Under the pieces are notes generated by a model. The model saw only the letters and a list, made by a program, of their open reading frames with translations, ran no database searches and was not told where the DNA came from. 64,000 bases of DNA from Leucobacter luti (GTDB lineage Bacteria; Actinomycetota; Actinomycetes; Actinomycetales; Microbacteriaceae), in contig NZ_CP080492.1 in assembly GCF_019464495.1 (NCBI RefSeq), forward strand, positions 1,798,001 to 1,862,000. The letters run 5' to 3'. Positions 1-64,000 of this stretch are shown here, one piece after another. Numbering within the stretch: position 1 is the stretch's first letter; each line of letters begins with the position of its first letter. The translations under genes and the position numbers were made by a program.

Positions 1-1
1 C

Positions 2-208
2 CGGATCTACCGCGTGACCGGGCTTCCAGTGCGCCGTGGCAGCGCGGTTGAGGCCGCGAAGCACTTTGAAGATCTCACCCCTCCCCCGCCTCCGCGGGTG
101 GAGCGGCCTGCAACGGTGGTGCGGGATCCGGGCGCCGGGCGCCCGACGAAACGAGATCGCCGCGAGATCGACAAGCTCCGCGGTCGCGACGAGCACTTCT
201 TCGACTAG
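2..208 (+). CDS. S4-domain RNA-binding protein (Hsp15/HslR-like), 3-prime part
   Basis: This is the C-terminal end of a gene whose start lies before the window; the frame is open from base 2 to a TAG stop at 206-208. The tail of about 68 residues contains an EDLTPPPPP segment and ends in GRPTKRDRREIDKLRG. That basic C-terminus follows the S4 domain in the small actinobacterial ribosome-associated Hsp15 family, which binds RNA or stalled 50S subunits. The S4 fold itself is mostly outside the window, so the call rests on the tail alone. An internal GTG at 14 is in frame but is unlikely to be a start, because it would remove the RNA-binding domain. Confidence 0.7.
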   Translation, partial: RIYRVTGLPVRRGSAVEAAKHFEDLTPPPPPRVERPATVVRDPGAGRPTKRDRREIDKLRGRDEHFFD

Positions 209-209
209 G

Positions 210-273
210 CCAGCGGGCCCACAAGCCAGCGGGCCCACAAGTCAGCGGGCCCACAAGCCAGCGGGCCGACAAG
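210..273. repeat. Tandem 16-bp repeat, four copies
   Basis: Four consecutive 16-bp units of the form YCAGCGGGCCSACAAG start at 210, 226, 242 and 258. They differ only at the first base and at one position in the last unit. Degenerate fragments (CAGCCAGCAAGCC) follow to about 290. The array begins 2 bp after the stop of the S4-protein gene and lies between its 3-prime end and the 3-prime end of the convergent giant gene. It may be a variable-number repeat. No coding role is apparent. Confidence 0.85.
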
Positions 274-350
274 TCAGCCAGCAAGCCAAGAGCCTGTTGC
301 ACGCAGGCCGGCCAGCCCAGGCGTCGAGCCCGGGCCAGCCAGCCCCGCCG

Positions 351-3300
351 CTAGGCCTCCCGCGTCCGCCTGCGCGCGATCACGGCAGCAACGCCACCGA
401 GCCCGAGCAGCAGCACGGCGAGTGCGGCAAGGAGTCCGAGGCTACTCCCGGTGATCGCGAGCCCGTCAGCCGCGGCGACGCGAGCCGTCGCGTCGTCCGT
501 CAGTTTCGAGTTCGGCGTCACTTCACTCGGCGTGGTCACCGTCACCACGTTCGTGACCTCCGGGTATGCACCCTGGGCAACATTCACCACGAGCGTGAGC
601 TCCGCGCGCTCACCTACGGCCAAGCCGTCCGCGAGCGTCCAGGTCACTGTCGACCCTCGTGCCACCACACCGTCATCGGGCGAGGAGTGGAAGGTGAGTC
701 CGCGCGGCAGCGCATCCGTCACAGTGATCGGGCCGGGATCCGCCGTTGGACCGCGGTTCTCCACCGTGATCCGGAACGTACCTTGTTTGCCCACCTGGAA
801 TGCACCGACCGCGGTCTTCTCAGTGATGAGTGTCACCTGGGCCGGTACGGTGACCGGGTCCTCCGCACGATCGTTCTTCGGGTTCGGATCCTGCTCTGCA
901 GGATCCACCGGCGCAACGGTCGCGACATTCACCACCTCGGCGTAGGCCGCTGCCGTGACCTCGGTAGTGATCAGCAGAGCGGGCGCCTGCTCCCCCACCG
1001 CGAGCGGCAACGCACGGCTCGCCACCACCTCGGTCGTACCGTTCGGCTGCGTCGTGACCGACTCGATGATCCAGTCATTCCCGGCGTCACCAACCGCGCT
1101 CACTACCGTCAGCCCCGCGGGAACCGTGTCGACGACGCGCGCGCCGGACGACAGGGACGGACCGCTATTGGTCACGTTGATTGTGAACTCAAGCGGGTCA
1201 CCGATCCGCACCGCAGCTGCATCGTGTGACTTCGTGATCCCGAGATCGGCAGTACGCTGCACGAGCACCTGCGCGGTGTCAGTGTTGTTGTCCGCGTTCA
1301 GCTCGGGCGTACCTGAGCTGACCGTTGCCGTGTTCGTGAGTTCGGCCCCCGTCGTGGCCGCTGCGTCGATGAGCACGTCGTACACAATCGCTGGCGCTTT
1401 CACTCCCATCGCGAGCCCGGCATCGGCCGGTACGCGGGTGAAGGTGACGAGCTGCGCATTGGCCGGATCAACGGCCGCCGCCCACTCTGCAGCGGTGTCT
1501 CCGACGAGCCCGACGAAGCTCGTGCCTGCCGGGAGCTCGTCAACGACGGTGAGCGGCGCGATGACGTCGCTCGGGCCGTCGTTGCGCACGGCGATGCCGA
1601 AGCGCGCGGTCTCACCGGCAATGGCAGTTGCCGGATCAGCGATCACGTCACCGGTCTTCGCGCTGACCACGGACTTCTCGAGTACGAGGTCAGCAGCGGT
1701 CTCGACCACGATCGCCGCGTCATCGTCGTCCTTGTGGCCGCCACGGCTGTCGGTCCAGCTCAGTTCGGCGGTGTTGACCAGCTCGGTGCCGGTCGGCACT
1801 GCCGAGTCGATGTGACCGACCACGGTGATCGTGCTGTCGACCCCGACCGGGTGCAGCGGGAAGACGCACGCCGCCGCGGCATCGTCACAGTTCCAGCCCT
1901 CGCTGCCGGTGATCGAGACGAGCGAGATCCCTGCTGGCAGCAGATCGCGCACGGCTGCCTGCACCGCCGAGGGGCCCTCGTTGCGCACGGTGAGCGTGTA
2001 GCTCACATCCGTGCCAGCAACCCACGGACCTGGCGCAACATCCTTGGTGATGGTCATCTCCGCCTGAGTTGCGACGTCGACGGGATCAGTGGCGTAGTTG
2101 TTCGTCGGGTCCTTGTCTTCAGGGCCTTCGACCCACGCTTCGTTGATGAGCGCGTGCTGCTCGGGAACCGTTTCGGCGATCTGCACCGTGAAGTCGATCA
2201 CGATCGTCTCGCCAATGGCGAGATCCCCGGCTGCCCCCGTCGGGCCGCTCCAGACGAGCGTCTGGCGCCCGTCTGCTTCGGTGCTCACTGTGGGGGCCGA
2301 AGCGGCTGCCGCGCCACCTGCGAAGGCCAGGCTGGCCGTGTCCGCCACATAGCTGAACCCTGCTGGCAGCGTGTCAGTCACAACAACTTGAGCACTCGAC
2401 GTGCTCGGTCCGTTGTTCGTGACAACGAGCTGGTACGCGAGCGGCTGCCCGGCAACAGCATCGCCGGTGTGCGACTTCGCGATTGCGAGATCCGCCTGGC
2501 GGTCCGTGACATTCGTGTCATTCGCCTTCGGCTCGTTCGTCGAGTTGTCGGCAAATGCCTGCACCCAGTTCACGATGTCGTGGCCGATCGGGAGCGTCGA
2601 ATCAACAGCGTAGGTCACGATGAACGAGCGGCTCGCGCTCGGCGCCATGTTCCCGGAGAGCGTGAAGGTGTCCTGCCCCGCCCCTGGCCCTGAAGCCTGG
2701 GTCCACGCGCCATTGTTCTCGTCTGCAACACTCTCGAAGGTGAGTTCCGCAGGCGGAGTGTCCACCACGTGCACGTTGCGCGCAGCGGCGGGCCCGTTGT
2801 TGGCGACAATGATCCGATAGTTCACGCTTTCGCCGGCGACGATCTCTGGCAGCGCGGAGCCGAGTTGCTGGGCGTCCTTCCAGACCCCGCCGTCGTTGAC
2901 GACGCGCACCTTGGCGATCCCGAGCGATGTGCGGTCACCCGGAGTGACCGTAGCTTCGCTCGTGTTGTTGCTTTCCTTCGGATCGGTCGTTGCGCCTGGC
3001 ACGATCTCCGTCGCGTTCAGGATCTCGTTCCCGCCGACCCAGTTCGGGTCGATGGTGCCAGTCAGCGTGATCGCTGGGGCCGCCCCCACTGCAAGCGATG
3101 CACCGGTGTAGGTCCAGGTGATCGTGTCGCCCGCCGTTGCCGGGAATGCCTTCGCCGCGTTCGCGACGGTGGCCTTCCAGCTCGCGGTAGACGGATCGGC
3201 TACGGCGATCATGCCTGCCGGTACGGTGTCCGTGATCCGGATCGGCTTCTCAGCGGTGCTCACTGAGATCGACGGACCGATGTTGCGTGGCGCGAGCGTC

Positions 3301-6300
3301 CACGACAGGCTGGCGCCCGCGGTGGGGAGCGCGGTCGCCGCGGTCTTCACGATCGCGAGGTCAGCCTCGGTGACGATCGAGAACGATGCCGTGCTCTCGT
3401 TGTTCTCCGGCTTCGGGTCGTAGGTGCGGCCCGGGTGCACCGTTGCGGTGTTCTGCACGGTCACGGGTGCCTGATCCTCCGCGATTTTCACGGCGACAGC
3501 GATCGTCGGGAACGACGCACCATTCGCGAGCGACTCGGTGGTGTCGGTGCGTGCGCAGCTGAAGTCTGTCACGCCGTTGGCCGCGCGGTTCGGCACGGAA
3601 CAGGTCCAGCCGTCTCCGCTCGCCCCGGTCACCACGACGCCGGCAGGCAGCGCCTGTGTGGTGTCGGTGACCGTGATGGATCCCTCAGAGGTGTCCGGCC
3701 CGTTGTTCTGCACCGCGATGGTCCAGCCAGTGCCGGTGGTACCAGCGGAGAGCGGCTTTGCAGCGCCCCGCTTCTGGATCTCGAGATCGGCGGCAGCGAG
3801 GAACGTCTGCGCGTCGTCCTTCGCCCCGACGTAGTTTCCGCTGTGGTTACTCGTTGAGCCGTCGGTGTCAGTGGCGAGCACAGCAAGCGTATTGACGTGA
3901 GGATGCACACCAACGCCGACGCCAGGAGTCTGCACTGCAGCAGCCGTCGGGATCGCCTGGTAGGTGATCGTCGCAGTCCGCGGCCCGGCGAGCGGGGAGC
4001 GGGCGGAGCCAGGAAGCACCGGAGTGGTGTCGTTGAGCCCGAACCGGGTCTGTGCTGGCGACCACGTGAGCGTGGATCCGCCCGCGGCAAACACGGTGGT
4101 GGGATCGGGCAACGTGGCGTACGCGCCGACGCCAAGCTGCAGCTTGGCCGAGCCCTCGACATAGCTCCAGTTGGCCGGCAGCACATCGGTGATCTCGATG
4201 GTCTGCGCGTCGCCCAGGCCGTTGTTCGAGATCTTCAGTGTCCAGTCGAACGGCTCGCCGACGCGCGCCAGCGCACCGCCCGTCGCCGTCTTCTCGAGCA
4301 CGATCTTCGGGAAGACCGGGGTCACCGTCGCGGTGTCGCGCACGTCGCTCGGGCGGTACTCGCGCCCGTCCGTCGCGAAGGAGGTGAAGCTCACCACACT
4401 CGCGGTGTTCGTCAGCGTGTCACCGAGCCCACTGTTTGTGCCGTTCAGGCCACCCGACTTCACGAACTTTGCCGAGTAGCTGATGGCCAGCGACTTCTGC
4501 GTGCCGTCGCCGCTCTGCTGATCGAGCGGGCCGGCGAGCTGCCAGGTAATCACGCCACCGGTACCAGCTGCGACACCGGCATCAACTGCGCTCGGGGTCG
4601 GCGTGATCGAGTCTGCGTCGACCTTGACGCCCGCTGGCACGCGGTCAGTGACCGCGATGTGGTGCGCCGGCGTGCGTCCCGTGTTCGTGACGTTCAGTGT
4701 GTACTCGAAGCTCGCATCAGGGTTGCGAGTTATCGTGTCTTGTCCGTCGACCTTTTTCGAGATCGCGAGCACAGGATCGAGCAAGGTGACGTCCGCGCGG
4801 TCCTGCTTGGTCTGCTTGGTCGCGGCATCGTCGTTCACCGTGTTCCACGTAAACGTCCCGGTGTTGCGCACCGGAGCTGCTGCCGCAGTGGTGATTTTGC
4901 CTGAGAAGGTCACGGTGATGGTGCGAACCTTGTCATGGTCGCGGATATCTGCCGGATCGATGGCCCAGTTCAGCGTGCTTCCGCTCCGGCTCGGCTCGTC
5001 CGCGATCGCGGGAGGGCTGGCCGCTCCTGCCCAGTCAAGCGTCACGCGTGCAGAGCCTGCCACGTACTCGACGCCGGCTGGCAGTGTGTCGGTCAGCGTC
5101 GCATCGTAGAAGTTTGCGCGCGCCGGCAGCGTGGTCTTCAGGGTGTACTCGACGGAAGCGCCAACGGGCGCGCTCGTCGGAGTAACCGACTTCACGATAC
5201 TCGCCTCGCTGAGGTGCACTGTGGCGCTCACACCGGTGATTCGGTCACCGCGACGCTCTGCCGTGCTTTCGCCGCCAATGCGATCCGGCAGCGTCGTTCC
5301 AGTGAGCTGCGCACCGTTGACCAGACGGGCACCGCCGCCGGCATCCGGCACCACCGTGGCGCGGTACTCAAGCGTCGGGAACACCGGGTTGCCCGCAGCA
5401 ACAAAGCCGTCGATGCGGCCAGCGTTCCAGGTGATGAGAGTGCCCGTGCGATCAGCCCCCGTCGTCACCACACGCGTGTTCCCTGCGGAACCGGTGATCC
5501 GGCAGGCCTGCTCCTCCACGGTCACGTCGAGCGCCGCATCGAACTGATCCGGATCGACGCGCAGATCGGCCGGGACACAATCCAATACCACTGCGCTATA
5601 GAGTGCGGGGCGGCCAAGGTTCTGGGCGTTGCCATTCCCGGCAGTGAGCCGGTACTTCACATCGCCGTTCACGCTCACGACCCCGTCACTCGGATCAATC
5701 ACGCTCTTGCTGAGCGTGGGGAACGGCTCAAGATAGTTCACGTCTGCGGTGTCGATGATCCGGGGTTGCGTGCCGCCTGTGGCGTCGGCCGAGGTGAACC
5801 CCGCCGTATTGCGCAACTGCTTCGCATGTGGAAGGTCTGGCGTGCGGTTCGGGTGGCTCGCGTCGGCATCCTCGATCCAGCCGGTGAGGCGCACGGTGAA
5901 GACGCGCTCAGCGTCCGTCGCGTTGTAGAAGCCATCCGCTGCGCTCGGGAAGGCGAGGTCACCAGTGGCCTGGTCAAAGGAGAACCCTGCTGGCGCGGTT
6001 TCGCCGGGCAGCCACGGGGCCGCGCGGAGTTCGGCGTCGGTCACGTGGTACGCGAGCTCGCGCCCGTTCGTGTTGGGCGCGCCAGTCCAGCGCAGCACGC
6101 CGTCATCCGTCAGCAGGCCGTCTCGCACGCTGGTGCGCGCCGGGATGGTGACGGTGTAGTCGTACACGGCCAGTTCGCCCTGCACGATGGCGGTGTCGGC
6201 TCGCGGGGATCCGGTGCCGTTGTTCGCGTCGCTCGGAGTCGTGCCACTGGGCGCGATTTCCGTGCTGACAAGCTGCTTGTCCACGGAAACATTCGGCAGT

Positions 6301-9300
6301 TCAACGAACGAGGGATCATGGGTGCCGTCGCCGCCGACACCAAACTCGGTGTTGGATCCCGCTGTGGCGCGGGCGGTCGAGATCGGGCTCTCAACGATAT
6401 GAGTCACCTGCGAGTCAGCGTTCGTCGTGACGTCGTAGGAGACGATCGAAGCGTCATTCACATAGCGCTGCCCAACGAGCGCAGCGCGTTCGCCCTGGGA
6501 CTCGTCCGGGATACGGAGGGAATACTGCAGTGACAGGCCTGGCCGATCGGTGCTCGTGCGATCTGCGATTCCGCGGGCGGGATCCGCGGGAACCGTGGCG
6601 CCAGCGAGGTTCCAGACCACGATGGTCCGCTCCGCGTAGGCTGCCGCGACCGTTGCCGGGCGACCGGGGTCGCCCGGATCATATGCGGTGACAGAGGCCC
6701 CAGCGGGCAGGGCGAGCGGCGTCGCTGCCGTGCCATCCCACAGCTCAAGCGCCGGCGCACCAGCTCCAGCGCCGACGAAGTCGTGCTTCGTAATACCGAC
6801 GGGGAGCGCATCCCAGACGACGTAATCGCCCGTCTCGTACTCCGGAGCCGCGAGGTCAACGCGGAAGCGCACCTCGTCCTGCTGTGCGGTGTACTCGCCG
6901 TCGACGTTGCTGTTGAAGCCGTTGCCCGAGGTACCGCGCGGGTTCGTGAGAATGCCCTTGAGCAAACCGGTCTGGTGACCGGCCTCGATTGCCGCCGCGT
7001 CGCGCAGGAAGAAGATCTCCCCATTCACGTTTTCCTGCTGGTACTTCGCGAGGTTGTCGGGAAGGTCGACTTCGCCGAACGCAGAGACGTCGGTGATGGT
7101 GACCTTGATGTAAATATCAAGCGCAACATCGATCGGGAAGAAGCGATCGTCACTCGAACCAGAGCAGTCAGCGGAGCCGAGGAGCCAGGTCAGGGATTGC
7201 CCCTGCACGGTCGGATTCGGCACGAAGGTATCGAGCCACTCTGCCGGAGTTGCCGGGCTGCAGCTGCCGAGGCCGCGATCGCTCGCGGGGCGAACCACGA
7301 TGTCGTCGTAGCGCCCATCGGTCTGCGCGGACTCATCGAAGCGCGTGCCTACCGGAAGGAAATCGGTGAGGCGCGGGTTGCGGATATCGGCGCCGGCTGG
7401 CGGATCCACGCGCACGTGGTACCAGACCTCGTCGCCCGAGACGAACGGATCATTCTCACCAGCGGTCTTCACCCACTCTGAGCCCGGCACCGACTGAATC
7501 TGTGCCGCATCGGGCACTCCCGCGCTACGCTTCAGCACGCTCTTGGTGAGCCCGCTGAGTGCGGCCTTCAGAGTGGCCTGCGAATCGTCCCAGGCGTCGT
7601 TCTCGCCGAACGCTTCCGCACCGCTGGCTGAGGTGACGCCGTCAAGCGCCGGAATCGAGGTCGTTCCTGCGCGCAGCGCGGCGGTGTTCGTGACGAGGTC
7701 TCCGGAGCTCGTGGCCCCCTGCTTGCCGTCATTGCTGACGTAGCTCTCGTTCTGCGCGGCCGAGTACTGCACCCGGTGCGTCTGGTTCGGGCCAGCGAGT
7801 GCATCTGCTGGGTTGAGCGCGAGGCGCAGGAAGAAGTGACCCGTCTGCGGGTCGAATCCGATGCCCTCGAGTGCCGCACCGACGAGGCCAGACGATGCGT
7901 CTGCCGCGGGTGACGGGTACGCGCAGTCCGTGGCAACACCATGGCTCTGCAGCGCGGCAGCCCACTCGTTTGCCGTGAGGTTCTGCGAGATGATCTTCGC
8001 AGGGTCGCTCGGATCACCGATGAGGAGGTTTGGCAAGCCAGCAACGGTGCTGGAGCCGTCGGCAACCGCGGTGCCGCTGGGGAACACGGGGCACAGGCCA
8101 TCGCCCAGGTCGTCGACCAGGCGCTGCGGGCGCTCACCGATGGCGGCGCCCACATACTCGCTCGTCGAAATATCGAGTGCGTAGCGTGCCAGCTCGCCCT
8201 GTTCGAAGGAGCCTGAGCCGCCAGCGACCCCGCCGTTGACACTCTTGAGGAGTCGGACATCGACCGCGTCGATTGACGCCGTGTCGCTGTCGCTCGTCTC
8301 GACTCCCGCGTACTCTGCGGTCACGATCGCGGCATTCTGCATGGTTTGGGCCGCGTACGGATCCCCGTCGATGCCGTGACGCGTTGAGCGGCCGCGGTTA
8401 TTGTCCAGGTTCGAGCCCTGCTGGCCATCGGTGGCGGCCTCGTAGCCAAAATCGAGCGTGTTCTCGAAGAGCGGGACGGCTGCGCGGTAGCGAATCTCAA
8501 CGTAGCCCGCCTGGCCTGCCGTGCTTGAGTAGCCCTGCTTGACACCGTCTGCCCCCGTGGTCGCGAGCGGATCGCCGATACCGAGCAACTGCCCGATGTT
8601 CCACGTCACCTTCGTGTACACGCCTGCGCCGGCAAGTCCGAGCTGCTCGGCCTCAGCGGCGCTCAGCGCTACGGTCTCGACCGACTCTTCTTCTGACCAG
8701 GCGCCCTGGCCGCCCTCAGGTGCCGGGGTGACTGCAAGATCGCCTGAACCGTCGTACTCGGTGCCGTCTGGGCGAGTACCGTTTGCCGCGGTGCTGTGGT
8801 CCGTGCCACCTGCACCGAGGTATTCGAGGCCCGCCGGCAAGTAGTCGACGACGCGGGTATTCGTGAGGTCGCCCTCGCCAGTGTGCGACACGCGCAGCGT
8901 ATAGGTCGTTGAATTCGTGTGCACGCCGCGGAGCAGCTCGCCCTCAGGGCTCGGCTCACTCTTTTCGATCCGCACCGCATTCACCGGGATCTCAGGGGCC
9001 ACGCGGCCGGGAGCCGACGTGTGCGTGCCTGAGCTGGTGGTGCCCGTTGCGCCGGGGAAGCCGGGGACGAGGCGCTCTTCGCCGCTGGTGAACGCGGTGA
9101 TACCCAATTCGAGGGAGGAACCTGCGGGGTACGTGTCGGCCTTCGGGCGGAGCGTGAGGGAGTGGCTCGTGCCTGCACCGGCGGGAAGGTCTGAAATGTT
9201 CTCGAAGACGAGATACTGGGCACCGGCCGGAACACGGCAGGCTGCAGTCTGGCCGGGCGCGGCCTCAAGGCCGAGCGCAACACAGGCTGCTGCTGAGGCA

Positions 9301-9677
9301 CCGAGTCCGCGCACGATCGCGCCAGCCTGGTAGGTCTTCGGCGTCCCGAGCGTTGGCGATGACACGACGGTGACGTCAGCGGACAGGGTCACGGCCGCGC
9401 TCAAGTTGTACTGCTTCGCTGCAGGATCTGAGGAATCGGCGGGATACGCGCTCGTGAACCGCAGCTGCACCTCGACGTCCTCGCCAGCGATGTACGTCTG
9501 GCTCGGCGTTGCGGAGACCCGGGGGGCCAGCGGCTCAGCTGCTGCCGCCTGAATCCCGACACCTGCGGCAACAAAGCCGCCCGCGATCAGAGTTCCGGCG
9601 ACAATACCGGCCACCCAGGAGCGCCAGCCACGCTGACTCTGGGCATGGTCGGATGGTGCGGTCGACGCGTGCGTCAT
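351..9677 (-). CDS. Giant LAXTG-anchored surface protein with about 17 DUF11-like repeats
   Basis: The product is about 3108 aa. The start chosen is MTHAST at 9677, which has a GGGGGA ribosome site; an in-frame start 33 bp upstream has none. Residues about 20-48 form a signal peptide (basic WRS stretch, long hydrophobic run, then AAAAEP). From about residue 240 the protein is built of modules that open with a K-containing strand (KSxxP, TKSH, LEKT), continue with N-N/E-GPS, then TDxLPAG, and close with N-T-A-x-V. The openings fall near residues 239, 474, 709, 906, 1131, 1321, 1495, 1636, 1790, 1964, 2104, 2254, 2396, 2539, 2662, 2811 and 2947. This is the DUF11/isopeptide-type surface repeat. 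The C-terminus has LAITG near residue 3073, a hydrophobic helix and the tail RRRTREA, which is a class-E sortase sorting signal. It should be attached to peptidoglycan and could act as an adhesin. No sortase gene is in the window. Confidence 0.9.
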   Translation of the reverse strand: MTHASTAPSDHAQSQRGWRSWVAGIVAGTLIAGGFVAAGVGIQAAAAEPLAPRVSATPSQTYIAGEDVEVQLRFTSAYPADSSDPAAKQYNLSAAVTLSADVTVVSSPTLGTPKTYQAGAIVRGLGASAAACVALGLEAAPGQTAACRVPAGAQYLVFENISDLPAGAGTSHSLTLRPKADTYPAGSSLELGITAFTSGEERLVPGFPGATGTTSSGTHTSAPGRVAPEIPVNAVRIEKSEPSPEGELLRGVHTNSTTYTLRVSHTGEGDLTNTRVVDYLPAGLEYLGAGGTDHSTAANGTRPDGTEYDGSGDLAVTPAPEGGQGAWSEEESVETVALSAAEAEQLGLAGAGVYTKVTWNIGQLLGIGDPLATTGADGVKQGYSSTAGQAGYVEIRYRAAVPLFENTLDFGYEAATDGQQGSNLDNNRGRSTRHGIDGDPYAAQTMQNAAIVTAEYAGVETSDSDTASIDAVDVRLLKSVNGGVAGGSGSFEQGELARYALDISTSEYVGAAIGERPQRLVDDLGDGLCPVFPSGTAVADGSSTVAGLPNLLIGDPSDPAKIISQNLTANEWAAALQSHGVATDCAYPSPAADASSGLVGAALEGIGFDPQTGHFFLRLALNPADALAGPNQTHRVQYSAAQNESYVSNDGKQGATSSGDLVTNTAALRAGTTSIPALDGVTSASGAEAFGENDAWDDSQATLKAALSGLTKSVLKRSAGVPDAAQIQSVPGSEWVKTAGENDPFVSGDEVWYHVRVDPPAGADIRNPRLTDFLPVGTRFDESAQTDGRYDDIVVRPASDRGLGSCSPATPAEWLDTFVPNPTVQGQSLTWLLGSADCSGSSDDRFFPIDVALDIYIKVTITDVSAFGEVDLPDNLAKYQQENVNGEIFFLRDAAAIEAGHQTGLLKGILTNPRGTSGNGFNSNVDGEYTAQQDEVRFRVDLAAPEYETGDYVVWDALPVGITKHDFVGAGAGAPALELWDGTAATPLALPAGASVTAYDPGDPGRPATVAAAYAERTIVVWNLAGATVPADPARGIADRTSTDRPGLSLQYSLRIPDESQGERAALVGQRYVNDASIVSYDVTTNADSQVTHIVESPISTARATAGSNTEFGVGGDGTHDPSFVELPNVSVDKQLVSTEIAPSGTTPSDANNGTGSPRADTAIVQGELAVYDYTVTIPARTSVRDGLLTDDGVLRWTGAPNTNGRELAYHVTDAELRAAPWLPGETAPAGFSFDQATGDLAFPSAADGFYNATDAERVFTVRLTGWIEDADASHPNRTPDLPHAKQLRNTAGFTSADATGGTQPRIIDTADVNYLEPFPTLSKSVIDPSDGVVSVNGDVKYRLTAGNGNAQNLGRPALYSAVVLDCVPADLRVDPDQFDAALDVTVEEQACRITGSAGNTRVVTTGADRTGTLITWNAGRIDGFVAAGNPVFPTLEYRATVVPDAGGGARLVNGAQLTGTTLPDRIGGESTAERRGDRITGVSATVHLSEASIVKSVTPTSAPVGASVEYTLKTTLPARANFYDATLTDTLPAGVEYVAGSARVTLDWAGAASPPAIADEPSRSGSTLNWAIDPADIRDHDKVRTITVTFSGKITTAAAAPVRNTGTFTWNTVNDDAATKQTKQDRADVTLLDPVLAISKKVDGQDTITRNPDASFEYTLNVTNTGRTPAHHIAVTDRVPAGVKVDADSITPTPSAVDAGVAAGTGGVITWQLAGPLDQQSGDGTQKSLAISYSAKFVKSGGLNGTNSGLGDTLTNTASVVSFTSFATDGREYRPSDVRDTATVTPVFPKIVLEKTATGGALARVGEPFDWTLKISNNGLGDAQTIEITDVLPANWSYVEGSAKLQLGVGAYATLPDPTTVFAAGGSTLTWSPAQTRFGLNDTTPVLPGSARSPLAGPRTATITYQAIPTAAAVQTPGVGVGVHPHVNTLAVLATDTDGSTSNHSGNYVGAKDDAQTFLAAADLEIQKRGAAKPLSAGTTGTGWTIAVQNNGPDTSEGSITVTDTTQALPAGVVVTGASGDGWTCSVPNRAANGVTDFSCARTDTTESLANGASFPTIAVAVKIAEDQAPVTVQNTATVHPGRTYDPKPENNESTASFSIVTEADLAIVKTAATALPTAGASLSWTLAPRNIGPSISVSTAEKPIRITDTVPAGMIAVADPSTASWKATVANAAKAFPATAGDTITWTYTGASLAVGAAPAITLTGTIDPNWVGGNEILNATEIVPGATTDPKESNNTSEATVTPGDRTSLGIAKVRVVNDGGVWKDAQQLGSALPEIVAGESVNYRIIVANNGPAAARNVHVVDTPPAELTFESVADENNGAWTQASGPGAGQDTFTLSGNMAPSASRSFIVTYAVDSTLPIGHDIVNWVQAFADNSTNEPKANDTNVTDRQADLAIAKSHTGDAVAGQPLAYQLVVTNNGPSTSSAQVVVTDTLPAGFSYVADTASLAFAGGAAAASAPTVSTEADGRQTLVWSGPTGAAGDLAIGETIVIDFTVQIAETVPEQHALINEAWVEGPEDKDPTNNYATDPVDVATQAEMTITKDVAPGPWVAGTDVSYTLTVRNEGPSAVQAAVRDLLPAGISLVSITGSEGWNCDDAAAACVFPLHPVGVDSTITVVGHIDSAVPTGTELVNTAELSWTDSRGGHKDDDDAAIVVETAADLVLEKSVVSAKTGDVIADPATAIAGETARFGIAVRNDGPSDVIAPLTVVDELPAGTSFVGLVGDTAAEWAAAVDPANAQLVTFTRVPADAGLAMGVKAPAIVYDVLIDAAATTGAELTNTATVSSGTPELNADNNTDTAQVLVQRTADLGITKSHDAAAVRIGDPLEFTINVTNSGPSLSSGARVVDTVPAGLTVVSAVGDAGNDWIIESVTTQPNGTTEVVASRALPLAVGEQAPALLITTEVTAAAYAEVVNVATVAPVDPAEQDPNPKNDRAEDPVTVPAQVTLITEKTAVGAFQVGKQGTFRITVENRGPTADPGPITVTDALPRGLTFHSSPDDGVVARGSTVTWTLADGLAVGERAELTLVVNVAQGAYPEVTNVVTVTTPSEVTPNSKLTDDATARVAAADGLAITGSSLGLLAALAVLLLGLGGVAAVIARRRTREA

Positions 9678-9921
9678 GAGTTCCCCCTCATTTTTGCGAC
9701 ATGCGCGCACCAGTCACACCCACGAACGGCAGTACCGATTCGTCGAGGCGACTTCGCGCTCCGTAGCGCGCACGCATGTCGGCCCGTCCCCCGACAGGCC
9801 AAACGTGCCCCATCGTATAAAGCGGAACGGTCGCACTGGGGGGTTGCGAGAGAAGATCACCCGTGGTTTCACCCCGGCCTCGCTCGCCTCATCCTTCAGC
9901 CTGGCCGGGTACACTCGCGAT

Positions 9922-10914
9922 GTGAGTGCGCCAGAGTTCGCCCCAGCGCGCTGCGCCACTGATGCACCGCGCATCGCGGATGCACCGCGCATCGCGGAGT
10001 CCGAGTGGCGGGAGCTGGCAGCGGCCCACGCGGATCGCGCCGATGCGCTCACCGCAGGTCACCGTGAGCGCACGCAGCGCCGCGAGCGCCACCCGATTGA
10101 AGATTTTCTGTGGACCTATTACTCGGTGAGCCCCGGCGAGCTGCGGCGCTGGCACCCCGGCGCCGGACGAGTGCTTGCCGGTGCTGGTCCAGAACGTGGA
10201 GGGTGGAGACACTACCGGGAGACAGGTGCTGCGGGCAGGGACGCTGTCGTCGATCTCCCAGAGTTCTTTGCCCGCCGCCGTGGCACAGTCGACTACATTG
10301 AAGGGCTGCTCGCCGCGACGCTCGCACACACGCCCAAGTACGGCTGCTTCGGCCTCCACGAGTGGGCAATGGTGTACCGGATGACGCCAGAACAGCTGCG
10401 GCACACGACGCTGCCCTTGCGGATCGGACATGCTGCGACGGACCAGGTGGTCGAGTCACACTCGATCGGGTGTACGCACTTCGATGCGTACCGGTTCTTC
10501 ACCCCCGAGGCTGCGCCGCTCAACACGCTGCGCCCCACTCGCGAGACGCAGCCTGCGCTGGAGCAGGCTGGGTGCCTGCACGCGGGAATGGATGTGTACA
10601 AATGGGCAGCAAAGCTGGGCCCGATCGTGCCAGGAGAGGTGTTGCTCGACGCGTTCGTGCTCGCGCGTGACATTCGAGAGGTCGACATGCGGGCCTCCCC
10701 GTACGACGTCACCGGGTTCGTCGGGACAGACGGCAGCCTGCTCACCCCGATCCCGATCGAAACGCCCGCGGGGAAGCGAGCGTACGCGCGGCTGCAGCGC
10801 GGTTTCGCTGATCGCGGCAACGCGATCCGCAGCAGTGTGCTTGCAGCCATCGCAGTCGCGCGCACGGGAGATGCACTGGCGATGGCTGCGGGGACGACGC
10901 AGCGGGTCGCCTAG
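9922..10914 (+). CDS. 3-methyladenine DNA glycosylase-like protein (function unproven)
   Basis: The predicted protein is 330 aa from GTG 9922. Upstream in-frame starts extend into the region divergent from the giant gene and encode low-quality sequence. The segment HPIEDFLWTYYSVSPGELRR near residue 60 and the later GLHEWAMVY and HSIGCTHFDAYRFF stretches are hallmarks, from memory, of an actinobacterial family carrying the name 3-methyladenine DNA glycosylase. I see no helix-hairpin-helix or Tag/AlkA/Mpg catalytic motif, so the enzymatic role is doubtful. It is monocistronic, and its stop is one base from the stop of the convergent P-type ATPase gene. Two near-identical DAPRIA segments occur near the N-terminus (9959-10000), a small internal duplication. 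Confidence 0.6.
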   Translation: MSAPEFAPARCATDAPRIADAPRIAESEWRELAAAHADRADALTAGHRERTQRRERHPIEDFLWTYYSVSPGELRRWHPGAGRVLAGAGPERGGWRHYRETGAAGRDAVVDLPEFFARRRGTVDYIEGLLAATLAHTPKYGCFGLHEWAMVYRMTPEQLRHTTLPLRIGHAATDQVVESHSIGCTHFDAYRFFTPEAAPLNTLRPTRETQPALEQAGCLHAGMDVYKWAAKLGPIVPGEVLLDAFVLARDIREVDMRASPYDVTGFVGTDGSLLTPIPIETPAGKRAYARLQRGFADRGNAIRSSVLAAIAVARTGDALAMAAGTTQRVA

Positions 10915-10915
10915 C

Positions 10916-12784
10916 TCACTCCGCGCCCCGCCGACGCTTCGGGCCGCGGATCGCACGCAATGCGCCGAGAATCGCGACCAGGTCAACGAGTTCTTGCAGC
11001 CATGCGCCGAGCAACGCGGGGAGGAAGCCGAACGCCGCGATCATCATGAGCACGACGCTGAACCCGATCCCTAGCCAGATACTCTGCACGGCGATCCGCA
11101 CCGTGTCGCGGCCGATCTGCACGGCATCCGCGACTCCAGCAATACGGTCGAAGCGGTTCACCACGTCGGCTGATTCACTCGCGGCAGTCGAGCCACGCGC
11201 GCCCATAGCGAAGCCGACATCTGCCGCTGCAAGTACCGGAGCATCGTTCAGGCCGTCACCCGTCATGAGCAGTGGGCGAGGGTGCACGTCGGCGATAATC
11301 CGCACCTTGTCAGCGGGTGTGCATTCAGCGTGCACCTCACCGATGCGCAACTGGGCGGCGAGCGGATACGCTGTCGCCGCAACGTCACCCGTCACGACCA
11401 ACATCCGCTCGACACCGAGGCCGTGAAGCGCAGCAATCGTATCGATCGCGTCCTCCCGCAGGCGATCCCGCATCACGATGACCCCCGCGAAGCGATCGTT
11501 GCGGGCCACGTAAATCGCGAGCTCACCCGGCTCCAACTCGGCGTGCACCAGGTCGGATGCGACCTCGCGCACCCAGGCCGGCTTCCCCACACGGACCGTG
11601 CCGCCAGCGAGGCGAGCCGAAACCCCGTTCGTCGCGTACTCTTCCGCCTCGGTGACGGCGAGCAAGCTGAGGTCGCGCGCCTTCGCGGCTCCGACTACGG
11701 CGCTCGCAAGCACGTGTGAGGAGTAGACCTCAGCAGAAGCGGCGAGCTGCAGCACATCCTCTTCGGTGAAGCCAGGCTGGGTCAGAATCCGCCGGGGCTC
11801 GGGCTTGCCCGTCGTGAGCGTGCCCGTCTTGTCGAACGCCGCTGAGCGCACTCGCGCGAGCTGTTCCAGTGTGCCGCCTCCCTTGACGATCAGGCCTGCC
11901 TTCGCCGCACGGCTCATCCCCCCGAGGAACGCGACGGGTGCCGCAATCAGCAAAGGGCAGGGAGTCGCCACGACGAGCACCTCTGCAAAACGCACGGCAT
12001 CACCGCTGAGCCACCAGGCAAGCCCCGCAATCCCGAGCGACACGAGGGTGAACGGCACCGCGTAGCGATCCGCCATGCGCACCGTTTTCGCCTTGCTGTG
12101 CTGCGCGGTCTCGACCAGGCGGACGATCTGCTGGTATTGGCTGTCGCTCGCAAGTGCGGTCGCCCGCATGTGCACAGCAGCCGAGCCGTTGATCACACCG
12201 CTCGCGACTTTCTCTCCCGCGGCGCGATCCACCGGCAGGCTTTCCCCCGTGAGCGAGGATTCGTCAAAGGAGGCGGCATCCTCACACAAGATCGCGTCGA
12301 CCGGTACGAGGGCGCCAGGGCGCACCAGCAACGTATCCCCGATCATGATCTCGTGCACATCGACGACCTCCGTGCGCTCACCCCCGTCTTCATCAAGCTG
12401 CCCCTCCAGCACGCGGATGGCTTGGCTTGGCGCACGCTCCAGCAACGCGGTGAGCTCGCGCTTGGACCTGTTCTCTGCGTAGTCCTCGAGCGCCTCACCG
12501 CCCGTGAGCATCAGCACGACCACCAGCGCAGCCCACGGCTCGCCGACGAGCACCGCGGCGACGACCGCTGTGACCGCGAGGATATCGAGGCCCGCATGGC
12601 CACGCAGCAACTGCCGCACCATGCCGACGGCTTGCCAGGCCGCGATCAGCAGGGCATAGCCGCCGACGAGCCACGGCGCTGTGCTCCGCGCTGGAGTGGC
12701 GAGCAGGAGCAAGCCAACGATGCCGACAGCCGCGGTCGCCGCGACAAGCGGATACGCGCGGATTGCGCGACGGAGCTGGGTCAT
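10916..12784 (-). CDS. Heavy-metal P1B-type ATPase with TPC motif
   Basis: A 622-aa membrane pump predicted to export or import transition metal cations at the expense of ATP. The start at ATG 12784 follows a GGAGAG site at 9-bp spacing; the upstream in-frame ATG lacks one. It has no N-terminal metal-binding domain. Two pairs of N-terminal membrane helices are followed by the actuator TGES loop. The membrane metal site reads ATPCPLLIAAP near residue 272, so the usual CPC is TPC. The phosphorylation motif FDKTGTLTTG (Asp about 318), the nucleotide-domain motifs and MTGDGLNDAPVL are intact. Two C-terminal helices end the protein. TPC-type pumps are less well characterised than CPC copper or zinc pumps, so the metal is not assigned. 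No metal regulator or chaperone is adjacent. Confidence 0.88.
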   Translation of the reverse strand: MTQLRRAIRAYPLVAATAAVGIVGLLLLATPARSTAPWLVGGYALLIAAWQAVGMVRQLLRGHAGLDILAVTAVVAAVLVGEPWAALVVVLMLTGGEALEDYAENRSKRELTALLERAPSQAIRVLEGQLDEDGGERTEVVDVHEIMIGDTLLVRPGALVPVDAILCEDAASFDESSLTGESLPVDRAAGEKVASGVINGSAAVHMRATALASDSQYQQIVRLVETAQHSKAKTVRMADRYAVPFTLVSLGIAGLAWWLSGDAVRFAEVLVVATPCPLLIAAPVAFLGGMSRAAKAGLIVKGGGTLEQLARVRSAAFDKTGTLTTGKPEPRRILTQPGFTEEDVLQLAASAEVYSSHVLASAVVGAAKARDLSLLAVTEAEEYATNGVSARLAGGTVRVGKPAWVREVASDLVHAELEPGELAIYVARNDRFAGVIVMRDRLREDAIDTIAALHGLGVERMLVVTGDVAATAYPLAAQLRIGEVHAECTPADKVRIIADVHPRPLLMTGDGLNDAPVLAAADVGFAMGARGSTAASESADVVNRFDRIAGVADAVQIGRDTVRIAVQSIWLGIGFSVVLMMIAAFGFLPALLGAWLQELVDLVAILGALRAIRGPKRRRGAE

Positions 12785-12919
12785 AGCTGCATTCTCTCCA
12801 CACTCGGGCGGATTTCGCAGCATTCGCGCCGTTTCAGCCCCCGCGTGCCGCGCGCCTCGGGGACTCGCAGGTGACTGCGGCCCCCGGGTCTCCCGGCGCG
12901 AGCGGGGGTGTCGCAGTGC

Positions 12920-13894
12920 TCAGCGTTCTCGGGTCTCCCGGGACCCGGATCCCCCGCGGCGTGATTCCGCCCAGCGCACGGGTGAGCGACCGCGTTCGCG
13001 CGTGAACGCACGGATGAAGGCTGCGGAGTCCGAGTATCCACTCTCGCGTGAGATCGCCGCGACCGTCATCCCGGTCTGGTCCCGCTGCAGCAGGAGACGC
13101 TCAGCGTGCTGCAGCCTCGTGCGTCTGAGAAACGCTGCCGGAGTATCGGCTTCCTCAGCGAACAGCGCGTGTACTTGCCGCGGCGACAGGAAATGCTGGG
13201 CGGCGAGCTGCTCCACCGTCAGCTCCGGGTCTGCAAGTTGCTCACGCAGTGACGAGCGAAGCGCGGCGAGACGCTTGAGCCGCTCTCCGACCTCGGGGCC
13301 GCGCTGCGCCAGCAGCCCGCGCACGACGGCCGAAAACACTTCAGCAGCGGCGCGCGCCAGCGCTGCACCAACGCCCACCCCTGCGCCGGCGCTGAGCGCG
13401 AGCTGCGGAGACTGCAACCCGTAGACGAGGCCGCGCAACGCAACCTGGCCTGGCACATCAGCACCAATCCGGTGCGCACTCGCCTGCGACACCATGTGTG
13501 CCGGGAGGCCGGCAAGCGAGCGACTGAGTTGCAGCACGATCAGCGACTGCTGTGGTGTCGGCAATTCGAAGCGGAACGGCACATCGCCCTCGCAGATCGC
13601 CACAGCCCCCTCTCCGATCGAGACGGCCCGCCCGCGCTGGATCAGCGTCGACTGGCCGTTGAGCTGCATGAGCACAAGCAGTTCCTGGGCCTGGCCCGCG
13701 TCGATCAACGCCGCCGGACGATCGAGCAGTTGCGCGCCGGTCTCGATCCGGCTCACGCGGAGATCAGGCGAGAATTCCCGCTGGGTTGCCCACGCTGAGA
13801 ACTCCGCATCGTATGGCCGGCAACTGATCGGTCCGAAAATCCGATTCGCGCTCGCTCGCCATCCGTCGGCATCCCACACGCTCTTGGCTTCCAT
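12920..13894 (-). CDS. AraC-family transcriptional regulator
   Basis: A 324-aa regulator. Residues about 20-190 form a cupin-like ligand-binding domain of the AraC_binding_2 type. The C-terminal hundred residues hold two helix-turn-helices: LTVEQLAAQHFLSPRQVHALF and, later, MTVAAISRESGYSDSAAFIRAF, followed by the conserved SPVRW. It is divergently transcribed from the formaldehyde dehydrogenase gene (206-bp gap) and probably controls it. This pairing, an AraC_binding_2 regulator beside an aldehyde or alcohol dehydrogenase, is common in actinobacteria. The inducer is unknown. Confidence 0.9.
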   Translation of the reverse strand: MEAKSVWDADGWRASANRIFGPISCRPYDAEFSAWATQREFSPDLRVSRIETGAQLLDRPAALIDAGQAQELLVLMQLNGQSTLIQRGRAVSIGEGAVAICEGDVPFRFELPTPQQSLIVLQLSRSLAGLPAHMVSQASAHRIGADVPGQVALRGLVYGLQSPQLALSAGAGVGVGAALARAAAEVFSAVVRGLLAQRGPEVGERLKRLAALRSSLREQLADPELTVEQLAAQHFLSPRQVHALFAEEADTPAAFLRRTRLQHAERLLLQRDQTGMTVAAISRESGYSDSAAFIRAFTRERGRSPVRWAESRRGGSGSRETRER

Positions 13895-14100
13895 AGTTCA
13901 CCTGGCGAGCACCTCTCCCGCGGCCAGAGCCGCGACACTGCGTCCCCAGCAGGCACGCGGTGCACGCCGCAGCCTGGGCCAACGCTCGTGCAGCCCCGGC
14001 AACACAACCTGTGCCGAGTGCAACCTACCGTGGTGGTACCGGTGAGTGTACACGGTGCAGATGGGCGTGATGAAGCGTCCACAACAGATCGGAGACTGGC
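13895..14100. promoter_or_regulatory. Divergent promoter region, AraC regulator / fdhA
   Basis: A 206-bp intergenic region serves both divergent genes. It contains short dyads near 14030-14062 (GGTACC, and GTGTACAC within GAGTGTACACGGT) that could be regulator sites. A GGAG ribosome site lies 6 bp before the fdhA ATG. I could not identify a convincing -35/-10 pair. Confidence 0.35.
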
Positions 14101-15312
14101 ATGACTGGCAATCGGATTGTTGTTTACAAGGGGCCCGGCGAGGTAGCGGTTGAGGAGGTCGAGTACCCCACCCTCGAGATCCCCGCAGAAGTGGCCAACT
14201 GGCTCGGAATCAAACGCTCGGCGCCGCACGCGGTGATCCTAAAACTCGTCACCACGAATATCTGCGGCAGCGATCAGCACATGGTGCGCGGCCGCACCAC
14301 AGCGCCGGTGGGGCAGACACTCGGACACGAGATCACCGGTGAGGTGATCGAAGTGGGTGATGACGTCCTGTTCCACAAGGTCGGCGATATCTGTTCGGTG
14401 CCGTTCAATATCGCCTGCGGCCGTTGCCGAATGTGCAATGAAGGGAAAACCGGGATCTGTCTGAACGTGAATCCGGCCCGCGCTGGCGCGGCATATGGCT
14501 ATGTCGACATGGGCGGCTGGCTGGGCGGCCAGGCCGAATACGTGATGGTGCCGTATGCGGATTTCAACCTATTGAAATTCCCCGATCGCGACGAAGCACT
14601 CGACAAGATCCTCGACCTCACGATGCTCTCGGACATCTTCCCTACTGGCTATCACGGCGCGGTCTCTGCGGGGACGACGACCGGGTCCACGGTCTACGTC
14701 GCCGGCGCAGGGCCGGTGGGGCTCGCTGCGGCGTACTCCGCGCAGTTGCTCGGCGCAGCCACGGTGATTGTTGGGGATATGAACGCTGACCGGCTGCGGC
14801 AAGCGGAGAGCTTCGGCTGCGCCACAGTCAACCTCTCGACGGGCAACAGCCTGGCCGACATGATCGCCGATATCCTCGGCGAGCCGGAGGTGGATGCAGC
14901 AGTCGACGCGGTGGGATTCGAGGCCAGAGGGCACGGCGAGGGCGCATCGGAGGCCCCGGCAACTGTGCTGAATGACGTGATGAGTATCGCGCGAGCAGGC
15001 GCATCCCTCGGCATCCCGGGACTGTATGTCACGGGGGATCCGGGCGCCGTGGATGACGCGGCGAAGCGCGGGCAAATCGGGGTTCGCCTCGGCCTGGGCT
15101 GGGCGAAATCGCACCAGCTCGTCACAGGTCAGTGCCCGGTGAAAAAGTACAACCGGCAGTTGATGAACCTGATCCTCGCGGATCGGGCCCACATCGCAGA
15201 TGCCGTCGGTGCCACCGCGATTAGCCTCGACGAGGCGCCACGCGGGTACGCGGAGTTCGACGCCGGCGCCGCGGAGAAGTTCGTGATCGACCCGCACGGC
15301 ATGATCCGCTAG
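14101..15312 (+). CDS. fdhA: Glutathione-independent formaldehyde dehydrogenase
   Basis: A 403-aa zinc-dependent medium-chain dehydrogenase oxidising formaldehyde to formate with tightly bound NAD. The catalytic-zinc residues are Cys in TNICGSDQHM and His in LGHEITGE. Four clustered cysteines (CGRCRMCNEGKTGIC) form the structural zinc site. GAGPVGLAAAY is the NAD-binding Rossmann loop. The long insertions (SDQHMVRGRTT, and AAYGYVDMGGWLGGQAEYV) separate FdhA from ordinary alcohol dehydrogenases. An AraC regulator lies divergently upstream and a strong terminator follows. The likely role is cytosolic formaldehyde detoxification; a related aldehyde dismutase activity cannot be excluded. Confidence 0.92.
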   Translation: MTGNRIVVYKGPGEVAVEEVEYPTLEIPAEVANWLGIKRSAPHAVILKLVTTNICGSDQHMVRGRTTAPVGQTLGHEITGEVIEVGDDVLFHKVGDICSVPFNIACGRCRMCNEGKTGICLNVNPARAGAAYGYVDMGGWLGGQAEYVMVPYADFNLLKFPDRDEALDKILDLTMLSDIFPTGYHGAVSAGTTTGSTVYVAGAGPVGLAAAYSAQLLGAATVIVGDMNADRLRQAESFGCATVNLSTGNSLADMIADILGEPEVDAAVDAVGFEARGHGEGASEAPATVLNDVMSIARAGASLGIPGLYVTGDPGAVDDAAKRGQIGVRLGLGWAKSHQLVTGQCPVKKYNRQLMNLILADRAHIADAVGATAISLDEAPRGYAEFDAGAAEKFVIDPHGMIR

Positions 15313-15320
15313 TTCGAACT

Positions 15321-15370
15321 GAGGCCAGGTGGGGTGGGCGTGTGCCCGCCTCACCTGGCCTCCCCCTTTT
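15321..15370 (+). terminator. Rho-independent terminator of fdhA
   Basis: An 11-bp perfect stem (GAGGCCAGGTG at 15321 with CACCTGGCCTC at 15352-15362) encloses further GC pairing and a TGTG loop. It is followed by CCCCCTTTT. It starts 8 bp after the fdhA stop codon. Confidence 0.85.
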
Positions 15371-15424
15371 CATGGGTCGAAATTCGGACCTTCCCCGGCC
15401 CGAAGCCCCAAACTTCGACCCATG
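15371..15424. repeat. 54-bp imperfect palindrome between convergent genes
   Basis: The outer 11 bp (CATGGGTCGAA at 15371-15381 and TTCGACCCATG at 15414-15424) are perfectly complementary. Partial pairing continues inward, so the whole 54 bp can fold as one hairpin. It directly follows the fdhA terminator and faces the 3-prime end of the chorismate mutase gene. It lacks a T-run, so it may be a reverse-strand terminator, an intergenic repeat element, or both. Between it and 15505 lies an 11-bp direct repeat (GCTAGCGGCGG at 15483 and 15494) that runs into the chorismate mutase stop codon. Confidence 0.7.
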
Positions 15425-15505
15425 AACCGCGCGCCGAGCTCCCGCGCGTGACAGGACCCCTCGGTGCAGGTCGCGCGGGCGAGCTAGCGGCGGGCTAGCG
15501 GCGGG

Positions 15506-15802
15506 CTAGCGCTCCGCCGCGATTTCCGTGTGGTGCTGAATCACTTCAGCGACCACGAAGTTGAACCACTTCTCTGCGAACTCCGGGTCGAGGTGCGCGT
15601 CCTCAGCGAGGCTCCGCAGCCGTGCGATCTGGCGCGTCTCCCGCGACGGATCAGACGCCGGCATCTCGTTCTCGGCTTTCAGCAGCCCGACCTCCTGCGT
15701 GCATCTGAACCGCTCAGCGAGCATGTGCACGAGGGCCGCATCGATGTTGTCGATGCTCGAACGGAGGCGGTCGAGCCGCTCCACAGGGGTCAGGTCAGTC
15801 AT
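15506..15802 (-). CDS. Chorismate mutase, AroQ class
   Basis: A 98-aa all-helical chorismate mutase that converts chorismate to prephenate for Phe/Tyr synthesis. The first helix RLRSSIDNIDAALVHMLAER is the standard AroQ helix, with the active-site Arg in the LRSSID segment. RFRCTQEVGLLKAEN and the R-E-T-R segment of the later helices supply further substrate contacts. The length fits the monofunctional actinobacterial type. There is no secretion signal. It lies 25 bp downstream of purA and may be cotranscribed with it. Confidence 0.88.
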   Translation of the reverse strand: MTDLTPVERLDRLRSSIDNIDAALVHMLAERFRCTQEVGLLKAENEMPASDPSRETRQIARLRSLAEDAHLDPEFAEKWFNFVVAEVIQHHTEIAAER

Positions 15803-15827
15803 GATTCCTTCTGGTTCCTCGGGCGCG

Positions 15828-17114
15828 CTAGCTCAGGAGATCGTGCAGTTCGACGACCTGCTCGCGCTCGGGCCCTACGCCGACGGCGGAGAACCTCGCT
15901 CCGCTCATGGCCTCGAGCGCAGTGATGTAGTCCTGCGCATTCTTCGGCAGCTCAGCGAAGGTGCGGCATCCCGTGATGTCCTCTGCCCAGCCGGGGAACT
16001 CCTGATAGATAGGTGTCGCGTGGTGAAAGTCCGACTGGTTCACGGGCATCTCGTCGTGGCGCACGCCATTGACGTCGTATGCGACGCAGACGGGAATCGT
16101 CTCCAGGCCGGAGAGCACGTCGAGCTTGGTGAGCACGAAGTCCGTGACCCCGTTGATCCGAGCCGCGTAGCGCGCCATCGGAGCGTCGTACCAGCCGCAG
16201 CGGCGCGCACGCCCGGTGGTCACCCCGACCTCGCCGCCCTTGACCTGCAAGAACTCGCCCATTTCGTCGAAGAGCTCCGTGGGGAACGGCCCCGAGCCGA
16301 CACGGGTCGTGTAGGCCTTGATGACGGCGATGATCCGGTCGATCTGGTGCGGCGGAACGCCCGAGCCGGTCGAGGCGCCACCCGAGGTTGCGTTCGAGCT
16401 CGTCACGAACGGGTAGGTGCCGTGATCGATGTCGAGCATCGTCGCCTGGCCCGCCTCGTACAGCACGGTCTTGTCGTCGGCGAGCGCGTTGTGCAGCAGC
16501 AGCCCGGTGTCGCACACCATCGGCTCCAGCAGTTCGCGATAGCTCAGCAGATCTGCCACAACTTCATCGGCAGAGATCGCACGCCGGTTGTAGATCTTGA
16601 CGAGCACCTGGTTCTTGAACTCGAGCGCCGCCTCCACCTTCTGGCGCAGGATCCCCTCGTCGAAGATGTCCTGGATCCGGATCCCGACACGATTGATCTT
16701 GTCCGCGTACGCGGGGCCAATCCCGCGCCCGGTGGTGCCGATCTGCCGCTTCCCGAGGAAACGCTCCGTGACCTTATCGAGGGTGCGGTGGTACTCGGTG
16801 ATGACGTGCGCGTTGGCGCTCACCTTCAGCTTGGACACGTCGACTCCGCGCTCCTTGAGCGCGTCCAGCTCCAACTTCAGCACGGCGAGGTCCACGACGA
16901 CCCCGTTCGCGATGACGGGGACGACCCCCGGCGTGAGAATGCCGGACGGCAGCAGGTGGAGCGCGTACTTCTGGTCGCCGATGACGACGGTGTGGCCGGC
17001 GTTGTTGCCGCCGTTGAATTTGACGACATAGTCGACGCGGCTTCCGAGGAGATCGGTCGCGCGACCCTTCCCCTCGTCGCCCCACTGGGCACCGGTGATG
17101 AGCACTGCGGGCAT
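15828..17114 (-). CDS. purA: Adenylosuccinate synthetase
   Basis: A 428-aa GTP-dependent enzyme joining IMP and aspartate to make adenylosuccinate, the first step to AMP. The N-terminal [12 protein letters not shown]-loop carries the catalytic Asp. NAGHT, with the catalytic His, follows near residue 40. The [11 protein letters not shown] segment binds IMP, and the C-terminal TKLDVLSG is the GTP guanine-binding motif. The length is normal. An AAGGGG ribosome site precedes ATG 17114. This is a single-copy housekeeping gene and a useful phylogenetic marker within the window. Confidence 0.97.
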
Positions 17115-17246
17115 TTCAGCCCCTTTCTGAGCACTGGCAGATACTGGCCTAGTCTACCCGGAGCCCCAGACAACACAGCCGACGCGGTCAGGAAGCGGTC
17201 TAGGCTGAGGGTGTTCAGACCGCGAATCGAGCGCAGAAGAGGCCCC

Positions 17247-18239
17247 ATGAACTCCCGTCGCATCGTCATCGGAGGGGCGTCTGGCACCCTCGGAGCCCGG
17301 CTCGTCGCCGAGCTCACCGCCGACGGCTGGGAGGTTGCCACTGTCGGGCGCGGCGCGGCAGATGCTGGCTGGGATGACCCGGCTCGCCTCCTGGAGTTGG
17401 TGGACGGCGCAACCGCCGTGATCGGGCTCTCGGGGAAGAGCGTTGACTGCCGCTACACGGATGCGAACCGCGACGAGATCCTGCGCTCACGGGTCGACAC
17501 CACCCGCGCGCTCTCCGACGCCATCGCTGCGAGTGCGCAGCCGCCCCAGGTCTGGCTCAACGCGAGCACGACCACGATCTACCGGCACGCAATGGACCGG
17601 CCGCAAACGGAGCGCGACGGGGAACTCGGAAGCGGCTTCTCCGTCGATGTCGCCCGCGCCTGGGAACGCGAGTTCACCGCGGCAGCACTGCCAGGCACTC
17701 GCAGAGTCGCGCTGCGCACCTCTGTGGTGCTCTGCGATGGCCCGGCCACGAAGATCCTGTTCAGGCTCGCGCGGCTCGGTGTTGGCGGGCCGCAGATCGA
17801 TGGCCGCTGGTTCCCGCACCGCCGCTACCGGGGCATCGGCCCGGAGGCTTCGTCCCCGGAACCCCCAACGAGTCGCCATACCCGCGGCAGGCAGCGCTTC
17901 ACCTGGGTCCACATCGACGACTTCGTCGGTGCCGTGCGCTTTATCCTCGCGCATGACGAGCTCGCTGGCCCGATCAATATCGCCGCGCCGGGGGTGAGCG
18001 ATAACCGCACGCTGATGCGGATCCTGCGCCACTGCGTGGGAGCACCGATCGGGCTGCCAGCGTTTCGGTGGATGCTAGAGCCAGCGGCCTGGGTGCTGCG
18101 CACCGAATCGGAGATGGTGCTCAAGAGCCGGTGGGCGCCACCTGAGGCGCTGCTCGCCGCCGGTTTCGAGTTCCGCTGGCCCGAATTAGAGCCAGCGTTG
18201 CGCGACATCGGCGCGGGGCTTAGAACAGCCGGGGAGTAG
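17247..18239 (+). CDS. TIGR01777-family NAD-dependent epimerase/dehydratase-like protein
   Basis: A 330-aa extended short-chain dehydrogenase fold. The ATG at 17247 has an AGAAGAGG site upstream; the same frame is open far upstream but that part is antisense to purA. The glycine-rich loop GGASGTLGARL binds NAD(P). LSGKSVDCRYT, NASTTTIYRH and VHIDDFVGAVRFI are typical of the YfcH/SulA-like family, which ends in a DUF1731 domain; here that domain contains LKSRWAPPEALLAAGFEFRWP. The substrate of the family is not established. It is divergent from purA. Confidence 0.85.
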   Translation: MNSRRIVIGGASGTLGARLVAELTADGWEVATVGRGAADAGWDDPARLLELVDGATAVIGLSGKSVDCRYTDANRDEILRSRVDTTRALSDAIAASAQPPQVWLNASTTTIYRHAMDRPQTERDGELGSGFSVDVARAWEREFTAAALPGTRRVALRTSVVLCDGPATKILFRLARLGVGGPQIDGRWFPHRRYRGIGPEASSPEPPTSRHTRGRQRFTWVHIDDFVGAVRFILAHDELAGPINIAAPGVSDNRTLMRILRHCVGAPIGLPAFRWMLEPAAWVLRTESEMVLKSRWAPPEALLAAGFEFRWPELEPALRDIGAGLRTAGE

Positions 18240-18270
18240 GCAAGATACGCTGTCCCCGGAAGGGGGAATC

Positions 18271-19794
18271 ATGCCTACACCCCGCACTACTGCGTCCGAC
18301 GACGTTCCCACCGGAGCTGAATCCGGTGCCGGCCCGGCCGCGCTCCCCGACCCGTCCCAGTCGCGTGGCTTCTTCGGCCACCCGTGGGGACTCGCGAACC
18401 TCGCCGGCGTCGAGATGTGGGAGCGCTTCAGCTTCTACGGCATGCAGGCGTTGCTCGCCTACTACCTCTACTACTCGGTCACCGACGGCGGCCTCGGGCT
18501 CTCGCAGACCGCGGCGACCTCGATTGTGGGCGCGTACGGCGGGCTCGTGTACCTCTCGGCGGTGCTCGGCGGCTGGGTAGCCGACCGCGTGCTCGGGGCC
18601 GAGCGCACACTGCTCGCGGCAGCCTGCCTGATTATGGTGGGCCACATTGCCCTGGCCGTGCTGCCAGGCCTTGCGGGGCTTGCGGTTGGACTCGTGTGCG
18701 TGTCCCTCGGATCTGGATCGTTGAAGACGACAACGTCGACCGTGCTCGGTGACCTCTATGCGAAGACGGACCAGCGCCGCGACGCCGCATTCTCGATCTA
18801 CTACATGGGCGTCAACATCGGCGGCCTGCTCGGCCCGCTTGCCACGAGCGCACTCTGGGGCTGGCAGGGCTTCCACTGGGGCTTTGGGCTTGCCGCAATC
18901 GGCATGGCTGCTGGCCTGATCCAGTACATTGCGCTGCGCCGCCACACACGCAGCGCCGCAAGTGCCGCCCCGTCGAACCCGCTCTCGCCCCGCGAACGGC
19001 GCGTGTGGCTCCTGATCCTGGGTGTCGCACTCATCGTGATCGGTGCGACGGTCCTCGCAGGCTGGGTCACCGCGGAGAACCTCTCCGACATCGTCGTTGT
19101 GCTCATCATCATCGCCGTGATCACCCTGTTCGCCGTGATCCTGTCGAGCCGCGCGATCAATCGAGTTGAGCGCCGCCAAGTGACCTCATTCATCCCGTTG
19201 TTCCTCGCGTCCGCCGTGTTTTGGTCGCTGTTCCAGCAGCAGTTCACGGTGCTCGCGATTTACGCAGATCAGCGGTTGAACCGAGACCTCTTCGGGTGGG
19301 AGATGCCCCCGAGCATGGTGCAGTCGATCAATCCGATCTTCATCATCGTGCTCGCAGGAGTCTTCGCGGCAATGTGGGTGAAACTCGGCGATCGTCAGCC
19401 CAGCACACCAGTGAAGTTCGCGCTCGGCGCGGGAATCATGGGTATCGCGTTCCTGTGCTTCATCCCACTCGCAGGAAGCGCCAACGGGACGATCCCGCTG
19501 ATCGCGTTTGCCGGAATTCTGCTGCTGTTCACCATCGCCGAGCTGTGCCTGTCCCCCGTGGGCCAGTCACTTGCCACGAAGCTCGCACCGCGCGCTTTCC
19601 ACTCGCAGATGGTGGCGCTGTTCTTCCTCTCCATCTCGCTGGGTTCGGCGGCCTCCGGCTCGCTCTCGGCGTTCTACAACCCGAGCAACGAAGTGCCGTA
19701 CTTCCTGATCATCGGCGGCGCCTCGATCGTCGTGGCCGTCGCCTTGTTCCTCGCCCGCACGCCGATCCTTCGTCTGATGGAGGGGGTCCGGTAG
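18271..19794 (+). CDS. POT-family proton-coupled di/tripeptide transporter
   Basis: A 507-aa membrane carrier with about 14 helices that imports small peptides with protons. EMWERFSFYGMQALL is the E-x-x-E-R-F-x-Y-Y-type signature of helix 1, here with F in place of the first Tyr. GGWVADRVLG is the second family motif. LKTTTSTVLGDLY and the later LCLSPVGQSLATKLAP also match PTR2 proteins. An AAGGGGG site precedes the ATG. The gene stands alone; the preceding epimerase ends 31 bp upstream and readthrough is possible. No terminator is obvious before the convergent gene. Confidence 0.92.
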   Translation: MPTPRTTASDDVPTGAESGAGPAALPDPSQSRGFFGHPWGLANLAGVEMWERFSFYGMQALLAYYLYYSVTDGGLGLSQTAATSIVGAYGGLVYLSAVLGGWVADRVLGAERTLLAAACLIMVGHIALAVLPGLAGLAVGLVCVSLGSGSLKTTTSTVLGDLYAKTDQRRDAAFSIYYMGVNIGGLLGPLATSALWGWQGFHWGFGLAAIGMAAGLIQYIALRRHTRSAASAAPSNPLSPRERRVWLLILGVALIVIGATVLAGWVTAENLSDIVVVLIIIAVITLFAVILSSRAINRVERRQVTSFIPLFLASAVFWSLFQQQFTVLAIYADQRLNRDLFGWEMPPSMVQSINPIFIIVLAGVFAAMWVKLGDRQPSTPVKFALGAGIMGIAFLCFIPLAGSANGTIPLIAFAGILLLFTIAELCLSPVGQSLATKLAPRAFHSQMVALFFLSISLGSAASGSLSAFYNPSNEVPYFLIIGGASIVVAVALFLARTPILRLMEGVR

Positions 19795-19816
19795 CGTCCG
19801 GACCCCACGATCGCCG

Positions 19817-20226
19817 CTACCCCTCCAGTGCGGCGATCGCCTCGGGATCTGCTCCCGTCAGGAACTCCGTGAGGCGTTCGACCTCGCCGGTCTCCCCGAT
19901 CTGCTCAGCCCCGCGGCGAAGCGCGTAGAGCGCGCGCAGCACGCCTCGGTTCGGCTCGTGCGACCACGGCACCGGCCCAGCTCCACGCCACCCCGACTTG
20001 CGCAGCCGATCCAGCCCCGGTGGTACCCCACTCGCGCAAAGGCGTAGGCCTCGATCTCGCGGCCTTCGGCGTTCGCCGCGTCAGCCAGCTCCGCCCAGGC
20101 GAGCGGTGACTCAGGGTGTTCACGCACAACCTCTTCTGGAGTGCGCCCTGCGGCGAGCGCAGCCGTCACCTCCGGCTCGGGTGCGAGGAGTGTGGGTTCT
20201 GGTCCAAGAAGATTCTCACCGATCAT
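19817..20226 (-). pseudogene. DUF3151 family protein, frameshifted
   Basis: Start 20226 overlaps the upstream kinase stop as ATGA. The first 70 residues (LLGPEPTLLAPEP, then EAYAFARVGYHRG) match the small actinobacterial DUF3151 family. The frame then breaks at the CCCC run 20015-20018. Restoring one base gives LDRLRKSGWRGAGPVPW, then EPNRGVLRALYALRRGAEQI, and a normal end IAALEG with stop at 19817-19819, for a full-length 136-aa protein. Everything downstream of the break is intact, so either the lesion is very recent or it is a base-call error. The function is unknown; the family is usually chromosomal housekeeping-like. Confidence 0.85.
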
Positions 20227-21620
20227 GGCGCCAGTGTAGCGACCGGGGATCTCAGCGGCAGCCGAACCTCGATGGTGAAGCTCTCCTCGCCGCGCTGGTC
20301 GAGCCCCGCGCCGGTTCCAGGCCCGGATCGGGCATCCGCATCGGTTCCGGATCCGGACCCCGAGCGGGCATCGGTTCCGGATCCTGCTCCTGCGGCCGTG
20401 TGAGTGAGCACGGGGTCTGATCCGAGCACCCGCAGGGTCCCGCCGTGAGCCTGGGCCACCGCCGTTGCAATCGCGAGCCCGAGTCCGCTCCCGGTCTCCG
20501 CGCGCACCCGCCCACTCCCGCGCACGAACGGCTCATGGAGTCGCTCGCGGGTCTCGGGGTCGAGCGGTGCCGCCGCGTTCTGGATCCACAGCACCGATTC
20601 GCTGGACTCCCCGCCTCCCCCAGCGCCGGAGCCCGGCGCCCAGCGCAGCTGGACCGTGCTGCCGGCACGGCCGTGGCGAACCGCGTTGCCGAGGAGGTTG
20701 TCCAAGAGTCTGCCCATCAGCTCAGGATTGACCGGAACCGTGTGCGGCTCGACCTCCGCCACAATTTCCATGTCGCGCTCGGCCGCGCGGGCCCGGCTCC
20801 GCGCGAGCGGCTCCGCGAGCACGTCCGAGGCCCGGTGTCGCTCGTACTCGAGTGGCTGCACGCCGCCGATCCCCACCTGGGCGCGTGTGAGCTCCAGGAG
20901 CGCCTCACCCATGGCGATGCTGCGGCTGTTGACCTCGCGCAGCCGCTCAGCAACTGCACGGTACTCCGCGAGGCTCGGTTCTGGACCGTCGAGCAACATG
21001 TCGAGCATCGCCTTTTCGGTGGCGAGCGGGGTGCGGAGTTCGTGTGAGGCGTTCGCGGCGAAGAGCTGCTGCGCTCGAAACGCGCGCTCAAGCCGCTCGA
21101 GCATCTCGTCGAGAGTGTCTGAAAGGTCTGTCAGTTCGTCGCGGGGGCCACGCAAGGCAACCCGGCGATCGAGCCGGTTTGGCGTTGCAGAGCGCGCTGC
21201 TGCATTGATCTCGTGCAGTGGCGACAGCACGCGGCCCGCGAGCACCCACGCGGCAATCGAACCGAGCACCACAATTGCCACCAGCGCAATCGTCGACGAC
21301 CACAGCAGTGTGCCCAGCACGTCCGAGACATCTCGGATCTGGATCGCGGGCACCGTGGCCTGCATCCCCGTGAACCCGTCTGCGCGAAATGACGCGACCC
21401 CCGTGTCCGAGTACGAGAGGTTCGAGCTCGGAAACGCTCCGTCCACCGGATCCGCTGGGGCTGCCTGCATCACGGGAAGCGCCCAGTCGGGACCGTAGCG
21501 CATGAACAGGTTGAGCCCCGTGACGATGATCCCGCCTCCGAGCGCGACGAGCAGGGCAACACTGAGGGTGATGCGGGCACGGATGGTGAGCCAGAATCGG
21601 CCGCGCGCACGCCGGGTCAC
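20223..21620 (-). CDS. OmpR-pair sensor histidine kinase
   Basis: A 465-aa membrane kinase. TM1 (residues about 12-40), an extracytoplasmic stretch of about 75 residues, TM2 (about 108-130) and a HAMP linker precede ASHELRTPLATEKA, where His is the phosphoacceptor. LLDNLLGNAVRHG is the N-box. The G1 position reads IQNAAAPLDPE, so the usual glycines are alanines, while G2 (TGSGLGLAIATAVA) is normal. After G2 comes a low-complexity Gly/Ser/Asp/Ala insert of about 45 residues before the last strand. The gene follows its response regulator with a 4-bp overlap. It is divergent from a lipoprotein-ABC operon that it probably controls, in the manner of antimicrobial-peptide or envelope-stress systems. 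Confidence 0.9.
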   Translation of the reverse strand: MTRRARGRFWLTIRARITLSVALLVALGGGIIVTGLNLFMRYGPDWALPVMQAAPADPVDGAFPSSNLSYSDTGVASFRADGFTGMQATVPAIQIRDVSDVLGTLLWSSTIALVAIVVLGSIAAWVLAGRVLSPLHEINAAARSATPNRLDRRVALRGPRDELTDLSDTLDEMLERLERAFRAQQLFAANASHELRTPLATEKAMLDMLLDGPEPSLAEYRAVAERLREVNSRSIAMGEALLELTRAQVGIGGVQPLEYERHRASDVLAEPLARSRARAAERDMEIVAEVEPHTVPVNPELMGRLLDNLLGNAVRHGRAGSTVQLRWAPGSGAGGGGESSESVLWIQNAAAPLDPETRERLHEPFVRGSGRVRAETGSGLGLAIATAVAQAHGGTLRVLGSDPVLTHTAAGAGSGTDARSGSGSGTDADARSGPGTGAGLDQRGEESFTIEVRLPLRSPVATLAP

Positions 21621-22315
21621 GCGACAGTCCCTGCCGCGTCAGTGCCGAGCGACGCTGGGGCCCCCACGCGGTAGCCAACACCGGGAACCGTGTGGATGAT
21701 CCAGGGCTCCCCCATCCGCTTGCGCAGCGTCGAGATGGTGACCCGGATCGCGTTCGTAAATGGGTCGGCGTTTTCGTCCCACGCGCGCTCCAACAGCTGC
21801 TCGGCGCTGAGCACTCCGCCGTTCGCCTCGAGCAGTACGCGGAGCAGTGCGAACTCCTTGCGGCTCAGTCGCACATAGCGGCCATCGCGGAACACCTCGC
21901 GCCGGAACGGGTCAAGTGTCACGCCATTCGCTTCAAGCACGGGTGGCAGCGGCTGGGCATTGCGACGGTGCAGAGCTTGCAACCTGGCAATGAGCTCAGG
22001 AAAGTCGAACGGCTTGACGAGATAGTCGTCTGCTCCGAGTGCGAAGCCATCGACTTTGTCGTCAAGCAGGCCGGCTGCCGTGAGCATGAGGACGCGCGTG
22101 CCAGGCGCATTCGCGACCCCCCAGCGGCACACCTCATCACCGTGCATGCCGGGAAGATCCCGGTCGAGCAGCATCACGTCGTACTCCGTATGACCCAGGA
22201 TCTCAATGGCGCTCTCACCGTCCAGCGCGATATCCGCGGCAATCGAGGCCCGCCGCAGCACCGTCTGCACGGCCTCGGCAAGGTACGCCTCGTCCTCCAC
22301 TATCAATACCCGCAT
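21617..22315 (-). CDS. OmpR-family response regulator
   Basis: A 232-aa regulator. The receiver domain has acidic residues E7/D8, phosphoacceptor Asp51 in MLLDRDLPG, Thr/Ala in MLTAA and Lys in YLVKPFDFPEL. The C-terminal winged helix includes VRLSRKEFALLRVLLEANGG and RVTISTLRKRMG. It is the first gene of the regulator-kinase-DUF3151 run on the minus strand. It is divergent from the lipoprotein/adaptor/ABC operon across a 176-bp gap. It is a close paralogue of the regulator at 33159-33845; both share LDPFRREV and WDENADPFTNA. Confidence 0.93.
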   Translation of the reverse strand: MRVLIVEDEAYLAEAVQTVLRRASIAADIALDGESAIEILGHTEYDVMLLDRDLPGMHGDEVCRWGVANAPGTRVLMLTAAGLLDDKVDGFALGADDYLVKPFDFPELIARLQALHRRNAQPLPPVLEANGVTLDPFRREVFRDGRYVRLSRKEFALLRVLLEANGGVLSAEQLLERAWDENADPFTNAIRVTISTLRKRMGEPWIIHTVPGVGYRVGAPASLGTDAAGTVA

Positions 22316-22491
22316 GCCGGTTCCTTCACTCGCGATCCCTGCGGAGTGCGCCCCGCGGTGTTCCCACAGTCAAACACGGCGCACATAAGGAAATGATCTG
22401 TGTTTTCGCAGACGCCCCCGCAACCGCGGTCCCGGTGGACTTGATCACGGCAGCACCCGCCGCCGCTCCATTCCACAGAAGGAAGTCCCCC

Positions 22492-23010
22492 ATGACCTAC
22501 ACCACCCAGTTCCGTCGCAGCGTGCTCCTCGCTCTCCCCGTCGCAGCCCTGTTGCTTTCCGGCTGCACCGCTGCCGGCGGCGGCACAGACTCCGCAGCGA
22601 ACAAGTCTGAGCAGCAGACGGATCAGACCGCCGAGGCGTGGCACGTGAAATACGCGGGCTGCATGCAAGACGAGGGCCTCGACTACCCCGAGCCCGATCC
22701 GAACGCGAACGGCATGGTCGCCGCGATTGATATTGAAGCCTTGGGAGGCATGGACGCGTTCAGCGCTGCGGACAAGACCTGCCGCGGAAAAATCGGAGAT
22801 CCACCCCAGCCCACGGGCGAAGACGGGAAGCCGATCTCTGATGAGCAGATGCGCAAAGACTCGCTCGAGGTCACCGAGTGCCTGCGTGAGCAGGGCATTG
22901 ACGTAGAGGATCCCGGCACCACCGGCGGCATCACCATTGACGAGTCGATGTCCACAGAAGCGCTCGAGGCCTGTGGCCTCTCGGGTATGGCCACGAGCGT
23001 CGCAGAGTAA
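22492..23010 (+). CDS. Small secreted lipoprotein leading an ABC export operon
   Basis: A 172-aa protein from ATG 22492, which has an AGAAGGAAG ribosome site; a longer in-frame start at 22393 lacks one and would bury the signal. The lipobox LLSGC places the lipidated Cys at 25. The mature part has three further Cys, in AGCMQDEGLDYPEPDP, KTCRGK and TECLREQGIDVEDP. The repeated C-x(n)-G-(I/L)-D-x-x-(E/D)-P pattern suggests an internally duplicated ligand-binding unit. Such lipoproteins often precede adaptor plus MacB-like genes in actinobacteria. The adaptor gene begins 3 bp after the stop. Role unknown; possibly substrate sensing or delivery for the exporter. Confidence 0.8.
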   Translation: MTYTTQFRRSVLLALPVAALLLSGCTAAGGGTDSAANKSEQQTDQTAEAWHVKYAGCMQDEGLDYPEPDPNANGMVAAIDIEALGGMDAFSAADKTCRGKIGDPPQPTGEDGKPISDEQMRKDSLEVTECLREQGIDVEDPGTTGGITIDESMSTEALEACGLSGMATSVAE

Positions 23011-23013
23011 GCG

Positions 23014-24078
23014 ATGCGGAAAATCTGGATCGTCGCCGCAGCCGCAGTCGCCGTCGCAGGGCTCGCGACAACCGGTTTCGTCCTGCTGCGCCCGGCCGCG
23101 GCACCTGCGGCAGAGAAACCCCCGCCGCGCAACACGGCGGAGATCGTCCGCGGCGACCTCTCTGAGCAGACCCTCGTGCAGGGCGCGCTCGGCCACACCG
23201 GAGAGCGCACAATCTCAGGCGGGGCTGGCACGCTGACCTCGCTCGCGGCTGCCGGATCAACTGTGGCCGTCGGCGGAGAGCTCTTCGCGGTCGATAACGT
23301 GCCCGTGGTGCTCTTCTCCGGCTCGCTCCCGCAGTGGCGCGACTTCGCGCTCGGCATGTCAAACGGCCCTGACGTGCAGCAGCTCGAAGCATCTCTCGCC
23401 GAGCTGGGGTATTTCTGGGCAGACGCCGACGAGGTGTTTGATGAGAACACGCGGGTCGGGATCCGGCTCTGGCAGGAGGGCACCGGGCGCACGGTGACCG
23501 GCGAGATCGGCTTGGGTGAGATTCACTTCGCCCCCGGCCCACTGCGCGTCGCCGCAGCGGAACTCGCGACCGGCGCTCCCACCGCACCGGGCACCGCGAT
23601 CCTGCGCGTCACGGATCTCGGGAAAAGCGTGACCGTGAACCTCAAGCTTGCCCAGCAAAAACTCGCCGTGGTGGGCGCCGCGGTTGAGATCGAACTGCCA
23701 GGCGGCACGAAGACGGCCGGCACCATCACCGCGGTCGAGCCCCCGCGCGAGCCCGAGAAAGACGCACAGGGCGGCGGGGACACCCCGCCCGTCGTGCCCG
23801 TCACCGTCACTCTCGATGATCCGGATGCCGCCGCAACGATCGACCGCGCCACGGTCCGGGTGTCGTTCACGAGTGAGACACGTGAAAATGTGCTCTCGGT
23901 TCCCGTCGGTGCCCTGCTCGCGCTCCCGGGCGGGGGCTACGGCGTCGAGGTTGTGCAGTCTGGGAAACGGGCGACCCGGCAGGTACCGGTTGAGACCGGT
24001 CTGTTCGCCGGCGGTCTCGTCGAGGTCTCGGGTGAGGGCATCGACGGCGGCACCGTCGTCGTGGTGGCGGAGTCATGA
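23014..24078 (+). CDS. HlyD/MacA-like membrane-fusion adaptor with peptidoglycan-binding domain
   Basis: A 354-aa protein with one N-terminal membrane helix (residues about 4-27). It has a lipoyl-like beta segment (LSEQTLVQGALGHTGER, then LAAAGSTVAVGGELF). A peptidoglycan-binding helical domain follows near residues 115-165 (GPDVQQLEASLAELGYF, then RVGIRLWQEGTG). A C-terminal beta-barrel (LSVPVGALLALPGGG) ends the protein. This layout is the Gram-positive version of the MacA adaptor in a MacB-type pump, linking the permease to the wall. Its stop overlaps the ATPase start by 4 bp. There is no outer-membrane partner, as expected for a monoderm. Confidence 0.85.
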   Translation: MRKIWIVAAAAVAVAGLATTGFVLLRPAAAPAAEKPPPRNTAEIVRGDLSEQTLVQGALGHTGERTISGGAGTLTSLAAAGSTVAVGGELFAVDNVPVVLFSGSLPQWRDFALGMSNGPDVQQLEASLAELGYFWADADEVFDENTRVGIRLWQEGTGRTVTGEIGLGEIHFAPGPLRVAAAELATGAPTAPGTAILRVTDLGKSVTVNLKLAQQKLAVVGAAVEIELPGGTKTAGTITAVEPPREPEKDAQGGGDTPPVVPVTVTLDDPDAAATIDRATVRVSFTSETRENVLSVPVGALLALPGGGYGVEVVQSGKRATRQVPVETGLFAGGLVEVSGEGIDGGTVVVVAES

Positions 24079-24761
24079 TCGCGCTGGAGGGGATCACACG
24101 CAGCTTTGGGAGCCCGCCGACCGACGTGCTGCGCGGCATCGATCTGCGCGTTTTACCAGGCGAGTTTCTCGGGATTGTCGGGCCGTCGGGCTCCGGCAAA
24201 TCGACTCTGCTCAACATCCTCGGCACACTCGATCGGCCAACGTCCGGCAGCGTGCGGATCGCGGGGCACGATGTCGGTGCGCTCAGCGACAACGCGCTCG
24301 CCGATGTGCGCGGCCACCACATCGGCTTCGTATTCCAGCAGTTCCACCTCACCGATGGCCGCTCTGCGCTGGAGAACGTGAGTGACGGGCTGCTGTATCG
24401 CGGCGCGTCTCGCGCAGCGCGGCGGCGTGCGGCAACCGAGGCGCTGGAGCGGGTCGGGCTCGGGCACCGCCTGCGCCATCGGCCGCACGAGCTCTCCGGC
24501 GGCGAGCGGCAGCGGGTGGCGATCGCCAGGGCCACCGTGGGGCAGCCGCTCATCCTCCTCGCGGATGAGCCGACTGGGAACCTCGATCAGGCCGCTGGTG
24601 CCAGCGTCATGGACCTGCTGCATCAGCTCAACGGTGACGGCACGACGATCGTCATGATTACCCACGACCGCGAGCTCGCGTCCTCGCTACCACGCCGCGT
24701 ACGCGTGATCGATGGCCGGCTCCAGGACGACGGGCACCACGAAGAGGGAGCGCACGAATGA
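24075..24761 (+). CDS. MacB/LolD-type ABC transporter ATPase
   Basis: A 228-aa nucleotide-binding subunit. It has Walker A GPSGSGKSTLLNILGTLDRP, Q-loop FVFQQFHL, signature LSGGERQRVAIARA, Walker B LILLADEPTGNLD and switch His in MITHDRELA. The TLDRPTSG spacer is characteristic of MacB/LolD-type proteins. Four-base overlaps on both sides tie it to the adaptor and permease genes. With them it should power extrusion, or envelope signalling, of peptides or antibiotics. Confidence 0.94.
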   Translation: MIALEGITRSFGSPPTDVLRGIDLRVLPGEFLGIVGPSGSGKSTLLNILGTLDRPTSGSVRIAGHDVGALSDNALADVRGHHIGFVFQQFHLTDGRSALENVSDGLLYRGASRAARRRAATEALERVGLGHRLRHRPHELSGGERQRVAIARATVGQPLILLADEPTGNLDQAAGASVMDLLHQLNGDGTTIVMITHDRELASSLPRRVRVIDGRLQDDGHHEEGAHE

Positions 24762-25963
24762 CCCCCACCCCAGCAGGAATGCCGCCGCGCTCGCGGTTGC
24801 GACTGACAGATTTGCTCGCGCTCAGCACCTCGGGGCTCCGCTCCAGGCCGCTGCGCGCGATCCTCTCAGCGCTCGGCATCGCGATCGGGATCGCAGCGAT
24901 GGTCGCTGTCCTTGGCATCTCCGCATCGAGCCAAGCAAAACTGCAGCAGCAGCTCGACGCGCTCGGCACGAACCTGTTGACCGTCGAGTCGGGCACCGAC
25001 CTGTTCGGGCGGGAAACTCCGCTGCCGACCGACGCGACCGGGCGGGTGCAGCGCATCGCCGGTGTGCTCGAGGCTGCCGGCGCAGGCGAGGTGCCAGACA
25101 CGCGCGTCTACCGCAGCAACCTGATTCCGGCCGCGCGCAGTGGCGGGCTCTCCGTGCGCGCGGCCGACCTCGAGCTGCGCTCAGCGCTCGCGGCCGAGCT
25201 CCGCGCCGGCGCATGGTTCACTGAGGCAACCGCGGCGTTCCCCACGGTCGTGCTCGGATCGGCCGCGGCGCAGCAGCTGGGGATCGAGCGGCCCGGCTCC
25301 CTGATCTGGCTCGGAGATCAGCAGTTCTCGGTGATCGGGATCCTGGACCCCGTTGTGCTCGCGCCAGAGCTCGACACCGCGGCGCTGGTCAGCTCCGCGG
25401 TCGCGCAGGAGCGGCTCGGCTTCGACGGCGCGCTCACCCGGCTCTACGTCAGGGCAGCGGAGGACGCCGTGCCGAAGACGCGGGAGCTGCTGCCGCAGAC
25501 GCTCGGCCCGGAACAGCCAGAGGCCGTGAAAGTTTCGCGGCCCTCAGACGCGCTCGCAGCGAAGGGCGCGGCGGACGAGACGTTCACCGGATTGCTGCTC
25601 GGTCTGGGCTCGCTCGGCCTGCTCGTGGGAGGGATCGGAGTGGCAAACACGATGATCATTTCCGTCATGGAACGCCGCCAGGAGATCGGTCTTCGGCGTG
25701 CAATTGGCGCCAGGCGCGCACACATTCGGCGTCAGTTCCTCGGCGAGGCGCTCGTGCTTTCCGCACTGGGCGGCGTCTTTGGGGCCGGTCTCGGCGCGTT
25801 GATCACGCTCGCGTTCGCGGGAGCCAATGGCTGGCCGTTTGCCCTGCCGCTCCTGGTCCCGGGCGCAGCCGTCGGCGCCACACTCGTCGTGGGTGCACTC
25901 GCAGGGCTGTCCCCAGCGTGGCGAGCTGCCAGGGTGTCCCCGACGGCCGCGCTCAGCGGATAG
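24758..25963 (+). CDS. MacB/FtsX-type ABC transporter permease
   Basis: A 401-aa permease with TM1 near residues 28-50 (ILSALGIAIGIAAMVAVLGI), a large extracytoplasmic MacB-PCD domain (about 50-270) and three C-terminal helices. The FtsX-type motif ERRQEIGLRRAIGARRAHIRRQF lies before TM3. It is the last gene of the four-gene lipoprotein/adaptor/ATPase/permease operon. No terminator is obvious in the 17 bp to the convergent lipoprotein gene. Confidence 0.93.
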   Translation: MTPTPAGMPPRSRLRLTDLLALSTSGLRSRPLRAILSALGIAIGIAAMVAVLGISASSQAKLQQQLDALGTNLLTVESGTDLFGRETPLPTDATGRVQRIAGVLEAAGAGEVPDTRVYRSNLIPAARSGGLSVRAADLELRSALAAELRAGAWFTEATAAFPTVVLGSAAAQQLGIERPGSLIWLGDQQFSVIGILDPVVLAPELDTAALVSSAVAQERLGFDGALTRLYVRAAEDAVPKTRELLPQTLGPEQPEAVKVSRPSDALAAKGAADETFTGLLLGLGSLGLLVGGIGVANTMIISVMERRQEIGLRRAIGARRAHIRRQFLGEALVLSALGGVFGAGLGALITLAFAGANGWPFALPLLVPGAAVGATLVVGALAGLSPAWRAARVSPTAALSG

Positions 25964-25980
25964 TGTCCGAGCGCTGAGGG

Positions 25981-26721
25981 CTACGCGATCCGGAACGAGG
26001 CCAGAGTGCGCACGAGCAGCGCGTAGTCCTCAGTCTGCATGTACGCGCGCGCCTCATCCATCGATCCAAATAGCCACTGCGCCTGCGGATCAGAGGTGTC
26101 GACCTGCACCTTGGTCGCGAACGCCGTGAGGCCACCATCCGTGTGCAGCATGTTGTAGTACATACAGGACTGCGGCGGCACGTCATCGGCGAGGGACAGG
26201 CTCGCGATGACGCCCTCCGCGACCTGGGCCGCGCGGAACACCACCCGAGGCGCGACGAGCTGGGTGACCCCGTCAGGTGCGGCAACGTAGCCGGGGATCT
26301 CGACGGGCTGAGAGTCCAGCTCTTCGACGATCTGCTGCGGCAGCTCGCCGCACGCACCTCCGAGACCCTGCAGCGCGTTGGCGAAGTAGAGCCGCTGCAC
26401 CCCTGCCGGGTCGAACACCCCGAACTGCACGATGCCCATGTCGTTCGGGGTGCCGATGTCCTCGACTTCCCAGCCTGGCGGCACCTCGAACGACTGCGAC
26501 ATGCGCACATCGGTGAAGCGTTCCCAGGGTTCCGGGGTCGGCGTCGGCGTGGGCGTCGGAGTCGCCGTTGGTGTGGGCGTTGCCGTCGGGCTCGGCGTCG
26601 GCTTCGCCGTCGCGGTCGGCTTGGGATCCGGGGTCGTCGGCTCAGGCGCGCAGGCGCTGAGCCCGAGCATCCCGATCGAGAGCACTGCCGCCGCAAGGAG
26701 CGGAGCGATCCGTGTCTTCAT
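25981..26721 (-). CDS. Secreted lipoprotein with Pro/Thr-rich linker, unknown function
   Basis: A 246-aa protein not recognised as a named family. The lipobox LSAC gives a lipidated Cys24. Residues about 28-65 are a P-T/A dipeptide-repeat linker that probably spans the wall. The folded domain (about 70-246) begins WERFTDVRMSQSFEVPPGW and contains paired Cys (GACGEL and QSCMYY), likely a disulfide outside the cell. Direct repeats of GTCGGCGTCGGCGTGGG type in the linker make the DNA locally repetitive (26530-26630). It is convergent with the ABC permease gene and monocistronic. Confidence 0.75.
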   Translation of the reverse strand: MKTRIAPLLAAAVLSIGMLGLSACAPEPTTPDPKPTATAKPTPSPTATPTPTATPTPTPTPTPEPWERFTDVRMSQSFEVPPGWEVEDIGTPNDMGIVQFGVFDPAGVQRLYFANALQGLGGACGELPQQIVEELDSQPVEIPGYVAAPDGVTQLVAPRVVFRAAQVAEGVIASLSLADDVPPQSCMYYNMLHTDGGLTAFATKVQVDTSDPQAQWLFGSMDEARAYMQTEDYALLVRTLASFRIA

Positions 26722-26783
26722 GAGTTCCCCATTTCCCTGGCCACCGCCATCGCAGAACGTGCGCTGCGGAACAGCTGCCGCGT

Positions 26784-27272
26784 CTAGCGGTAGTTCACAA
26801 ACTGCAGCGCAACGTCGATATCGGCGCCTTTGAGCAGCGCCATCGTCGCCTGCAGATCATCGCGGCTCTTGGAGGAGACCCGCAGTTCATCGCCCTGGAT
26901 CTGCGACTTCACACTCTTGGGTCCCTCATCGCGGATCAGCTTGTTCAGCTTCTTCGCGGTGGCCTGGTCGATGCCCTCTTTGAGCTTCGACTCGATGCGG
27001 TATTCCTTGCCGCTCGGGTAGGGCTCGCCGGTTTCGAGCGACTTCAGCGAGAGCGAGCGCTTGATGAACTTGGACTGGAGCACATCGAGCACCGCATTCG
27101 CGCGCTCCTCGGTGTTCGCCTTTATCAGGATCGTCTCACCACTCAGGGAGATGTCCGCACCCACACCCTTGAAGTCGTAGCGCTGCTCGACCTCCTTGCG
27201 GGCCTGGTTAATCGCGTTCTCGACCTCCATGGAATCGATCTTGCTCACCACGTCAAACGAAGAATCAGCCAT
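26784..27272 (-). CDS. YajQ-family nucleotide-binding protein
   Basis: A 162-aa protein starting at [11 protein letters not shown]; the frame is open further upstream but that part is noise. [38 protein letters not shown] and the end ALQFVNYR are the conserved blocks of the UPF0234/YajQ family. Members bind nucleotides or cyclic di-GMP in some species and tRNA-like ligands in others. The protein is cytosolic, with two RRM-like halves. The specific role here is unknown. Confidence 0.93.
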
Positions 27273-27434
27273 GCCCTCAGCATACCGATCCCGCGCGGCC
27301 ACGGTTCCTAATAGATGGAATAACTGGAGTGAATATGTTGCTACACTCTTCGTTGGCCCGCGCCGTACCACGACCATCAGCGCCGACCCGCCATCGCACC
27401 AATCGCTCCACCCCGTTCGAAGGATCCAGCTCGT

Positions 27435-28868
27435 ATGTCGCAACAGACCGCATCGGTCACCGCCCAGCCCGCCCGCAGACTCCCCCGCTGGGTCACCTCT
27501 TTCGGGTGGCAGATCCTCGCGGCGCTCGTCCTCGGCCTTGTCCTCGGCGGGATCGCTATGTCGCTCGGGCCCGACGCTGAGGACAACCCCAACGGACTCC
27601 ACGCAACGCTCGCCACCATCGGCGGCAGCTATGTGTCGCTGTTGCGCGCCGCCGTGGTTCCTCTGATCTTCACAGCGATCGTGTCGAGTATCGTCGGCCT
27701 GCGCAAGGTCACGAACGCGGCCCGCCTCGCCGGCCAGACGCTGCTCTGGTTCGCCATCACCGCCCTCATCGCGGTCACGATCGGCATCGTGCTCGGTGTA
27801 ACACTGCAGCCAGGCGCCTCAGCCTCGCAGACCGAGCTCGCCACGAGCGACCCGTACACCGTTGGCACCTGGTGGAACTTCCTCACCGGCCTCGTACCCG
27901 GCAACTTCCTCGGCCTCACGGTCGGCGGCTCCGTCGATGCTGAGACGGGCGCACTGAGTGCGAGCCCGAGCTTCAACGTGCTCCAGGTCATCGTGATCTC
28001 CGCCGCGGTCGGCATCGCCGCACTGAAGATCGGCGAGAAGGCCGAACCGTTCATCCGCCTCACTGAGTCCGCACTTGCCGTCATCCAGAAGGTGCTGTGG
28101 TGGATCATCCGCATCGCCCCGCTCGGCACCGTCGGACTGATCGGTAACGCTGTTGCCGAATACGGCTGGAGCAAGATGGGATCGCTGACCTGGTTTGTCG
28201 CGGTGCTCTACGTGGGCCTCGCCCTCGTCCTGTTCGTGGTGTACCCGATCCTGGTGCGCGCGCACGGCCTCTCCGTGAAACAGTACTTCTCAGGCGTGTG
28301 GCCAGCGGTGCAGCTTGGCTTTGTCAGCCGCTCCTCGATCGGCACTCTCCCGCTGACGCAGCGGGTGACCGAGCGCAACCTTGGCGTCCCCCGCGGCTAC
28401 GCGTCCTTCGCCGTGCCGCTTGGCGCGACCACCAAGATGGACGGGTGCGCGGCGATCTACCCGGCAGTGGCTGCGATTTTCATTGCCCAGTTCTTCGGCA
28501 TTGAACTGACGATCGTGCAGTACTTGCTCATCGTCCTCGTCTCCGTGGTGGGTTCGGCAGCTACGGCCGGCACCACCGGTGCGACCGTGATGCTCACGCT
28601 GACGCTCTCCACACTGGGCCTGCCGCTCGAGGGCGTTGGCCTGCTGCTCGCCGTCGACCCGATCATCGACATGGGACGCACTGCGGTGAACGTCGCTGGC
28701 CAGGCACTCGTGCCGGCAATCGTCGCCAAGCGCGAGGGGATCATCGATATGGACCTCTACAACGCGCCTCGTCGCGGCCAGGCTTTCGACAACGACGATG
28801 TGGACGCTGAACTCGCAGCGGCCAACGCCGCCGATGCAGCGGACGCCGCGGAGCCGGCCACCCGCTAG
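27435..28868 (+). CDS. Dicarboxylate/amino acid:cation symporter
   Basis: A 477-aa secondary importer of the DAACS (GltP/DctA) family with about eight helices and two re-entrant loops. [10 protein letters not shown] is the serine-rich HP1 loop (here RSS, not SSS). [18 protein letters not shown] and the later [15 protein letters not shown] supply the sodium- and substrate-binding residues; the MGRTAVNV Asp-Arg pair is typical of acidic amino acid or dicarboxylate carriers. A short Ala/Asp-rich C-terminal tail is unusual but harmless. It is divergent from the YajQ gene (162-bp gap, with TACACT at 27342 as a possible -10) and ends 32 bp before a long hairpin. Confidence 0.93.
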
Positions 28869-28899
28869 CCCCTCACCGCATACGGCCGCAAAGCCACAA

Positions 28900-28980
28900 C
28901 TGACCCCCAAGTGAGCTACTGACCCTCGAATGAAGCGAATATCGCTCAATTTGAGGGTCAGTAGTTCACTTGGGGGTCAG
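28900..28980. repeat. 81-bp near-perfect inverted repeat between convergent genes
   Basis: Two 39-bp arms (starting CTGACCCCCAAGTGA) differ at only four positions, with a 3-bp centre inside AGCGAATATCGCT. Two of the differences become G-U pairs in RNA. The element occupies most of the gap between the symporter gene and the convergent ABC permease gene. It could terminate both, but it is far longer than a normal terminator and lacks a T-run. A dispersed intergenic palindrome is an alternative. Confidence 0.85.
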
Positions 28981-29006
28981 CTCTGCGATCAGCCGCCCCC
29001 AAGCAT

Positions 29007-29720
29007 CTACCGCACCGAGGCGCGACGCATCGCGAACCAGGTGGCGACCAACGCCGCGACGATCACGCAGCACGCGATCAGCGCAAACCAACCGCGAGTC
29101 GCATTCGCAAGTATTTCCCCGAGGTTCGGCGCCAGGATCAACAGCAGGAAGGCGAGCGCGAGGCCAAACGAGATGCCGACGATCGCGGGCCCCTTCGCTC
29201 CGAACCGCACCCAGACCGCTCCGAAGAAGCCACCGATCGTGAGGCAGAACAGCACGCCGATGAACCCTGTTGCGCCGAGGATCCAGGGGTTCCCCGCGCC
29301 GACAGCATAGGTGTCGAGTACATAGGTATTCGAGAACCAGTGCCCCGTGGCGAGCTCGACACCCAACAGCGCGACGAGCAGCACGGCAACATAGGCGGAC
29401 TGCAAGACATTCGAGAGCATCGTGCCGACAATGAAGTTCCGGCGGGTGGTCCCGAGCGCGAGGGCGAACGGGTAGGTCGTGGCCACCGCCTGCACTCCGT
29501 AGTAGATCAGGAAGCCAGGCAGCGACCACACCACGCCCATGTTCATGCGCGCACCATCGATGTACTCGGCACCGCCCCCGGTCAGACCAGTGGCGCGCTG
29601 AATCGCGAGGGCAATAATGATCGAGACGATCAGTACGAGCCCCAGGATCATTGCCGGGGTCGCAAAGAAATTGTCGAGCCGGTTCATGTGTAGCCTGGTC
29701 ACTTTGAGCGCGCGGTTCAT
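29007..29720 (-). CDS. ABC-2-type permease of a GntR-regulated transporter
   Basis: A 237-aa integral membrane protein with six predicted helices and no ATP-binding motif. It is the third gene of the GntR/ATPase/permease operon and overlaps the ATPase gene by 4 bp. FALALGTTRRNFIVGTML resembles the cytoplasmic loop of ABC-2 permeases. The substrate is unknown. Related YtrA-type operons respond to cell-wall antibiotics. Confidence 0.82.
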   Translation of the reverse strand: MNRALKVTRLHMNRLDNFFATPAMILGLVLIVSIIIALAIQRATGLTGGGAEYIDGARMNMGVVWSLPGFLIYYGVQAVATTYPFALALGTTRRNFIVGTMLSNVLQSAYVAVLLVALLGVELATGHWFSNTYVLDTYAVGAGNPWILGATGFIGVLFCLTIGGFFGAVWVRFGAKGPAIVGISFGLALAFLLLILAPNLGEILANATRGWFALIACCVIVAALVATWFAMRRASVR

Positions 29721-30637
29721 GCGGCTCTCCTTTCCTGAGATACCGATTCCGAGGCTTCCGCTGCCGCATGATCAAAGCCATATGCGGCCACGAGTTCTTG
29801 CAGTGAGACCGAGCTCATCTCCAGCCCGAGCTCCGCGGCGAGCGTGCGATCTGCCGCCGCTGGCGCGCCATTCACCACAGCCGACGCGAGCCCGCCGAGC
29901 CCGCGGCGGGACAGCACGTCGCGACCGCCAAGATATTGTTCGAGCGCACCCGCCTTGCCCGCGATCTGGTGGGCGCCGCCACGCAGTGCTTCGACATCGG
30001 CGTGCTGCACCACGCGGCCCTGTTCGAGGATGATGACGCGTTCAAGCAGCCGGTCCATCTCGTCGATGAGGTGCGTTGAGAGCACGATCGTGCGCGGATG
30101 CTCCGCATAGTCGTGCAGCAGCTCGTCATAGAACACTCCGCGCGCCGTAGCGTCCAGCCCGAGATACGGCTCATCGAAGAAGGTAATGGGGGCGCGCGAT
30201 GCGAGGCCGAGCACGATGCCGAGCGCCGAGAGCTGGCCGCGCGAAAACTTCTTCACGACCGGCTTCGTCGGGATCCGGAACCGCGCGATCAAGCGGTCCG
30301 CGACCTCCTGCGACCAGTTCGGATAGAACACCGCCGCAGCGCGGATTGCGTGCTTCAATTTGTAGTCGTCCGGATAGCGCTGGTTGTCACGCACAAAACA
30401 CATCTGCTCGATGGCGGCCGCGTTCTCGAACGGTTCGTGCCCCGCGACGCGGATCGTGCCGGATCCCGGCCGATCCTGCGCGGTGATGAGCGCCATCAGC
30501 GTGGTCTTCCCAGCGCCATTGCGTCCGAGTAGTCCGGTGATGACATTTGCCTGGATGTCGAGCGTGACGTCGTCAAGCGCGATTCCCCCGCTATAACGTC
30601 GCGTGAGTCCGCGGGTCTGTATGGCTGTCGTGGTCAT
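29717..30637 (-). CDS. ABC transporter ATPase, YtrB-like
   Basis: A 306-aa ATPase. Walker A is GLLGRNGAGKTTLMAL and Walker B is ITFFDEPYLGLD. The signature motif is degenerate: FSRGQLSALGI instead of LSGGQ, as in the YtrB/GntR-linked subgroup. The H-loop His is in LSTHLIDEMDRLL. A C-terminal extension of about 90 residues follows. Four-base overlaps with both neighbours indicate translational coupling. Confidence 0.9.
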   Translation of the reverse strand: MTTTAIQTRGLTRRYSGGIALDDVTLDIQANVITGLLGRNGAGKTTLMALITAQDRPGSGTIRVAGHEPFENAAAIEQMCFVRDNQRYPDDYKLKHAIRAAAVFYPNWSQEVADRLIARFRIPTKPVVKKFSRGQLSALGIVLGLASRAPITFFDEPYLGLDATARGVFYDELLHDYAEHPRTIVLSTHLIDEMDRLLERVIILEQGRVVQHADVEALRGGAHQIAGKAGALEQYLGGRDVLSRRGLGGLASAVVNGAPAAADRTLAAELGLEMSSVSLQELVAAYGFDHAAAEASESVSQERRAA

Positions 30638-30999
30638 GATGCTGCCTCCCCTTTCTCGGAGATGAGGGTGATGATGTCGTCAGTGCTGAGCCCGAGCCGT
30701 GTCGCTTCAGCAATGAGTGGATCGACGAAGTCTGTGACGAAGGCGGTGTGGCGGCCGGCCGCGATCTGGGCGCGTGCTCCGGGAGCAACGAACATGCCGA
30801 TGCCGCGCTTCTTGTACAGCACGCCCTGATCTACAAGGAGATTCAGTCCTTTTCCCGCGGTCGCGGGGTTGATGCGCAGGTGCGCGGCGAACTCGTTTGT
30901 AGAGGGAACTTGCTCCTCTTCGGCGTACACGCCGGTCAGGATCTCGTCAGATAAGCGGTCGGCCAGCTGGAGAAATATCGGCCTCGTGTCATCAAACAC
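30634..30999 (-). CDS. GntR-family (YtrA-like) repressor of the ABC operon
   Basis: The start is best placed at GTG 30999 (121 aa), because an AAGGAGG ribosome site ends 5 bp before it. The ATG at 31014 would make that site part of the coding sequence. The winged-helix domain spans about residues 1-70 (RPIFLQLADRLSDEILTG, VPSTNEFAAHLRINPATAGKGL, VLYKKRGIGMFV). The short C-terminal helical tail is that of the YtrA subfamily. A palindromic site overlapping its own promoter predicts autorepression of the whole operon. Confidence 0.9.
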   Translation of the reverse strand: MFDDTRPIFLQLADRLSDEILTGVYAEEEQVPSTNEFAAHLRINPATAGKGLNLLVDQGVLYKKRGIGMFVAPGARAQIAAGRHTAFVTDFVDPLIAEATRLGLSTDDIITLISEKGEAAS

Positions 31000-31017
31000 T
31001 CCCACCTCCTTCATTGG

Positions 31018-31065
31018 TTAGTTACTTCACTAATGAACCTAGGTGGTTCGAGTCGGGGTTGTCAA
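31018..31065 (-). promoter_or_regulatory. Promoter and operator of the GntR-ABC operon
   Basis: On the minus strand a perfect -35 TTGACA (31065-31060) is followed after 18 bp by TAGGTT (31041-31036) as -10. Just downstream lies the inverted repeat TTAGT-N6-ACTAA (31018-31033), positioned over the likely transcription start. The repressor GTG lies 19 bp further on. A YtrA-type regulator bound there would block initiation. Confidence 0.75.
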
Positions 31066-31135
31066 GCACCGACATTCATCGGATGATTGTGAGGGGCGCC
31101 TACATCTCGCCCCATTCACGCGCCAGGAAGCCGGT

Positions 31136-31984
31136 ATGCCAGCACAAAATATTGCCATTAGCCACGCCGACACCGGCCTCGTCACCGCGGAAGTGGGGCG
31201 CGCCGAGCGCATTTCGCCAAGCTTCGTGCGCCTCACGCTCGTCGGCCCCGAGCTGCGACAGTGGCGCCACATTGGCTTCGACCAGTGGTTCCGGCTCGCG
31301 ATCCCCGTTGCAGGCGACACCACACGGTTTGATCGCCTCTCAGAGCGCTTCGACATGCGAGGTTACCTGCGCTACCTCACCCTGCCGAAAGCCACCAGGC
31401 CCGCGATCCGCAGCTACACCGTGCGAGAATTCCGCGCAGAGGCCGGTGAGATCGATGTCGACTGTGTGGTGCACGGGGCTCCGCACGACCCCAGCGCCGG
31501 ATCGGCGCACGACGCAGGCATCGCCGGCCCCTGGGCCGCCTCCCTCCCCCAAGGAGCCCGCGTCGCTCTCATCGATCAGGGCTGTGGCTACCGGCCAACG
31601 AGAGGCGCAGCCCCCCACATCGTCCTCGCAGGGGACGAGAGCGCGCTTCCGGCCGTAGCTGGAATTCTGCGGGATCTTCCGCGAGACGCCACCGGCGATG
31701 CGTTGATCGAGGTGCCTGATCCCGCGGACCGACAGCCTCTGCACGCCCCGGACGGGGTCGCAGTGCACTGGCTCACGCGCTCACCCCACGACCGCCCGGG
31801 CACTGCGGCGCTGGAACGCCTGCGCAATCTGCCGGCATGGGATCCAACGCCGAGCAATCGCGAGTTCCGTGCGTTTGTTGCCGGCGAGCAGCAACTCGCC
31901 ACCGGTGGTCGCCGCGCCCTCGTTGCAGAGCGCGGCGTGGCGAAGGCTGATGTCACCTTCTGCGGCTACTGGCGCCAGAAATAG
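31136..31984 (+). CDS. Siderophore-interacting protein (flavin-type ferric reductase)
   Basis: A 282-aa protein. ATG 31136 has an AGGAAG site; the frame is open upstream but without a ribosome site. The first half is the FAD-binding barrel with RSYTVREFR as the flavin contact. The central HGAPHDPSAGSAHDAGIAGP and GPWAASLPQGARVAL, and the later LAGDESALPAVAGIL, are standard for the SIP family. The C-terminal VTFCGYWRQ box closes the NAD(P)H-binding half. It reduces ferric siderophores in the cytosol to release iron. No siderophore transporter or clear iron box lies nearby. Confidence 0.92.
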   Translation: MPAQNIAISHADTGLVTAEVGRAERISPSFVRLTLVGPELRQWRHIGFDQWFRLAIPVAGDTTRFDRLSERFDMRGYLRYLTLPKATRPAIRSYTVREFRAEAGEIDVDCVVHGAPHDPSAGSAHDAGIAGPWAASLPQGARVALIDQGCGYRPTRGAAPHIVLAGDESALPAVAGILRDLPRDATGDALIEVPDPADRQPLHAPDGVAVHWLTRSPHDRPGTAALERLRNLPAWDPTPSNREFRAFVAGEQQLATGGRRALVAERGVAKADVTFCGYWRQK

Positions 31985-32006
31985 CCCCTCGGCAACGCGG
32001 CCGCTG

Positions 32007-32067
32007 CCCGCTACCCGCTACCCGCTACCCGCTACCCGCTACCCGCTACCCGCTACCCGCTACCCGC
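32007..32067. repeat. Heptamer microsatellite (CCCGCTA), eight perfect copies
   Basis: Eight uninterrupted copies of the 7-bp unit run from 32007 to 32062, with a partial ninth to 32067. The array sits between the siderophore-interacting gene and the stop codon (32071-32073) of the convergent kinase, ending 3 bp short of the latter. Copy number should vary by slippage. Expansion would not alter either protein. Confidence 0.95.
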
Positions 32068-32070
32068 ACA

Positions 32071-33162
32071 TTATCGAGCTACTGGGAGCCGCACCGAGAC
32101 CCGCAGGCCACCCGGCTCAAGCGGCGTGAGGGTCAACTCGCCGTCGTGTGCGCGCACGATACTCTGCACAATCGCGAGGCCGAGCCCGACTCCGGGGCGT
32201 TCAGTGCGACGGCGCTCAGCCCCTCGCTGGAATGGCTCGGTCAACGTCGCCACGGTTGCGGGATCAAGCGCGGCGCCAGTGCTTGTGACGGTGAGCTCAG
32301 CGGCCTCTGGGGCGGTGCTAGTGGTGACCCACACCGCCCCGCCCGCGCTGAGGTTGTGCACGATCGCGTTGTGCACCAGATTCATCGTGACCTGGAGCAG
32401 CAATGCCGGCGATCCGGCGGCATGCGCAGCCTCGCCCACCGCCACGAGGGTGACTCCGTGCTGCTCGGCGAGCGGCAGCAGTGTCTCCGTCGCCTCTTCT
32501 GCGAGCAGCGAGAGGTCGACCCGCTCATGCGTGAACGAGCGCTGGCCGCTCCGGCTGAGAAGCAGGAGCGCCTCAGTCAGCTCAATCGCGCGATCGTTGA
32601 CCGCAGTGAGACGCGCCACGAGTTCGGGGCTGTCGCAATCCGGGTCTTTGCGCGCAACATCAAGCTGCGCGCGCGTAATCGCGAGCGGTGTGCGCAATTC
32701 ATGTGATGCGTTCGCAGCAAAGCGCTGCTGCTCTGAGACATGCGCTTCCAGCTGTGCGAGCATCGCATCGAAGCTGTCGGCGAGTTCGCGAAACTCGTCT
32801 TGCGGGCCCTCAAGCGCGACCCGCGTGGAGAGGGCACCGGCGCCGGCCGCCCGTGCGGCCTGTGTGATCCGCGTGAGCGGGGACAGCATCCGTCCGGCGA
32901 GTAGCCAACCGCCGACGAGTCCGAGCAGGAGCAAAAACACCAACGCCCACAGCGCGGCCGGTCGAAACGCGCGCACCAAGTCGTCGCGACCGGGCATAAA
33001 CCCGTCCGGGAGCGCTGCGGCGTCCGGCGGCACATATCGCAGCAAGAAGGCCCACACCACCAGGAGCAGGAGCATCCCGGCGACCATCAGAAATCCGGCA
33101 TAGCTCAGCGTGAGCTTCAGCCGCGCACTCATGCCGCGCGGACGCCCCAGCCCTGGCGTCAC
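32071..33162 (-). CDS. VanS-like sensor histidine kinase
   Basis: A 363-aa kinase. The GTG start overlaps the regulator stop as GTGA; an ATG at 33132 is an alternative. TM1 is near residues 16-38 and TM2 near 70-95, with a short external loop of about 30 residues. HAMP is followed by ASHELRTPLAITRAQ (phospho-His), N-box NLVHNAIVHN, a G1 region reading TSTGAALDP and G2 GVGLGLAIVQSIV. The tiny sensor loop resembles kinases that read the membrane or a lipid-linked wall ligand. The neighbour across the divergent regulator is a VanY-like carboxypeptidase, which supports a wall-sensing role. Confidence 0.88.
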   Translation of the reverse strand: MTPGLGRPRGMSARLKLTLSYAGFLMVAGMLLLLVVWAFLLRYVPPDAAALPDGFMPGRDDLVRAFRPAALWALVFLLLLGLVGGWLLAGRMLSPLTRITQAARAAGAGALSTRVALEGPQDEFRELADSFDAMLAQLEAHVSEQQRFAANASHELRTPLAITRAQLDVARKDPDCDSPELVARLTAVNDRAIELTEALLLLSRSGQRSFTHERVDLSLLAEEATETLLPLAEQHGVTLVAVGEAAHAAGSPALLLQVTMNLVHNAIVHNLSAGGAVWVTTSTAPEAAELTVTSTGAALDPATVATLTEPFQRGAERRRTERPGVGLGLAIVQSIVRAHDGELTLTPLEPGGLRVSVRLPVAR

Positions 33163-33845
33163 TCGGCGCCCCCGGTCCCCACATCAATCCGATACCCAAC
33201 TCCGGGCACCGTGGCGATCAGCCACGGCTCCCCGAGCCGTTTCCGGAGCGCAGACACCGTGATTCGCACCGCGTTGGTGAACGGGTCAGCGTTCTCATCC
33301 CACGCCCGCTCCAGCAGAGTCTCAGCGCTCATCACTCCGCCTTCAGCGGCGACGAGCACCTCTAGCACCGCAAACTGCTTGCGCGTGAGCGCAATATAGC
33401 GCCCGTCCCGATACACCTCGCGCCGGAATGGGTCGAGGGTGAGGCCAGCAATCTCGCGCACAGGCGGCCGGTGGTGTGCGCGGCGCCGATCCAGCGCGCG
33501 CAAGCGCAGCACCAGTTCTTGCAGCGCGAAGGGCTTCGTCAGATAGTCGTCCGCACCGAGCTCGAACCCAGACGCCTTATCGTCCAGGCGATCCGCGGCG
33601 GTGAGCATCAGAATCGGTGTGCCAACGCCGGACGCGACGATGCTTGCTGCCACGTCGTCACCCGAGGGGCCGGGAATATCGCGGTCGAGCACAGCGATGT
33701 CGTAGTCGTTGATGCTGAGTAACTCGAGCGCAGTGTCACCGTCGCCCGCAACATCGGCCGCGATCGCCTCAAGCCTGAGCCCATCACGGATCGCGGAAGC
33801 CAGATCAGGCTCGTCCTCGACGAGTAGTACGCGCATGGGACCCAT
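33159..33845 (-). CDS. VanR-like OmpR-family response regulator
   Basis: A 228-aa regulator; translation may instead begin at MRVLLVEDE (33836). The receiver has the acidic pair, Asp54 (Asp51 from the second start) in AVLDRDIPGP, and Lys in YLTKPFALQEL. The winged helix contains IALTRKQFAVLEVLVAAEGG and RITVSALRKRLG. It is strongly similar to the regulator at 21617-22315, so the two systems look like old paralogues. It is divergent from the carboxypeptidase gene, which is its probable target. Confidence 0.92.
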   Translation of the reverse strand: MGPMRVLLVEDEPDLASAIRDGLRLEAIAADVAGDGDTALELLSINDYDIAVLDRDIPGPSGDDVAASIVASGVGTPILMLTAADRLDDKASGFELGADDYLTKPFALQELVLRLRALDRRRAHHRPPVREIAGLTLDPFRREVYRDGRYIALTRKQFAVLEVLVAAEGGVMSAETLLERAWDENADPFTNAVRITVSALRKRLGEPWLIATVPGVGYRIDVGTGGAE

Positions 33846-33923
33846 CGTACGATCCGAGACCTATCGTTGGTGTATCGAAAACCGTGTACGCGCTGGCAAC
33901 ATGGCACGCGGTGAACTGGCTCT

Positions 33924-34609
33924 ATGCGTTACGAATCACGCGGCCTCAGGTTCCGCAAAGCACTCGTGCCCGCCCTCATCATCGCCGGGGCGGCATCTCT
34001 CCTCGCGCTCATTGCGGGGGTCGCAGTCGCCCAGGTTGCAGCGCCAGCCATCGCCGGGGCCGCACGCGAAGGGAAAGCCGGCACGCAGGTGGCTGGAGAG
34101 GAGGGTGGCGGATCCGGATCTGTCGACGCACGCGGCGCTGGAGCTGGGCCAACCGGATCCGGCGACGTCGACGGCCTCCTGCCCGACGGCACCACACCAT
34201 TCGACGATGCACAGCCTGGCGTGACCGGGCTCGCTCCCGAACTGCTGAGCGCGCTGCGCGAGGCAGCGCGCGCGGCCGAAGCCGAGGGCATCACGATGAC
34301 CGTGACGAGCGGCTGGCGCTCGCCCGCGTACCAGCAGCAGCTGCGCGTGGATGCCATTGCAGAGTACGGCTCGGAAGCGGAGGCCGCGCGCTGGGTGGCC
34401 TCCCGGAGAAGTCCGTGCACGTCTCTGGCGAAGCGGTCGACGTCGGGCCGTGGGACGCGGCGCAATGGGTCGCCGACAATGGAGCCCAGTTTGGCCTCTG
34501 CCAGGTGTATGACAATGAGCCGTGGCACTTCGAGCTGCGTCCCAACGCTGCGACAACCGGCTGTCCCGAGCTCTACTGGGATCCGAGCTACGACCCGCGA
34601 TTGCAGTAA
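33924..34609 (+). pseudogene. VanY-like D,D-carboxypeptidase (M15), frameshifted
   Basis: An N-terminal membrane anchor (residues about 12-36) and a Gly/Ser-rich linker precede the M15B domain: VTSGWRSPAYQQQLRVDAI, then EAARWVA. The frame breaks at CCC 34402-34404. The next frame supplies PEKSVHVSGEAVDVGPW (zinc His and Asp of the SxHxxGxAxD motif), then VYDNEPWHFELR (third zinc ligand and catalytic Glu) and a stop at 34607-34609. Adding one C restores a 228-aa enzyme with every catalytic residue. It would trim the terminal D-Ala of wall precursors outside the membrane. It is divergent from a VanRS-like pair. Either a one-base mutation or a base-call error. Confidence 0.88.
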
Positions 34610-34736
34610 TCACGCCTGCCACGGCTCGCACGGGGCCTCACCAGAGCGGGCGTCCGTGCAAAAGGATCGACGCTGCACCCGAACACGTGCGGGTCGTCGT
34701 GAGCCGCGCTCAGAGCGCCAATCGCTGGCTCGAATT

Positions 34737-34800
34737 ACACAGCTGTAATTCATCCACAGCCTGTGGACAGCCCTGGGGATAGCTTGTGGACAGTGTAAGG
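34737..34800. promoter_or_regulatory. Palindrome plus DnaA-box-like cluster, copy 1
   Basis: ACACAGCTGT is followed by the 20-mer TGTAATTCATCCACAGCCTG (34744-34763), which recurs exactly at 35776. Two TGTGGACAG motifs follow, one mismatch from the actinobacterial DnaA box TTGTCCACA read in reverse, together with TGGGGATAG. It lies upstream of the CPBP protease gene, within a 226-bp gap after the carboxypeptidase gene. Confidence 0.55.
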
Positions 34801-34835
34801 TGACTACGACCAACTCTGGACGGAGTCTCAATATC

Positions 34836-35780
34836 ATGAACGTTCGCACCCTCCCGGCACCCACCGCCGGGATGCTCCGGGCGCAGCGCCCCACAGGCAT
34901 CATCATGGCGTTCGTGGTGCTCTTCATCGCGCTCCTGGCGCAGACGATCCCCACCGTTGGCATCACGATCGCGGACTCGCTCACCGGAGCCTCACCGGCC
35001 GGCGCAGCCAGTGAGCCAGCGCTCGCCGAAACCCACGAGCGCGTGCGGCTGAGTGTCCTACTCCTGTCGTTCGCGTTGACGATTGGAGTGCTGTGGCTGT
35101 GGGTTCGCGCGAAAGAACAACGGCCGTTCGCGTCGCTCGGCTTTGAGTCGCGCCGCGGAGCCCTCCGGGTCGCTCTCCGCGGCGCGGGAATCGGCCTCGC
35201 GATGCTCATCGTGTGCCTCCTCGTCCCGCTCGCACTCGGCGAGGTGCAGCTCAGTTGGGCGGCGCCCAGCGGTGCGGGCGCTACCTTTATTTTCCTGATG
35301 CTCGCGGCGTTTCTGGTGCAGGGGAGCGCCGAGGAGATCCTGCTTCGCGGCTTCCTCACCCAGGCCGTCGCACGACGCTGGGGGCTTGTGGCTGCGGTCA
35401 TCACCCAGGCCGTGGTATTTGCCGCGATTCACGGCGCGAACGCCGGAGTGGGGGTGCTTCCCGTGGTGAACCTACTGCTGTTTGCGAGCTTCGCGAGCTT
35501 CCTGTCGCTGGCCGACGGGAGCCTGTGGGGCATCTGCGCGATGCACGGAGTGTGGAACTGGGCGCAGGGCAATCTGTTCGGCGTGGCAGTCTCCGGCAAC
35601 GCCGCTGCGGACTCTCTCTTCACGATCACGAGTTCAGGATCGACGAACGAACTGATCTCCGGCGGCAGCTTCGGCCTTGAAGGAAGCCTGGTGACGACGG
35701 CGGTCTATCTGATCGGCGTCGCGATCGCGTGGCGTGTGTGGCGCGCACGTCGGGGACACGATGAAACTACACCGGTGTAA
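34836..35780 (+). CDS. CPBP (CAAX/ABI) family intramembrane metalloprotease
   Basis: A 314-aa membrane protein. ATG 34836 has GGACGGAG at suitable spacing; the GTG at 34800 does not. About eight helices. The Abi motifs are present in order: EEILLRGFL (paired Glu and Arg), FAAIHG (His) and MHGVWNWAQGN (second His, Asn). Such proteases cleave or process membrane or prenyl-like substrates; bacterial members often protect against bacteriocins or process signal peptides. It is flanked on both sides by copies of the DnaA-box-like element, and the downstream copy contains its own stop codon. Confidence 0.88.
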   Translation: MNVRTLPAPTAGMLRAQRPTGIIMAFVVLFIALLAQTIPTVGITIADSLTGASPAGAASEPALAETHERVRLSVLLLSFALTIGVLWLWVRAKEQRPFASLGFESRRGALRVALRGAGIGLAMLIVCLLVPLALGEVQLSWAAPSGAGATFIFLMLAAFLVQGSAEEILLRGFLTQAVARRWGLVAAVITQAVVFAAIHGANAGVGVLPVVNLLLFASFASFLSLADGSLWGICAMHGVWNWAQGNLFGVAVSGNAAADSLFTITSSGSTNELISGGSFGLEGSLVTTAVYLIGVAIAWRVWRARRGHDETTPV

Positions 35781-35828
35781 TTCATCCACAGCCTGGGGAT
35801 AACGTTGTGAACAACTTGTGGATATGCC
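35770..35828. promoter_or_regulatory. Palindrome plus DnaA-box-like cluster, copy 2
   Basis: The perfect palindrome ACACCGGTGT leads into the same 20-mer as copy 1 (TGTAATTCATCCACAGCCTG at 35776-35795). GGGATAA, TTGTGAACAA and TTGTGGATAT follow, which resemble DnaA boxes in reverse with one or two mismatches. The CPBP protease stop TAA lies in the 20-mer. The element sits between this gene and the convergent response regulator. Confidence 0.55.
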
Positions 35829-35831
35829 AGG

Positions 35832-36488
35832 CTACGGCAGGATCCCCCACTCCATCGCGCGGGTGACCGCGCGGGTGCGATCCGACACCTCGAGTTTCTC
35901 GAACACGTGAAGCAGATGCGTTTTCACCGTCGACTCCCCAATCACCAGCCGCGCTGCGATCGACGGGTTGCTGTATCCCTGAGCCACAAGTGCAAGGATC
36001 TCCGTCTCTCGTGGCGTGAGCCGCGGCGCCTCGACCGGCTCGACCGGCTCGCGCACCCGAGCAACGAGCTGCGCTGCGATAGACGGGGCCAGCACGGTGT
36101 GGCCAGCAGCGACCGCTCGCACCCCAGCAATCAGCTCGGCAGCCGGCGCCGCCTTGACGAGGTATCCGCTCGCGCCCGCTTCGATCGCTGAGAGAATCTG
36201 CTCGTCATCCTCGTAGGTCGTGAAGACCAGCACTCCTGGCCCTGCAGGCACCCGTTCGGAGCCGGGATACTCACCCCGGGTGATGCGCCTCGTTGCTTCG
36301 ACTCCGCCAAGGCCCGGCATGCGGAGGTCCATCAACACAACGTCGGGACGCGCATCCGCGAGCAGCTCAAGTGCATTTTCTCCCGACGCGGCCTCGCCGA
36401 CGACCGTAATTTCGGCTTCGGTTTCGAGGAGACCAACGATTCCAGCGCGCACGATCGGGTGGTCGTCGACCACAAAGACGCGGCTCAT
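35832..36488 (-). CDS. NarL/LuxR-type response regulator
   Basis: A 218-aa regulator with receiver residues D8/D9, Asp54 in VVLMDLRMPGLGG and Lys in GYLVKAAPA. The C-terminal LuxR helix-turn-helix reads LTPRETEILALVAQGYSNPS, then IGESTVKTHLLHVFEKL. It overlaps its kinase gene by 4 bp (ATGA). The order on the minus strand is ABC ATPase, ABC permease, kinase, regulator, so the exporter is the probable target. Confidence 0.93.
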   Translation of the reverse strand: MSRVFVVDDHPIVRAGIVGLLETEAEITVVGEAASGENALELLADARPDVVLMDLRMPGLGGVEATRRITRGEYPGSERVPAGPGVLVFTTYEDDEQILSAIEAGASGYLVKAAPAAELIAGVRAVAAGHTVLAPSIAAQLVARVREPVEPVEAPRLTPRETEILALVAQGYSNPSIAARLVIGESTVKTHLLHVFEKLEVSDRTRAVTRAMEWGILP

Positions 36489-37885
36489 ACTCCCTCGCTT
36501 CCAGGGGTGACGAGGCGTGCAGAAGCTGCGCGCCTGGGCCGGACACGTTGATCTGCGGGCACGGCAGGAGATTGCCGGCCTGTGAGCGATACCTCAAGAC
36601 ACGCGCCTCCGCCCTCGCGCGGGCCGAAATTGATCTCGCCGCCGAGCGCCCGCGCCCGATCCGCAAGGCCGGTCAGGCCAAAGCCCCCGGCCCCCGCTTC
36701 CCGAGCGCCCGGTGTGCCCGGTGTGCCCGAGGCCGAGCCCGAGGCCGAGGCGCGACCAGGCCCGGCGGCGGGCCCCACACCATTGTCCTCAACCCGGAGC
36801 ACCACACGGGGCGGCAGAGAAGCATTGCTAGATTCGCGTTCGTCCAAGACCAGGACGACGCGCGTTGCATGCGCATGGCGGCGCGCATTCGCGAGCCCCT
36901 CCTGTGCAGCGCGCAGCAGTACGACTTCCTGTTCGCGGTCCAAGTGCACAGGCCCGAAGCAGCACTCGACCTCAAGCCCGGTGTCGGCGTGCAGCCGCGC
37001 GGCGATGCGCTCAAGCGCCGGGGTCAGCTCGCCCTCGCCGAGCGGCTGCGTCGTGGCAACCAGTGCACGCGCTTCCCCCACGGCGTCACGAGCAGTGGCC
37101 CCCACTCTGACAGTGCGCTCAAGCGCTCGCTCAGCATCTCCTGCCAGGAGCGCCCGCTCCGCCTGCTCACTGAGCATCACGAGCCCGGTGAGAGTCTGTG
37201 TGAGCGTGTCATGCAGTTCGCGTGAGAGTCGCTCGCGCTCAGCAGCAGCCCCGCTCGCCTCGGAGAGCGCGGCGACTTCCGCCTGGGACTCCCGCAGACG
37301 TTCGGCGAGCGAGCGGTGCTGCTCACTCTGTGAGTACACCCGAGTGAGCCACAGCCCCAGGAACACCGCGAAGCCGAACGAGCACGCGGCGATCATCGCC
37401 GCGGACCACGCCGCATCGGAGAACCCGAGCCGCGCGTAGGCGAAATATGCGCCGACCCCTGTAGCGGCAGCGAGCGCGGCGCTCCACCCGATAGGCACTG
37501 CGCGCGGGCGTCCGCTTCCCCCAGTGATCGTCCAGATCATGGGATAGAGAATCGCCTGCAACGTCGCGAAGCCCGGACTCATCGCTACCGCCGCACCGAG
37601 CCCAATGGCGAGGAGCGCAAGAGCGACCCAGTCTCGACCCGCGGGCGGAAGGCCCGCGTGCTCGCGACGCAGTGCCGGCCGGATCGTGACCACATAGAGC
37701 ACGAGAAATCCGGCAAGTATGCCCAGCTCTGGGAACAGTGCTGCGAACGGCTGCATATTCGCGGCATCACCCCGCCGGCTTACCACGCCCACTCCACCGG
37801 GGATCAACATCACGATGCACACAGCACCGACGCCGAGATCCCACCACCGCAGCGGGGACTTGGCGGGCTGCGCGGGCTTGCTCAT
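36485..37885 (-). CDS. NarL-pair sensor histidine kinase (HisKA_3)
   Basis: A 466-aa kinase from MSKPAQPAKS; an earlier in-frame start (37948) would overlap the permease gene and lacks a ribosome site. Six predicted N-terminal helices form a membrane sensor with no large external domain. RERLSRELHDTLTQTLTGL carries the phospho-His. LLRAAQEGLANARRHA is the N-box and VEDNGVG the G1 box. A Gly/Ser/Ala/Pro-rich insert of about 28 residues separates G1 from GFGLTGLADRARALGG. It lies 44 bp after the ABC permease gene. Confidence 0.9.
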   Translation of the reverse strand: MSKPAQPAKSPLRWWDLGVGAVCIVMLIPGGVGVVSRRGDAANMQPFAALFPELGILAGFLVLYVVTIRPALRREHAGLPPAGRDWVALALLAIGLGAAVAMSPGFATLQAILYPMIWTITGGSGRPRAVPIGWSAALAAATGVGAYFAYARLGFSDAAWSAAMIAACSFGFAVFLGLWLTRVYSQSEQHRSLAERLRESQAEVAALSEASGAAAERERLSRELHDTLTQTLTGLVMLSEQAERALLAGDAERALERTVRVGATARDAVGEARALVATTQPLGEGELTPALERIAARLHADTGLEVECCFGPVHLDREQEVVLLRAAQEGLANARRHAHATRVVLVLDERESSNASLPPRVVLRVEDNGVGPAAGPGRASASGSASGTPGTPGAREAGAGGFGLTGLADRARALGGEINFGPREGGGACLEVSLTGRQSPAVPADQRVRPRRAASARLVTPGSEGV

Positions 37886-37929
37886 GTACGTCACTCTCTC
37901 ATGATCCCCCGACATCGAGTGCGGGAGTC

Positions 37930-38775
37930 TTACGAACGGCGCTGCCACCGGAATGTCAGAAGCGACGCTCCCAACCCCACCACAAGCCAGACCAGCAACA
38001 TCAGCGCCACCAGCCCGAGGTTCCAGGTTCCGCCCGCCTCGGCGGCTTCAAGGTGTGCGGCCAGAAACACGCTGCGCATGCCCTGAGCCAACCACTTCAG
38101 CGGGAACACGGACGCGACATTTTGCAGCCACTCCGGCAACATCGTGAACTGGAGGTAGACGCCGGAAACAAACTGCAGCACCAGCACAATCGGGATGACC
38201 ACCGCGGATGCGCTGCGCGTCGAGCGTGGAAGCGCGGAGAGCGCAATTCCAAGCAGCGTCATCGTGGCGATCCCGAGGGCGAACAACCAGGCAAAGCGCA
38301 GCCACGTGGACAGGTCTGTTGGCAGTTCTACCCGGAACACGACCGCTGCGAACACCAGCAACAGTGCGGACTGGAGCAGCGCAGTCACGACGACGACGCC
38401 GATCTTGCCGATGAAATAGCTCACCGGCGACATCGGGGTCGCTCCGAGACGCCGGAGCGACCCTTCGTACCGTTCACGAGTGATGTCGATCGCGAGGTTT
38501 TGTACGCCCGAGAGGAGAATGCCTGCTGCCACGAGGCCAGGCAAATAGTACGCGGCCAGTGAGATACCGCCGGAACCGTCGGGAAGCGTGCCGACATCAC
38601 CCATCGACTGAAACGCCGCCCCGAAGATCCCGAGCATCAGGATTGGGAAGAGGAACGTGAAGAACACGACATCGGGGACGCGGAAGTACGCGCGCAGTTC
38701 GAACCCGATCGCGGCAAGCCCTGAGCTCACAATGCTGGGGGCCTTCATGGGGGACCGCGTATTCAGGGCGCTCAT
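37930..38775 (-). CDS. ABC-2 permease, DrrB-like
   Basis: A 281-aa permease with six helices. FFTFLFPILMLGIFGAAFQ near the start and the cytoplasmic TRERYEGSLRRLGATPMSPV loop are characteristic of ABC-2/DrrB proteins. It overlaps the ATPase gene by 4 bp and should form the membrane channel of a drug- or lipid-type exporter controlled by the downstream two-component system. Confidence 0.92.
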   Translation of the reverse strand: MSALNTRSPMKAPSIVSSGLAAIGFELRAYFRVPDVVFFTFLFPILMLGIFGAAFQSMGDVGTLPDGSGGISLAAYYLPGLVAAGILLSGVQNLAIDITRERYEGSLRRLGATPMSPVSYFIGKIGVVVVTALLQSALLLVFAAVVFRVELPTDLSTWLRFAWLFALGIATMTLLGIALSALPRSTRSASAVVIPIVLVLQFVSGVYLQFTMLPEWLQNVASVFPLKWLAQGMRSVFLAAHLEAAEAGGTWNLGLVALMLLVWLVVGLGASLLTFRWQRRS

Positions 38776-39719
38776 CGCGTGGCCTCCGTCCCGCTCTCGA
38801 CGTGCTCGGTGAGTTTCGCATGCTCGGCGCGCTGTGCGTCCTCGGTTTCGCTCCGGATCAGCTCCAGGTAAATGTCTTCAAGCCCGGGTCGCTTGATTTC
38901 AAGCTCCGCAGGTTCGCCAGTCGAGTCCCCCGCGGCGAGCGCCGCTTCGCGCAATCTCGCGGCTACGGCCGCGGGCAGGTGAGTGCGCTCTTCGCGTCGC
39001 TCTCCAGACGCGTCTCGCCAGCTGACGATTGGCGTGCGCGCTTCGACGCCACCGAGCTCGGCTGGCGGCCCCTCCGCCACAATCCGGCCGCCCGAGAGCA
39101 CTCCAACCCGATCTGCAAGGCGCGCGGCCTCATCAAGATAGTGCGTCGTCAGCAGGATCGAGACGCCCTCGCTCGAGAGCCCCTCGAGCATGTCCCAAAA
39201 CTGACGCCGCGCAGCCGGATCAAAGCCCGTGGTCGGTTCGTCAAGGAACAAGAGCCGGGGACGCCCGACAATGCCGAGCGCAACGTCGAGCCGGCGCTGC
39301 TGACCGCCAGACAACTGTGCGGCGCGCGCCTGCGCCTGGTCGGTGAGCCCGACCAGTTCGAGCACTTCATCGACACCGCGGGGCTGCGCGTACAGCCTGC
39401 TGAAGTAGGAGATCAATTCCCGCGGCGAGTAAGGGCCATACTCACCGGTGGTCTGGGCGACCGTGCCGAACCCGGCCTTCCACGAACGCGGAGCCGTGAG
39501 CGGCTCACGTCCAAGCACACGAACTTCACCCGTGTCTGGCCACCGAGTCCCCTCCAGGATCTCAATCGCCGTGCTCTTGCCCGCGCCGTTGGGGCCGAGG
39601 AGCGCGTACGTCTCGCCCGCTGCGACATCGAGGTCGAGACCGCGCAGCACGCTGCGCTGCCCATACCGCTTCGTGAGGCCGCGCACGCGGATTGGCGCTT
39701 CGTGCTCTGTCTGGATCAT
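38772..39719 (-). CDS. ABC exporter ATPase, DrrA-like
   Basis: A 315-aa ATPase. Walker A LLGPNGAGKSTAIEILEG, Q-loop TVAQTTGEYG, signature LSGGQQRRLDVALG, Walker B LLFLDEPTTGFDP and switch TTHYLDEA are all normal. A C-terminal DrrA-like domain includes IVSWRDASGERREERTHL. It heads the ATPase/permease/kinase/regulator run. Confidence 0.93.
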   Translation of the reverse strand: MIQTEHEAPIRVRGLTKRYGQRSVLRGLDLDVAAGETYALLGPNGAGKSTAIEILEGTRWPDTGEVRVLGREPLTAPRSWKAGFGTVAQTTGEYGPYSPRELISYFSRLYAQPRGVDEVLELVGLTDQAQARAAQLSGGQQRRLDVALGIVGRPRLLFLDEPTTGFDPAARRQFWDMLEGLSSEGVSILLTTHYLDEAARLADRVGVLSGGRIVAEGPPAELGGVEARTPIVSWRDASGERREERTHLPAAVAARLREAALAAGDSTGEPAELEIKRPGLEDIYLELIRSETEDAQRAEHAKLTEHVESGTEATR

Positions 39720-39819
39720 GTCTCAAGTCTGCTGCTCGGCAGCGGGCAGCGGCAGCGGTGGAGCGGTGTATTTTTCCATCCACCGATCGGTGGATGCCAT
39801 GCTCCGGGCGTAGGCTGGT

Positions 39820-40893
39820 GTGGTGAACAGCACTGACGCTCCTCCCTCCTTCCTCACCCCGAAGTCGTTTGCCTCCGACAACTGGGGCGGCATGCACCCC
39901 GAGGTCCTCGCCGCGCTCACCGCAGCGAACCGTGGACACGCGGCGGCGTATGGCGGCGACCCGTGGACGGCGCGGTTCGCCGAAGTGACGAAGGAACTGT
40001 TCGGCGCCGAGGCCGAGGCGTATCCCGTGTTCAACGGCACCGGAGCGAACGTGCTCGCCCTGCAGGCTGCACTCCCACGCTGGGGGGCCGTGATCTGCGC
40101 TCGCACCGCGCACATCAACTTTGATGAGACGGGCGCTCCAGAAAAGACCGGTGGGCTGAAGCTGCTCCCCGTCGACGCGCCCAACGGCAAGATCACGCCG
40201 GAACTCGCCGCACGTGAGACGTGGGGCTACGGCTCAGAACACCGGGCGCAGCCACTGGCGATCTCGATCGCGCAGGTCACCGAGACCGGCACCTGTTATA
40301 CGCCGGAGGAGATCCGCGCCCTCGCTGATTTTGCGCACGAGCACGGCATGGTGCTCCACATCGACGGCTCACGGATCAGCAATGCGGCCGCCCACCTCGG
40401 CGTCTCGCTCGCGGCAATCACCAGCGAGGCCGGAGCGGATCTCCTGAGCCTCGGCGGCACAAAGAACGGCTTGCTCGGCGCTGAAGCGGTCATCCTGCTG
40501 CGGCCAGACGCAGCGCAAGGCATGAAGTTCCTGCGGAAGATCAACCTGCAGCTGCCCTCAAAGATGCGTTTTGTATCTGCACAGTTGCTCGCGCTTTATG
40601 AGGGCGAGCTGTGGCGTCGTTCGGCAGCCCACACGAACGCGATGGCTGCGCGGCTCGCTCGAGGGATCGAGACACTCGCCGCGCAGGATCCGTCGCGCGG
40701 ACTCCGGATCCTCTTCCCCGTCGAGTCGAACGCCGTGTTCGTGCAGCTCCCGCCCGAGGTAGCCGCGCATGCGCAGCAGCGCTTCACGTTCGGAGCGTGG
40801 CCGGGAGGCGCGGATCAGTACCGCCTCATGTGCGCGTTCGACACGACGGAGGAAGAAGTGGACGCCCTGCTCGAGGCGCTCGCGGGCGCATAG
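39820..40893 (+). CDS. L-threonine aldolase (low-specificity type)
   Basis: A 357-aa PLP-dependent fold-type I enzyme that splits L-threonine or allo-threonine to glycine and acetaldehyde. FASDNWGGMHPEVLAAL opens the domain. HIDGSRISNAA carries the PLP-pyridine Asp, and LLSLGGTKNGLLGAE has the Schiff-base Lys at about 215. Two adjacent GTG codons (39820, 39823) can start it; no strong ribosome site is seen. Monocistronic. Confidence 0.9.
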   Translation: MVNSTDAPPSFLTPKSFASDNWGGMHPEVLAALTAANRGHAAAYGGDPWTARFAEVTKELFGAEAEAYPVFNGTGANVLALQAALPRWGAVICARTAHINFDETGAPEKTGGLKLLPVDAPNGKITPELAARETWGYGSEHRAQPLAISIAQVTETGTCYTPEEIRALADFAHEHGMVLHIDGSRISNAAAHLGVSLAAITSEAGADLLSLGGTKNGLLGAEAVILLRPDAAQGMKFLRKINLQLPSKMRFVSAQLLALYEGELWRRSAAHTNAMAARLARGIETLAAQDPSRGLRILFPVESNAVFVQLPPEVAAHAQQRFTFGAWPGGADQYRLMCAFDTTEEEVDALLEALAGA

Positions 40894-40950
40894 CCCGCGG
40901 CGGCCCAGAGCGGTCGTGTCCGCTCGTGCGGATACGTGCGAGGGTGCAGC

Positions 40951-40995
40951 CCGGGCCTAGGCCGCGGCGCGGTCCGGGCCTAGGCCGCGGCGCGG
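40951..40995. repeat. 23-bp tandem duplication at the 3-prime end of codB
   Basis: CCGGGCCTAGGCCGCGGCGC plus GG occurs at 40951-40972 and again at 40974-40995, one base apart. The second copy contains the codB stop codon and last alanine and arginine codons, so the first copy is a duplicate of the end of the gene lying just past the stop. Confidence 0.85.
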
Positions 40996-42302
40996 CGCGG
41001 GGTCAGCCGCGACAGCAGCACCGTGAGCACCAGCGCAGCAATGATCCCAATCACTGGGGGGATGCCGATCTCGAGCTGGCCGGCGCTCCACGCCACTGCG
41101 CAGGAGACCACGTACACGCCCAGGTTCACCCAATTGAAGCGGGGCAACGTCTCACCGACGGGCATTTGCGTGCGCCGCCAGCGCGCAAGGTAGTCGCCGA
41201 TGATCACGCCGCCGAGCGGTGGGATGAACGTGCCGAGCAAGCCGAGGTACTGGGGCAGGTGATCACCCACACCGAGCAGGGCCAGCACGGTGCCAATGAT
41301 CGAGCCGGCGATCACAAATCGCGTCTTGCTGGGCTTCTCAAACAACTCTGCGCCGGCAACCCCAAAGGAGTACGCAGCGTCCGCGTTCGACTTCCAAAGG
41401 TTGCCGAACAGGAGAAACAGCCCCCAGCCGATCAACCCGAGCTGGAACAGGACGAGGACAAAGTCGCCCTCTCCAAAGGTGATCGCGCCGATCGCGCCGA
41501 AGAAGATCATGAGACCGTTGCCGATGAGGAACCCGACAACACACGCGATGACAGCCTGTTTGCCGCTGCGGCCAAAGCGCGTCCAGTTCGGCGCCTGCGT
41601 CCCCGCCGAGACGAAGGTGCCGACGACGGTGGTGACAGCGACCGCGAGGGTCATGCTGCCCGACGGCTCGATCGCGGCGAGGCCTGCCCAGCCGCCGACT
41701 TCCTCGAGCGAGCGGAACATGACCCAGAAGGCGAGGATGAGGATCAGCGGGGTCGAGATGAGTGAGACCCAGTACATCCCGCGATAGCCGTATACGGCGG
41801 TGGCGCACATGAGAGCGCTCACCCCAATCATGATCGCTGCGCGCGCAAGTGAGGATTCCCACCCAAAGGCTTGAGCGGTCAGCTCCCCGATCGTGCCGAT
41901 GACCACGCCGTACCAGCCGATCTGGGTGCCGCCCAGCAGGATCGAGGCGAGCTTCGACCCGCGGGTGCCAAGTGTGTAGCGCGCCATCACGACCGTGGTG
42001 AGGCCCGTGCGGGCGCCGATCCAGCCCAGCACGGCGACATAGGCGCCGAGCACGAGGGACCCCACCGCAATGACGACGAGCAGTTCGCGCAGCCCAAATG
42101 CTTGACCCAGTGCGGCACCAGCGAGCATCGTCGGCGTGAAGATGGTGAACCCCAGCAGGACAACCATCAGGGAGAAAAATCCCTTGCGCGCGTGCCGCGG
42201 CACCGGCGTCACCGGGTAGTCGCGGTCGACGATCGCCTCAGTCGCGGGAGCAGGGACTGCGGCAGCTTCAGCGGAGACCGCTTCTGGCGTCCCGGCGCTC
42301 AC
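40980..42302 (-). CDS. codB: Cytosine permease (NCS1 family)
   Basis: A 440-aa carrier with twelve predicted helices, starting at a GTG that overlaps the deaminase stop. GGTQIGWYGVVIGTIGE, SAGTQAPNWTRFGRSGKQA and IIGDYLARWRR are close to CodB-type permeases; the last is the NCS1 GxxxxDYxxRR-like element. With the upstream deaminase it forms a cytosine uptake-and-deamination operon feeding pyrimidine salvage. The far 3-prime end carries a short tandem duplication. Confidence 0.9.
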   Translation of the reverse strand: MSAGTPEAVSAEAAAVPAPATEAIVDRDYPVTPVPRHARKGFFSLMVVLLGFTIFTPTMLAGAALGQAFGLRELLVVIAVGSLVLGAYVAVLGWIGARTGLTTVVMARYTLGTRGSKLASILLGGTQIGWYGVVIGTIGELTAQAFGWESSLARAAIMIGVSALMCATAVYGYRGMYWVSLISTPLILILAFWVMFRSLEEVGGWAGLAAIEPSGSMTLAVAVTTVVGTFVSAGTQAPNWTRFGRSGKQAVIACVVGFLIGNGLMIFFGAIGAITFGEGDFVLVLFQLGLIGWGLFLLFGNLWKSNADAAYSFGVAGAELFEKPSKTRFVIAGSIIGTVLALLGVGDHLPQYLGLLGTFIPPLGGVIIGDYLARWRRTQMPVGETLPRFNWVNLGVYVVSCAVAWSAGQLEIGIPPVIGIIAALVLTVLLSRLTPRRAAA

Positions 42303-42814
42303 GCGCGCGGCTCGATGCCAGCGGCCGCGGTGCCGAGCTCGCTGGTCTCCACGCCGATGTCCTCGGCCCAGATCTCGGGGCGCTCGTCCATCATGCGCTG
42401 CATCAGCGCGAGACAGCGCGCGTCGTCTGCAATAACGAGCTCGGTGCCCTTACTGCGGAGCCACTCTTCCGATGCCTCAAAACTCTGGTTCTCGCCGATC
42501 ACAATGCGGGGGATGTCATACAGGATCGCCGTGCCCGCGCACATCGTGCAGGGAGAGAGCGTCGTGTACAGCGTGCACTCGCGATAGACACTCGCGGGGA
42601 GGCGGCCAGCGCGTTCCAGGCAATCGGTCTCACCGTGACGGATCACGCTGCCGTCCTGCACCCGGCGGTTGCGCCCGACCGCGAGCACCCGGTCCCCCTC
42701 CGGTCCGTGGTGGATCAGCGCCGCGCCGATCGGAACGCCGCCCTCGTCCCACCCGAGCTGCGCCTGCTCAATTGCGAGGTCGAGGTACGTGCGGTCGGTG
42801 TCGTTCAATCCCAT
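42299..42814 (-). CDS. Cytosine deaminase, yeast Fcy1-like (CDA fold)
   Basis: A 171-aa zinc hydrolase from MGLNDTDRTY; a longer in-frame start at 42877 is not supported by a ribosome site or homology. HGETDCLERAGRLP has the zinc His and catalytic Glu in the HGE form seen in fungal cytosine deaminase rather than the usual HAE or CAE. LYTTLSPCTMCAGTAI gives the two zinc cysteines (PCxxC). The pairing with codB, overlapping as GTGA, supports cytosine as substrate. It is unrelated to the amidohydrolase-type CodA of E. coli. Confidence 0.9.
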   Translation of the reverse strand: MGLNDTDRTYLDLAIEQAQLGWDEGGVPIGAALIHHGPEGDRVLAVGRNRRVQDGSVIRHGETDCLERAGRLPASVYRECTLYTTLSPCTMCAGTAILYDIPRIVIGENQSFEASEEWLRSKGTELVIADDARCLALMQRMMDERPEIWAEDIGVETSELGTAAAGIEPRA

Positions 42815-42920
42815 AGCCAAAATCGTATCGCGCCCGGGCATGCAGGCTGGCCTCGTGCCCGGCCCTCGCTCGCTCACTCGCTCGCGACCACGACCTCACG
42901 ACCATGACCTTGCTGAGGCG

Positions 42921-42953
42921 CGTGCGGCTTCCCACAGTGCAGGAAGCCGCACG
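42921..42953 (-). terminator. Probable terminator hairpin after tctA
   Basis: A 12-bp perfect stem, CGTGCGGCTTCC with GGAAGCCGCACG, closes a 9-base loop. It lies 80 bp beyond the tctA stop codon and upstream of the cytosine deaminase gene. There is no T-run in either direction, so factor-independent termination is uncertain. Confidence 0.55.
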
Positions 42954-43032
42954 CTCCTTGCGGAACCCTCAGTGCAGTGCGTGCGGCCAGCGGCCGAGGG
43001 CATACCCGCCGCTCCCGGCGCCGCCACGCGAA

Positions 43033-44573
43033 CTACGACACTGGCTCTCGCTCAGACGCCACCGACGCGGCAATTCGGGCGGCCCGACGCGACACGATCC
43101 GATTCCGGATTGCAAATCCGAGCACCAACAGCAGGAGCCCATACAGCACGAGCACGATCGGGCCCTGCAGCAGCACCGAGAAGTCACCTCCGGCACTCAT
43201 CGTGGCGTCGCGCAAACTCGTCTCCGCAAGCGGGCCCAGCACCATACCGATAATGAGTGGCGCGATCGGATAGTCAAGCGCCCGCATCAGAAACCCCAGC
43301 AGCCCGATTCCGAGCAACATCAGCAAATCGAATACCGATCCCGAGGTCGCATAGATGCCAAACGCGCAGAACACGGTGATGCCCGCATAAAGATACGGAC
43401 GCGGGATCAGCAAAAGCTTCGCCCACAGCATCGCGAACGGCAGATTCAGGATCAGCAGCACGACCATCGCGATGAAGAAGCTGGCGAGCAGTGCCCACAC
43501 GAGCTCTGGAGCGCGTTCGAACAGGAGCGGGCCGGGCTGCAGCCCATACTGCCGGAACGCCGCCAGCATGATCGCCGCGGTCGCGGAAATCGGAAGCCCG
43601 AGTGCGAGCAGCGCTCCCATCGCCATGCCCGTCGTCGAGTTGCCTGCAGCCTCAGGCGCAGCGAGGCCCCGGATCGCGCCTGTGCCGAACTGTGGTGTGT
43701 CGCGGCGGGCGTCGAGGCGCTTTTCCACGCCGTAGGCGAGGAACGTGGGGATCTCGGAGCCCCCGCGGGGATCACCCCGAATGGCAGGCCAATCGCTGTG
43801 CCGCGCAGCCACGCCGGCGTCGCCTCGCGCAGCTCACGGCGCGAGAGCCACGGCCGCCCCTTCGGGCGGATCAATGAGCGGTTCGACACGTGCCGTTCAA
43901 GGCACGCGACGTAGATGACCTCGCCCAGCGCGAGCACTGCGACAGTTACCGTCACGAGCGAGATGCCGTCAAACAGGTTCGGCGAGTCCATCGTGAAGCG
44001 TGGGGCGCCGGAGACGCCGTCGATTCCGATCACCGCAATCCCGAGCCCGATGCACAGGGCCGCCAGGCCCTTCGTCGGGTTGTCAGTCACAACGGTCGAG
44101 GTCGCGGCGAACGCAAAGACCGCGAGCGCAAAGAACTCGGCTGGCCCGAAGCGTGTTGAGAAGTCGGCGAGCACGGGGGCGAGGAACACGACGACGATCG
44201 ATGCGATGAAGCCGCCAACGAACGCGCCGATCGCCGCCGTTGCGAGCGCCTGTGCTGCCCTCCCGTTGAGCGCCATCTTGTGGCCCTCGAAGGTCGAGGC
44301 GATCGCCGAGGCTTGGCCGGGCGTATTCATCAGGATCCCCATGGTCGAATCGCCAAACAGCCCACCAAAGTAGACGCCTGCGAACATGATGAACGCGGCG
44401 GTCGGCTCAAGCGAGAACGTGACGGGGAGCAGCAGCGCCACGGCCATCGAGGATCCCAGACCGGGCAGCACGCCAACGGCGGTGCCCAGCAGGCAGCCGA
44501 CCAACACCCACAGCAGGTTTTGCCAGGTCAGCGCACCAGCAAACCCCTCAAGGAGCAGTTGCAGTGTTTCCAT
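43033..44573 (-). pseudogene. tctA: Tripartite tricarboxylate transporter large permease TctA, frameshifted
   Basis: The start METLQLLLEG at 44573 is 1 bp past the tctB stop. The first 280 residues (LPGLGSSMAVALLLPVTF, GVYFGGLFGDSTMGILMNTPG, ending LPFGVIPAG) are TctA. The frame breaks in a run of five C at 43760-43764 and continues one base over with SEIPTFLAYGVEKRL to a stop at 43033-43035. One added base gives an intact 513-aa, twelve-helix protein. No further damage is seen, so a base-call error or a very recent mutation is likely. With TctB and TctC it would import citrate-like acids. Confidence 0.9.
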
Positions 44574-44574
44574 T

Positions 44575-45249
44575 TCAGAACCCCCAGCCGAGCACACCGG
44601 ACGGGAGGGACATCCCGAGCATGATGTCGAATGCGATGTAAATGAGCGAGCTCACCGTGAATCCGACGATGAGGGCAGCAAGCGGCTGTTGCAGGCCGAA
44701 CGCACGCGATACACACCAGAACAGGAGCGCAGCGGCGATGATCCAGCCGAGGTACGGGAGCAGCATCGCGAAGGCGAGGAACGACCCCACGACCCAGGCG
44801 AGTGAGCGCCAATCAACACCAACGGCCTTTCCTGGGACCGGGGTCCCGTCGGCTGTGAGCTCAGTGCCCTCGCGCGCAAGATCATCCGCCCGCACCGCAT
44901 CGTGCTCGGCGGACAAGAGCTCGAATGCGTCACCATCGGAGCCGACAGTGCGCGACTGCGCAGCGCGCGGGCGCAGCGCGTTGCGCACAGCGGCGGCCCC
45001 GAGCAGGATCGCAAAGAGGTACAGTCCTGCCGCGATCAGGCCGGGAAAGAACCGCGGCCCAGGAAACGCGGTGCCCTCCGGCACGCGCATCGTGATCATG
45101 CCGACCACGAAGTACGTGGCGAAGGCCGCGAGCAGCACCGGCATGATGAGCTCTTTCAGGAGCTCGGCGCGGCGGCCTGGGCCTGCAGCAAGCAGGATCT
45201 CCTCGCCCACAACCGCTGACATCGCGGTGGGATTGTTGGACGGCATCAT
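44575..45249 (-). CDS. tctB: Tripartite tricarboxylate transporter small permease TctB
   Basis: A 224-aa protein of the TctB (DUF1468) family with four helices. AFPGPRFFPGLIAAGLYL is the characteristic P-x-x-F-P segment after TM1. A cytoplasmic insert (RAAQSRTVGSDGDAFELLS and on, residues about 95-145) is longer than in proteobacterial TctB. It overlaps tctC by 4 bp and touches tctA. Confidence 0.88.
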   Translation of the reverse strand: MMPSNNPTAMSAVVGEEILLAAGPGRRAELLKELIMPVLLAAFATYFVVGMITMRVPEGTAFPGPRFFPGLIAAGLYLFAILLGAAAVRNALRPRAAQSRTVGSDGDAFELLSAEHDAVRADDLAREGTELTADGTPVPGKAVGVDWRSLAWVVGSFLAFAMLLPYLGWIIAAALLFWCVSRAFGLQQPLAALIVGFTVSSLIYIAFDIMLGMSLPSGVLGWGF

Positions 45250-46280
45250 TGCCCCATCTCCTCATACAAGCGGGTGATGCGCGTGTGCTCCTGCGCGAGG
45301 AACGGCGCGACGTCCGTGCCCGTAATCACCTGTTCAGTCCAGTAGTAGCGCTCCACAGCCGAGGTCCACTCGGGCGTCGCGAGGGTGTCCTCGATGAGTT
45401 CGGTGAGCTCACCGGCCTCGTCTCCGGTGATGCCAGCGGGGGCAGCGAGCATCCGCCAATTGGCGAGCGTAATGTCGAAGCCCTGCTCGCGCGCAGTGGG
45501 AATGTCGATGCCTGGCACCGGTTCCTCAGCAACAAGCGCGAGCGCGCGGAGACGACCGGACTGGATCTGATCGATGTTGTCTGGGTAGCCCCCGGCTGCC
45601 GCCTGCACGGTGCCGTTGAGCAAAGCGGCGACCGCCTCGCCTCCACCGTCAGACGAGATGTACGTCGTGTCGACGGGATTGATTCCTGCGGCGAGCGCGA
45701 GATCCGTGACCACGAGTTGGTCGAACGATCCGCCTCCCGTCCACGGTACGGCGCCGGGGTTCTCCTGCCACGCGGCGACGAGATCGCTGAGCGTCTCGTA
45801 CGGCGAGTCAGCCGGCACTACGATCACGTCGTATTCCTCGAACAACACGGCGAGCGGGGTGACGTCATCAAGCGTCGCGTCCGATCCGTACTGAATTGTC
45901 GCAGCGAGCAGGCCGGTGCCCCCGACGAGCAGCGTGTTTGCACGGCCCTCCAGTCGCGACATATTGCCGAGTGCGATCGTGCCGCCCGCTCCGGGCATGT
46001 TCACGACCTGCACGTTTGCGGCGAGCCCATTCGCGCGCTGCGTTTGCTGCATCTCTCGTGCCACGGTGTCCCAGCCTCCGCCCGCCGCGGCCGGGGCGAT
46101 GAGCGTGAGCGATGAGTGGATGTCTTGGCCCGCGTTTGCCGAGCTGATTGAGCCGAACGAGGCAACCCCGATGGCGAGCACCGCGATCGTGCCGCCGATG
46201 ACCCGGGACAGGGTGCGTTTTTGGGCTGGACGTTCCGGTTGGGGCGGGGGCTGGGGCGCTCCCGAGAGAGGTGTCTCCAC
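45246..46280 (-). CDS. tctC: Tripartite tricarboxylate transporter binding protein TctC
   Basis: The start is best placed at GTG 46280, because AAAGGAG ends 7 bp upstream; the ORF runs further to 46349 without a site. The 344-aa product has a Pro-rich cytoplasmic leader and a signal peptide (RVIGGTIAVLAIGVASFGS, ANA-G cleavage). The Bug/TctC fold contains LTLIAPAAAGGGWDTVAREM and VVNMPGAGGT, the two beta-loop ligand motifs. Being a monoderm protein without a lipobox, it may stay anchored by its uncleaved helix. A CitAB-like two-component system is divergent. Confidence 0.9.
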   Translation of the reverse strand: METPLSGAPQPPPQPERPAQKRTLSRVIGGTIAVLAIGVASFGSISSANAGQDIHSSLTLIAPAAAGGGWDTVAREMQQTQRANGLAANVQVVNMPGAGGTIALGNMSRLEGRANTLLVGGTGLLAATIQYGSDATLDDVTPLAVLFEEYDVIVVPADSPYETLSDLVAAWQENPGAVPWTGGGSFDQLVVTDLALAAGINPVDTTYISSDGGGEAVAALLNGTVQAAAGGYPDNIDQIQSGRLRALALVAEEPVPGIDIPTAREQGFDITLANWRMLAAPAGITGDEAGELTELIEDTLATPEWTSAVERYYWTEQVITGTDVAPFLAQEHTRITRLYEEMGQ

Positions 46281-46299
46281 TGCTTCACTCCTTTGTGAG

Positions 46300-46313
46300 G
46301 GCGCACGTGCGCC
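46300..46313. promoter_or_regulatory. 14-bp perfect palindrome upstream of tctC
   Basis: GGCGCACGTGCGCC is fully self-complementary and sits 20 bp before the tctC GTG, in the 171-bp region between the transporter operon and the divergent kinase. It may be a regulator site or part of the tctC leader. Confidence 0.5.
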
Positions 46314-46451
46314 ACGGTGTGGAGTCCAAGATGACAGCTTTCCCGCCACCGCTGCGCCGCGTGCGGAGTTAACCTCTTAGATACTCACGGCGCCGGAGGC
46401 AGGAGACCGACGCCCGGAATAGACTGTGTCGGCGATGAGGAGGTGGCCAGG

Positions 46452-47687
46452 ATGACGAGCGTGTTGACTTCACGCGGCGCGCGCCTCGCGACACTGTTTC
46501 TGCCGACCGTGATCGTGGTCGCTGCCGTCACACTCACCGCGAGTATCGCATTCTCCGTGCAGGAGCGGAGCATTCGCGATGCAACCGGTGAACGGGTCTC
46601 AGATGTTGCGTTGAGCCTTGCTGAGCTGACTCAGGTGCGCGATGTCCTCGCGCTCGCACACGAGGATTTTCCCGCCGCGATGGCGGAGTTGCAGCCGCTG
46701 GCGACTGTGGTGGAGCGCGCCGCGGGCGTTGACTACGTCGTCATTTCAGACGAGGAGGGGATCCGCGTCACGCACCCCACTCCGGCTGAGCGCGGGCAGG
46801 CGCTCTCCACTGACAATTCAGAGGTGCTTGCAGGCGCGACGTTCCTCGGCACGGAGACGGGCACAATCGGCACCACGCTCAGGGCAAAGGTGCCTGTGCG
46901 GGACGACGCCGGCGAGGTCATTGGGGTGTTGTCGGTTGGCATTCTCGAGAGTCGGATCGCAGCGGACGCGGCACAAGCTCTGAACCGCTTGCTGCCGTGG
47001 GTGATCGGCGCACTCGTGGTGGGCACGCTGGCGAGCTCGCTGATCGCGGCGCTGCTGGAGCGCCGGTTCCGCCGGCTTGACGACGCCGCACGCGAGGCGG
47101 CCGAGCTGCGCCGCTCGGCCGCTGCCCTGCGCGAGCAGTCGCACGAGTTTCACACTCGACTGCATGTGGTGCACGGCCTCGTCTCCCACGGGGATGCCGA
47201 GGAGGCGCTCGCCTACATCGCAGGGATCACTCCGGTGACCTCGGCAGGCCCAGAAGCAGCCCTCAGCGATCAGCCTCTGCTCAGAGCAACACTCGATGTG
47301 CTCCGCGCCGAGCTCGGCGCGCACGGGGCCAGGCTGGATGCCGAGGTGGCGGTAACTTCTGAGGTCGACGAGGAGGTGACGCTCGTGCTCGCAAACCTCT
47401 GCCGGAACGCCGGTGAAGCTGGCGCAACGGTGGTGCGTTGCGCACTCATCGAACGGGACAGGCGGTTCTCCGGGGAGGTAGCGGACAATGGCACCGGCGT
47501 CGACCCCGCCGACGCGGAGCGCGTGTTTACACGCGGAGTATCGTCGAAGCGCGACCCCTCCGGTCTTGGTCGCGGCATCGGGCTCGATCTCGTGCGCCGC
47601 GCTGTCGCGGATCGCGGCGGCTCGGTCGAGCTCGGCCGGGCGGATCTCGGCGGCGCGCGATTTCGATTCGATATGGCGGTGCGGTGA
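46452..47687 (+). CDS. CitA/DcuS-type sensor histidine kinase
   Basis: A 411-aa kinase; ATG 46452 has GGAGG 8 bp upstream, while the in-frame GTG at 46443 sits on top of it. TM1 (residues about 10-35) and TM2 (about 178-200) bracket a periplasmic-type PAS/CACHE sensor of about 140 residues ending in GEVIGVLSVGILESRI. The H-box is REQSHEFHTRLHVVHGLV and the N-box NLCRNAGEA. G boxes are DNGTGV and GRGIGLDLVRRAV. It is expected to sense an extracellular di- or tricarboxylate and to control the divergent tctCBA operon. Confidence 0.9.
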   Translation: MTSVLTSRGARLATLFLPTVIVVAAVTLTASIAFSVQERSIRDATGERVSDVALSLAELTQVRDVLALAHEDFPAAMAELQPLATVVERAAGVDYVVISDEEGIRVTHPTPAERGQALSTDNSEVLAGATFLGTETGTIGTTLRAKVPVRDDAGEVIGVLSVGILESRIAADAAQALNRLLPWVIGALVVGTLASSLIAALLERRFRRLDDAAREAAELRRSAAALREQSHEFHTRLHVVHGLVSHGDAEEALAYIAGITPVTSAGPEAALSDQPLLRATLDVLRAELGAHGARLDAEVAVTSEVDEEVTLVLANLCRNAGEAGATVVRCALIERDRRFSGEVADNGTGVDPADAERVFTRGVSSKRDPSGLGRGIGLDLVRRAVADRGGSVELGRADLGGARFRFDMAVR

Positions 47688-48624
47688 TGCGTGCTGTCGG
47701 GGGCGGTGCGGGGCCGGGCTCAGGAGCGGGAGCGGGAGCACACCCCGGCGACGACTCGTGCTCGGGCCCGCCCGAGTCTGCAGCAATTCACGTGCTCGTG
47801 GTTGATGATGACGCTGGTGCCCGCACACTGCACAGCCGATTCGTGGGCGAGGCGCCGGGCTTCACGCTGGTTGCAGCTGTTGGCACCGGGCGGGCCGCGG
47901 TAGAGCACGGGCTGCGCGGAGGCGTCGACCTGGTGCTGCTTGACATGCGACTGCCCGATATCAGCGGAGTTGAGGTCCTGCATCGGCTGCGCACACTTGG
48001 CGAGCACTCCCCCGATGTGCTCGTGATCAGTTCCTCGCAAGATCGCGTCACTGTGCGGCAGGCGCTCGCGGGTCAGGTCGTTGGGTACCTCGTGAAGCCG
48101 TTCACCTCCGACGCGCTGCTGGCGAGGCTGGCGACCTATCGCGCGGAGCACCTGGGACGTCGCGGCGCAGACACCAACCCTCCCGGATCCAGCACCCGTG
48201 AAGTGCCGCTGGCTCAGGGGAGATTGACCGGTTACTCTCGACGGGTCGCATCGGCGTGATCGCGCGCACGTCGCCGATCGGCACCGGCCAGCGGCCAGGC
48301 GTCGCTCCTGGAGCGCTCCCAAAGGGGATCTCGCGCGTGACACTCGATCGTGTGATCGCCGCCCTTGATCCGGTCGCACCGACCACAGTGGTCGCACTCG
48401 CAGCAAACTGCGCCATCTCCGTGCCGACGGCCCGCCGCTACCTCGACCACCTGGTCGAGGCCGGAGCCATCGATCTCGCGCACCGCTATGGCAAGCGCGG
48501 TCGGCCGGAGGTGCTCTACCGGCTCGTGCCGCCGCCAGAGGGGAGGGCTCCCGGCCCCCGGCTCGTGACGTACACTCGCGGTGGGGAGTCCAGGCACAGA
48601 CCCCGGCACCGGCGCGGGAGAGGG
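47687..48624 (+). pseudogene. CitB/DctR-type response regulator, frameshifted
   Basis: The ATG overlaps the kinase stop (TGATG). A 33-residue Gly-rich leader precedes the receiver: LVVDDD, Asp86 in LVLLDMRLPDISG, and VGYLVKPFTSDAL. The frame breaks at GGGG 48217-48220. One added G joins LAQG to EIDRLLSTGRIGV, then LPKGISRVTLDRVIAAL and a winged helix ending YGKRGRPEVLYRL, the usual C-terminal DNA-binding domain. The restored frame has no stop before the next gene: it runs on in phase into the 48631 ORF, so the end given here is a judgement. It may be a true fusion, or a second nearby error hides the stop. Confidence 0.82.
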
Positions 48625-48630
48625 ATGAGG

Positions 48631-49074
48631 ATGTTTGGTTTTTCACGAAAGCTCGACGATCTGATGGCGCAGCTCCGGCCAGATCTGAGTCGTGAAGCGC
48701 TCGGCGTTGGCCCGAGTTTCCCCGGGATTGCCCCGAATCCGCTCCTGAGCGGCGCGGCGCGGCAGCGCATCGCAGCACTGCGCTCTGGGCGCCTGGCACT
48801 TGGCACGCTCGTCGACTGGCGAGAAGTGAGTAGCGATGGCAGCCCCCGGGTGGTCCTGATGTTCGACGTCGAGACCGCCGACGGCATCGCGTTCCGTGGC
48901 ATCGCGGACGAGGACCTCACGATCACTGAGCTCACCAGGCTCGAGCAGGGCCAGACACTGCCTGTGCGCTACCGTCCGACCGTCATGGACCACTATGTGG
49001 CGCTCGCCCGCAACGTTGATCCTGCGCAGGTGCAGGAGCTCGCGGACGAGATCGCGCGCCGCGCGAGTTCCTAG
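48631..49074 (+). CDS. Hypothetical protein, unrecognised
   Basis: A 147-aa cytosolic protein from ATG 48631, with GAGAGGG upstream; ATG 48625 is an alternative. No family was recognised. Residues 1-30 are amphipathic helix (FSRKLDDLMAQLRPDLS). Residues about 55-140 alternate short strands: ALGTLVDWREV, RVVLMFDVET, TLPVRYRPTVMDHYVAL. A helix (DPAQVQELADEIARRA) ends it. The frame is continuous with the regulator upstream, so it could be an extra C-terminal domain of that protein. It overlaps the convergent lactonase stop by 4 bp. Confidence 0.6.
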   Translation: MFGFSRKLDDLMAQLRPDLSREALGVGPSFPGIAPNPLLSGAARQRIAALRSGRLALGTLVDWREVSSDGSPRVVLMFDVETADGIAFRGIADEDLTITELTRLEQGQTLPVRYRPTVMDHYVALARNVDPAQVQELADEIARRASS

Positions 49075-50228
49075 TTCCCGCTCAGGGCCAGTACCGCGGT
49101 CGGCGTTGCAACGGGGGTCCGGCTCGGGTCCACGGGGCGTCCGTCCTCCCACCGGAACACCACAAGTTCGTCGGAATCTTGATGCGCGACAAGCAGTGCA
49201 GCCCCGTCTGGGGTGAACGCGAAGTGGCGTGGTGTTCCGCCACAGGAGTCGACCGTGACGCGTTCGGTGAGCCCACCATCTTTCGCGATTGCGTACACCG
49301 TGAGGGAGTCATCGATTCGATTCGCGAGCACGACACTGCTACCGTCCGGGTGCACCGCGATCTCCGACGGCACCGGACGGGCGCGTCCACGGCCGGGACC
49401 CGGCACCTGCTCTCGAACACGCAGTCGTCCGTTTTCACGGGTAAACACGGTGACCCCGCCGCGCTCTTGGTTGCTCGCATAGAGTGTCCCGGAGGCCGCG
49501 TGCCGAGCCAGGTGTCGCGGCCCCGTACCCGGTGCAAGCGCGAGCACATCACGCAGTGTCGCCGTCTCGGCGGCCTGATCCCACGTGCACAGTGCGATGA
49601 GGTCACGGCCGCAGTCGGCGACAAGGAAGCCCTCGCTCCCCGGCAAGACGAGCACGGAGTGCGGACGGGAGCGGGAGGCCGATCGGTCCCAACCGGACCC
49701 GCGCTCCGGCAGCGTGATCGTCTCGGCGACCCGTTCGGGGAGACCGTCAGCGTCGCACACGATCGCGGTCACGACCCCGCCGTGATAGTGGCTCACGAAG
49801 ACCACAGCGGGTGGGGCGGCTGCCCCGGATCCCGCACCGCCTGTGGTGTTCGGGCTCCCCAGGGCGAGGTGACACGGGGCGTCGGCCCCCGTGGTGACCC
49901 GCGCTGGCGCTACCGTGCTTGGCCATCCGCCTCTGCCAGGTGCAAAGCGGAGCAGTTCACCGCCCTGTTCGGGCTCGGTCACCGCCCACACCGCGCCGTC
50001 TGCGGCGAGCGCGAGGAACGACGGATTGATCTCCGATGCGGCCCAAACGCCGGTTCGGGTGAGCGTCGATCCCGCACGGGCTCCTGTGGGAGAGCCTCCG
50101 CCGGATCTGACTCCGGCCGCGCTCGCTAGCCCGACGATCCCAGCGCCGTGGCCGAGAGGAGTGGCTGTCCAGGGCGACGGAACCGAGTAGGAGCCGAGTA
50201 GTACGCGCACGCCGAAACTGTAGCGCAC
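49071..50228 (-). CDS. Lactonase-family seven-bladed beta-propeller (6-phosphogluconolactonase-like)
   Basis: A 385-aa protein of the PF10282 lactonase family. HYHGGVVTAIVCDADG, RPHSVLVLPGSEGFLVADCG, PRHLARHAASGTLYASNQ, PSEIAVHPDGSSVVLANR and PRHFAFTPDGAALLVAHQ are successive blade motifs, with the His/Arg-rich surface of the active cleft. No signal peptide is apparent. The start is uncertain: GTG 50210 (VRVLLGSYS) is also possible, and neither has a good ribosome site. It may act in the pentose-phosphate pathway, but many family members have no tested activity. Confidence 0.82.
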   Translation of the reverse strand: MRYSFGVRVLLGSYSVPSPWTATPLGHGAGIVGLASAAGVRSGGGSPTGARAGSTLTRTGVWAASEINPSFLALAADGAVWAVTEPEQGGELLRFAPGRGGWPSTVAPARVTTGADAPCHLALGSPNTTGGAGSGAAAPPAVVFVSHYHGGVVTAIVCDADGLPERVAETITLPERGSGWDRSASRSRPHSVLVLPGSEGFLVADCGRDLIALCTWDQAAETATLRDVLALAPGTGPRHLARHAASGTLYASNQERGGVTVFTRENGRLRVREQVPGPGRGRARPVPSEIAVHPDGSSVVLANRIDDSLTVYAIAKDGGLTERVTVDSCGGTPRHFAFTPDGAALLVAHQDSDELVVFRWEDGRPVDPSRTPVATPTAVLALSGN

Positions 50229-50293
50229 CTGGCGAGTGCCTGGCGGAGTTGCGGGACCTGCACCGCCACAGATCCTGCTCGGGGCACAGGCAG

Positions 50294-50908
50294 CTAGACC
50301 CCGATCCCGCCGAACACCAGGCGCGCCGCGATCACGAGCATCACGACGGCCACAACGCCGTCAAGGATCTGCCAGGACCGCGGTGTCGCAAAGAACCGGG
50401 TCAGGGCGCGAGCTCCGTAGCCGAGCACGAAGAACCAAGCGATGCTCGCTATTGCACCGCCTGCCGCGAACCACCACTTCCCTGGATCGCCCTGCGCGTT
50501 GCCGATCGATCCCATCAACACCACGGTGTCGAGGTACACATGTGGGTTGAGATAGGTGATGGCGAGGCATGCAAGGATCGTCTTCTTCAGTGAGCTCTCC
50601 GTCTCACCATCCGCGACGAGCACCTGTGGCCGCATGGCCCGCCGCGCAGCCGACCACGCGTACCACAGCAGAAAAGCGACGCCGCCCCAGCGTACGATCT
50701 CGAGCACGAGAGGCGCGCGCTCGATCACGTAGCCGATCCCGACGACCCCCAGTGTTTCGAGCAGCGCATCCGTGAGACCGCAGATCAGCACCACAGGGAG
50801 CACGTGTTCGCGCCGGATCCCTTGCCGCAGCACGAACGCGTTTTGCGCACCGATGGCGACGATCAAGGAGAGGCCGCTGCCGGCCCCGATGAGCAGAGGA
50901 ACAATCAT
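50294..50908 (-). CDS. LysE-family amino acid exporter (LysE/ArgO)
   Basis: A 204-aa exporter with six helices, starting at MIVPLLIGAGSGLSL; the frame upstream is antisense to the ArgP gene. GAQNAFVLRQGIRREHV is the family N-terminal motif and LACLAITYLNPHVYLDTVVL the central one with conserved NPH. It exports basic amino acids (Lys/Arg) when the cell has an excess. It is divergent from its likely activator, a LysG/ArgP protein, across 96 bp that include an AT-rich stretch at 50950-50990. Confidence 0.92.
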   Translation of the reverse strand: MIVPLLIGAGSGLSLIVAIGAQNAFVLRQGIRREHVLPVVLICGLTDALLETLGVVGIGYVIERAPLVLEIVRWGGVAFLLWYAWSAARRAMRPQVLVADGETESSLKKTILACLAITYLNPHVYLDTVVLMGSIGNAQGDPGKWWFAAGGAIASIAWFFVLGYGARALTRFFATPRSWQILDGVVAVVMLVIAARLVFGGIGV

Positions 50909-51004
50909 GCTGTCGACGCTACGGGGTGCCACCCGCGCGCCCCAAGTTGAGCGTGCCTGTATATTTTCATGCAACATAAGAATTTCTTCACTGGAGGGTG
51001 CACG

Positions 51005-51889
51005 ATGGATCTCCCGGTCGAACACCTCGCGACGTTCACTGCCGTGATCGACGAGGGCAGCTTCGAAGGGGCGGCGCGCAAGCTGCACGTGACCCCTTCA
51101 GCCGTGAGCCAGCGCGTGCGTGCACTGGAGGAACGCGCAGGATCCGTGCTCGTGCAACGCACCCGCCCGGTCAGCGTGACCGAGGCAGGGGCCGCCGTGC
51201 TCCGGGCGGCGCGGCAGATCGCAAGGATCACGGACGACGTGGGTGCTGAACTCGGCACCGCCCCAGAGGCCGGCTCGCTGATTCCGATCGTGGTGAACGC
51301 TGATTCACTCGCCACCTGGTTCGTCCCGGCCCTTGCTCGCGCGGCACGTGAAACGGGCGCACGCTTCGAGGTGTTGCGCGCGGACGAGACGATCTCGACT
51401 GAGAAGTTGCGCCGCGGAGCGGTCATGGCAGCGCTCACCTCAACCAGCGAGCCCGTTCCCGGGTGCACCTCCACTCGGATCGGCACCGATCACTATCACG
51501 CGGTCGCGAGCCCCTCCTTCGCCGCCGAGCACTTCCCCTGCGGGCTCACGGCTGAGGCACTCAGGCGCGCACCATCGGTCGACTTCGATCGCCATGACGC
51601 ATTTCAGCAACGATTCCTCCGCAAGATCACGCGGGCAGAAGTGAGACCACCGCGCCACTTCATCCCGTCGTCAGCAGAGTTCGCCCACGCGGTCGAACTC
51701 GGCATGGGGTGGGGCATGCTGCCTGAACGACAGTGCACCGTGCCGATCGCGGAGGGGCGCATGGTCGATCTCGCACCCGGCGCTGCCATCGAACTCCCGC
51801 TCTACTGGCAGCGGTGGAAGCTCCGCTCCCCTGTGTTGGACGCGCTCTCGCAGATCATTGCAGACGAGGCCGGCGCTGCCCTGGGCTGA
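51005..51889 (+). CDS. LysR-family activator ArgP/LysG
   Basis: A 294-aa regulator from MDLPVEHLATF, with GGAGGG 6 bp upstream; an earlier in-frame ATG (50969) lies inside the promoter. The HTH is SFEGAARKLHVTPSAVSQRV. The effector domain includes VNADSLATWFVPALA, a match to ArgP/IciA proteins. It should activate the divergent lysE gene in response to lysine or arginine. Confidence 0.92.
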   Translation: MDLPVEHLATFTAVIDEGSFEGAARKLHVTPSAVSQRVRALEERAGSVLVQRTRPVSVTEAGAAVLRAARQIARITDDVGAELGTAPEAGSLIPIVVNADSLATWFVPALARAARETGARFEVLRADETISTEKLRRGAVMAALTSTSEPVPGCTSTRIGTDHYHAVASPSFAAEHFPCGLTAEALRRAPSVDFDRHDAFQQRFLRKITRAEVRPPRHFIPSSAEFAHAVELGMGWGMLPERQCTVPIAEGRMVDLAPGAAIELPLYWQRWKLRSPVLDALSQIIADEAGAALG

Positions 51890-51912
51890 CCCGCCCCAGG
51901 GTAGCGCCGGTA

Positions 51913-52758
51913 TTACAGCGCGTCGAGCGCGATCGCCTGCGTGAACGTGATCCTGTCACGAACCACACGCTCGGGATCCCAGCCAGGCCCTGGTGTCGAG
52001 GAGATCAGCAACTGCGTGTACGCGTGCTGCGGGGCGCTGAGCACTTGCTCGGTCGGCCCCTCCTCGACCACGGTGCCGCGGTACAGCACGAGCACCCGCT
52101 CACAGACCTCCTCGACCACTGCGAGATCGTGGCTCACGAACAGGTAGCCAACCCCGGTATCGCGCCGAATCTCGGACAGCAGATCGAGCACCTGAGCCTG
52201 TACGGACACATCGAGCGCGGAGACCGCCTCATCGAGCACCAGCAGCTCAGGTTCTACGGCGAGTGCCCGCGCGATGGCGACGCGCTGCCGCTGTCCACCG
52301 GAAAGCTCGTGCGGCTTCGCAGCGGCGTGCCGCTCGGTCAGCCCCACGCGATCCAGCAATGCAAGCGTGCGGATTCGCGCCTCAGCAGCGGTGCTCGCGA
52401 TCCCGTGCAACCGCATCGCCCGTACCAGCGTCTCAGCTACGGAGAGCCGGCGATCCAGTGAGCCGTTGGGATCCTGGAACACCATCTGCACGGCCCTCGC
52501 GCGCGCCAGCCGCGCAGCACGGCCCCGCGGACGGGCGAGCTGATCCTGTCCGCCGACCGTGAGCGCACCCGCGTCAGGCCGCTCCAGCCCGACGAGGATG
52601 CGCGCGATCGTGGACTTGCCCGAGCCAGACTCGCCGACGAGCCCCAACGACTCCCCGCGCTCGATCGCGAACGACACCCGGTTCACCGCGGTCACGTCTT
52701 CTGCACCGCGCCCCATCCGAAATACGCGGTGGAGCTGATCTGCCTGCACGAGCGTCAT
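51913..52758 (-). CDS. Oligopeptide ABC importer ATPase, DppF/OppF-like
   Basis: A 281-aa ATPase. Walker A is GESGSGKSTIARILVGLERP, signature LSGGQRQRVAIARALAV, Walker B LLVLDEAVSALDVS, and switch FVSHDLAVVEE. It ends in a short OppF-type tail. It is the last gene of the six-gene C45/importer operon and overlaps the preceding ATPase gene by 4 bp. Confidence 0.93.
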   Translation of the reverse strand: MTLVQADQLHRVFRMGRGAEDVTAVNRVSFAIERGESLGLVGESGSGKSTIARILVGLERPDAGALTVGGQDQLARPRGRAARLARARAVQMVFQDPNGSLDRRLSVAETLVRAMRLHGIASTAAEARIRTLALLDRVGLTERHAAAKPHELSGGQRQRVAIARALAVEPELLVLDEAVSALDVSVQAQVLDLLSEIRRDTGVGYLFVSHDLAVVEEVCERVLVLYRGTVVEEGPTEQVLSAPQHAYTQLLISSTPGPGWDPERVVRDRITFTQAIALDAL

Positions 52759-53549
52759 GGCTGTGCCCTCCTGGTCATCGTGGGCGCCGCGTCAATAAGC
52801 GAGCGCGTGTACTCGTGCGCGGCGTCTTCGAACAGCCGCTGCCCGGCGAGCGACTCCACGATCTCGCCGCGCTGCAGCACGTGCACCCGGTCGCAGATCG
52901 CGGCGGCGAGGTGCAGATCATGCGTGATGAACAGCACTCCGAGCCCCCGCTCTCGGATCTGACGCTGCATGATCGCGATCACCTCGGCCTGCGTGGTGAC
53001 ATCAAGTGCGCTCGTCGCCTCATCCGCCAGGATCAGCTTCGGCTGCGTGCTGAGCGCACCCGCGATCACCACGCGCTGCAGCATTCCGCCGGAGAGCTCG
53101 TGCGGGTACTGCCGCATGCGCCGCTCGGGCTGCGACAGACCGACTGCAGCAAGCAGCTCGCGTACGGTCGCGTTCGCCTCGCCCTGCGGACGGCCGTGCA
53201 CGCGCACCAGCCGTTCGGTCAGCGAGTCGCCGATCCTGCGTACCGGATTCAGCGCGGCACGCGGATCCTGTTGGATCAATGCGGTGTCTGCGGCACGCAC
53301 CCGCCGGAGCGTCTCAGGGCCAGCCCCGATCATTTCGGTGCCGTCGATCACGGCGCTGCCGGCAAGCGTTGCCTCATCACCGTAGAGCCGCAGTGCGGCC
53401 CGCACTGTTGTCGATTTGCCCGAGCCCGACTCTCCGACGAGGCCGACGAGTTCGCCCGGCCCGACCGCCAGGCTGATCCCCCGCAGCACGGGAACTGGCC
53501 CCGCAGGGGAGCTGAAGCTGAGGTGCAGGTCAGTGAGTTCGAGCAGCAT
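52755..53549 (-). CDS. Oligopeptide ABC importer ATPase, DppD/OppD-like
   Basis: A 264-aa ATPase from ATG 53549, which shares a base with the permease stop (TGATG); the longer open frame upstream is antisense noise. Walker A GESGSGKSTTVRAALRLYG, signature LSGGMLQRVVIAGAL, Walker B LILADEATSALDVT and FITHDLHLAAAICD are normal. It lacks the long C-terminal OppD tail that holds an iron-sulfur cluster in some members. Confidence 0.93.
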   Translation of the reverse strand: MLLELTDLHLSFSSPAGPVPVLRGISLAVGPGELVGLVGESGSGKSTTVRAALRLYGDEATLAGSAVIDGTEMIGAGPETLRRVRAADTALIQQDPRAALNPVRRIGDSLTERLVRVHGRPQGEANATVRELLAAVGLSQPERRMRQYPHELSGGMLQRVVIAGALSTQPKLILADEATSALDVTTQAEVIAIMQRQIRERGLGVLFITHDLHLAAAICDRVHVLQRGEIVESLAGQRLFEDAAHEYTRSLIDAAPTMTRRAQP

Positions 53550-54406
53550 CAGTGCTCCTTCCGTGCCAGCAGGCGGTCGGCAACGCGCACGCCAACAACG
53601 TTGACGGCGATGACAACAAGCGCGATCGCGGCGCCTGGGATCAGCGTCGGCAGGAAATGGCCCTGCACGATCCCGGCCTGCCCTTCCTGCACCATCAGGC
53701 CCCACTCCGAGCTGGGCGGCTGCGCGCCGAAGCCGAGGAAGCTCAGCGTTGCGATACTCATCAACGCCTCGCCGAACAACACGACGAGATAGCCCACGAG
53801 CGGCGGCAGCAGGTTCGGCACCACGCCGCGCACGCAGATGGCAAGGCCGCTCATCCCCTGGGTGCGGTACGCATCGATGTACGCCTTCGAGATCTCGCTG
53901 AGCGCGAGGCTGCGCACGAACTTGGCAATCACCGGGGTGTACGCCAGGGCGAGCGCGACGATCGCGGTGACGGGCCCTTTGCCGAACACCGAGATCACGA
54001 GCACGACAAAGAGCAGGCCGGGGAAGGCGAACATGACGTCGGTGACGCGTGCGAGCAAGGTATCGACCCAGCCACCGCGCCATGCGGCGAGCATGCCAAT
54101 CGTGATGCCGAGCACCGTCGCGATCAGGAGCAGCACGACCGGGCCGATCAGCGTGTCCGCGGTGCCGAGCATCACGCGGGAGAGCAGATCCCGGCCCATC
54201 TGGTCAGTGCCGAGCAAGTGGCTGGCCGAGGGGGATCCCCACAGCGCCGTGAAGTCGATCTCATCCTGCTGGTACGGAGCAAGCCACCCGGCGAGCAGCG
54301 CAACGAGGATCACGATGGCGAGGAAGCCCGCGGCGAGCCAGAATCCGAACGGAGTTGTTGGCTTCGCCGGTTTCTTCCGAAGCCGGGGTGGGAGCAGCGC
54401 GGTCAT
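53549..54406 (-). CDS. Oligopeptide ABC importer permease, DppC-like
   Basis: A 285-aa permease. The TM1 region is FLAIVILVALLAGWLAPY and the N-terminal OppC extension FTALWGSPSASHLLGTDQMG carries the typical GTDxxGRD. The EAA loop ALSEISKAYIDAYRTQGMSG contacts the ATPase. It overlaps the neighbouring permease gene by 4 bp. Confidence 0.93.
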   Translation of the reverse strand: MTALLPPRLRKKPAKPTTPFGFWLAAGFLAIVILVALLAGWLAPYQQDEIDFTALWGSPSASHLLGTDQMGRDLLSRVMLGTADTLIGPVVLLLIATVLGITIGMLAAWRGGWVDTLLARVTDVMFAFPGLLFVVLVISVFGKGPVTAIVALALAYTPVIAKFVRSLALSEISKAYIDAYRTQGMSGLAICVRGVVPNLLPPLVGYLVVLFGEALMSIATLSFLGFGAQPPSSEWGLMVQEGQAGIVQGHFLPTLIPGAAIALVVIAVNVVGVRVADRLLARKEH

Positions 54407-55356
54407 CGGGGGGCCACCTTCCCTGAGATTCGGGGATCAAGGACGGGGAGGAGGAGGTCGACCACTGTGGTGACCACCATGTAGGCCACCACCATGAACA
54501 GCAGCACGGCCTGGACCACGGGGAAATCGTGGGTGTTGATCGCGTCGACCAGCAGCGACCCAACGCCCGAGAGCCCGAACACGGTCTCTACGGCGACGGT
54601 GCCCGCGATCATCGACGCGATGACGAGGGCGACCATCGTGATGATCGGGCCCCACGCGTTCCGCAGCACATGATCGCGCACGATGAAGCGCTCGCGGAGC
54701 CCGGTCGCCCGCGCAGCCTCGACGTGTTCTGAGGTGAACTGCTCGATCATGGTCTGACGCGTGACGCGACTGACGATCGCAAGTGCGGTGATCGCGAGGG
54801 TCAGCGCTGGCAGGGTGAGGTGGAACAGCCGTTCGCCGAAGCCTGGGCCGCCGATGCCGGCGACCGGGAACCAGCGCAGCTGCACCGAGAACAGGGCGAC
54901 GAGTGCGATCCCGAGCACAAACGACGGGATACTCGCGGCGAGCGTGGTGCCGCTCACCACGAGAGAATCGACCGCGGTACGGCGGCGTACCGCGGCGAGC
55001 ACGCCGAGGCCGATCCCGAACACGGTCAGCAGGACGGACGCGTAGGCCACAAGCGACAGCGTTGTGGGAACACGCGCCGCCATGATGTCTGCGACCGGCT
55101 GGTGGTATTTGAACGACTCACCGAAGTTGCCGGTGAGCACGCCGGAGGCCCAGTGCCAGTACTGCGCCAGCAGCGGCTGATCCAGGTGGTACTGGGCCCG
55201 GACGCTCGCAATCCGCTCCGGGGTCATATTCTCCGGGTTCCCGATGAGGAACGTCACGGGGTCGCCTGGTGCCGCATACATTGCGGCGAAGATGATGAAG
55301 GAGGCGATCACCAGCGTGACGAGCATGCCGGCGAGCTTTCGGATTGCGTGCGGCAT
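54403..55356 (-). CDS. Oligopeptide ABC importer permease, DppB-like
   Basis: A 317-aa permease with six helices. AMYAAPGDPVTFLIGNPENM is the usual first external motif, and EHVEAARATGLRERFIVRDH the EAA loop. ETVFGLSGVGSLLVDAI near the end is highly conserved in DppB. It starts 3 bp after the binding-protein gene. Confidence 0.93.
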   Translation of the reverse strand: MPHAIRKLAGMLVTLVIASFIIFAAMYAAPGDPVTFLIGNPENMTPERIASVRAQYHLDQPLLAQYWHWASGVLTGNFGESFKYHQPVADIMAARVPTTLSLVAYASVLLTVFGIGLGVLAAVRRRTAVDSLVVSGTTLAASIPSFVLGIALVALFSVQLRWFPVAGIGGPGFGERLFHLTLPALTLAITALAIVSRVTRQTMIEQFTSEHVEAARATGLRERFIVRDHVLRNAWGPIITMVALVIASMIAGTVAVETVFGLSGVGSLLVDAINTHDFPVVQAVLLFMVVAYMVVTTVVDLLLPVLDPRISGKVAPR

Positions 55357-55359
55357 GGT

Positions 55360-57012
55360 TTAGCCCTTCGTGCTGCCGAGATCGGCTGCCCACGGGTAGT
55401 AGATGAACGCCGCGGATGACGGCACTCCGGTCACGTCGCCCGACATCACGAGCGTCGCTGGTGTGGCAACAACAGGCAGCCACACGGCATTCTCGACCCA
55501 CTTGGCCTGCAACTCGATCGCGATCTGTGCGCGCTCCGCGTCGTCGGTCGCCGCGTACCCCTCGGCGACGAGCGTGTCGTATTCAGGGTCAGCGAACCCG
55601 GCGAAGTTGACGCTCGCGTCGGACTTGCCGTTCTTGTAGAAGCCGATGGGGTCGTTCTTCGAGATGTAGTACTCGTCTGGCCACAGGTCAGCCTGGTTGC
55701 GCAGCGCTTCATCGGTGTAGAGATCGCCGTACTGCACGGCTGGCACGGTCAGGATCTCTGCCTGCAGCCCGATCTTGCCTGCTGCGTCGACCAGCGCGCT
55801 CGCGATCACATTGTGCGCAGAGGAGCCGTTCGAGGCGACCACGATCGGCTCTGATGGCGCTCCAGCCTCCTTCACGAGGGCCTTCGCTGCGGTGAGGTCC
55901 TCGTCGCTCGGTTCAGCCGGTGCGCCCTCGAGTGCGTCGTAGGCCGTCTGGAAGGCCTCCTGCTCGTAGCCCCACGCCCCCGTACCGACGGGGGTCTTCC
56001 ACGGCTCAGCGAGCCCGGCAAATGCCGACTGCGCGATGCCCTCGCGATTGAGCGCGAGCGAGAGTGCCTGACGCAGCCGCACATCGGTGAGCGCGCCCTT
56101 CGCCGTGGTCTCTAGCACCCACGCGTTCGTGGACGGCCCCTGGAATACCCCGACGCTGTCGCTGCCGAGGAAGGCCTTTGCGCCAGCGGCATTCTCCAGG
56201 AATGCGCCCTGCGCCTCGCCGGTCGTGATGCTGTTGACGATCGCGGACTCGTCTGCCCAGCGGAACACCACCTCCTCGACCTGGCCGGCGCGCTCCGGGT
56301 TCCAGTAGGTGTCGGTCTTGGTAATGGTGAGCTGCGATCCTGCATCCCAGGAGGTGACCTCGTAGGGGCCACTGCAGGCCGAAGGGCTGCCCGGCTTGCC
56401 GAAGGAATCGCCTGCCTCCTCGATCACGCGCGGGTTCCAGACGATGCCGCCATCGCCGGCCATCGCTTGCACAAAGATCGCGTCCGGCTGGCTCGTGGTG
56501 ACCGTGATCTGGTTCTCCGCCGTCTGCTGCATGTCGACAACGTTCGCGTACTCATCAGACTCGGCCGCGCCCTCCTCGGCGTGCCGCTGCATGCTCCACA
56601 GCACGTCCGCGGTGGTGAGTGGGCTGCCATCGTGGAACTGGGCGCCCTGGCGGATCGTGAATACGACGTGCGTGTCATCGATCCACTCGGCGGACTCCGC
56701 GATCCCCTCACCGAGCGTGAGATCCGGCTGCACCTGCATGAGGCGGTCGCAGACATTGGCGAGCACGGTATCGTCGGCCGTCGTCGCGTCGACGTCAGCG
56801 TCAAGCGTTGTCGGCTCGCCGCCGAGCATCCAGGTGACCGTGTCGAGCGGGCCGGACGCCGCTGGGGTGCTGGGGCCGAACGGCACCTCGGCTCCCGCGG
56901 TGTCGCCGCTGTCCGGGGAGCCGGTCGCGCAGCCGGTGAGCACGAGTGCCGTCAGGGTGACAGCGCTCGCGGCGAGGGTGAGGGTACGGGCGGAATGCCG
57001 GTGAGCTCTCAT
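55360..57012 (-). CDS. Oligopeptide-type ABC solute-binding lipoprotein
   Basis: A 550-aa SBP_bac_5 protein starting MRAHRHSART; the frame upstream is spacer. The lipobox LVLTGC lipidates Cys28. VTWMLGGEPTTLDADVDATT begins the mature fold, and VVFTIRQGAQFHDGSPLTTADVLWS is the family signature. It should capture the substrate outside the membrane for the DppBCDF machinery. The ligand is unknown. It is cotranscribed with the C45 hydrolase that precedes it by 56 bp, which suggests the hydrolase acts on what this protein brings in. Confidence 0.93.
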   Translation of the reverse strand: MRAHRHSARTLTLAASAVTLTALVLTGCATGSPDSGDTAGAEVPFGPSTPAASGPLDTVTWMLGGEPTTLDADVDATTADDTVLANVCDRLMQVQPDLTLGEGIAESAEWIDDTHVVFTIRQGAQFHDGSPLTTADVLWSMQRHAEEGAAESDEYANVVDMQQTAENQITVTTSQPDAIFVQAMAGDGGIVWNPRVIEEAGDSFGKPGSPSACSGPYEVTSWDAGSQLTITKTDTYWNPERAGQVEEVVFRWADESAIVNSITTGEAQGAFLENAAGAKAFLGSDSVGVFQGPSTNAWVLETTAKGALTDVRLRQALSLALNREGIAQSAFAGLAEPWKTPVGTGAWGYEQEAFQTAYDALEGAPAEPSDEDLTAAKALVKEAGAPSEPIVVASNGSSAHNVIASALVDAAGKIGLQAEILTVPAVQYGDLYTDEALRNQADLWPDEYYISKNDPIGFYKNGKSDASVNFAGFADPEYDTLVAEGYAATDDAERAQIAIELQAKWVENAVWLPVVATPATLVMSGDVTGVPSSAAFIYYPWAADLGSTKG

Positions 57013-57068
57013 GTGTGTGACGCCTCCTTGCGTTGGGGTGAATGGTGGTGCAGGTGTGAGTCTGGGGG

Positions 57069-58268
57069 CTACGCAGTCGCTGCGACCGCGAAGCTGGGCG
57101 CCGGATCGGCGAAGGCTGGTCCGTCGTAGATGTTCCAGGGCAGCAGCTGGTACTCCGTCTCGCACGGGAAGCCTGCCGCGACGAGGTAATCGCCTGTGGT
57201 GAGGTCAACGCAGCTGGAGAGCAGCGTCGACCAGCGCTTCAGTTCGGGTGCGTCCGCGCTGGGGTGCGTGCAGACCCCCTCTGGGTAGCCGAGGTGATCC
57301 GACATCGCAGCACGCACGAGATCGTAGCTCTCCTGGCTCGTTTGGGCGTCGGCAACGCGCGCGAGCCCCTGTGTGACGCGCGGCAGGCGGAGCAGGGAGT
57401 CCGCCGAGACTGGCCGATACCGGCCGGCCAGCTGCGGCGGGACGGACGCCTGGAAGTGGTTCGTGTGTGCCAGCAGCCCGCCCTCCGGGTACAACCAGTC
57501 GACACCGTCAGGCGTGGTCTCGAGGTCGATCCCGAAGCCGCTGCGGTGCGCGAGGAGTGCATTGCTCGCGATGTGTGGCCGGATCTTGACGAGGGTCTTC
57601 AGCGCGAGGTTGAGGTCTGAGTGATCGAGCACGAGGCGGCGGATGAGCGTCTGCGGCAGCCCAATCTCGTTGCCGAAGCTGCCCCCGAGACCGTTGGCGT
57701 TGAGCGCAATCCCCGCGGAGTTGGCCCCGTGGCGGCCCACCTGCCCAGCCTCCACCTGCAGGATGACCGTGGGAAGCGGATCCTGCACCACACGCACGAT
57801 CAGCGTGGTGTCGGCGGTGAGCGTGCGCCAGTCCCAGTTCTGGCCGACAAGCGTATGGCCGGTGCCCGAGGCCGTTCCGGTGAGGAAGAACGAGGTGCAG
57901 CCGTCTGCCGGATCGCGCTCGTCGTCAGCTTCTGCCTGCACCGGTGCCGTGGTCTGGCTCGCCTGGTGGTTGTAGACGAACTCCCCGCGCACGTTCAGGG
58001 TGAGGATCTCGGCGAAGCTGCGCCCTGATCCGTCTGCGATCCCACGCATCTCCTCGACGAGGTGAGGGGCGTGTGCCTCGCACACTGGCAACCAGCGCTT
58101 CACCGAATCGGTAATCGCGGCCCAGCTCATACCGGTTTGCTGTGTGAGGGCCGCCTCGTAGTAGCCGATCGCGCGCTCGATGAGATCGGCAGCGGCGGCG
58201 CCGTACTGGCGGCCGCGCTCGCGCGGGGTGCCGCTGATCTCGATCGTGCGGATGGGGGTGACACTCAC
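57069..58268 (-). CDS. C45-family Ntn-hydrolase (isopenicillin N acyltransferase-like)
   Basis: A 399-aa protein from GTG 58268, with AAGGAG 8 bp upstream. The ADGCTSFFL segment holds the self-cleavage site Gly123-Cys124, so Cys124 is the predicted N-terminal nucleophile of the large chain. MRGIADGSGRSFAEILTLNVR before it, and LVGQNWDW, GANSAGIALNANGLGG and LAHTNHF after it, are C45/AAT landmarks. Family members acylate or deacylate beta-lactam nuclei, or cleave N-acyl amides. No signal peptide, so it acts in the cytosol. It is the first gene of the importer operon; the likely job is deacylation of an imported amide. The reaction is inferred. Confidence 0.88.
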   Translation of the reverse strand: MSVTPIRTIEISGTPRERGRQYGAAAADLIERAIGYYEAALTQQTGMSWAAITDSVKRWLPVCEAHAPHLVEEMRGIADGSGRSFAEILTLNVRGEFVYNHQASQTTAPVQAEADDERDPADGCTSFFLTGTASGTGHTLVGQNWDWRTLTADTTLIVRVVQDPLPTVILQVEAGQVGRHGANSAGIALNANGLGGSFGNEIGLPQTLIRRLVLDHSDLNLALKTLVKIRPHIASNALLAHRSGFGIDLETTPDGVDWLYPEGGLLAHTNHFQASVPPQLAGRYRPVSADSLLRLPRVTQGLARVADAQTSQESYDLVRAAMSDHLGYPEGVCTHPSADAPELKRWSTLLSSCVDLTTGDYLVAAGFPCETEYQLLPWNIYDGPAFADPAPSFAVAATA

Positions 58269-58325
58269 TAGCGGTCTCCTTCGGCCTTGCGCGGGACTCC
58301 TTGACGGGGCATGATGCTTGGAACA

Positions 58326-58342
58326 GCTATTACAAGAATAGC
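58326..58342. promoter_or_regulatory. Candidate operator between the C45 operon and its RpiR regulator
   Basis: GCTATT-ACAAG-AATAGC is a perfect inverted repeat with 6-bp arms and a 5-bp spacer, centred in the 84-bp divergent gap. A second pairing, TTACAA (58330) with TTGTAA (58378), extends into the regulator start region. The position suits shared control of both transcripts. Confidence 0.6.
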
Positions 58343-58352
58343 GCCCCACAAA

Positions 58353-59255
58353 ATGGATGATACACACATGGAAGCTTTTGTAACAACCGATACCGAGAAT
58401 CCCGCGCTGGTGCGGCTTCGGTCGCGGATCGCGCAGCGTTGGGACGAGCTCTCGAAAGCCGAACGCGCCGTGTGCGGGATCCTCACCGGGAACTCGGCCG
58501 AGCATCTGCTCTACGCGAGCGCTGCGGAGCTCGGCGCCGAATCGAAGACCTCAAACGCCACCGTGATCCGCACGCTGCAGTCGCTCGGCTACGCTGGCCT
58601 CTCCGAGCTGAAGCAGGAGGTCGCGGCGCCCTTCACCTCGGCGGTCGCGCCAGAGGTTCGACTCCGACAGCGCATCGAGTTCCTAGGGCAGAATCTCGCC
58701 ACGATCCAGCAGGAAGTGTGGCGTGAGGCCGAGTCGCTGATCGCGCTCGGCGCACAAGGCAACTCCGACGCCGACTACTCAGCAGCGATCGACGTCCTGA
58801 TCCACGCGCGCACGGTGTACAGTTACGGCCTCGGCGCATCTGGCATTGCCGCGGATCACCTGTCCCTCCGGCTGCGCCGCACTGGCGTCGCAACGAGGCG
58901 GCTGGCGGTCGACGGTTTCCGGCTTGCTGACGAGCTGCTCGAGCTGGGCGCGCACGACGCCGTGGTGATCTTCGCACCGGGCCGCGTGACGCGCGACATC
59001 GAAGCGCTGCTAGATCGCGCGCAGCGGGTGGGAGCCAAGGTACTGCTGATCACAGATGAGCTCCGCGAATCACTCGCCAGTCGAGTCACAGCGGTCCTCT
59101 CGGCACCGCACACTCCCACCGGCATTACCGCAGAGGGGCTCATTGGGATCCTCATCGCGGATGTGCTCGTGCAGGGGATCGTCGCCGTGGGGCCAGACAC
59201 CGCGCTGCGAGTGTCCCAGGAACTCAATGAGCTCAGGGGCCAACTGGGGTACTAG
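58353..59255 (+). CDS. RpiR/MurR-family transcriptional regulator
   Basis: The start is uncertain between ATG 58353 (300 aa) and ATG 58368; both lack a strong ribosome site. The N-terminal RpiR helix-turn-helix reads LSKAERAVCGILTG, then AAELGAESKTSNATVIRTLQ and LGYAGLSELKQE. The C-terminal SIS domain (about 130-260) carries ARTVYSYGLGASGIAADHLS and VVIFAPGRVTRDIEALLD. SIS domains bind phosphosugars in most relatives, yet the divergent operon looks peptide- or amide-related. It probably represses that operon through the inverted repeat in the shared gap. Confidence 0.88.
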   Translation: MDDTHMEAFVTTDTENPALVRLRSRIAQRWDELSKAERAVCGILTGNSAEHLLYASAAELGAESKTSNATVIRTLQSLGYAGLSELKQEVAAPFTSAVAPEVRLRQRIEFLGQNLATIQQEVWREAESLIALGAQGNSDADYSAAIDVLIHARTVYSYGLGASGIAADHLSLRLRRTGVATRRLAVDGFRLADELLELGAHDAVVIFAPGRVTRDIEALLDRAQRVGAKVLLITDELRESLASRVTAVLSAPHTPTGITAEGLIGILIADVLVQGIVAVGPDTALRVSQELNELRGQLGY

Positions 59256-59299
59256 TGTGTGTCTGGCGCGGGGGCACGCACCCCCGCGCCAGTACCCCG

Positions 59300-60679
59300 C
59301 TACGCGTTGAACGACACGTATCCAGCGATGAGGTACGCGATGAATGACAGCGCCGCCGCGAGCCCCGCGTAGGGCAGGATCGACAGCATCAGGTTCAGCG
59401 GCTTCACGCCAACGGACTTCGACGCGAGAATGATCCCGTCACCATAGAGACAGGTGGTGGATCCGAGCGCAGCTCCGGAGAACACCGCGGTGCCCGCAAG
59501 CACCGGATCCACGCCGACCGCGATCGCCAGCGGCAGCACGACCGGCGTAATCACAGCGGCGAGATCCCAAAATGCCCCGGTCGCATACGCATACACTCCG
59601 CACACTAGGAACACGATTGCCGGCAGCAGTGCGCCGGACATCACGGGCTCAGTCGCGCCGATCACCCAGTCAGCCAGCTGCAGATCCATGTTGATCTGCT
59701 GCACCATGAACGCGAGAACGAACAGCACCATCACGTAGCCCATGCTCGTGATGCCTTCGAAGGCGTGATCCAGCACCCCCTTGAGCGTGAGCCGGCGCTG
59801 CGCAACGTAGAGAATGATCGCGACCACCACAGCAGCGGCCGCACCCTTCACGATGTCGACCTCGGTGAGGATCGTGACGAGCACGAGCACGACGATCGGG
59901 ATCAGGAAGTTGAAGGGAAGCGGACGCGTACTGTCCTTCCCGTCCTCCGCCAGCTCGAATGCGCGCTCCTCCGGGCTCAGCCCCTCCGGCAACGGATCAC
60001 CCGTGCGATCAGCGAGCTCCTGGGCGCGCTTCAGCGGACCCACGAGCGGGAGGAGACCGAGAGCGAGCAGCAGGCCGATTGCGAGCGCGAACCAGCCGAA
60101 GAACACATAGGGGAGCCCGGAGAGATACGCCCCGAACCCGGAACCATTGACGGTGACGCCGTCCTGCTCCAGCAGCGCAGAGAAGAACACGGCCCAGGTA
60201 GAGAACGGAATGATGACGGCGATCGGTGCACTCGTGAGCTTCACAATCGAGCCCACCATCGTGCGGGGCACGTTGTAACGGTCGGTGACGCGCTTCATTG
60301 ACGTGCCGACGGTCAGCGCGTTGAGGTAGTCATCGATGAACAGGGCCACGGTCAGCAGCCACGTGAGCAGCAGCGACTTGCGGCGCGAGTTCACGAAACG
60401 CTCAGTCCAGCGAGCGAAATCGTTCACTGCACCCGAGGCGTTGAAATACGCGATCAGAATCCCGAACAGTACGACAACGAGCACGAGCCAGTGCACGGTC
60501 TCATTCGTGAGTGAGGCTCCGAATGTGCCGACGAGGGTGTCAAAGAACCCCCACCCGCCCAGGAGCACAGCACCGACGACGGTGCCTGCGAGGAGGCCGA
60601 GCAAGGCGCGCTTGGTGAGCACCGAGACCAGCAGGACGGTGAGGACTGGCAGCAACGCCAGTGCAGTGTTTTGGACCAC
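59300..60679 (-). CDS. NhaC-family Na+/H+ antiporter-like transporter
   Basis: A 459-aa membrane protein with about eleven helices from GTG 60679 (AAAGG upstream). FIDDYLNALTVGTSMKRVTD is the highly conserved NhaC-superfamily segment, and STWAVFFSALLE and GAFWDLAAVITPVVLPLAIA also match. Members exchange Na+ with H+ or with organic acids and amines. It follows the RpiR gene convergently and is itself followed (in its transcription direction) by nothing; the amidohydrolase gene lies upstream on the same strand and may share its transcript. Confidence 0.87.
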   Translation of the reverse strand: MVQNTALALLPVLTVLLVSVLTKRALLGLLAGTVVGAVLLGGWGFFDTLVGTFGASLTNETVHWLVLVVVLFGILIAYFNASGAVNDFARWTERFVNSRRKSLLLTWLLTVALFIDDYLNALTVGTSMKRVTDRYNVPRTMVGSIVKLTSAPIAVIIPFSTWAVFFSALLEQDGVTVNGSGFGAYLSGLPYVFFGWFALAIGLLLALGLLPLVGPLKRAQELADRTGDPLPEGLSPEERAFELAEDGKDSTRPLPFNFLIPIVVLVLVTILTEVDIVKGAAAAVVVAIILYVAQRRLTLKGVLDHAFEGITSMGYVMVLFVLAFMVQQINMDLQLADWVIGATEPVMSGALLPAIVFLVCGVYAYATGAFWDLAAVITPVVLPLAIAVGVDPVLAGTAVFSGAALGSTTCLYGDGIILASKSVGVKPLNLMLSILPYAGLAAALSFIAYLIAGYVSFNA

Positions 60680-60811
60680 GGTGGCCTTTCAAGGGGCGGC
60701 GGCAGCGCCGCTCAGGGGGTGGAAGTGGGTGGATAGTGTGGCGGACGAGAAGCGCCTCAGCTCGCGGTGCCGGATCACGACTGCGAGCTGGGTGCGGTGG
60801 GTCAGCCCGCG

Positions 60812-62445
60812 CTAGGCGGCGTGCGAGGTGTGCAGTCCGTCCAGGTAGGTGGCAATGACCGGCAGCTCGGCGAGATCATCGCCCGGCACGGTCAGCGGAT
60901 CCTCGGCCCACACCGCGAGGTCCGCGCGCGCCAGGACGGATGATTCCCAGATCATCGTCGCCCTGCGCGAGCGCTGCCCCTCTGGTGTAGCCGTGCAGCG
61001 CCTGCGCCGCGCTGAGTCGCTGTTCCGGCTCATACACGAACGCATCGCGCGCGCCTGGAGCTCGGCGCAGCATCGCCCAGGCGAGGCCAAACCGGGCGTC
61101 CAGATCGGCGATCGGCCAGTCGGAGCCGAGCGCAAGTGGAGCGCCAGCAGCCAGCACGCTGGCAGCATTCCATCCGCGAGCGGCGCGCTGCGGGCCAAGC
61201 CGACGCGCCCACTCATCGCTCCCGTCAGCAATCCGCCACTGCAGGTGCGGCAGTTGCATCGGGCGGTGATCCCCGCGGCGGCGAGTCGCGCGACGTCGCG
61301 CGGGTCGAGGGTCTCGAGGTGTTCAATGCGGTGCGGGATCCCAGCGCGCGATCGGGCGCCGACACCCTCGTACGCGGTAATCGTCTCGCCGACCGCGCGA
61401 TCTCCAATCGCATGCGTCGCGATCTGGAAGCCGGCTGCGGTGAATTCCTGCACCGCCGCGACAAAGTCCGTCTGATCCGGCCAAAATCCGGCCAGCCCGT
61501 CCCCGTCAGTGTCTGCCTCGTAGAGCCACCCGGCCCCCGTATCGATCACACCGTCGGCATAGAGCTTGATCACGCCGCCGCGCCAACGTGCGCCAGCGCG
61601 ATCGCGCTGGTTCCTGATCGCGGCACGCTGCTCGGAAGTGTACGTCGGCTTGACATCCATCGCGCTCACGATCCGCACGGGGAGCCCCAGACCAGTCGTG
61701 TCCAGCGCTTCGAGCAGGTCGAGCGTCTCGGAGTTGCCGTCCATGATGGTGCCGCCAGTGAGTCCGGAGCGACGCATCTTGGCGAACGTTGCGCGGGCTG
61801 ACTCGAGCGTCTCCGCGCGACTCGGCTTCGGCGCGACCTCGAGGATCGGCTGATATGCGCTGTCCTCGCGCAACTCTCCCGTGGGGGCGCCTGACGCGTC
61901 AACGATAATCTCGGAGCTGTCCTCAAATGCTCGTGCGCCCGTGATCCCGGAGCGGCGCAGCGCCTCCGTACTCGCGATCGCCGTGTGAAAGTCGAAAAAG
62001 AAGAGCAACGCTGGCATGCCGTCCACGGCCTCGTCGATCAGGTGTGAGCTGAGAGTCGCACCGTCGAAGGCAGCGTAGTCGAGGTTCCAGGCGCGGACCC
62101 AACCGTCACCGCCGCGCTCCCGGACTCGGGCAGTCTCGGCGCTGAGAGCGTTGCGGAGATCCCGCAGATCACGGACGGCCCCGAGATCGGCGCCCTGACA
62201 GAGTTCGACGCCCTGAATCGGGTGCAGGTGCGCGTCGATGAGGCCGGGGTGACCGTCGCACCGGCGCCATCATCGACCCGGGTCTGCGGGCCCCGGAATG
62301 CCTCAGCAATGTCATCGTCCGAGCCGACAGCGAGGACACGGCCATCTGCGATGGCAATCGAGCGCGGTGCGGTGTTCTCGTCACCGGCGACCATCGTGTG
62401 CACGCGCGCGCTCGCGATGATCAAGTCGGCCTTCAGTTCCGCCAC
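60812..62445 (-). pseudogene. Amidohydrolase (YtcJ/NfdA-like), three frame breaks
   Basis: GTG 62445 follows GGGAGG at 6 bp. The first part is AELKADLIIASARVHTMV, then ATVTP. At 62244 one base is missing; the next frame gives GLIDAHLHPIQGVEL (metal-binding His pair) and continues to GITA with EALDTTGLGLPVRIVS, GGVIKLYADGVIDT and THAIGDRAVGE. At 61261 another base is missing; MQLPHLQWRIADGSDEWA through LALGSDWPI (metal-site Asp) and YTRGAALAQGDDDLG lies in the third frame. Near 60923-60932 two bases of a CG repeat are missing and ADLAVWAEDPL returns to frame 2. The repaired 545-aa protein is complete. The substrate is probably an N-substituted amide. Confidence 0.85.
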
Positions 62446-62555
62446 GGTGTCCTCCCAGAGTTCATGACACCGCGTATCCTCGATGGAGACGCGGAGCACC
62501 CTTAATTTACGCAGATTCAATAACGACTGCAAGCTCCGCTGCACGAGGGAGTTCC

Positions 62556-63254
62556 ATGACGACGGCGCCCGACGCCCACCGCTCGGCAGGGCGACCCCGG
62601 ACCGCGGTGCTGTCGCGCGAGCGGATCCTCGCTGCCGCCTTCGCACTCGCCGACGTGCGCGGAGGCGATTTCACACTCGCAGCGCTCGCCCGCAGCCTCG
62701 GCGTGCGCCCCTCTGCGCTGCACCACTACTTCGCTGGCAAGGACGAACTCATTGCGGGAATGCGTGGACAGCTCACCTCGCGTGTGGGTGACCACGGGTT
62801 CGATACCTTGCCCTGGCACGAAGCCATCATTCCCTGGGCACGCACGTACCGGGTCACCTTTGGCGCTCACCCGGGGATCGTCGCCGCGCTCGCGACACTA
62901 CCCGTCGCCGACGAACCCGAGTCAATGCTCGACTATGAGCGGATCGCTCGCGCCATGCACCGCGACGGCTACCCGGAACACCGGATCGTCCCCGCGATCG
63001 TCGCGCTCGAATCGTTCATCATCGGATCGGCGCTCGACTCGCTCACGCCGGAGGACAACCTCCGCCCGGTCAGTGCGCCCGATCGCACCCCGCACCTCAC
63101 CAGCGCTGAGGAAGCAGCCCGCGCTCAGCTGCGCACCCACGGCCGCTCGGCGGCCACCGAAACGTTTGAGTTCGGGCTCGCGGCGCTCGTGGCCGGATTG
63201 CGGGCAGCCGGAACCGCTGCCACAGTGTCCGGCCCCACCGAATCGGGCGTCTAG
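62556..63254 (+). CDS. TetR-family regulator
   Basis: A 232-aa regulator with GAGGGAG before its ATG. Residues about 18-65 form the TetR helix-turn-helix (SRERILAAAFALADVRGGDF, then LAALARSLGVRPSALHHYFAGKDEL). The remainder is a helical ligand domain with YRVTFGAHPGIVAALATLPV. It is divergent from the amidohydrolase gene (110-bp AT-rich gap) and shares one base with the downstream transporter start (TAGTG), so either neighbour could be its target. Confidence 0.9.
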   Translation: MTTAPDAHRSAGRPRTAVLSRERILAAAFALADVRGGDFTLAALARSLGVRPSALHHYFAGKDELIAGMRGQLTSRVGDHGFDTLPWHEAIIPWARTYRVTFGAHPGIVAALATLPVADEPESMLDYERIARAMHRDGYPEHRIVPAIVALESFIIGSALDSLTPEDNLRPVSAPDRTPHLTSAEEAARAQLRTHGRSAATETFEFGLAALVAGLRAAGTAATVSGPTESGV

Positions 63255-64000
63255 TGCTCGGTGTGCTGCAAGGCTTCGCTCTGATCCTCGGGATCATCGG
63301 TGCTGGCTACCTCGCGGCCAGATTTCGCGTCGTTGAAGGTGAACAGCGGCGAGTGCTCAACAACGTCGCATTTTTCGTCGCGACGCCAGCGCTCCTGTTC
63401 TCGGTGCTGCACGACAGCGATCCGGCCATCATCCTGTCACCCGTGATTCTGGTCACGAGCCTCGCGGCCGTGCTCGTCGCAGGCGGGTTCGTACTCGCCT
63501 CACGGCTCTGGTTTCGCCGCGACCTCGCTGGCACCACGCTCGGGGCAACGTGCGCCGGGTACGTAAACTCCAACAACCTCGGACTTCCCGTCGCCGTCTA
63601 CATTCTGGGCGATGCTGCGTACGTCGCACCGCTCCTCCTCGTGCAACTCGTGGTGTTCGCGCCAGCCGTGCTCGCGATCCTCGAGACGACCCGCGGGAAT
63701 CAACGCGGCGCACTCGTGGCACTCGGCCGCGCGGCATCAAACCCGATCATTCTTGCGTCTGTCGTCGGCCTCCTGGTGGCACTCGTGCGCGTGCCCATCC
63801 CCGAGTTGGTGCTGGGCCCGATCGAGATGCTCGGCGCAGCAGCGATCCCGATGGTGCTGCTCAGCTTTGGCATGTCGCTGCGCGGACAGCGTGCGCTGCA
63901 GGCCGGGACGGGCCGCGCTGCCGTGTTCGCCGCTGCCGGGCTGAAGGTGCTCGTGATGCCTGCGGTCGCATGGCTGCTCGCCACCGCTTTCGGGCTCTCT
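63254..64000 (+). CDS. AEC (auxin efflux carrier) family transporter, 5-prime part
   Basis: Open from GTG 63254 to the window end (249 codons). The stop of the TetR gene and this start overlap (TAGTG), indicating coupling. ILGIIGAGYLAARF is TM1; RRVLNNVAFFVATPALLFSV, CAGYVNSNNLGLPVAVYILG and SNPIILASVVGLLVALV follow; IPMVLLSFGMSLRG is the last motif seen. These are the conserved N- and P-containing blocks of Mem_trans/AEC proteins, which export or import weak acids such as malate. Three or so C-terminal helices are outside the window. Confidence 0.88.
   Translation, partial: MLGVLQGFALILGIIGAGYLAARFRVVEGEQRRVLNNVAFFVATPALLFSVLHDSDPAIILSPVILVTSLAAVLVAGGFVLASRLWFRRDLAGTTLGATCAGYVNSNNLGLPVAVYILGDAAYVAPLLLVQLVVFAPAVLAILETTRGNQRGALVALGRAASNPIILASVVGLLVALVRVPIPELVLGPIEMLGAAAIPMVLLSFGMSLRGQRALQAGTGRAAVFAAAGLKVLVMPAVAWLLATAFGLS

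Follow-up and report, generated by a model that had tools for sequence, protein, structure and literature searches.

Operons that combine a hydrolase with a peptide-type importer are of a known kind. In Escherichia coli, ddpX-ddpABCDF begins with the gene of the zinc D-Ala-D-Ala dipeptidase DdpX, which is followed by genes for a substrate-binding protein (SBP), two permeases, and two ATPases. The gamma-glutamyl transpeptidase Ggt of Staphylococcus aureus is an Ntn-hydrolase. According to the accessible part of the source, it is cytoplasmic and encoded in the ABC importer operon gisABCD-ggt, whose substrate is glutathione (PMC10355420). In iaaA-gsiABCD of E. coli, the hydrolase gene is located directly ahead of an Opp-type importer with an SBP of the SBP_bac_5 class, and the available portion of a published account lists IaaA as an Ntn-family enzyme (PMC10206079).

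The window analyzed here, 64,000 nucleotides of a Leucobacter genome, contains a comparable unit of six co-directional minus-strand genes and one divergent gene (51913-59255). The first gene of the operon codes for a C45 family autoproteolytic Ntn-hydrolase (57069-58268; 399 aa) and is followed by the genes for an SBP_bac_5 lipoprotein of the Opp/Dpp/Gsi type (55360-57012; 550 aa, lipobox LTGC), the importer permeases B (54403-55356) and C (53549-54406), and the ATPases D (52755-53549) and F (51913-52758). An RpiR-family regulator is encoded on the plus strand (58368-59255; 295 aa). A previous sequence-only reading had delineated the same genes at the same coordinates and reported overlaps of 1 to 4 bp at most junctions; this holds for three of the five junctions (4, 1, and 4 bp), but the SBP and permease genes are separated by 3 bp and the C45 and SBP genes by 56 bp. 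A hairpin between the latter two genes was rejected, because the 76-nt stretch folds no better than 199 of its 200 shuffles, and a scan of positions 51700-52050 found no terminator past the last ATPase gene.

The gene order hydrolase, SBP, permeases, and ATPases is that of ddpX-ddpABCDF, although DdpX is a zinc dipeptidase. The unit works like the iaaA-gsi operon without being a member of it: an Ntn-hydrolase gene precedes an importer with the same class of SBP, but IaaA is an isoaspartyl peptidase and not a C45 protein, GsiA unites in a single protein the ATPases that are encoded by two genes in Leucobacter, and no RpiR gene occurs in the E. coli stretch that was read. With gisABCD-ggt the unit shares an importer operon containing a cytoplasmic amide-cutting enzyme; however, Ggt does not belong to C45, its substrate is glutathione, and the accessible part of the source mentions no divergent RpiR gene (PMC10355420). 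By analogy, the logic of import and hydrolysis is most likely that of these two systems, and the combination of C45 and RpiR is a new form within this familiar operon type.

All seven genes, in the same order, are present in each of the 19 examined clusters whose C45 protein is at least 54% identical. These clusters stem from Leucobacter, Microbacterium, Agromyces, Streptomyces, Embleya, and two further genomes and span at least three bacterial families, a degree of conservation that exceeds chance. The unit is rare and appears to move as a block, probably through horizontal gene transfer. The outcome that the sequence-only reading had named as fatal to its proposal, a C45 gene not syntenic with the importer in relatives, was thus not observed. 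A relative with 47-48% C45 identity (G409, L062) lacks an RpiR gene within the 18.9 kb that were read. The pairing of C45 with an importer and RpiR is not general to the C45 family, because neither an RpiR match nor a complete Opp importer was found in the available stretches, some of them short, of 23 loci with 22-35% C45 identity; many of these adjoin SDR, polysaccharide-deacetylase, or hydantoinase-type genes. An Opp-type importer also accompanies C45 under GntR regulators on plasmids of Alphaproteobacteria and under a LacI regulator in the same genome (L047). The C45 proteins of these loci are only 26-37% identical, the regulators belong to other families, extra catabolic genes are present, and C45 comes last in the LacI type. 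The C45 tree separates the RpiR, GntR, and LacI types, with support of 90/92 for the RpiR type. These patterns bear on the possibility that C45 and the importer handle unrelated compounds and are merely co-transcribed. Their link is drawn from the genes, but conservation in 19 of 19 clusters across at least three families, the recurrence of the pairing with GntR and LacI regulators, and a stop-start overlap in Agromyces make such a coincidence very improbable.

The C45 gene starts with GTG and has the Shine-Dalgarno sequence GGAG. Its product matches PF03417 with 53.7 bits (cut-off 23.2) and NF040521 with 228.6 bits (cut-off 85), and the predicted structure has the penicillin-acyltransferase fold of the family. 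G123-C124, D146, and N270 align with the structure 2x1d, and the catalytic Cys, Asp, and Asn are invariant in all 30 aligned C45 proteins. From the alignment, the protein is predicted to be cleaved between Gly123 and Cys124 (Cys124 codon at 57897-57899, minus strand) and to use Cys124, Asp146, and Asn270 in catalysis. Isopenicillin N acyltransferase of Penicillium, which belongs to C45 and shares the Gly-Cys cleavage site and the catalytic residues, relies on Asp121 and Asn246 for catalytic roles and is both an acyltransferase and a hydrolase. Its self-cleavage occurs at Gly102-Cys103 according to the available part of the source (PMC10194958). No signal peptide was seen in the Leucobacter C45 sequence, which makes the protein a credible cytosolic amidase as judged from its residues.

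The C45 enzyme might also work as an acyltransferase, so that an imported amine would be acylated or would exchange its acyl group with acyl-CoA and no amide would be hydrolyzed. The nearest solved structure is indeed acyl-CoA:isopenicillin N acyltransferase, and the Penicillium enzyme performs transfer besides hydrolysis. However, the next fold matches are hydrolases, the adjoining importer suggests breakdown, and the bacterial AzsT, which carries the C45 label, removes a succinyl group by hydrolysis as far as the accessible text reports (PMC10445470); we consider acyl transfer quite unlikely. The same fold, common to penicillin- and cephalosporin-processing enzymes, is what speaks for the uptake and deacylation of a beta-lactam or another acylated antibiotic as a means of inactivation. 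Importing an antibiotic would be an odd defense, though, the family name derives from the fungal enzyme, and no resistance or antibiotic biosynthesis gene occurs among the neighbors annotated or scanned. The beta-lactam-like ligand suggested by the sequence-only reading thus lacks specific support, and this explanation is highly improbable. Of 8000 candidates scored, 932 C45 proteins matched the query at E 1e-20; the relatives listed, where the source names them, are called after the fungal penicillin enzyme or plainly C45. One scan of viral contigs (P0081) found no C45 protein.

The importer is of the peptide type (Opp/Dpp/Nik/Gsi), with an SBP_bac_5 lipoprotein, a permease B matching BPD_transp_1 and BPD_transp_1_N, a permease C matching BPD_transp_1, and two ATPases: D with the Walker A motif GESGSGKS and the signature LSGGMLQR, F with its own Walker A motif, the signature LSGGQRQR, and an oligo_HPY C-terminus. 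DppA and OppA bind the alpha-ammonium group of peptides through Asp408 and Asp419, respectively (positions in the precursors, verified against the sequences). Ser451 occupies this position in the Leucobacter SBP, and among the 14 RpiR-type SBPs aligned from the 19 clusters, 13 have Ser and one has Thr. By sequence, GsiB (1uqw) ranks third among solved SBPs, and it also has Ser at this position. The imported compound would therefore probably not be held via a free peptide-type alpha-amine. This argument is weak, because the Asp is absent from 10 of the 16 SBP_bac_5 proteins of the same genome, including the present one, and because the SBP model has low confidence at this very position, with residues 451-453 and 455-460 below pLDDT 50.

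The regulator, whose conserved start is the ATG at 58368 and not 58311, is the sole HTH_6 match of the genome (33.1 bits for HTH_6 and 39.5 bits for SIS, both above the cut-off). RpiR-family regulators that sense phosphosugars contain the phosphate-binding loop S/T-x-S/T-G in their SIS domain, as in MurR, HexR, and AlsR. In the Leucobacter protein F-A-P-G-R replaces this loop; none of the 19 cluster regulators has S/T-x-S/T-G and all have F-x-P-G-R, whereas 29 of 30 other Microbacteriaceae RpiR proteins retain the loop (the best 30 loci by HTH match, of 75 genomes with a match), as do all three of E. coli. The sequence-only reading had reasoned from the usual phosphosugar sensing of RpiR proteins to a possible N-acyl amino-sugar peptide; in this version, such a peptide or a muropeptide would be taken up, and RpiR would sense a phosphosugar made from it. 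In its favor, MurR and AlsR of E. coli adjoin sugar-phosphate genes. In one Microbacterium locus (L015), moreover, a peptidoglycan-binding domain occurs in a protein encoded about 2.4 kb past the unit, and the cluster of this protein has a member in the sister species (L016). However, this is the sole cell-wall-related protein among the scanned recurring neighbors, in which sugar kinases, etherases, and muropeptide enzymes are absent. With the loss of the loop, the argument that leads from RpiR to a phosphosugar fails, phosphosugar sensing was rejected on this ground, and an amino-sugar ligand is most improbable.

A candidate promoter of the C45 operon (58357-58386, minus strand) consists of TTGTTA (58381-58386) and TATCAT (58357-58362), separated by 18 nt. 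The -35 element and the RpiR codons for Val-Thr are overlapped by a conserved half-site, TTGTTACAA (58378-58386, minus strand), which is conserved at the DNA level via the rare codons GTA ACA. A second, inverted half-site, TTGTAATAG (58327-58335, minus strand), follows downstream of the -10 element. In all 14 Microbacteriaceae units, a GTAAY word lies 52-54 bp from the conserved TTGTTAC. Five more distant loci have GTTAC/ATTAC-like words in different arrangements, so that the layout is clear in Microbacteriaceae only. The second half-site falls within the perfect 6-5-6 inverted repeat (58326-58342) that had been suggested as the RpiR binding site. This repeat is real and covers the conserved GTAAY word, but by itself it is near chance level: when the 99-bp gap was shuffled 2000 times with dinucleotides preserved, 13.5% of the shuffles contained one or more 6-bp inverted repeats with a loop not exceeding 10. 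Among the 14 Microbacteriaceae units, the identical repeat is limited to the window and its L. luti counterpart (L013); six others have a different perfect palindrome over GTAAY, and the remaining six lack one. The exact repeat was therefore rejected as a conserved operator, and the GTAAY/TTGTTAC pair is the better operator candidate.

A Na+/H+ antiporter (59300-60679) and an amidohydrolase adjoin the unit, as the sequence-only reading had pointed out; the amidohydrolase is split over two reading frames. Among the 12 closest loci, both occur beside the unit in the window and L. luti only, and with the amidohydrolase frame broken they were rejected as parts of it. Among the recurring neighbors scanned, no further catabolic gene was seen to travel with the unit. 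The substrate might be an omega-amino acid or amine amide (beta-alanyl or GABA amides, N-acyl-beta-alanine, or N-acyl amines), and the unit would then supply beta-alanine, GABA, or amines. The insect C45 protein Tan is reported to break down N-beta-alanyl dopamine and to cleave itself between Gly121 and Cys122 (PMC10194958). Among nine distant alphaproteobacterial C45 loci, of which 17 kb each were read, four have an aminotransferase, assigned by Pfam to class III in the three that were scanned, and two an enzyme annotated as succinate-semialdehyde dehydrogenase. However, C45 identity to these loci is no more than 30-37%, their regulator is of another kind, and the scanned recurring neighbors of the RpiR-type unit include no aminotransferase; a substrate of this kind appears rather unlikely. 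The Penicillium acyltransferase, Tan, and AzsT act on other substrates, and the available parts of their sources mention no pairing with an importer.

It is fairly likely, judging from the gene content, that the unit is a self-contained scavenging operon that imports an amide, hydrolyzes it in the cytosol, and is controlled by RpiR without phosphosugar sensing. The importer would take up a small amide-linked compound, and C45, after self-cleavage at Gly123-Cys124, would hydrolyze it to an amine or amino acid and an acid. We infer that the compound brought in by the importer is the substrate of C45 and that the reaction is hydrolysis. The acid may enter general metabolism, because no further catabolic gene accompanies the unit. 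RpiR, presumably a repressor, would span the operon promoter by binding the inverted GTTAC half-sites, which are spaced by about five helical turns, and would be released by the imported compound or its hydrolysis product. Of the earlier proposal, cytosolic deacylation of an imported compound agrees with the conserved unit and the intact catalytic residues, but not the amino-sugar step. That an acyl-amide signal is scavenged or silenced instead of serving nutrition is very unlikely.

In the literature covered, which excluded subscription papers, no account of C45 accompanied by an importer or by RpiR was found. Tentatively, the unit may represent a previously undescribed, horizontally moving amide-scavenging module in which RpiR has traded phosphosugars for direct sensing of the amide or its product. 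Its regulator would then belong to a branch of SIS regulators answering a non-phosphorylated, non-sugar ligand; together with GntR and LacI, RpiR would make up at least three types of regulator on C45-plus-Opp operons of Actinobacteria and Alphaproteobacteria. The unit gives C45 enzymes a physiological frame. Since one importer and one regulator are coupled to C45, it also offers a direct route to the substrate, which is expected to be recognized by the binding protein as well as by the regulator. Because a defined branch of RpiR has lost the loop, the idea that SIS-domain regulators can be recruited to non-sugar ligands becomes testable.

In the window, which spans G000:C1:1798001-1862000 of a 3.41-Mb genome, six minus-strand genes encode a C45 Ntn-hydrolase (57069-58268), a binding lipoprotein (SBP; 55360-57012), two permeases (B and C; 54403-55356 and 53549-54406) and two ATPases (D and F; 52755-53549 and 51913-52758), and the gene of an RpiR regulator (start 58368, end 59255) is divergent from this operon, as the sequence-only reading had described. 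Overlaps of 1-4 bp, claimed for most junctions, occur at three of the five; the other two are gaps of 3 bp and, between C45 and SBP, 56 bp. The synteny that this reading had itself proposed as a test was found in relatives. RpiR is divergent from C45-SBP-B-C-D-F in all 11 close loci of the species-representative collection (L013-L023; seven Leucobacter and four Microbacterium records, C45 identity 71-94%), and the closest relative, a Leucobacter luti unit, is 94% identical over the seven proteins. The seven-gene layout is also present in two Agromyces genomes (G240 and G280; 60%), in G426 and G531, in the annotated record of Streptomyces sp. SAT1, and in two Embleya plasmid records, which amounts to 19 of 19 clusters, the window counted, spread over three or more families (f1, f24, f26). 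The unit is rare, occurring at C45 identities of at least 60% in three of 299 family genomes (own genome included), and it is absent from the other 23 of the 34 C45 loci examined (identity 22-35%). No RpiR gene was found in the stretch read of G409 (L062), which has a C45 relative at 47-48%; two C45 genes lie close together on this contig (C199), and the search result shows one of them with an in-frame TGA. In G121 (L051; C45 identity about 41%), a regulator with HTH_6, GntR, and FCD domains (10319-11275, minus strand) separates C45 from the importer.

In the seven-protein tree of 14 units, Microbacterium falls among Leucobacter, and a constraint joining the eight Leucobacter units was rejected (AU p = 1e-5). 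Together with genomic neighbourhoods that differ between units, this topology is read as transfer of the unit as a whole block, a reading qualified by uneven sampling and by one MAG row (L021). In L014, L020, L023, and L051 an arginine-deiminase/DDAH-like gene (assigned by Pfam in L014 and L051, by clustering in L020 and L023) is found no more than 7 kb from C45, with a ClpB-like gene near it in the three Leucobacter loci; this setting may represent a shared insertion site. Next to the antiporter in the window, an Amidohydro_3 gene (60818-62454, minus strand) is split into two frame pieces (62454-62245 and 62248-60818). Its L. luti counterpart (L013) is an unbroken frame of 564 codons, and the split gene is either a pseudogene or a sequencing error.

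The RpiR protein matches HTH_6 and SIS above the cut-offs, and no other protein of the genome matches HTH_6. Phosphate is bound by the S/T-x-S/T-G loop of the SIS domain, which is present in MurR, HexR, and AlsR. Of 30 other Microbacteriaceae RpiR proteins, 29 keep this loop and one, L100, has SNTA; this control set consists of the 30 best HTH scorers, out of 75 genomes with a match, and is hence biased. In all 19 cluster regulators the position reads F-A/Q/V-P-G-R, which would make a sugar phosphate an unlikely ligand. With it falls the step from RpiR via a phosphosugar to an amino sugar that had been proposed earlier. The perfect 6-5-6 repeat in the intergenic gap (58326-58342), put forward as the RpiR site, does span a conserved word, GTAAY (58327-58335), but taken alone it is near chance (13.5% of shuffles), and its exact form is restricted to the window and L. 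luti. Six other units have a different perfect palindrome, of type ATCCGTAACGGAT, over GTAAY, and six have none. What is conserved is TTGTTAC (58378-58386) together with GTAAY in inverted orientation, a pair found in 14 of 14 Microbacteriaceae units with a spacing of 53 bp in 12 and 52 or 54 bp in two, near five helical turns, and occurring once in the genome. TTGTTAC sits in the RpiR codons for Val-Thr, which are always GTA ACA although in these genes GTA accounts for 1.6% of Val codons and ACA for 4.0% of Thr codons; this constancy argues that selection acts on the DNA, beyond the protein alone. TTGTTAC also overlaps the -35 element of a promoter-like site toward C45 (TTGTTA-18-TATCAT). In the five more distant loci the half-sites are arranged differently.

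All five importer subunits belong to the Opp/Dpp/Nik/Gsi class. The closest solved binding proteins by sequence, all of them distant, are AapF, AgaA, and GsiB (YliB), and in fold comparison these and others are about equal. In DppA and OppA an aspartate holds the alpha-amine of the peptide (Asp408 and Asp419; both positions were checked). Its place is taken by Ser in 13 and Thr in one of 14 aligned RpiR-type SBPs, and GsiB also has Ser. The replacement argues against a plain dipeptide binder, if weakly, because 10 of the 16 SBPs in the same genome, the unit's own included, lack the Asp and because the SBP model (pLDDT 77.8) is unreliable around residues 451-460. The importer would take up a compound whole, and C45 would cut it inside the cell; this mechanism, with an amide as putative substrate, appears reasonably probable. 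Favourites for the substrate class, judged from distant relatives only, would be omega-amino acid amides or N-acyl amines. The logic of import followed by internal cleavage is common to iaaA-gsiABCD of E. coli and, according to PMC10355420, which places Ggt in the cytoplasm, gisABCD-ggt of S. aureus.

Besides the RpiR type there are LacI and GntR types, and C45 is thus recurrently paired with an Opp importer. This is not universal, as the importer is absent at H8 and H25. The LacI-flanked type occurs in the same genome as the window (L047, G000:C1:1605000-1622000), where C45 comes last (SBP-B-C-D-F-C45) and the cluster adjoins Amidohydro_3 and MFS genes. Fourteen of 62 records were opened in all, nine of them alphaproteobacterial plasmid loci. 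These nine represent the GntR type: GntR adjoins C45 or lies one gene off in 9/9, an SBP_bac_5 protein is encoded in 9/9, and permeases in 8/9. Aminotransferase genes are present at four of the nine, three of which were scanned and assigned by Pfam to class III; at two there is an aldehyde dehydrogenase bearing a succinate-semialdehyde dehydrogenase annotation. The C45 tree separates the three types on long branches, with support of 90/92 for the RpiR type. The C45-side regulators of L064 (6941-7861, minus strand) and L068 (6978-7898, plus strand) have two GntR-profile stretches and FCD. In L072 (9147-11709, plus strand), the Neorhizobium SBP and permease genes past C45 are missing from the record's gene table and lie in overlapping frame pieces, which reflect sequencing error or decay. 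A third C45 of the window's genome (L048, G000:C1:3263000-3282000) has as neighbours genes for a polysaccharide deacetylase, an SDR, and a protein that matches GerE and Peripla_BP_6. Distant actinobacterial C45 genes (L024, L027, L030, L043) stand in a different catabolic context, with polysaccharide-deacetylase-like, SDR-like, and hydantoinase-A-like genes (labels from clustering, one scanned member each).

In the literature searched for C45 with an importer or RpiR, no description of an RpiR-C45-importer unit was found. Operons of a hydrolase and an Opp-type importer are already known, and the C45-RpiR version appears to be new. The unit is useful and testable for specialists rather than astonishing; of wider interest is a branch of RpiR regulators without the phosphosugar loop.
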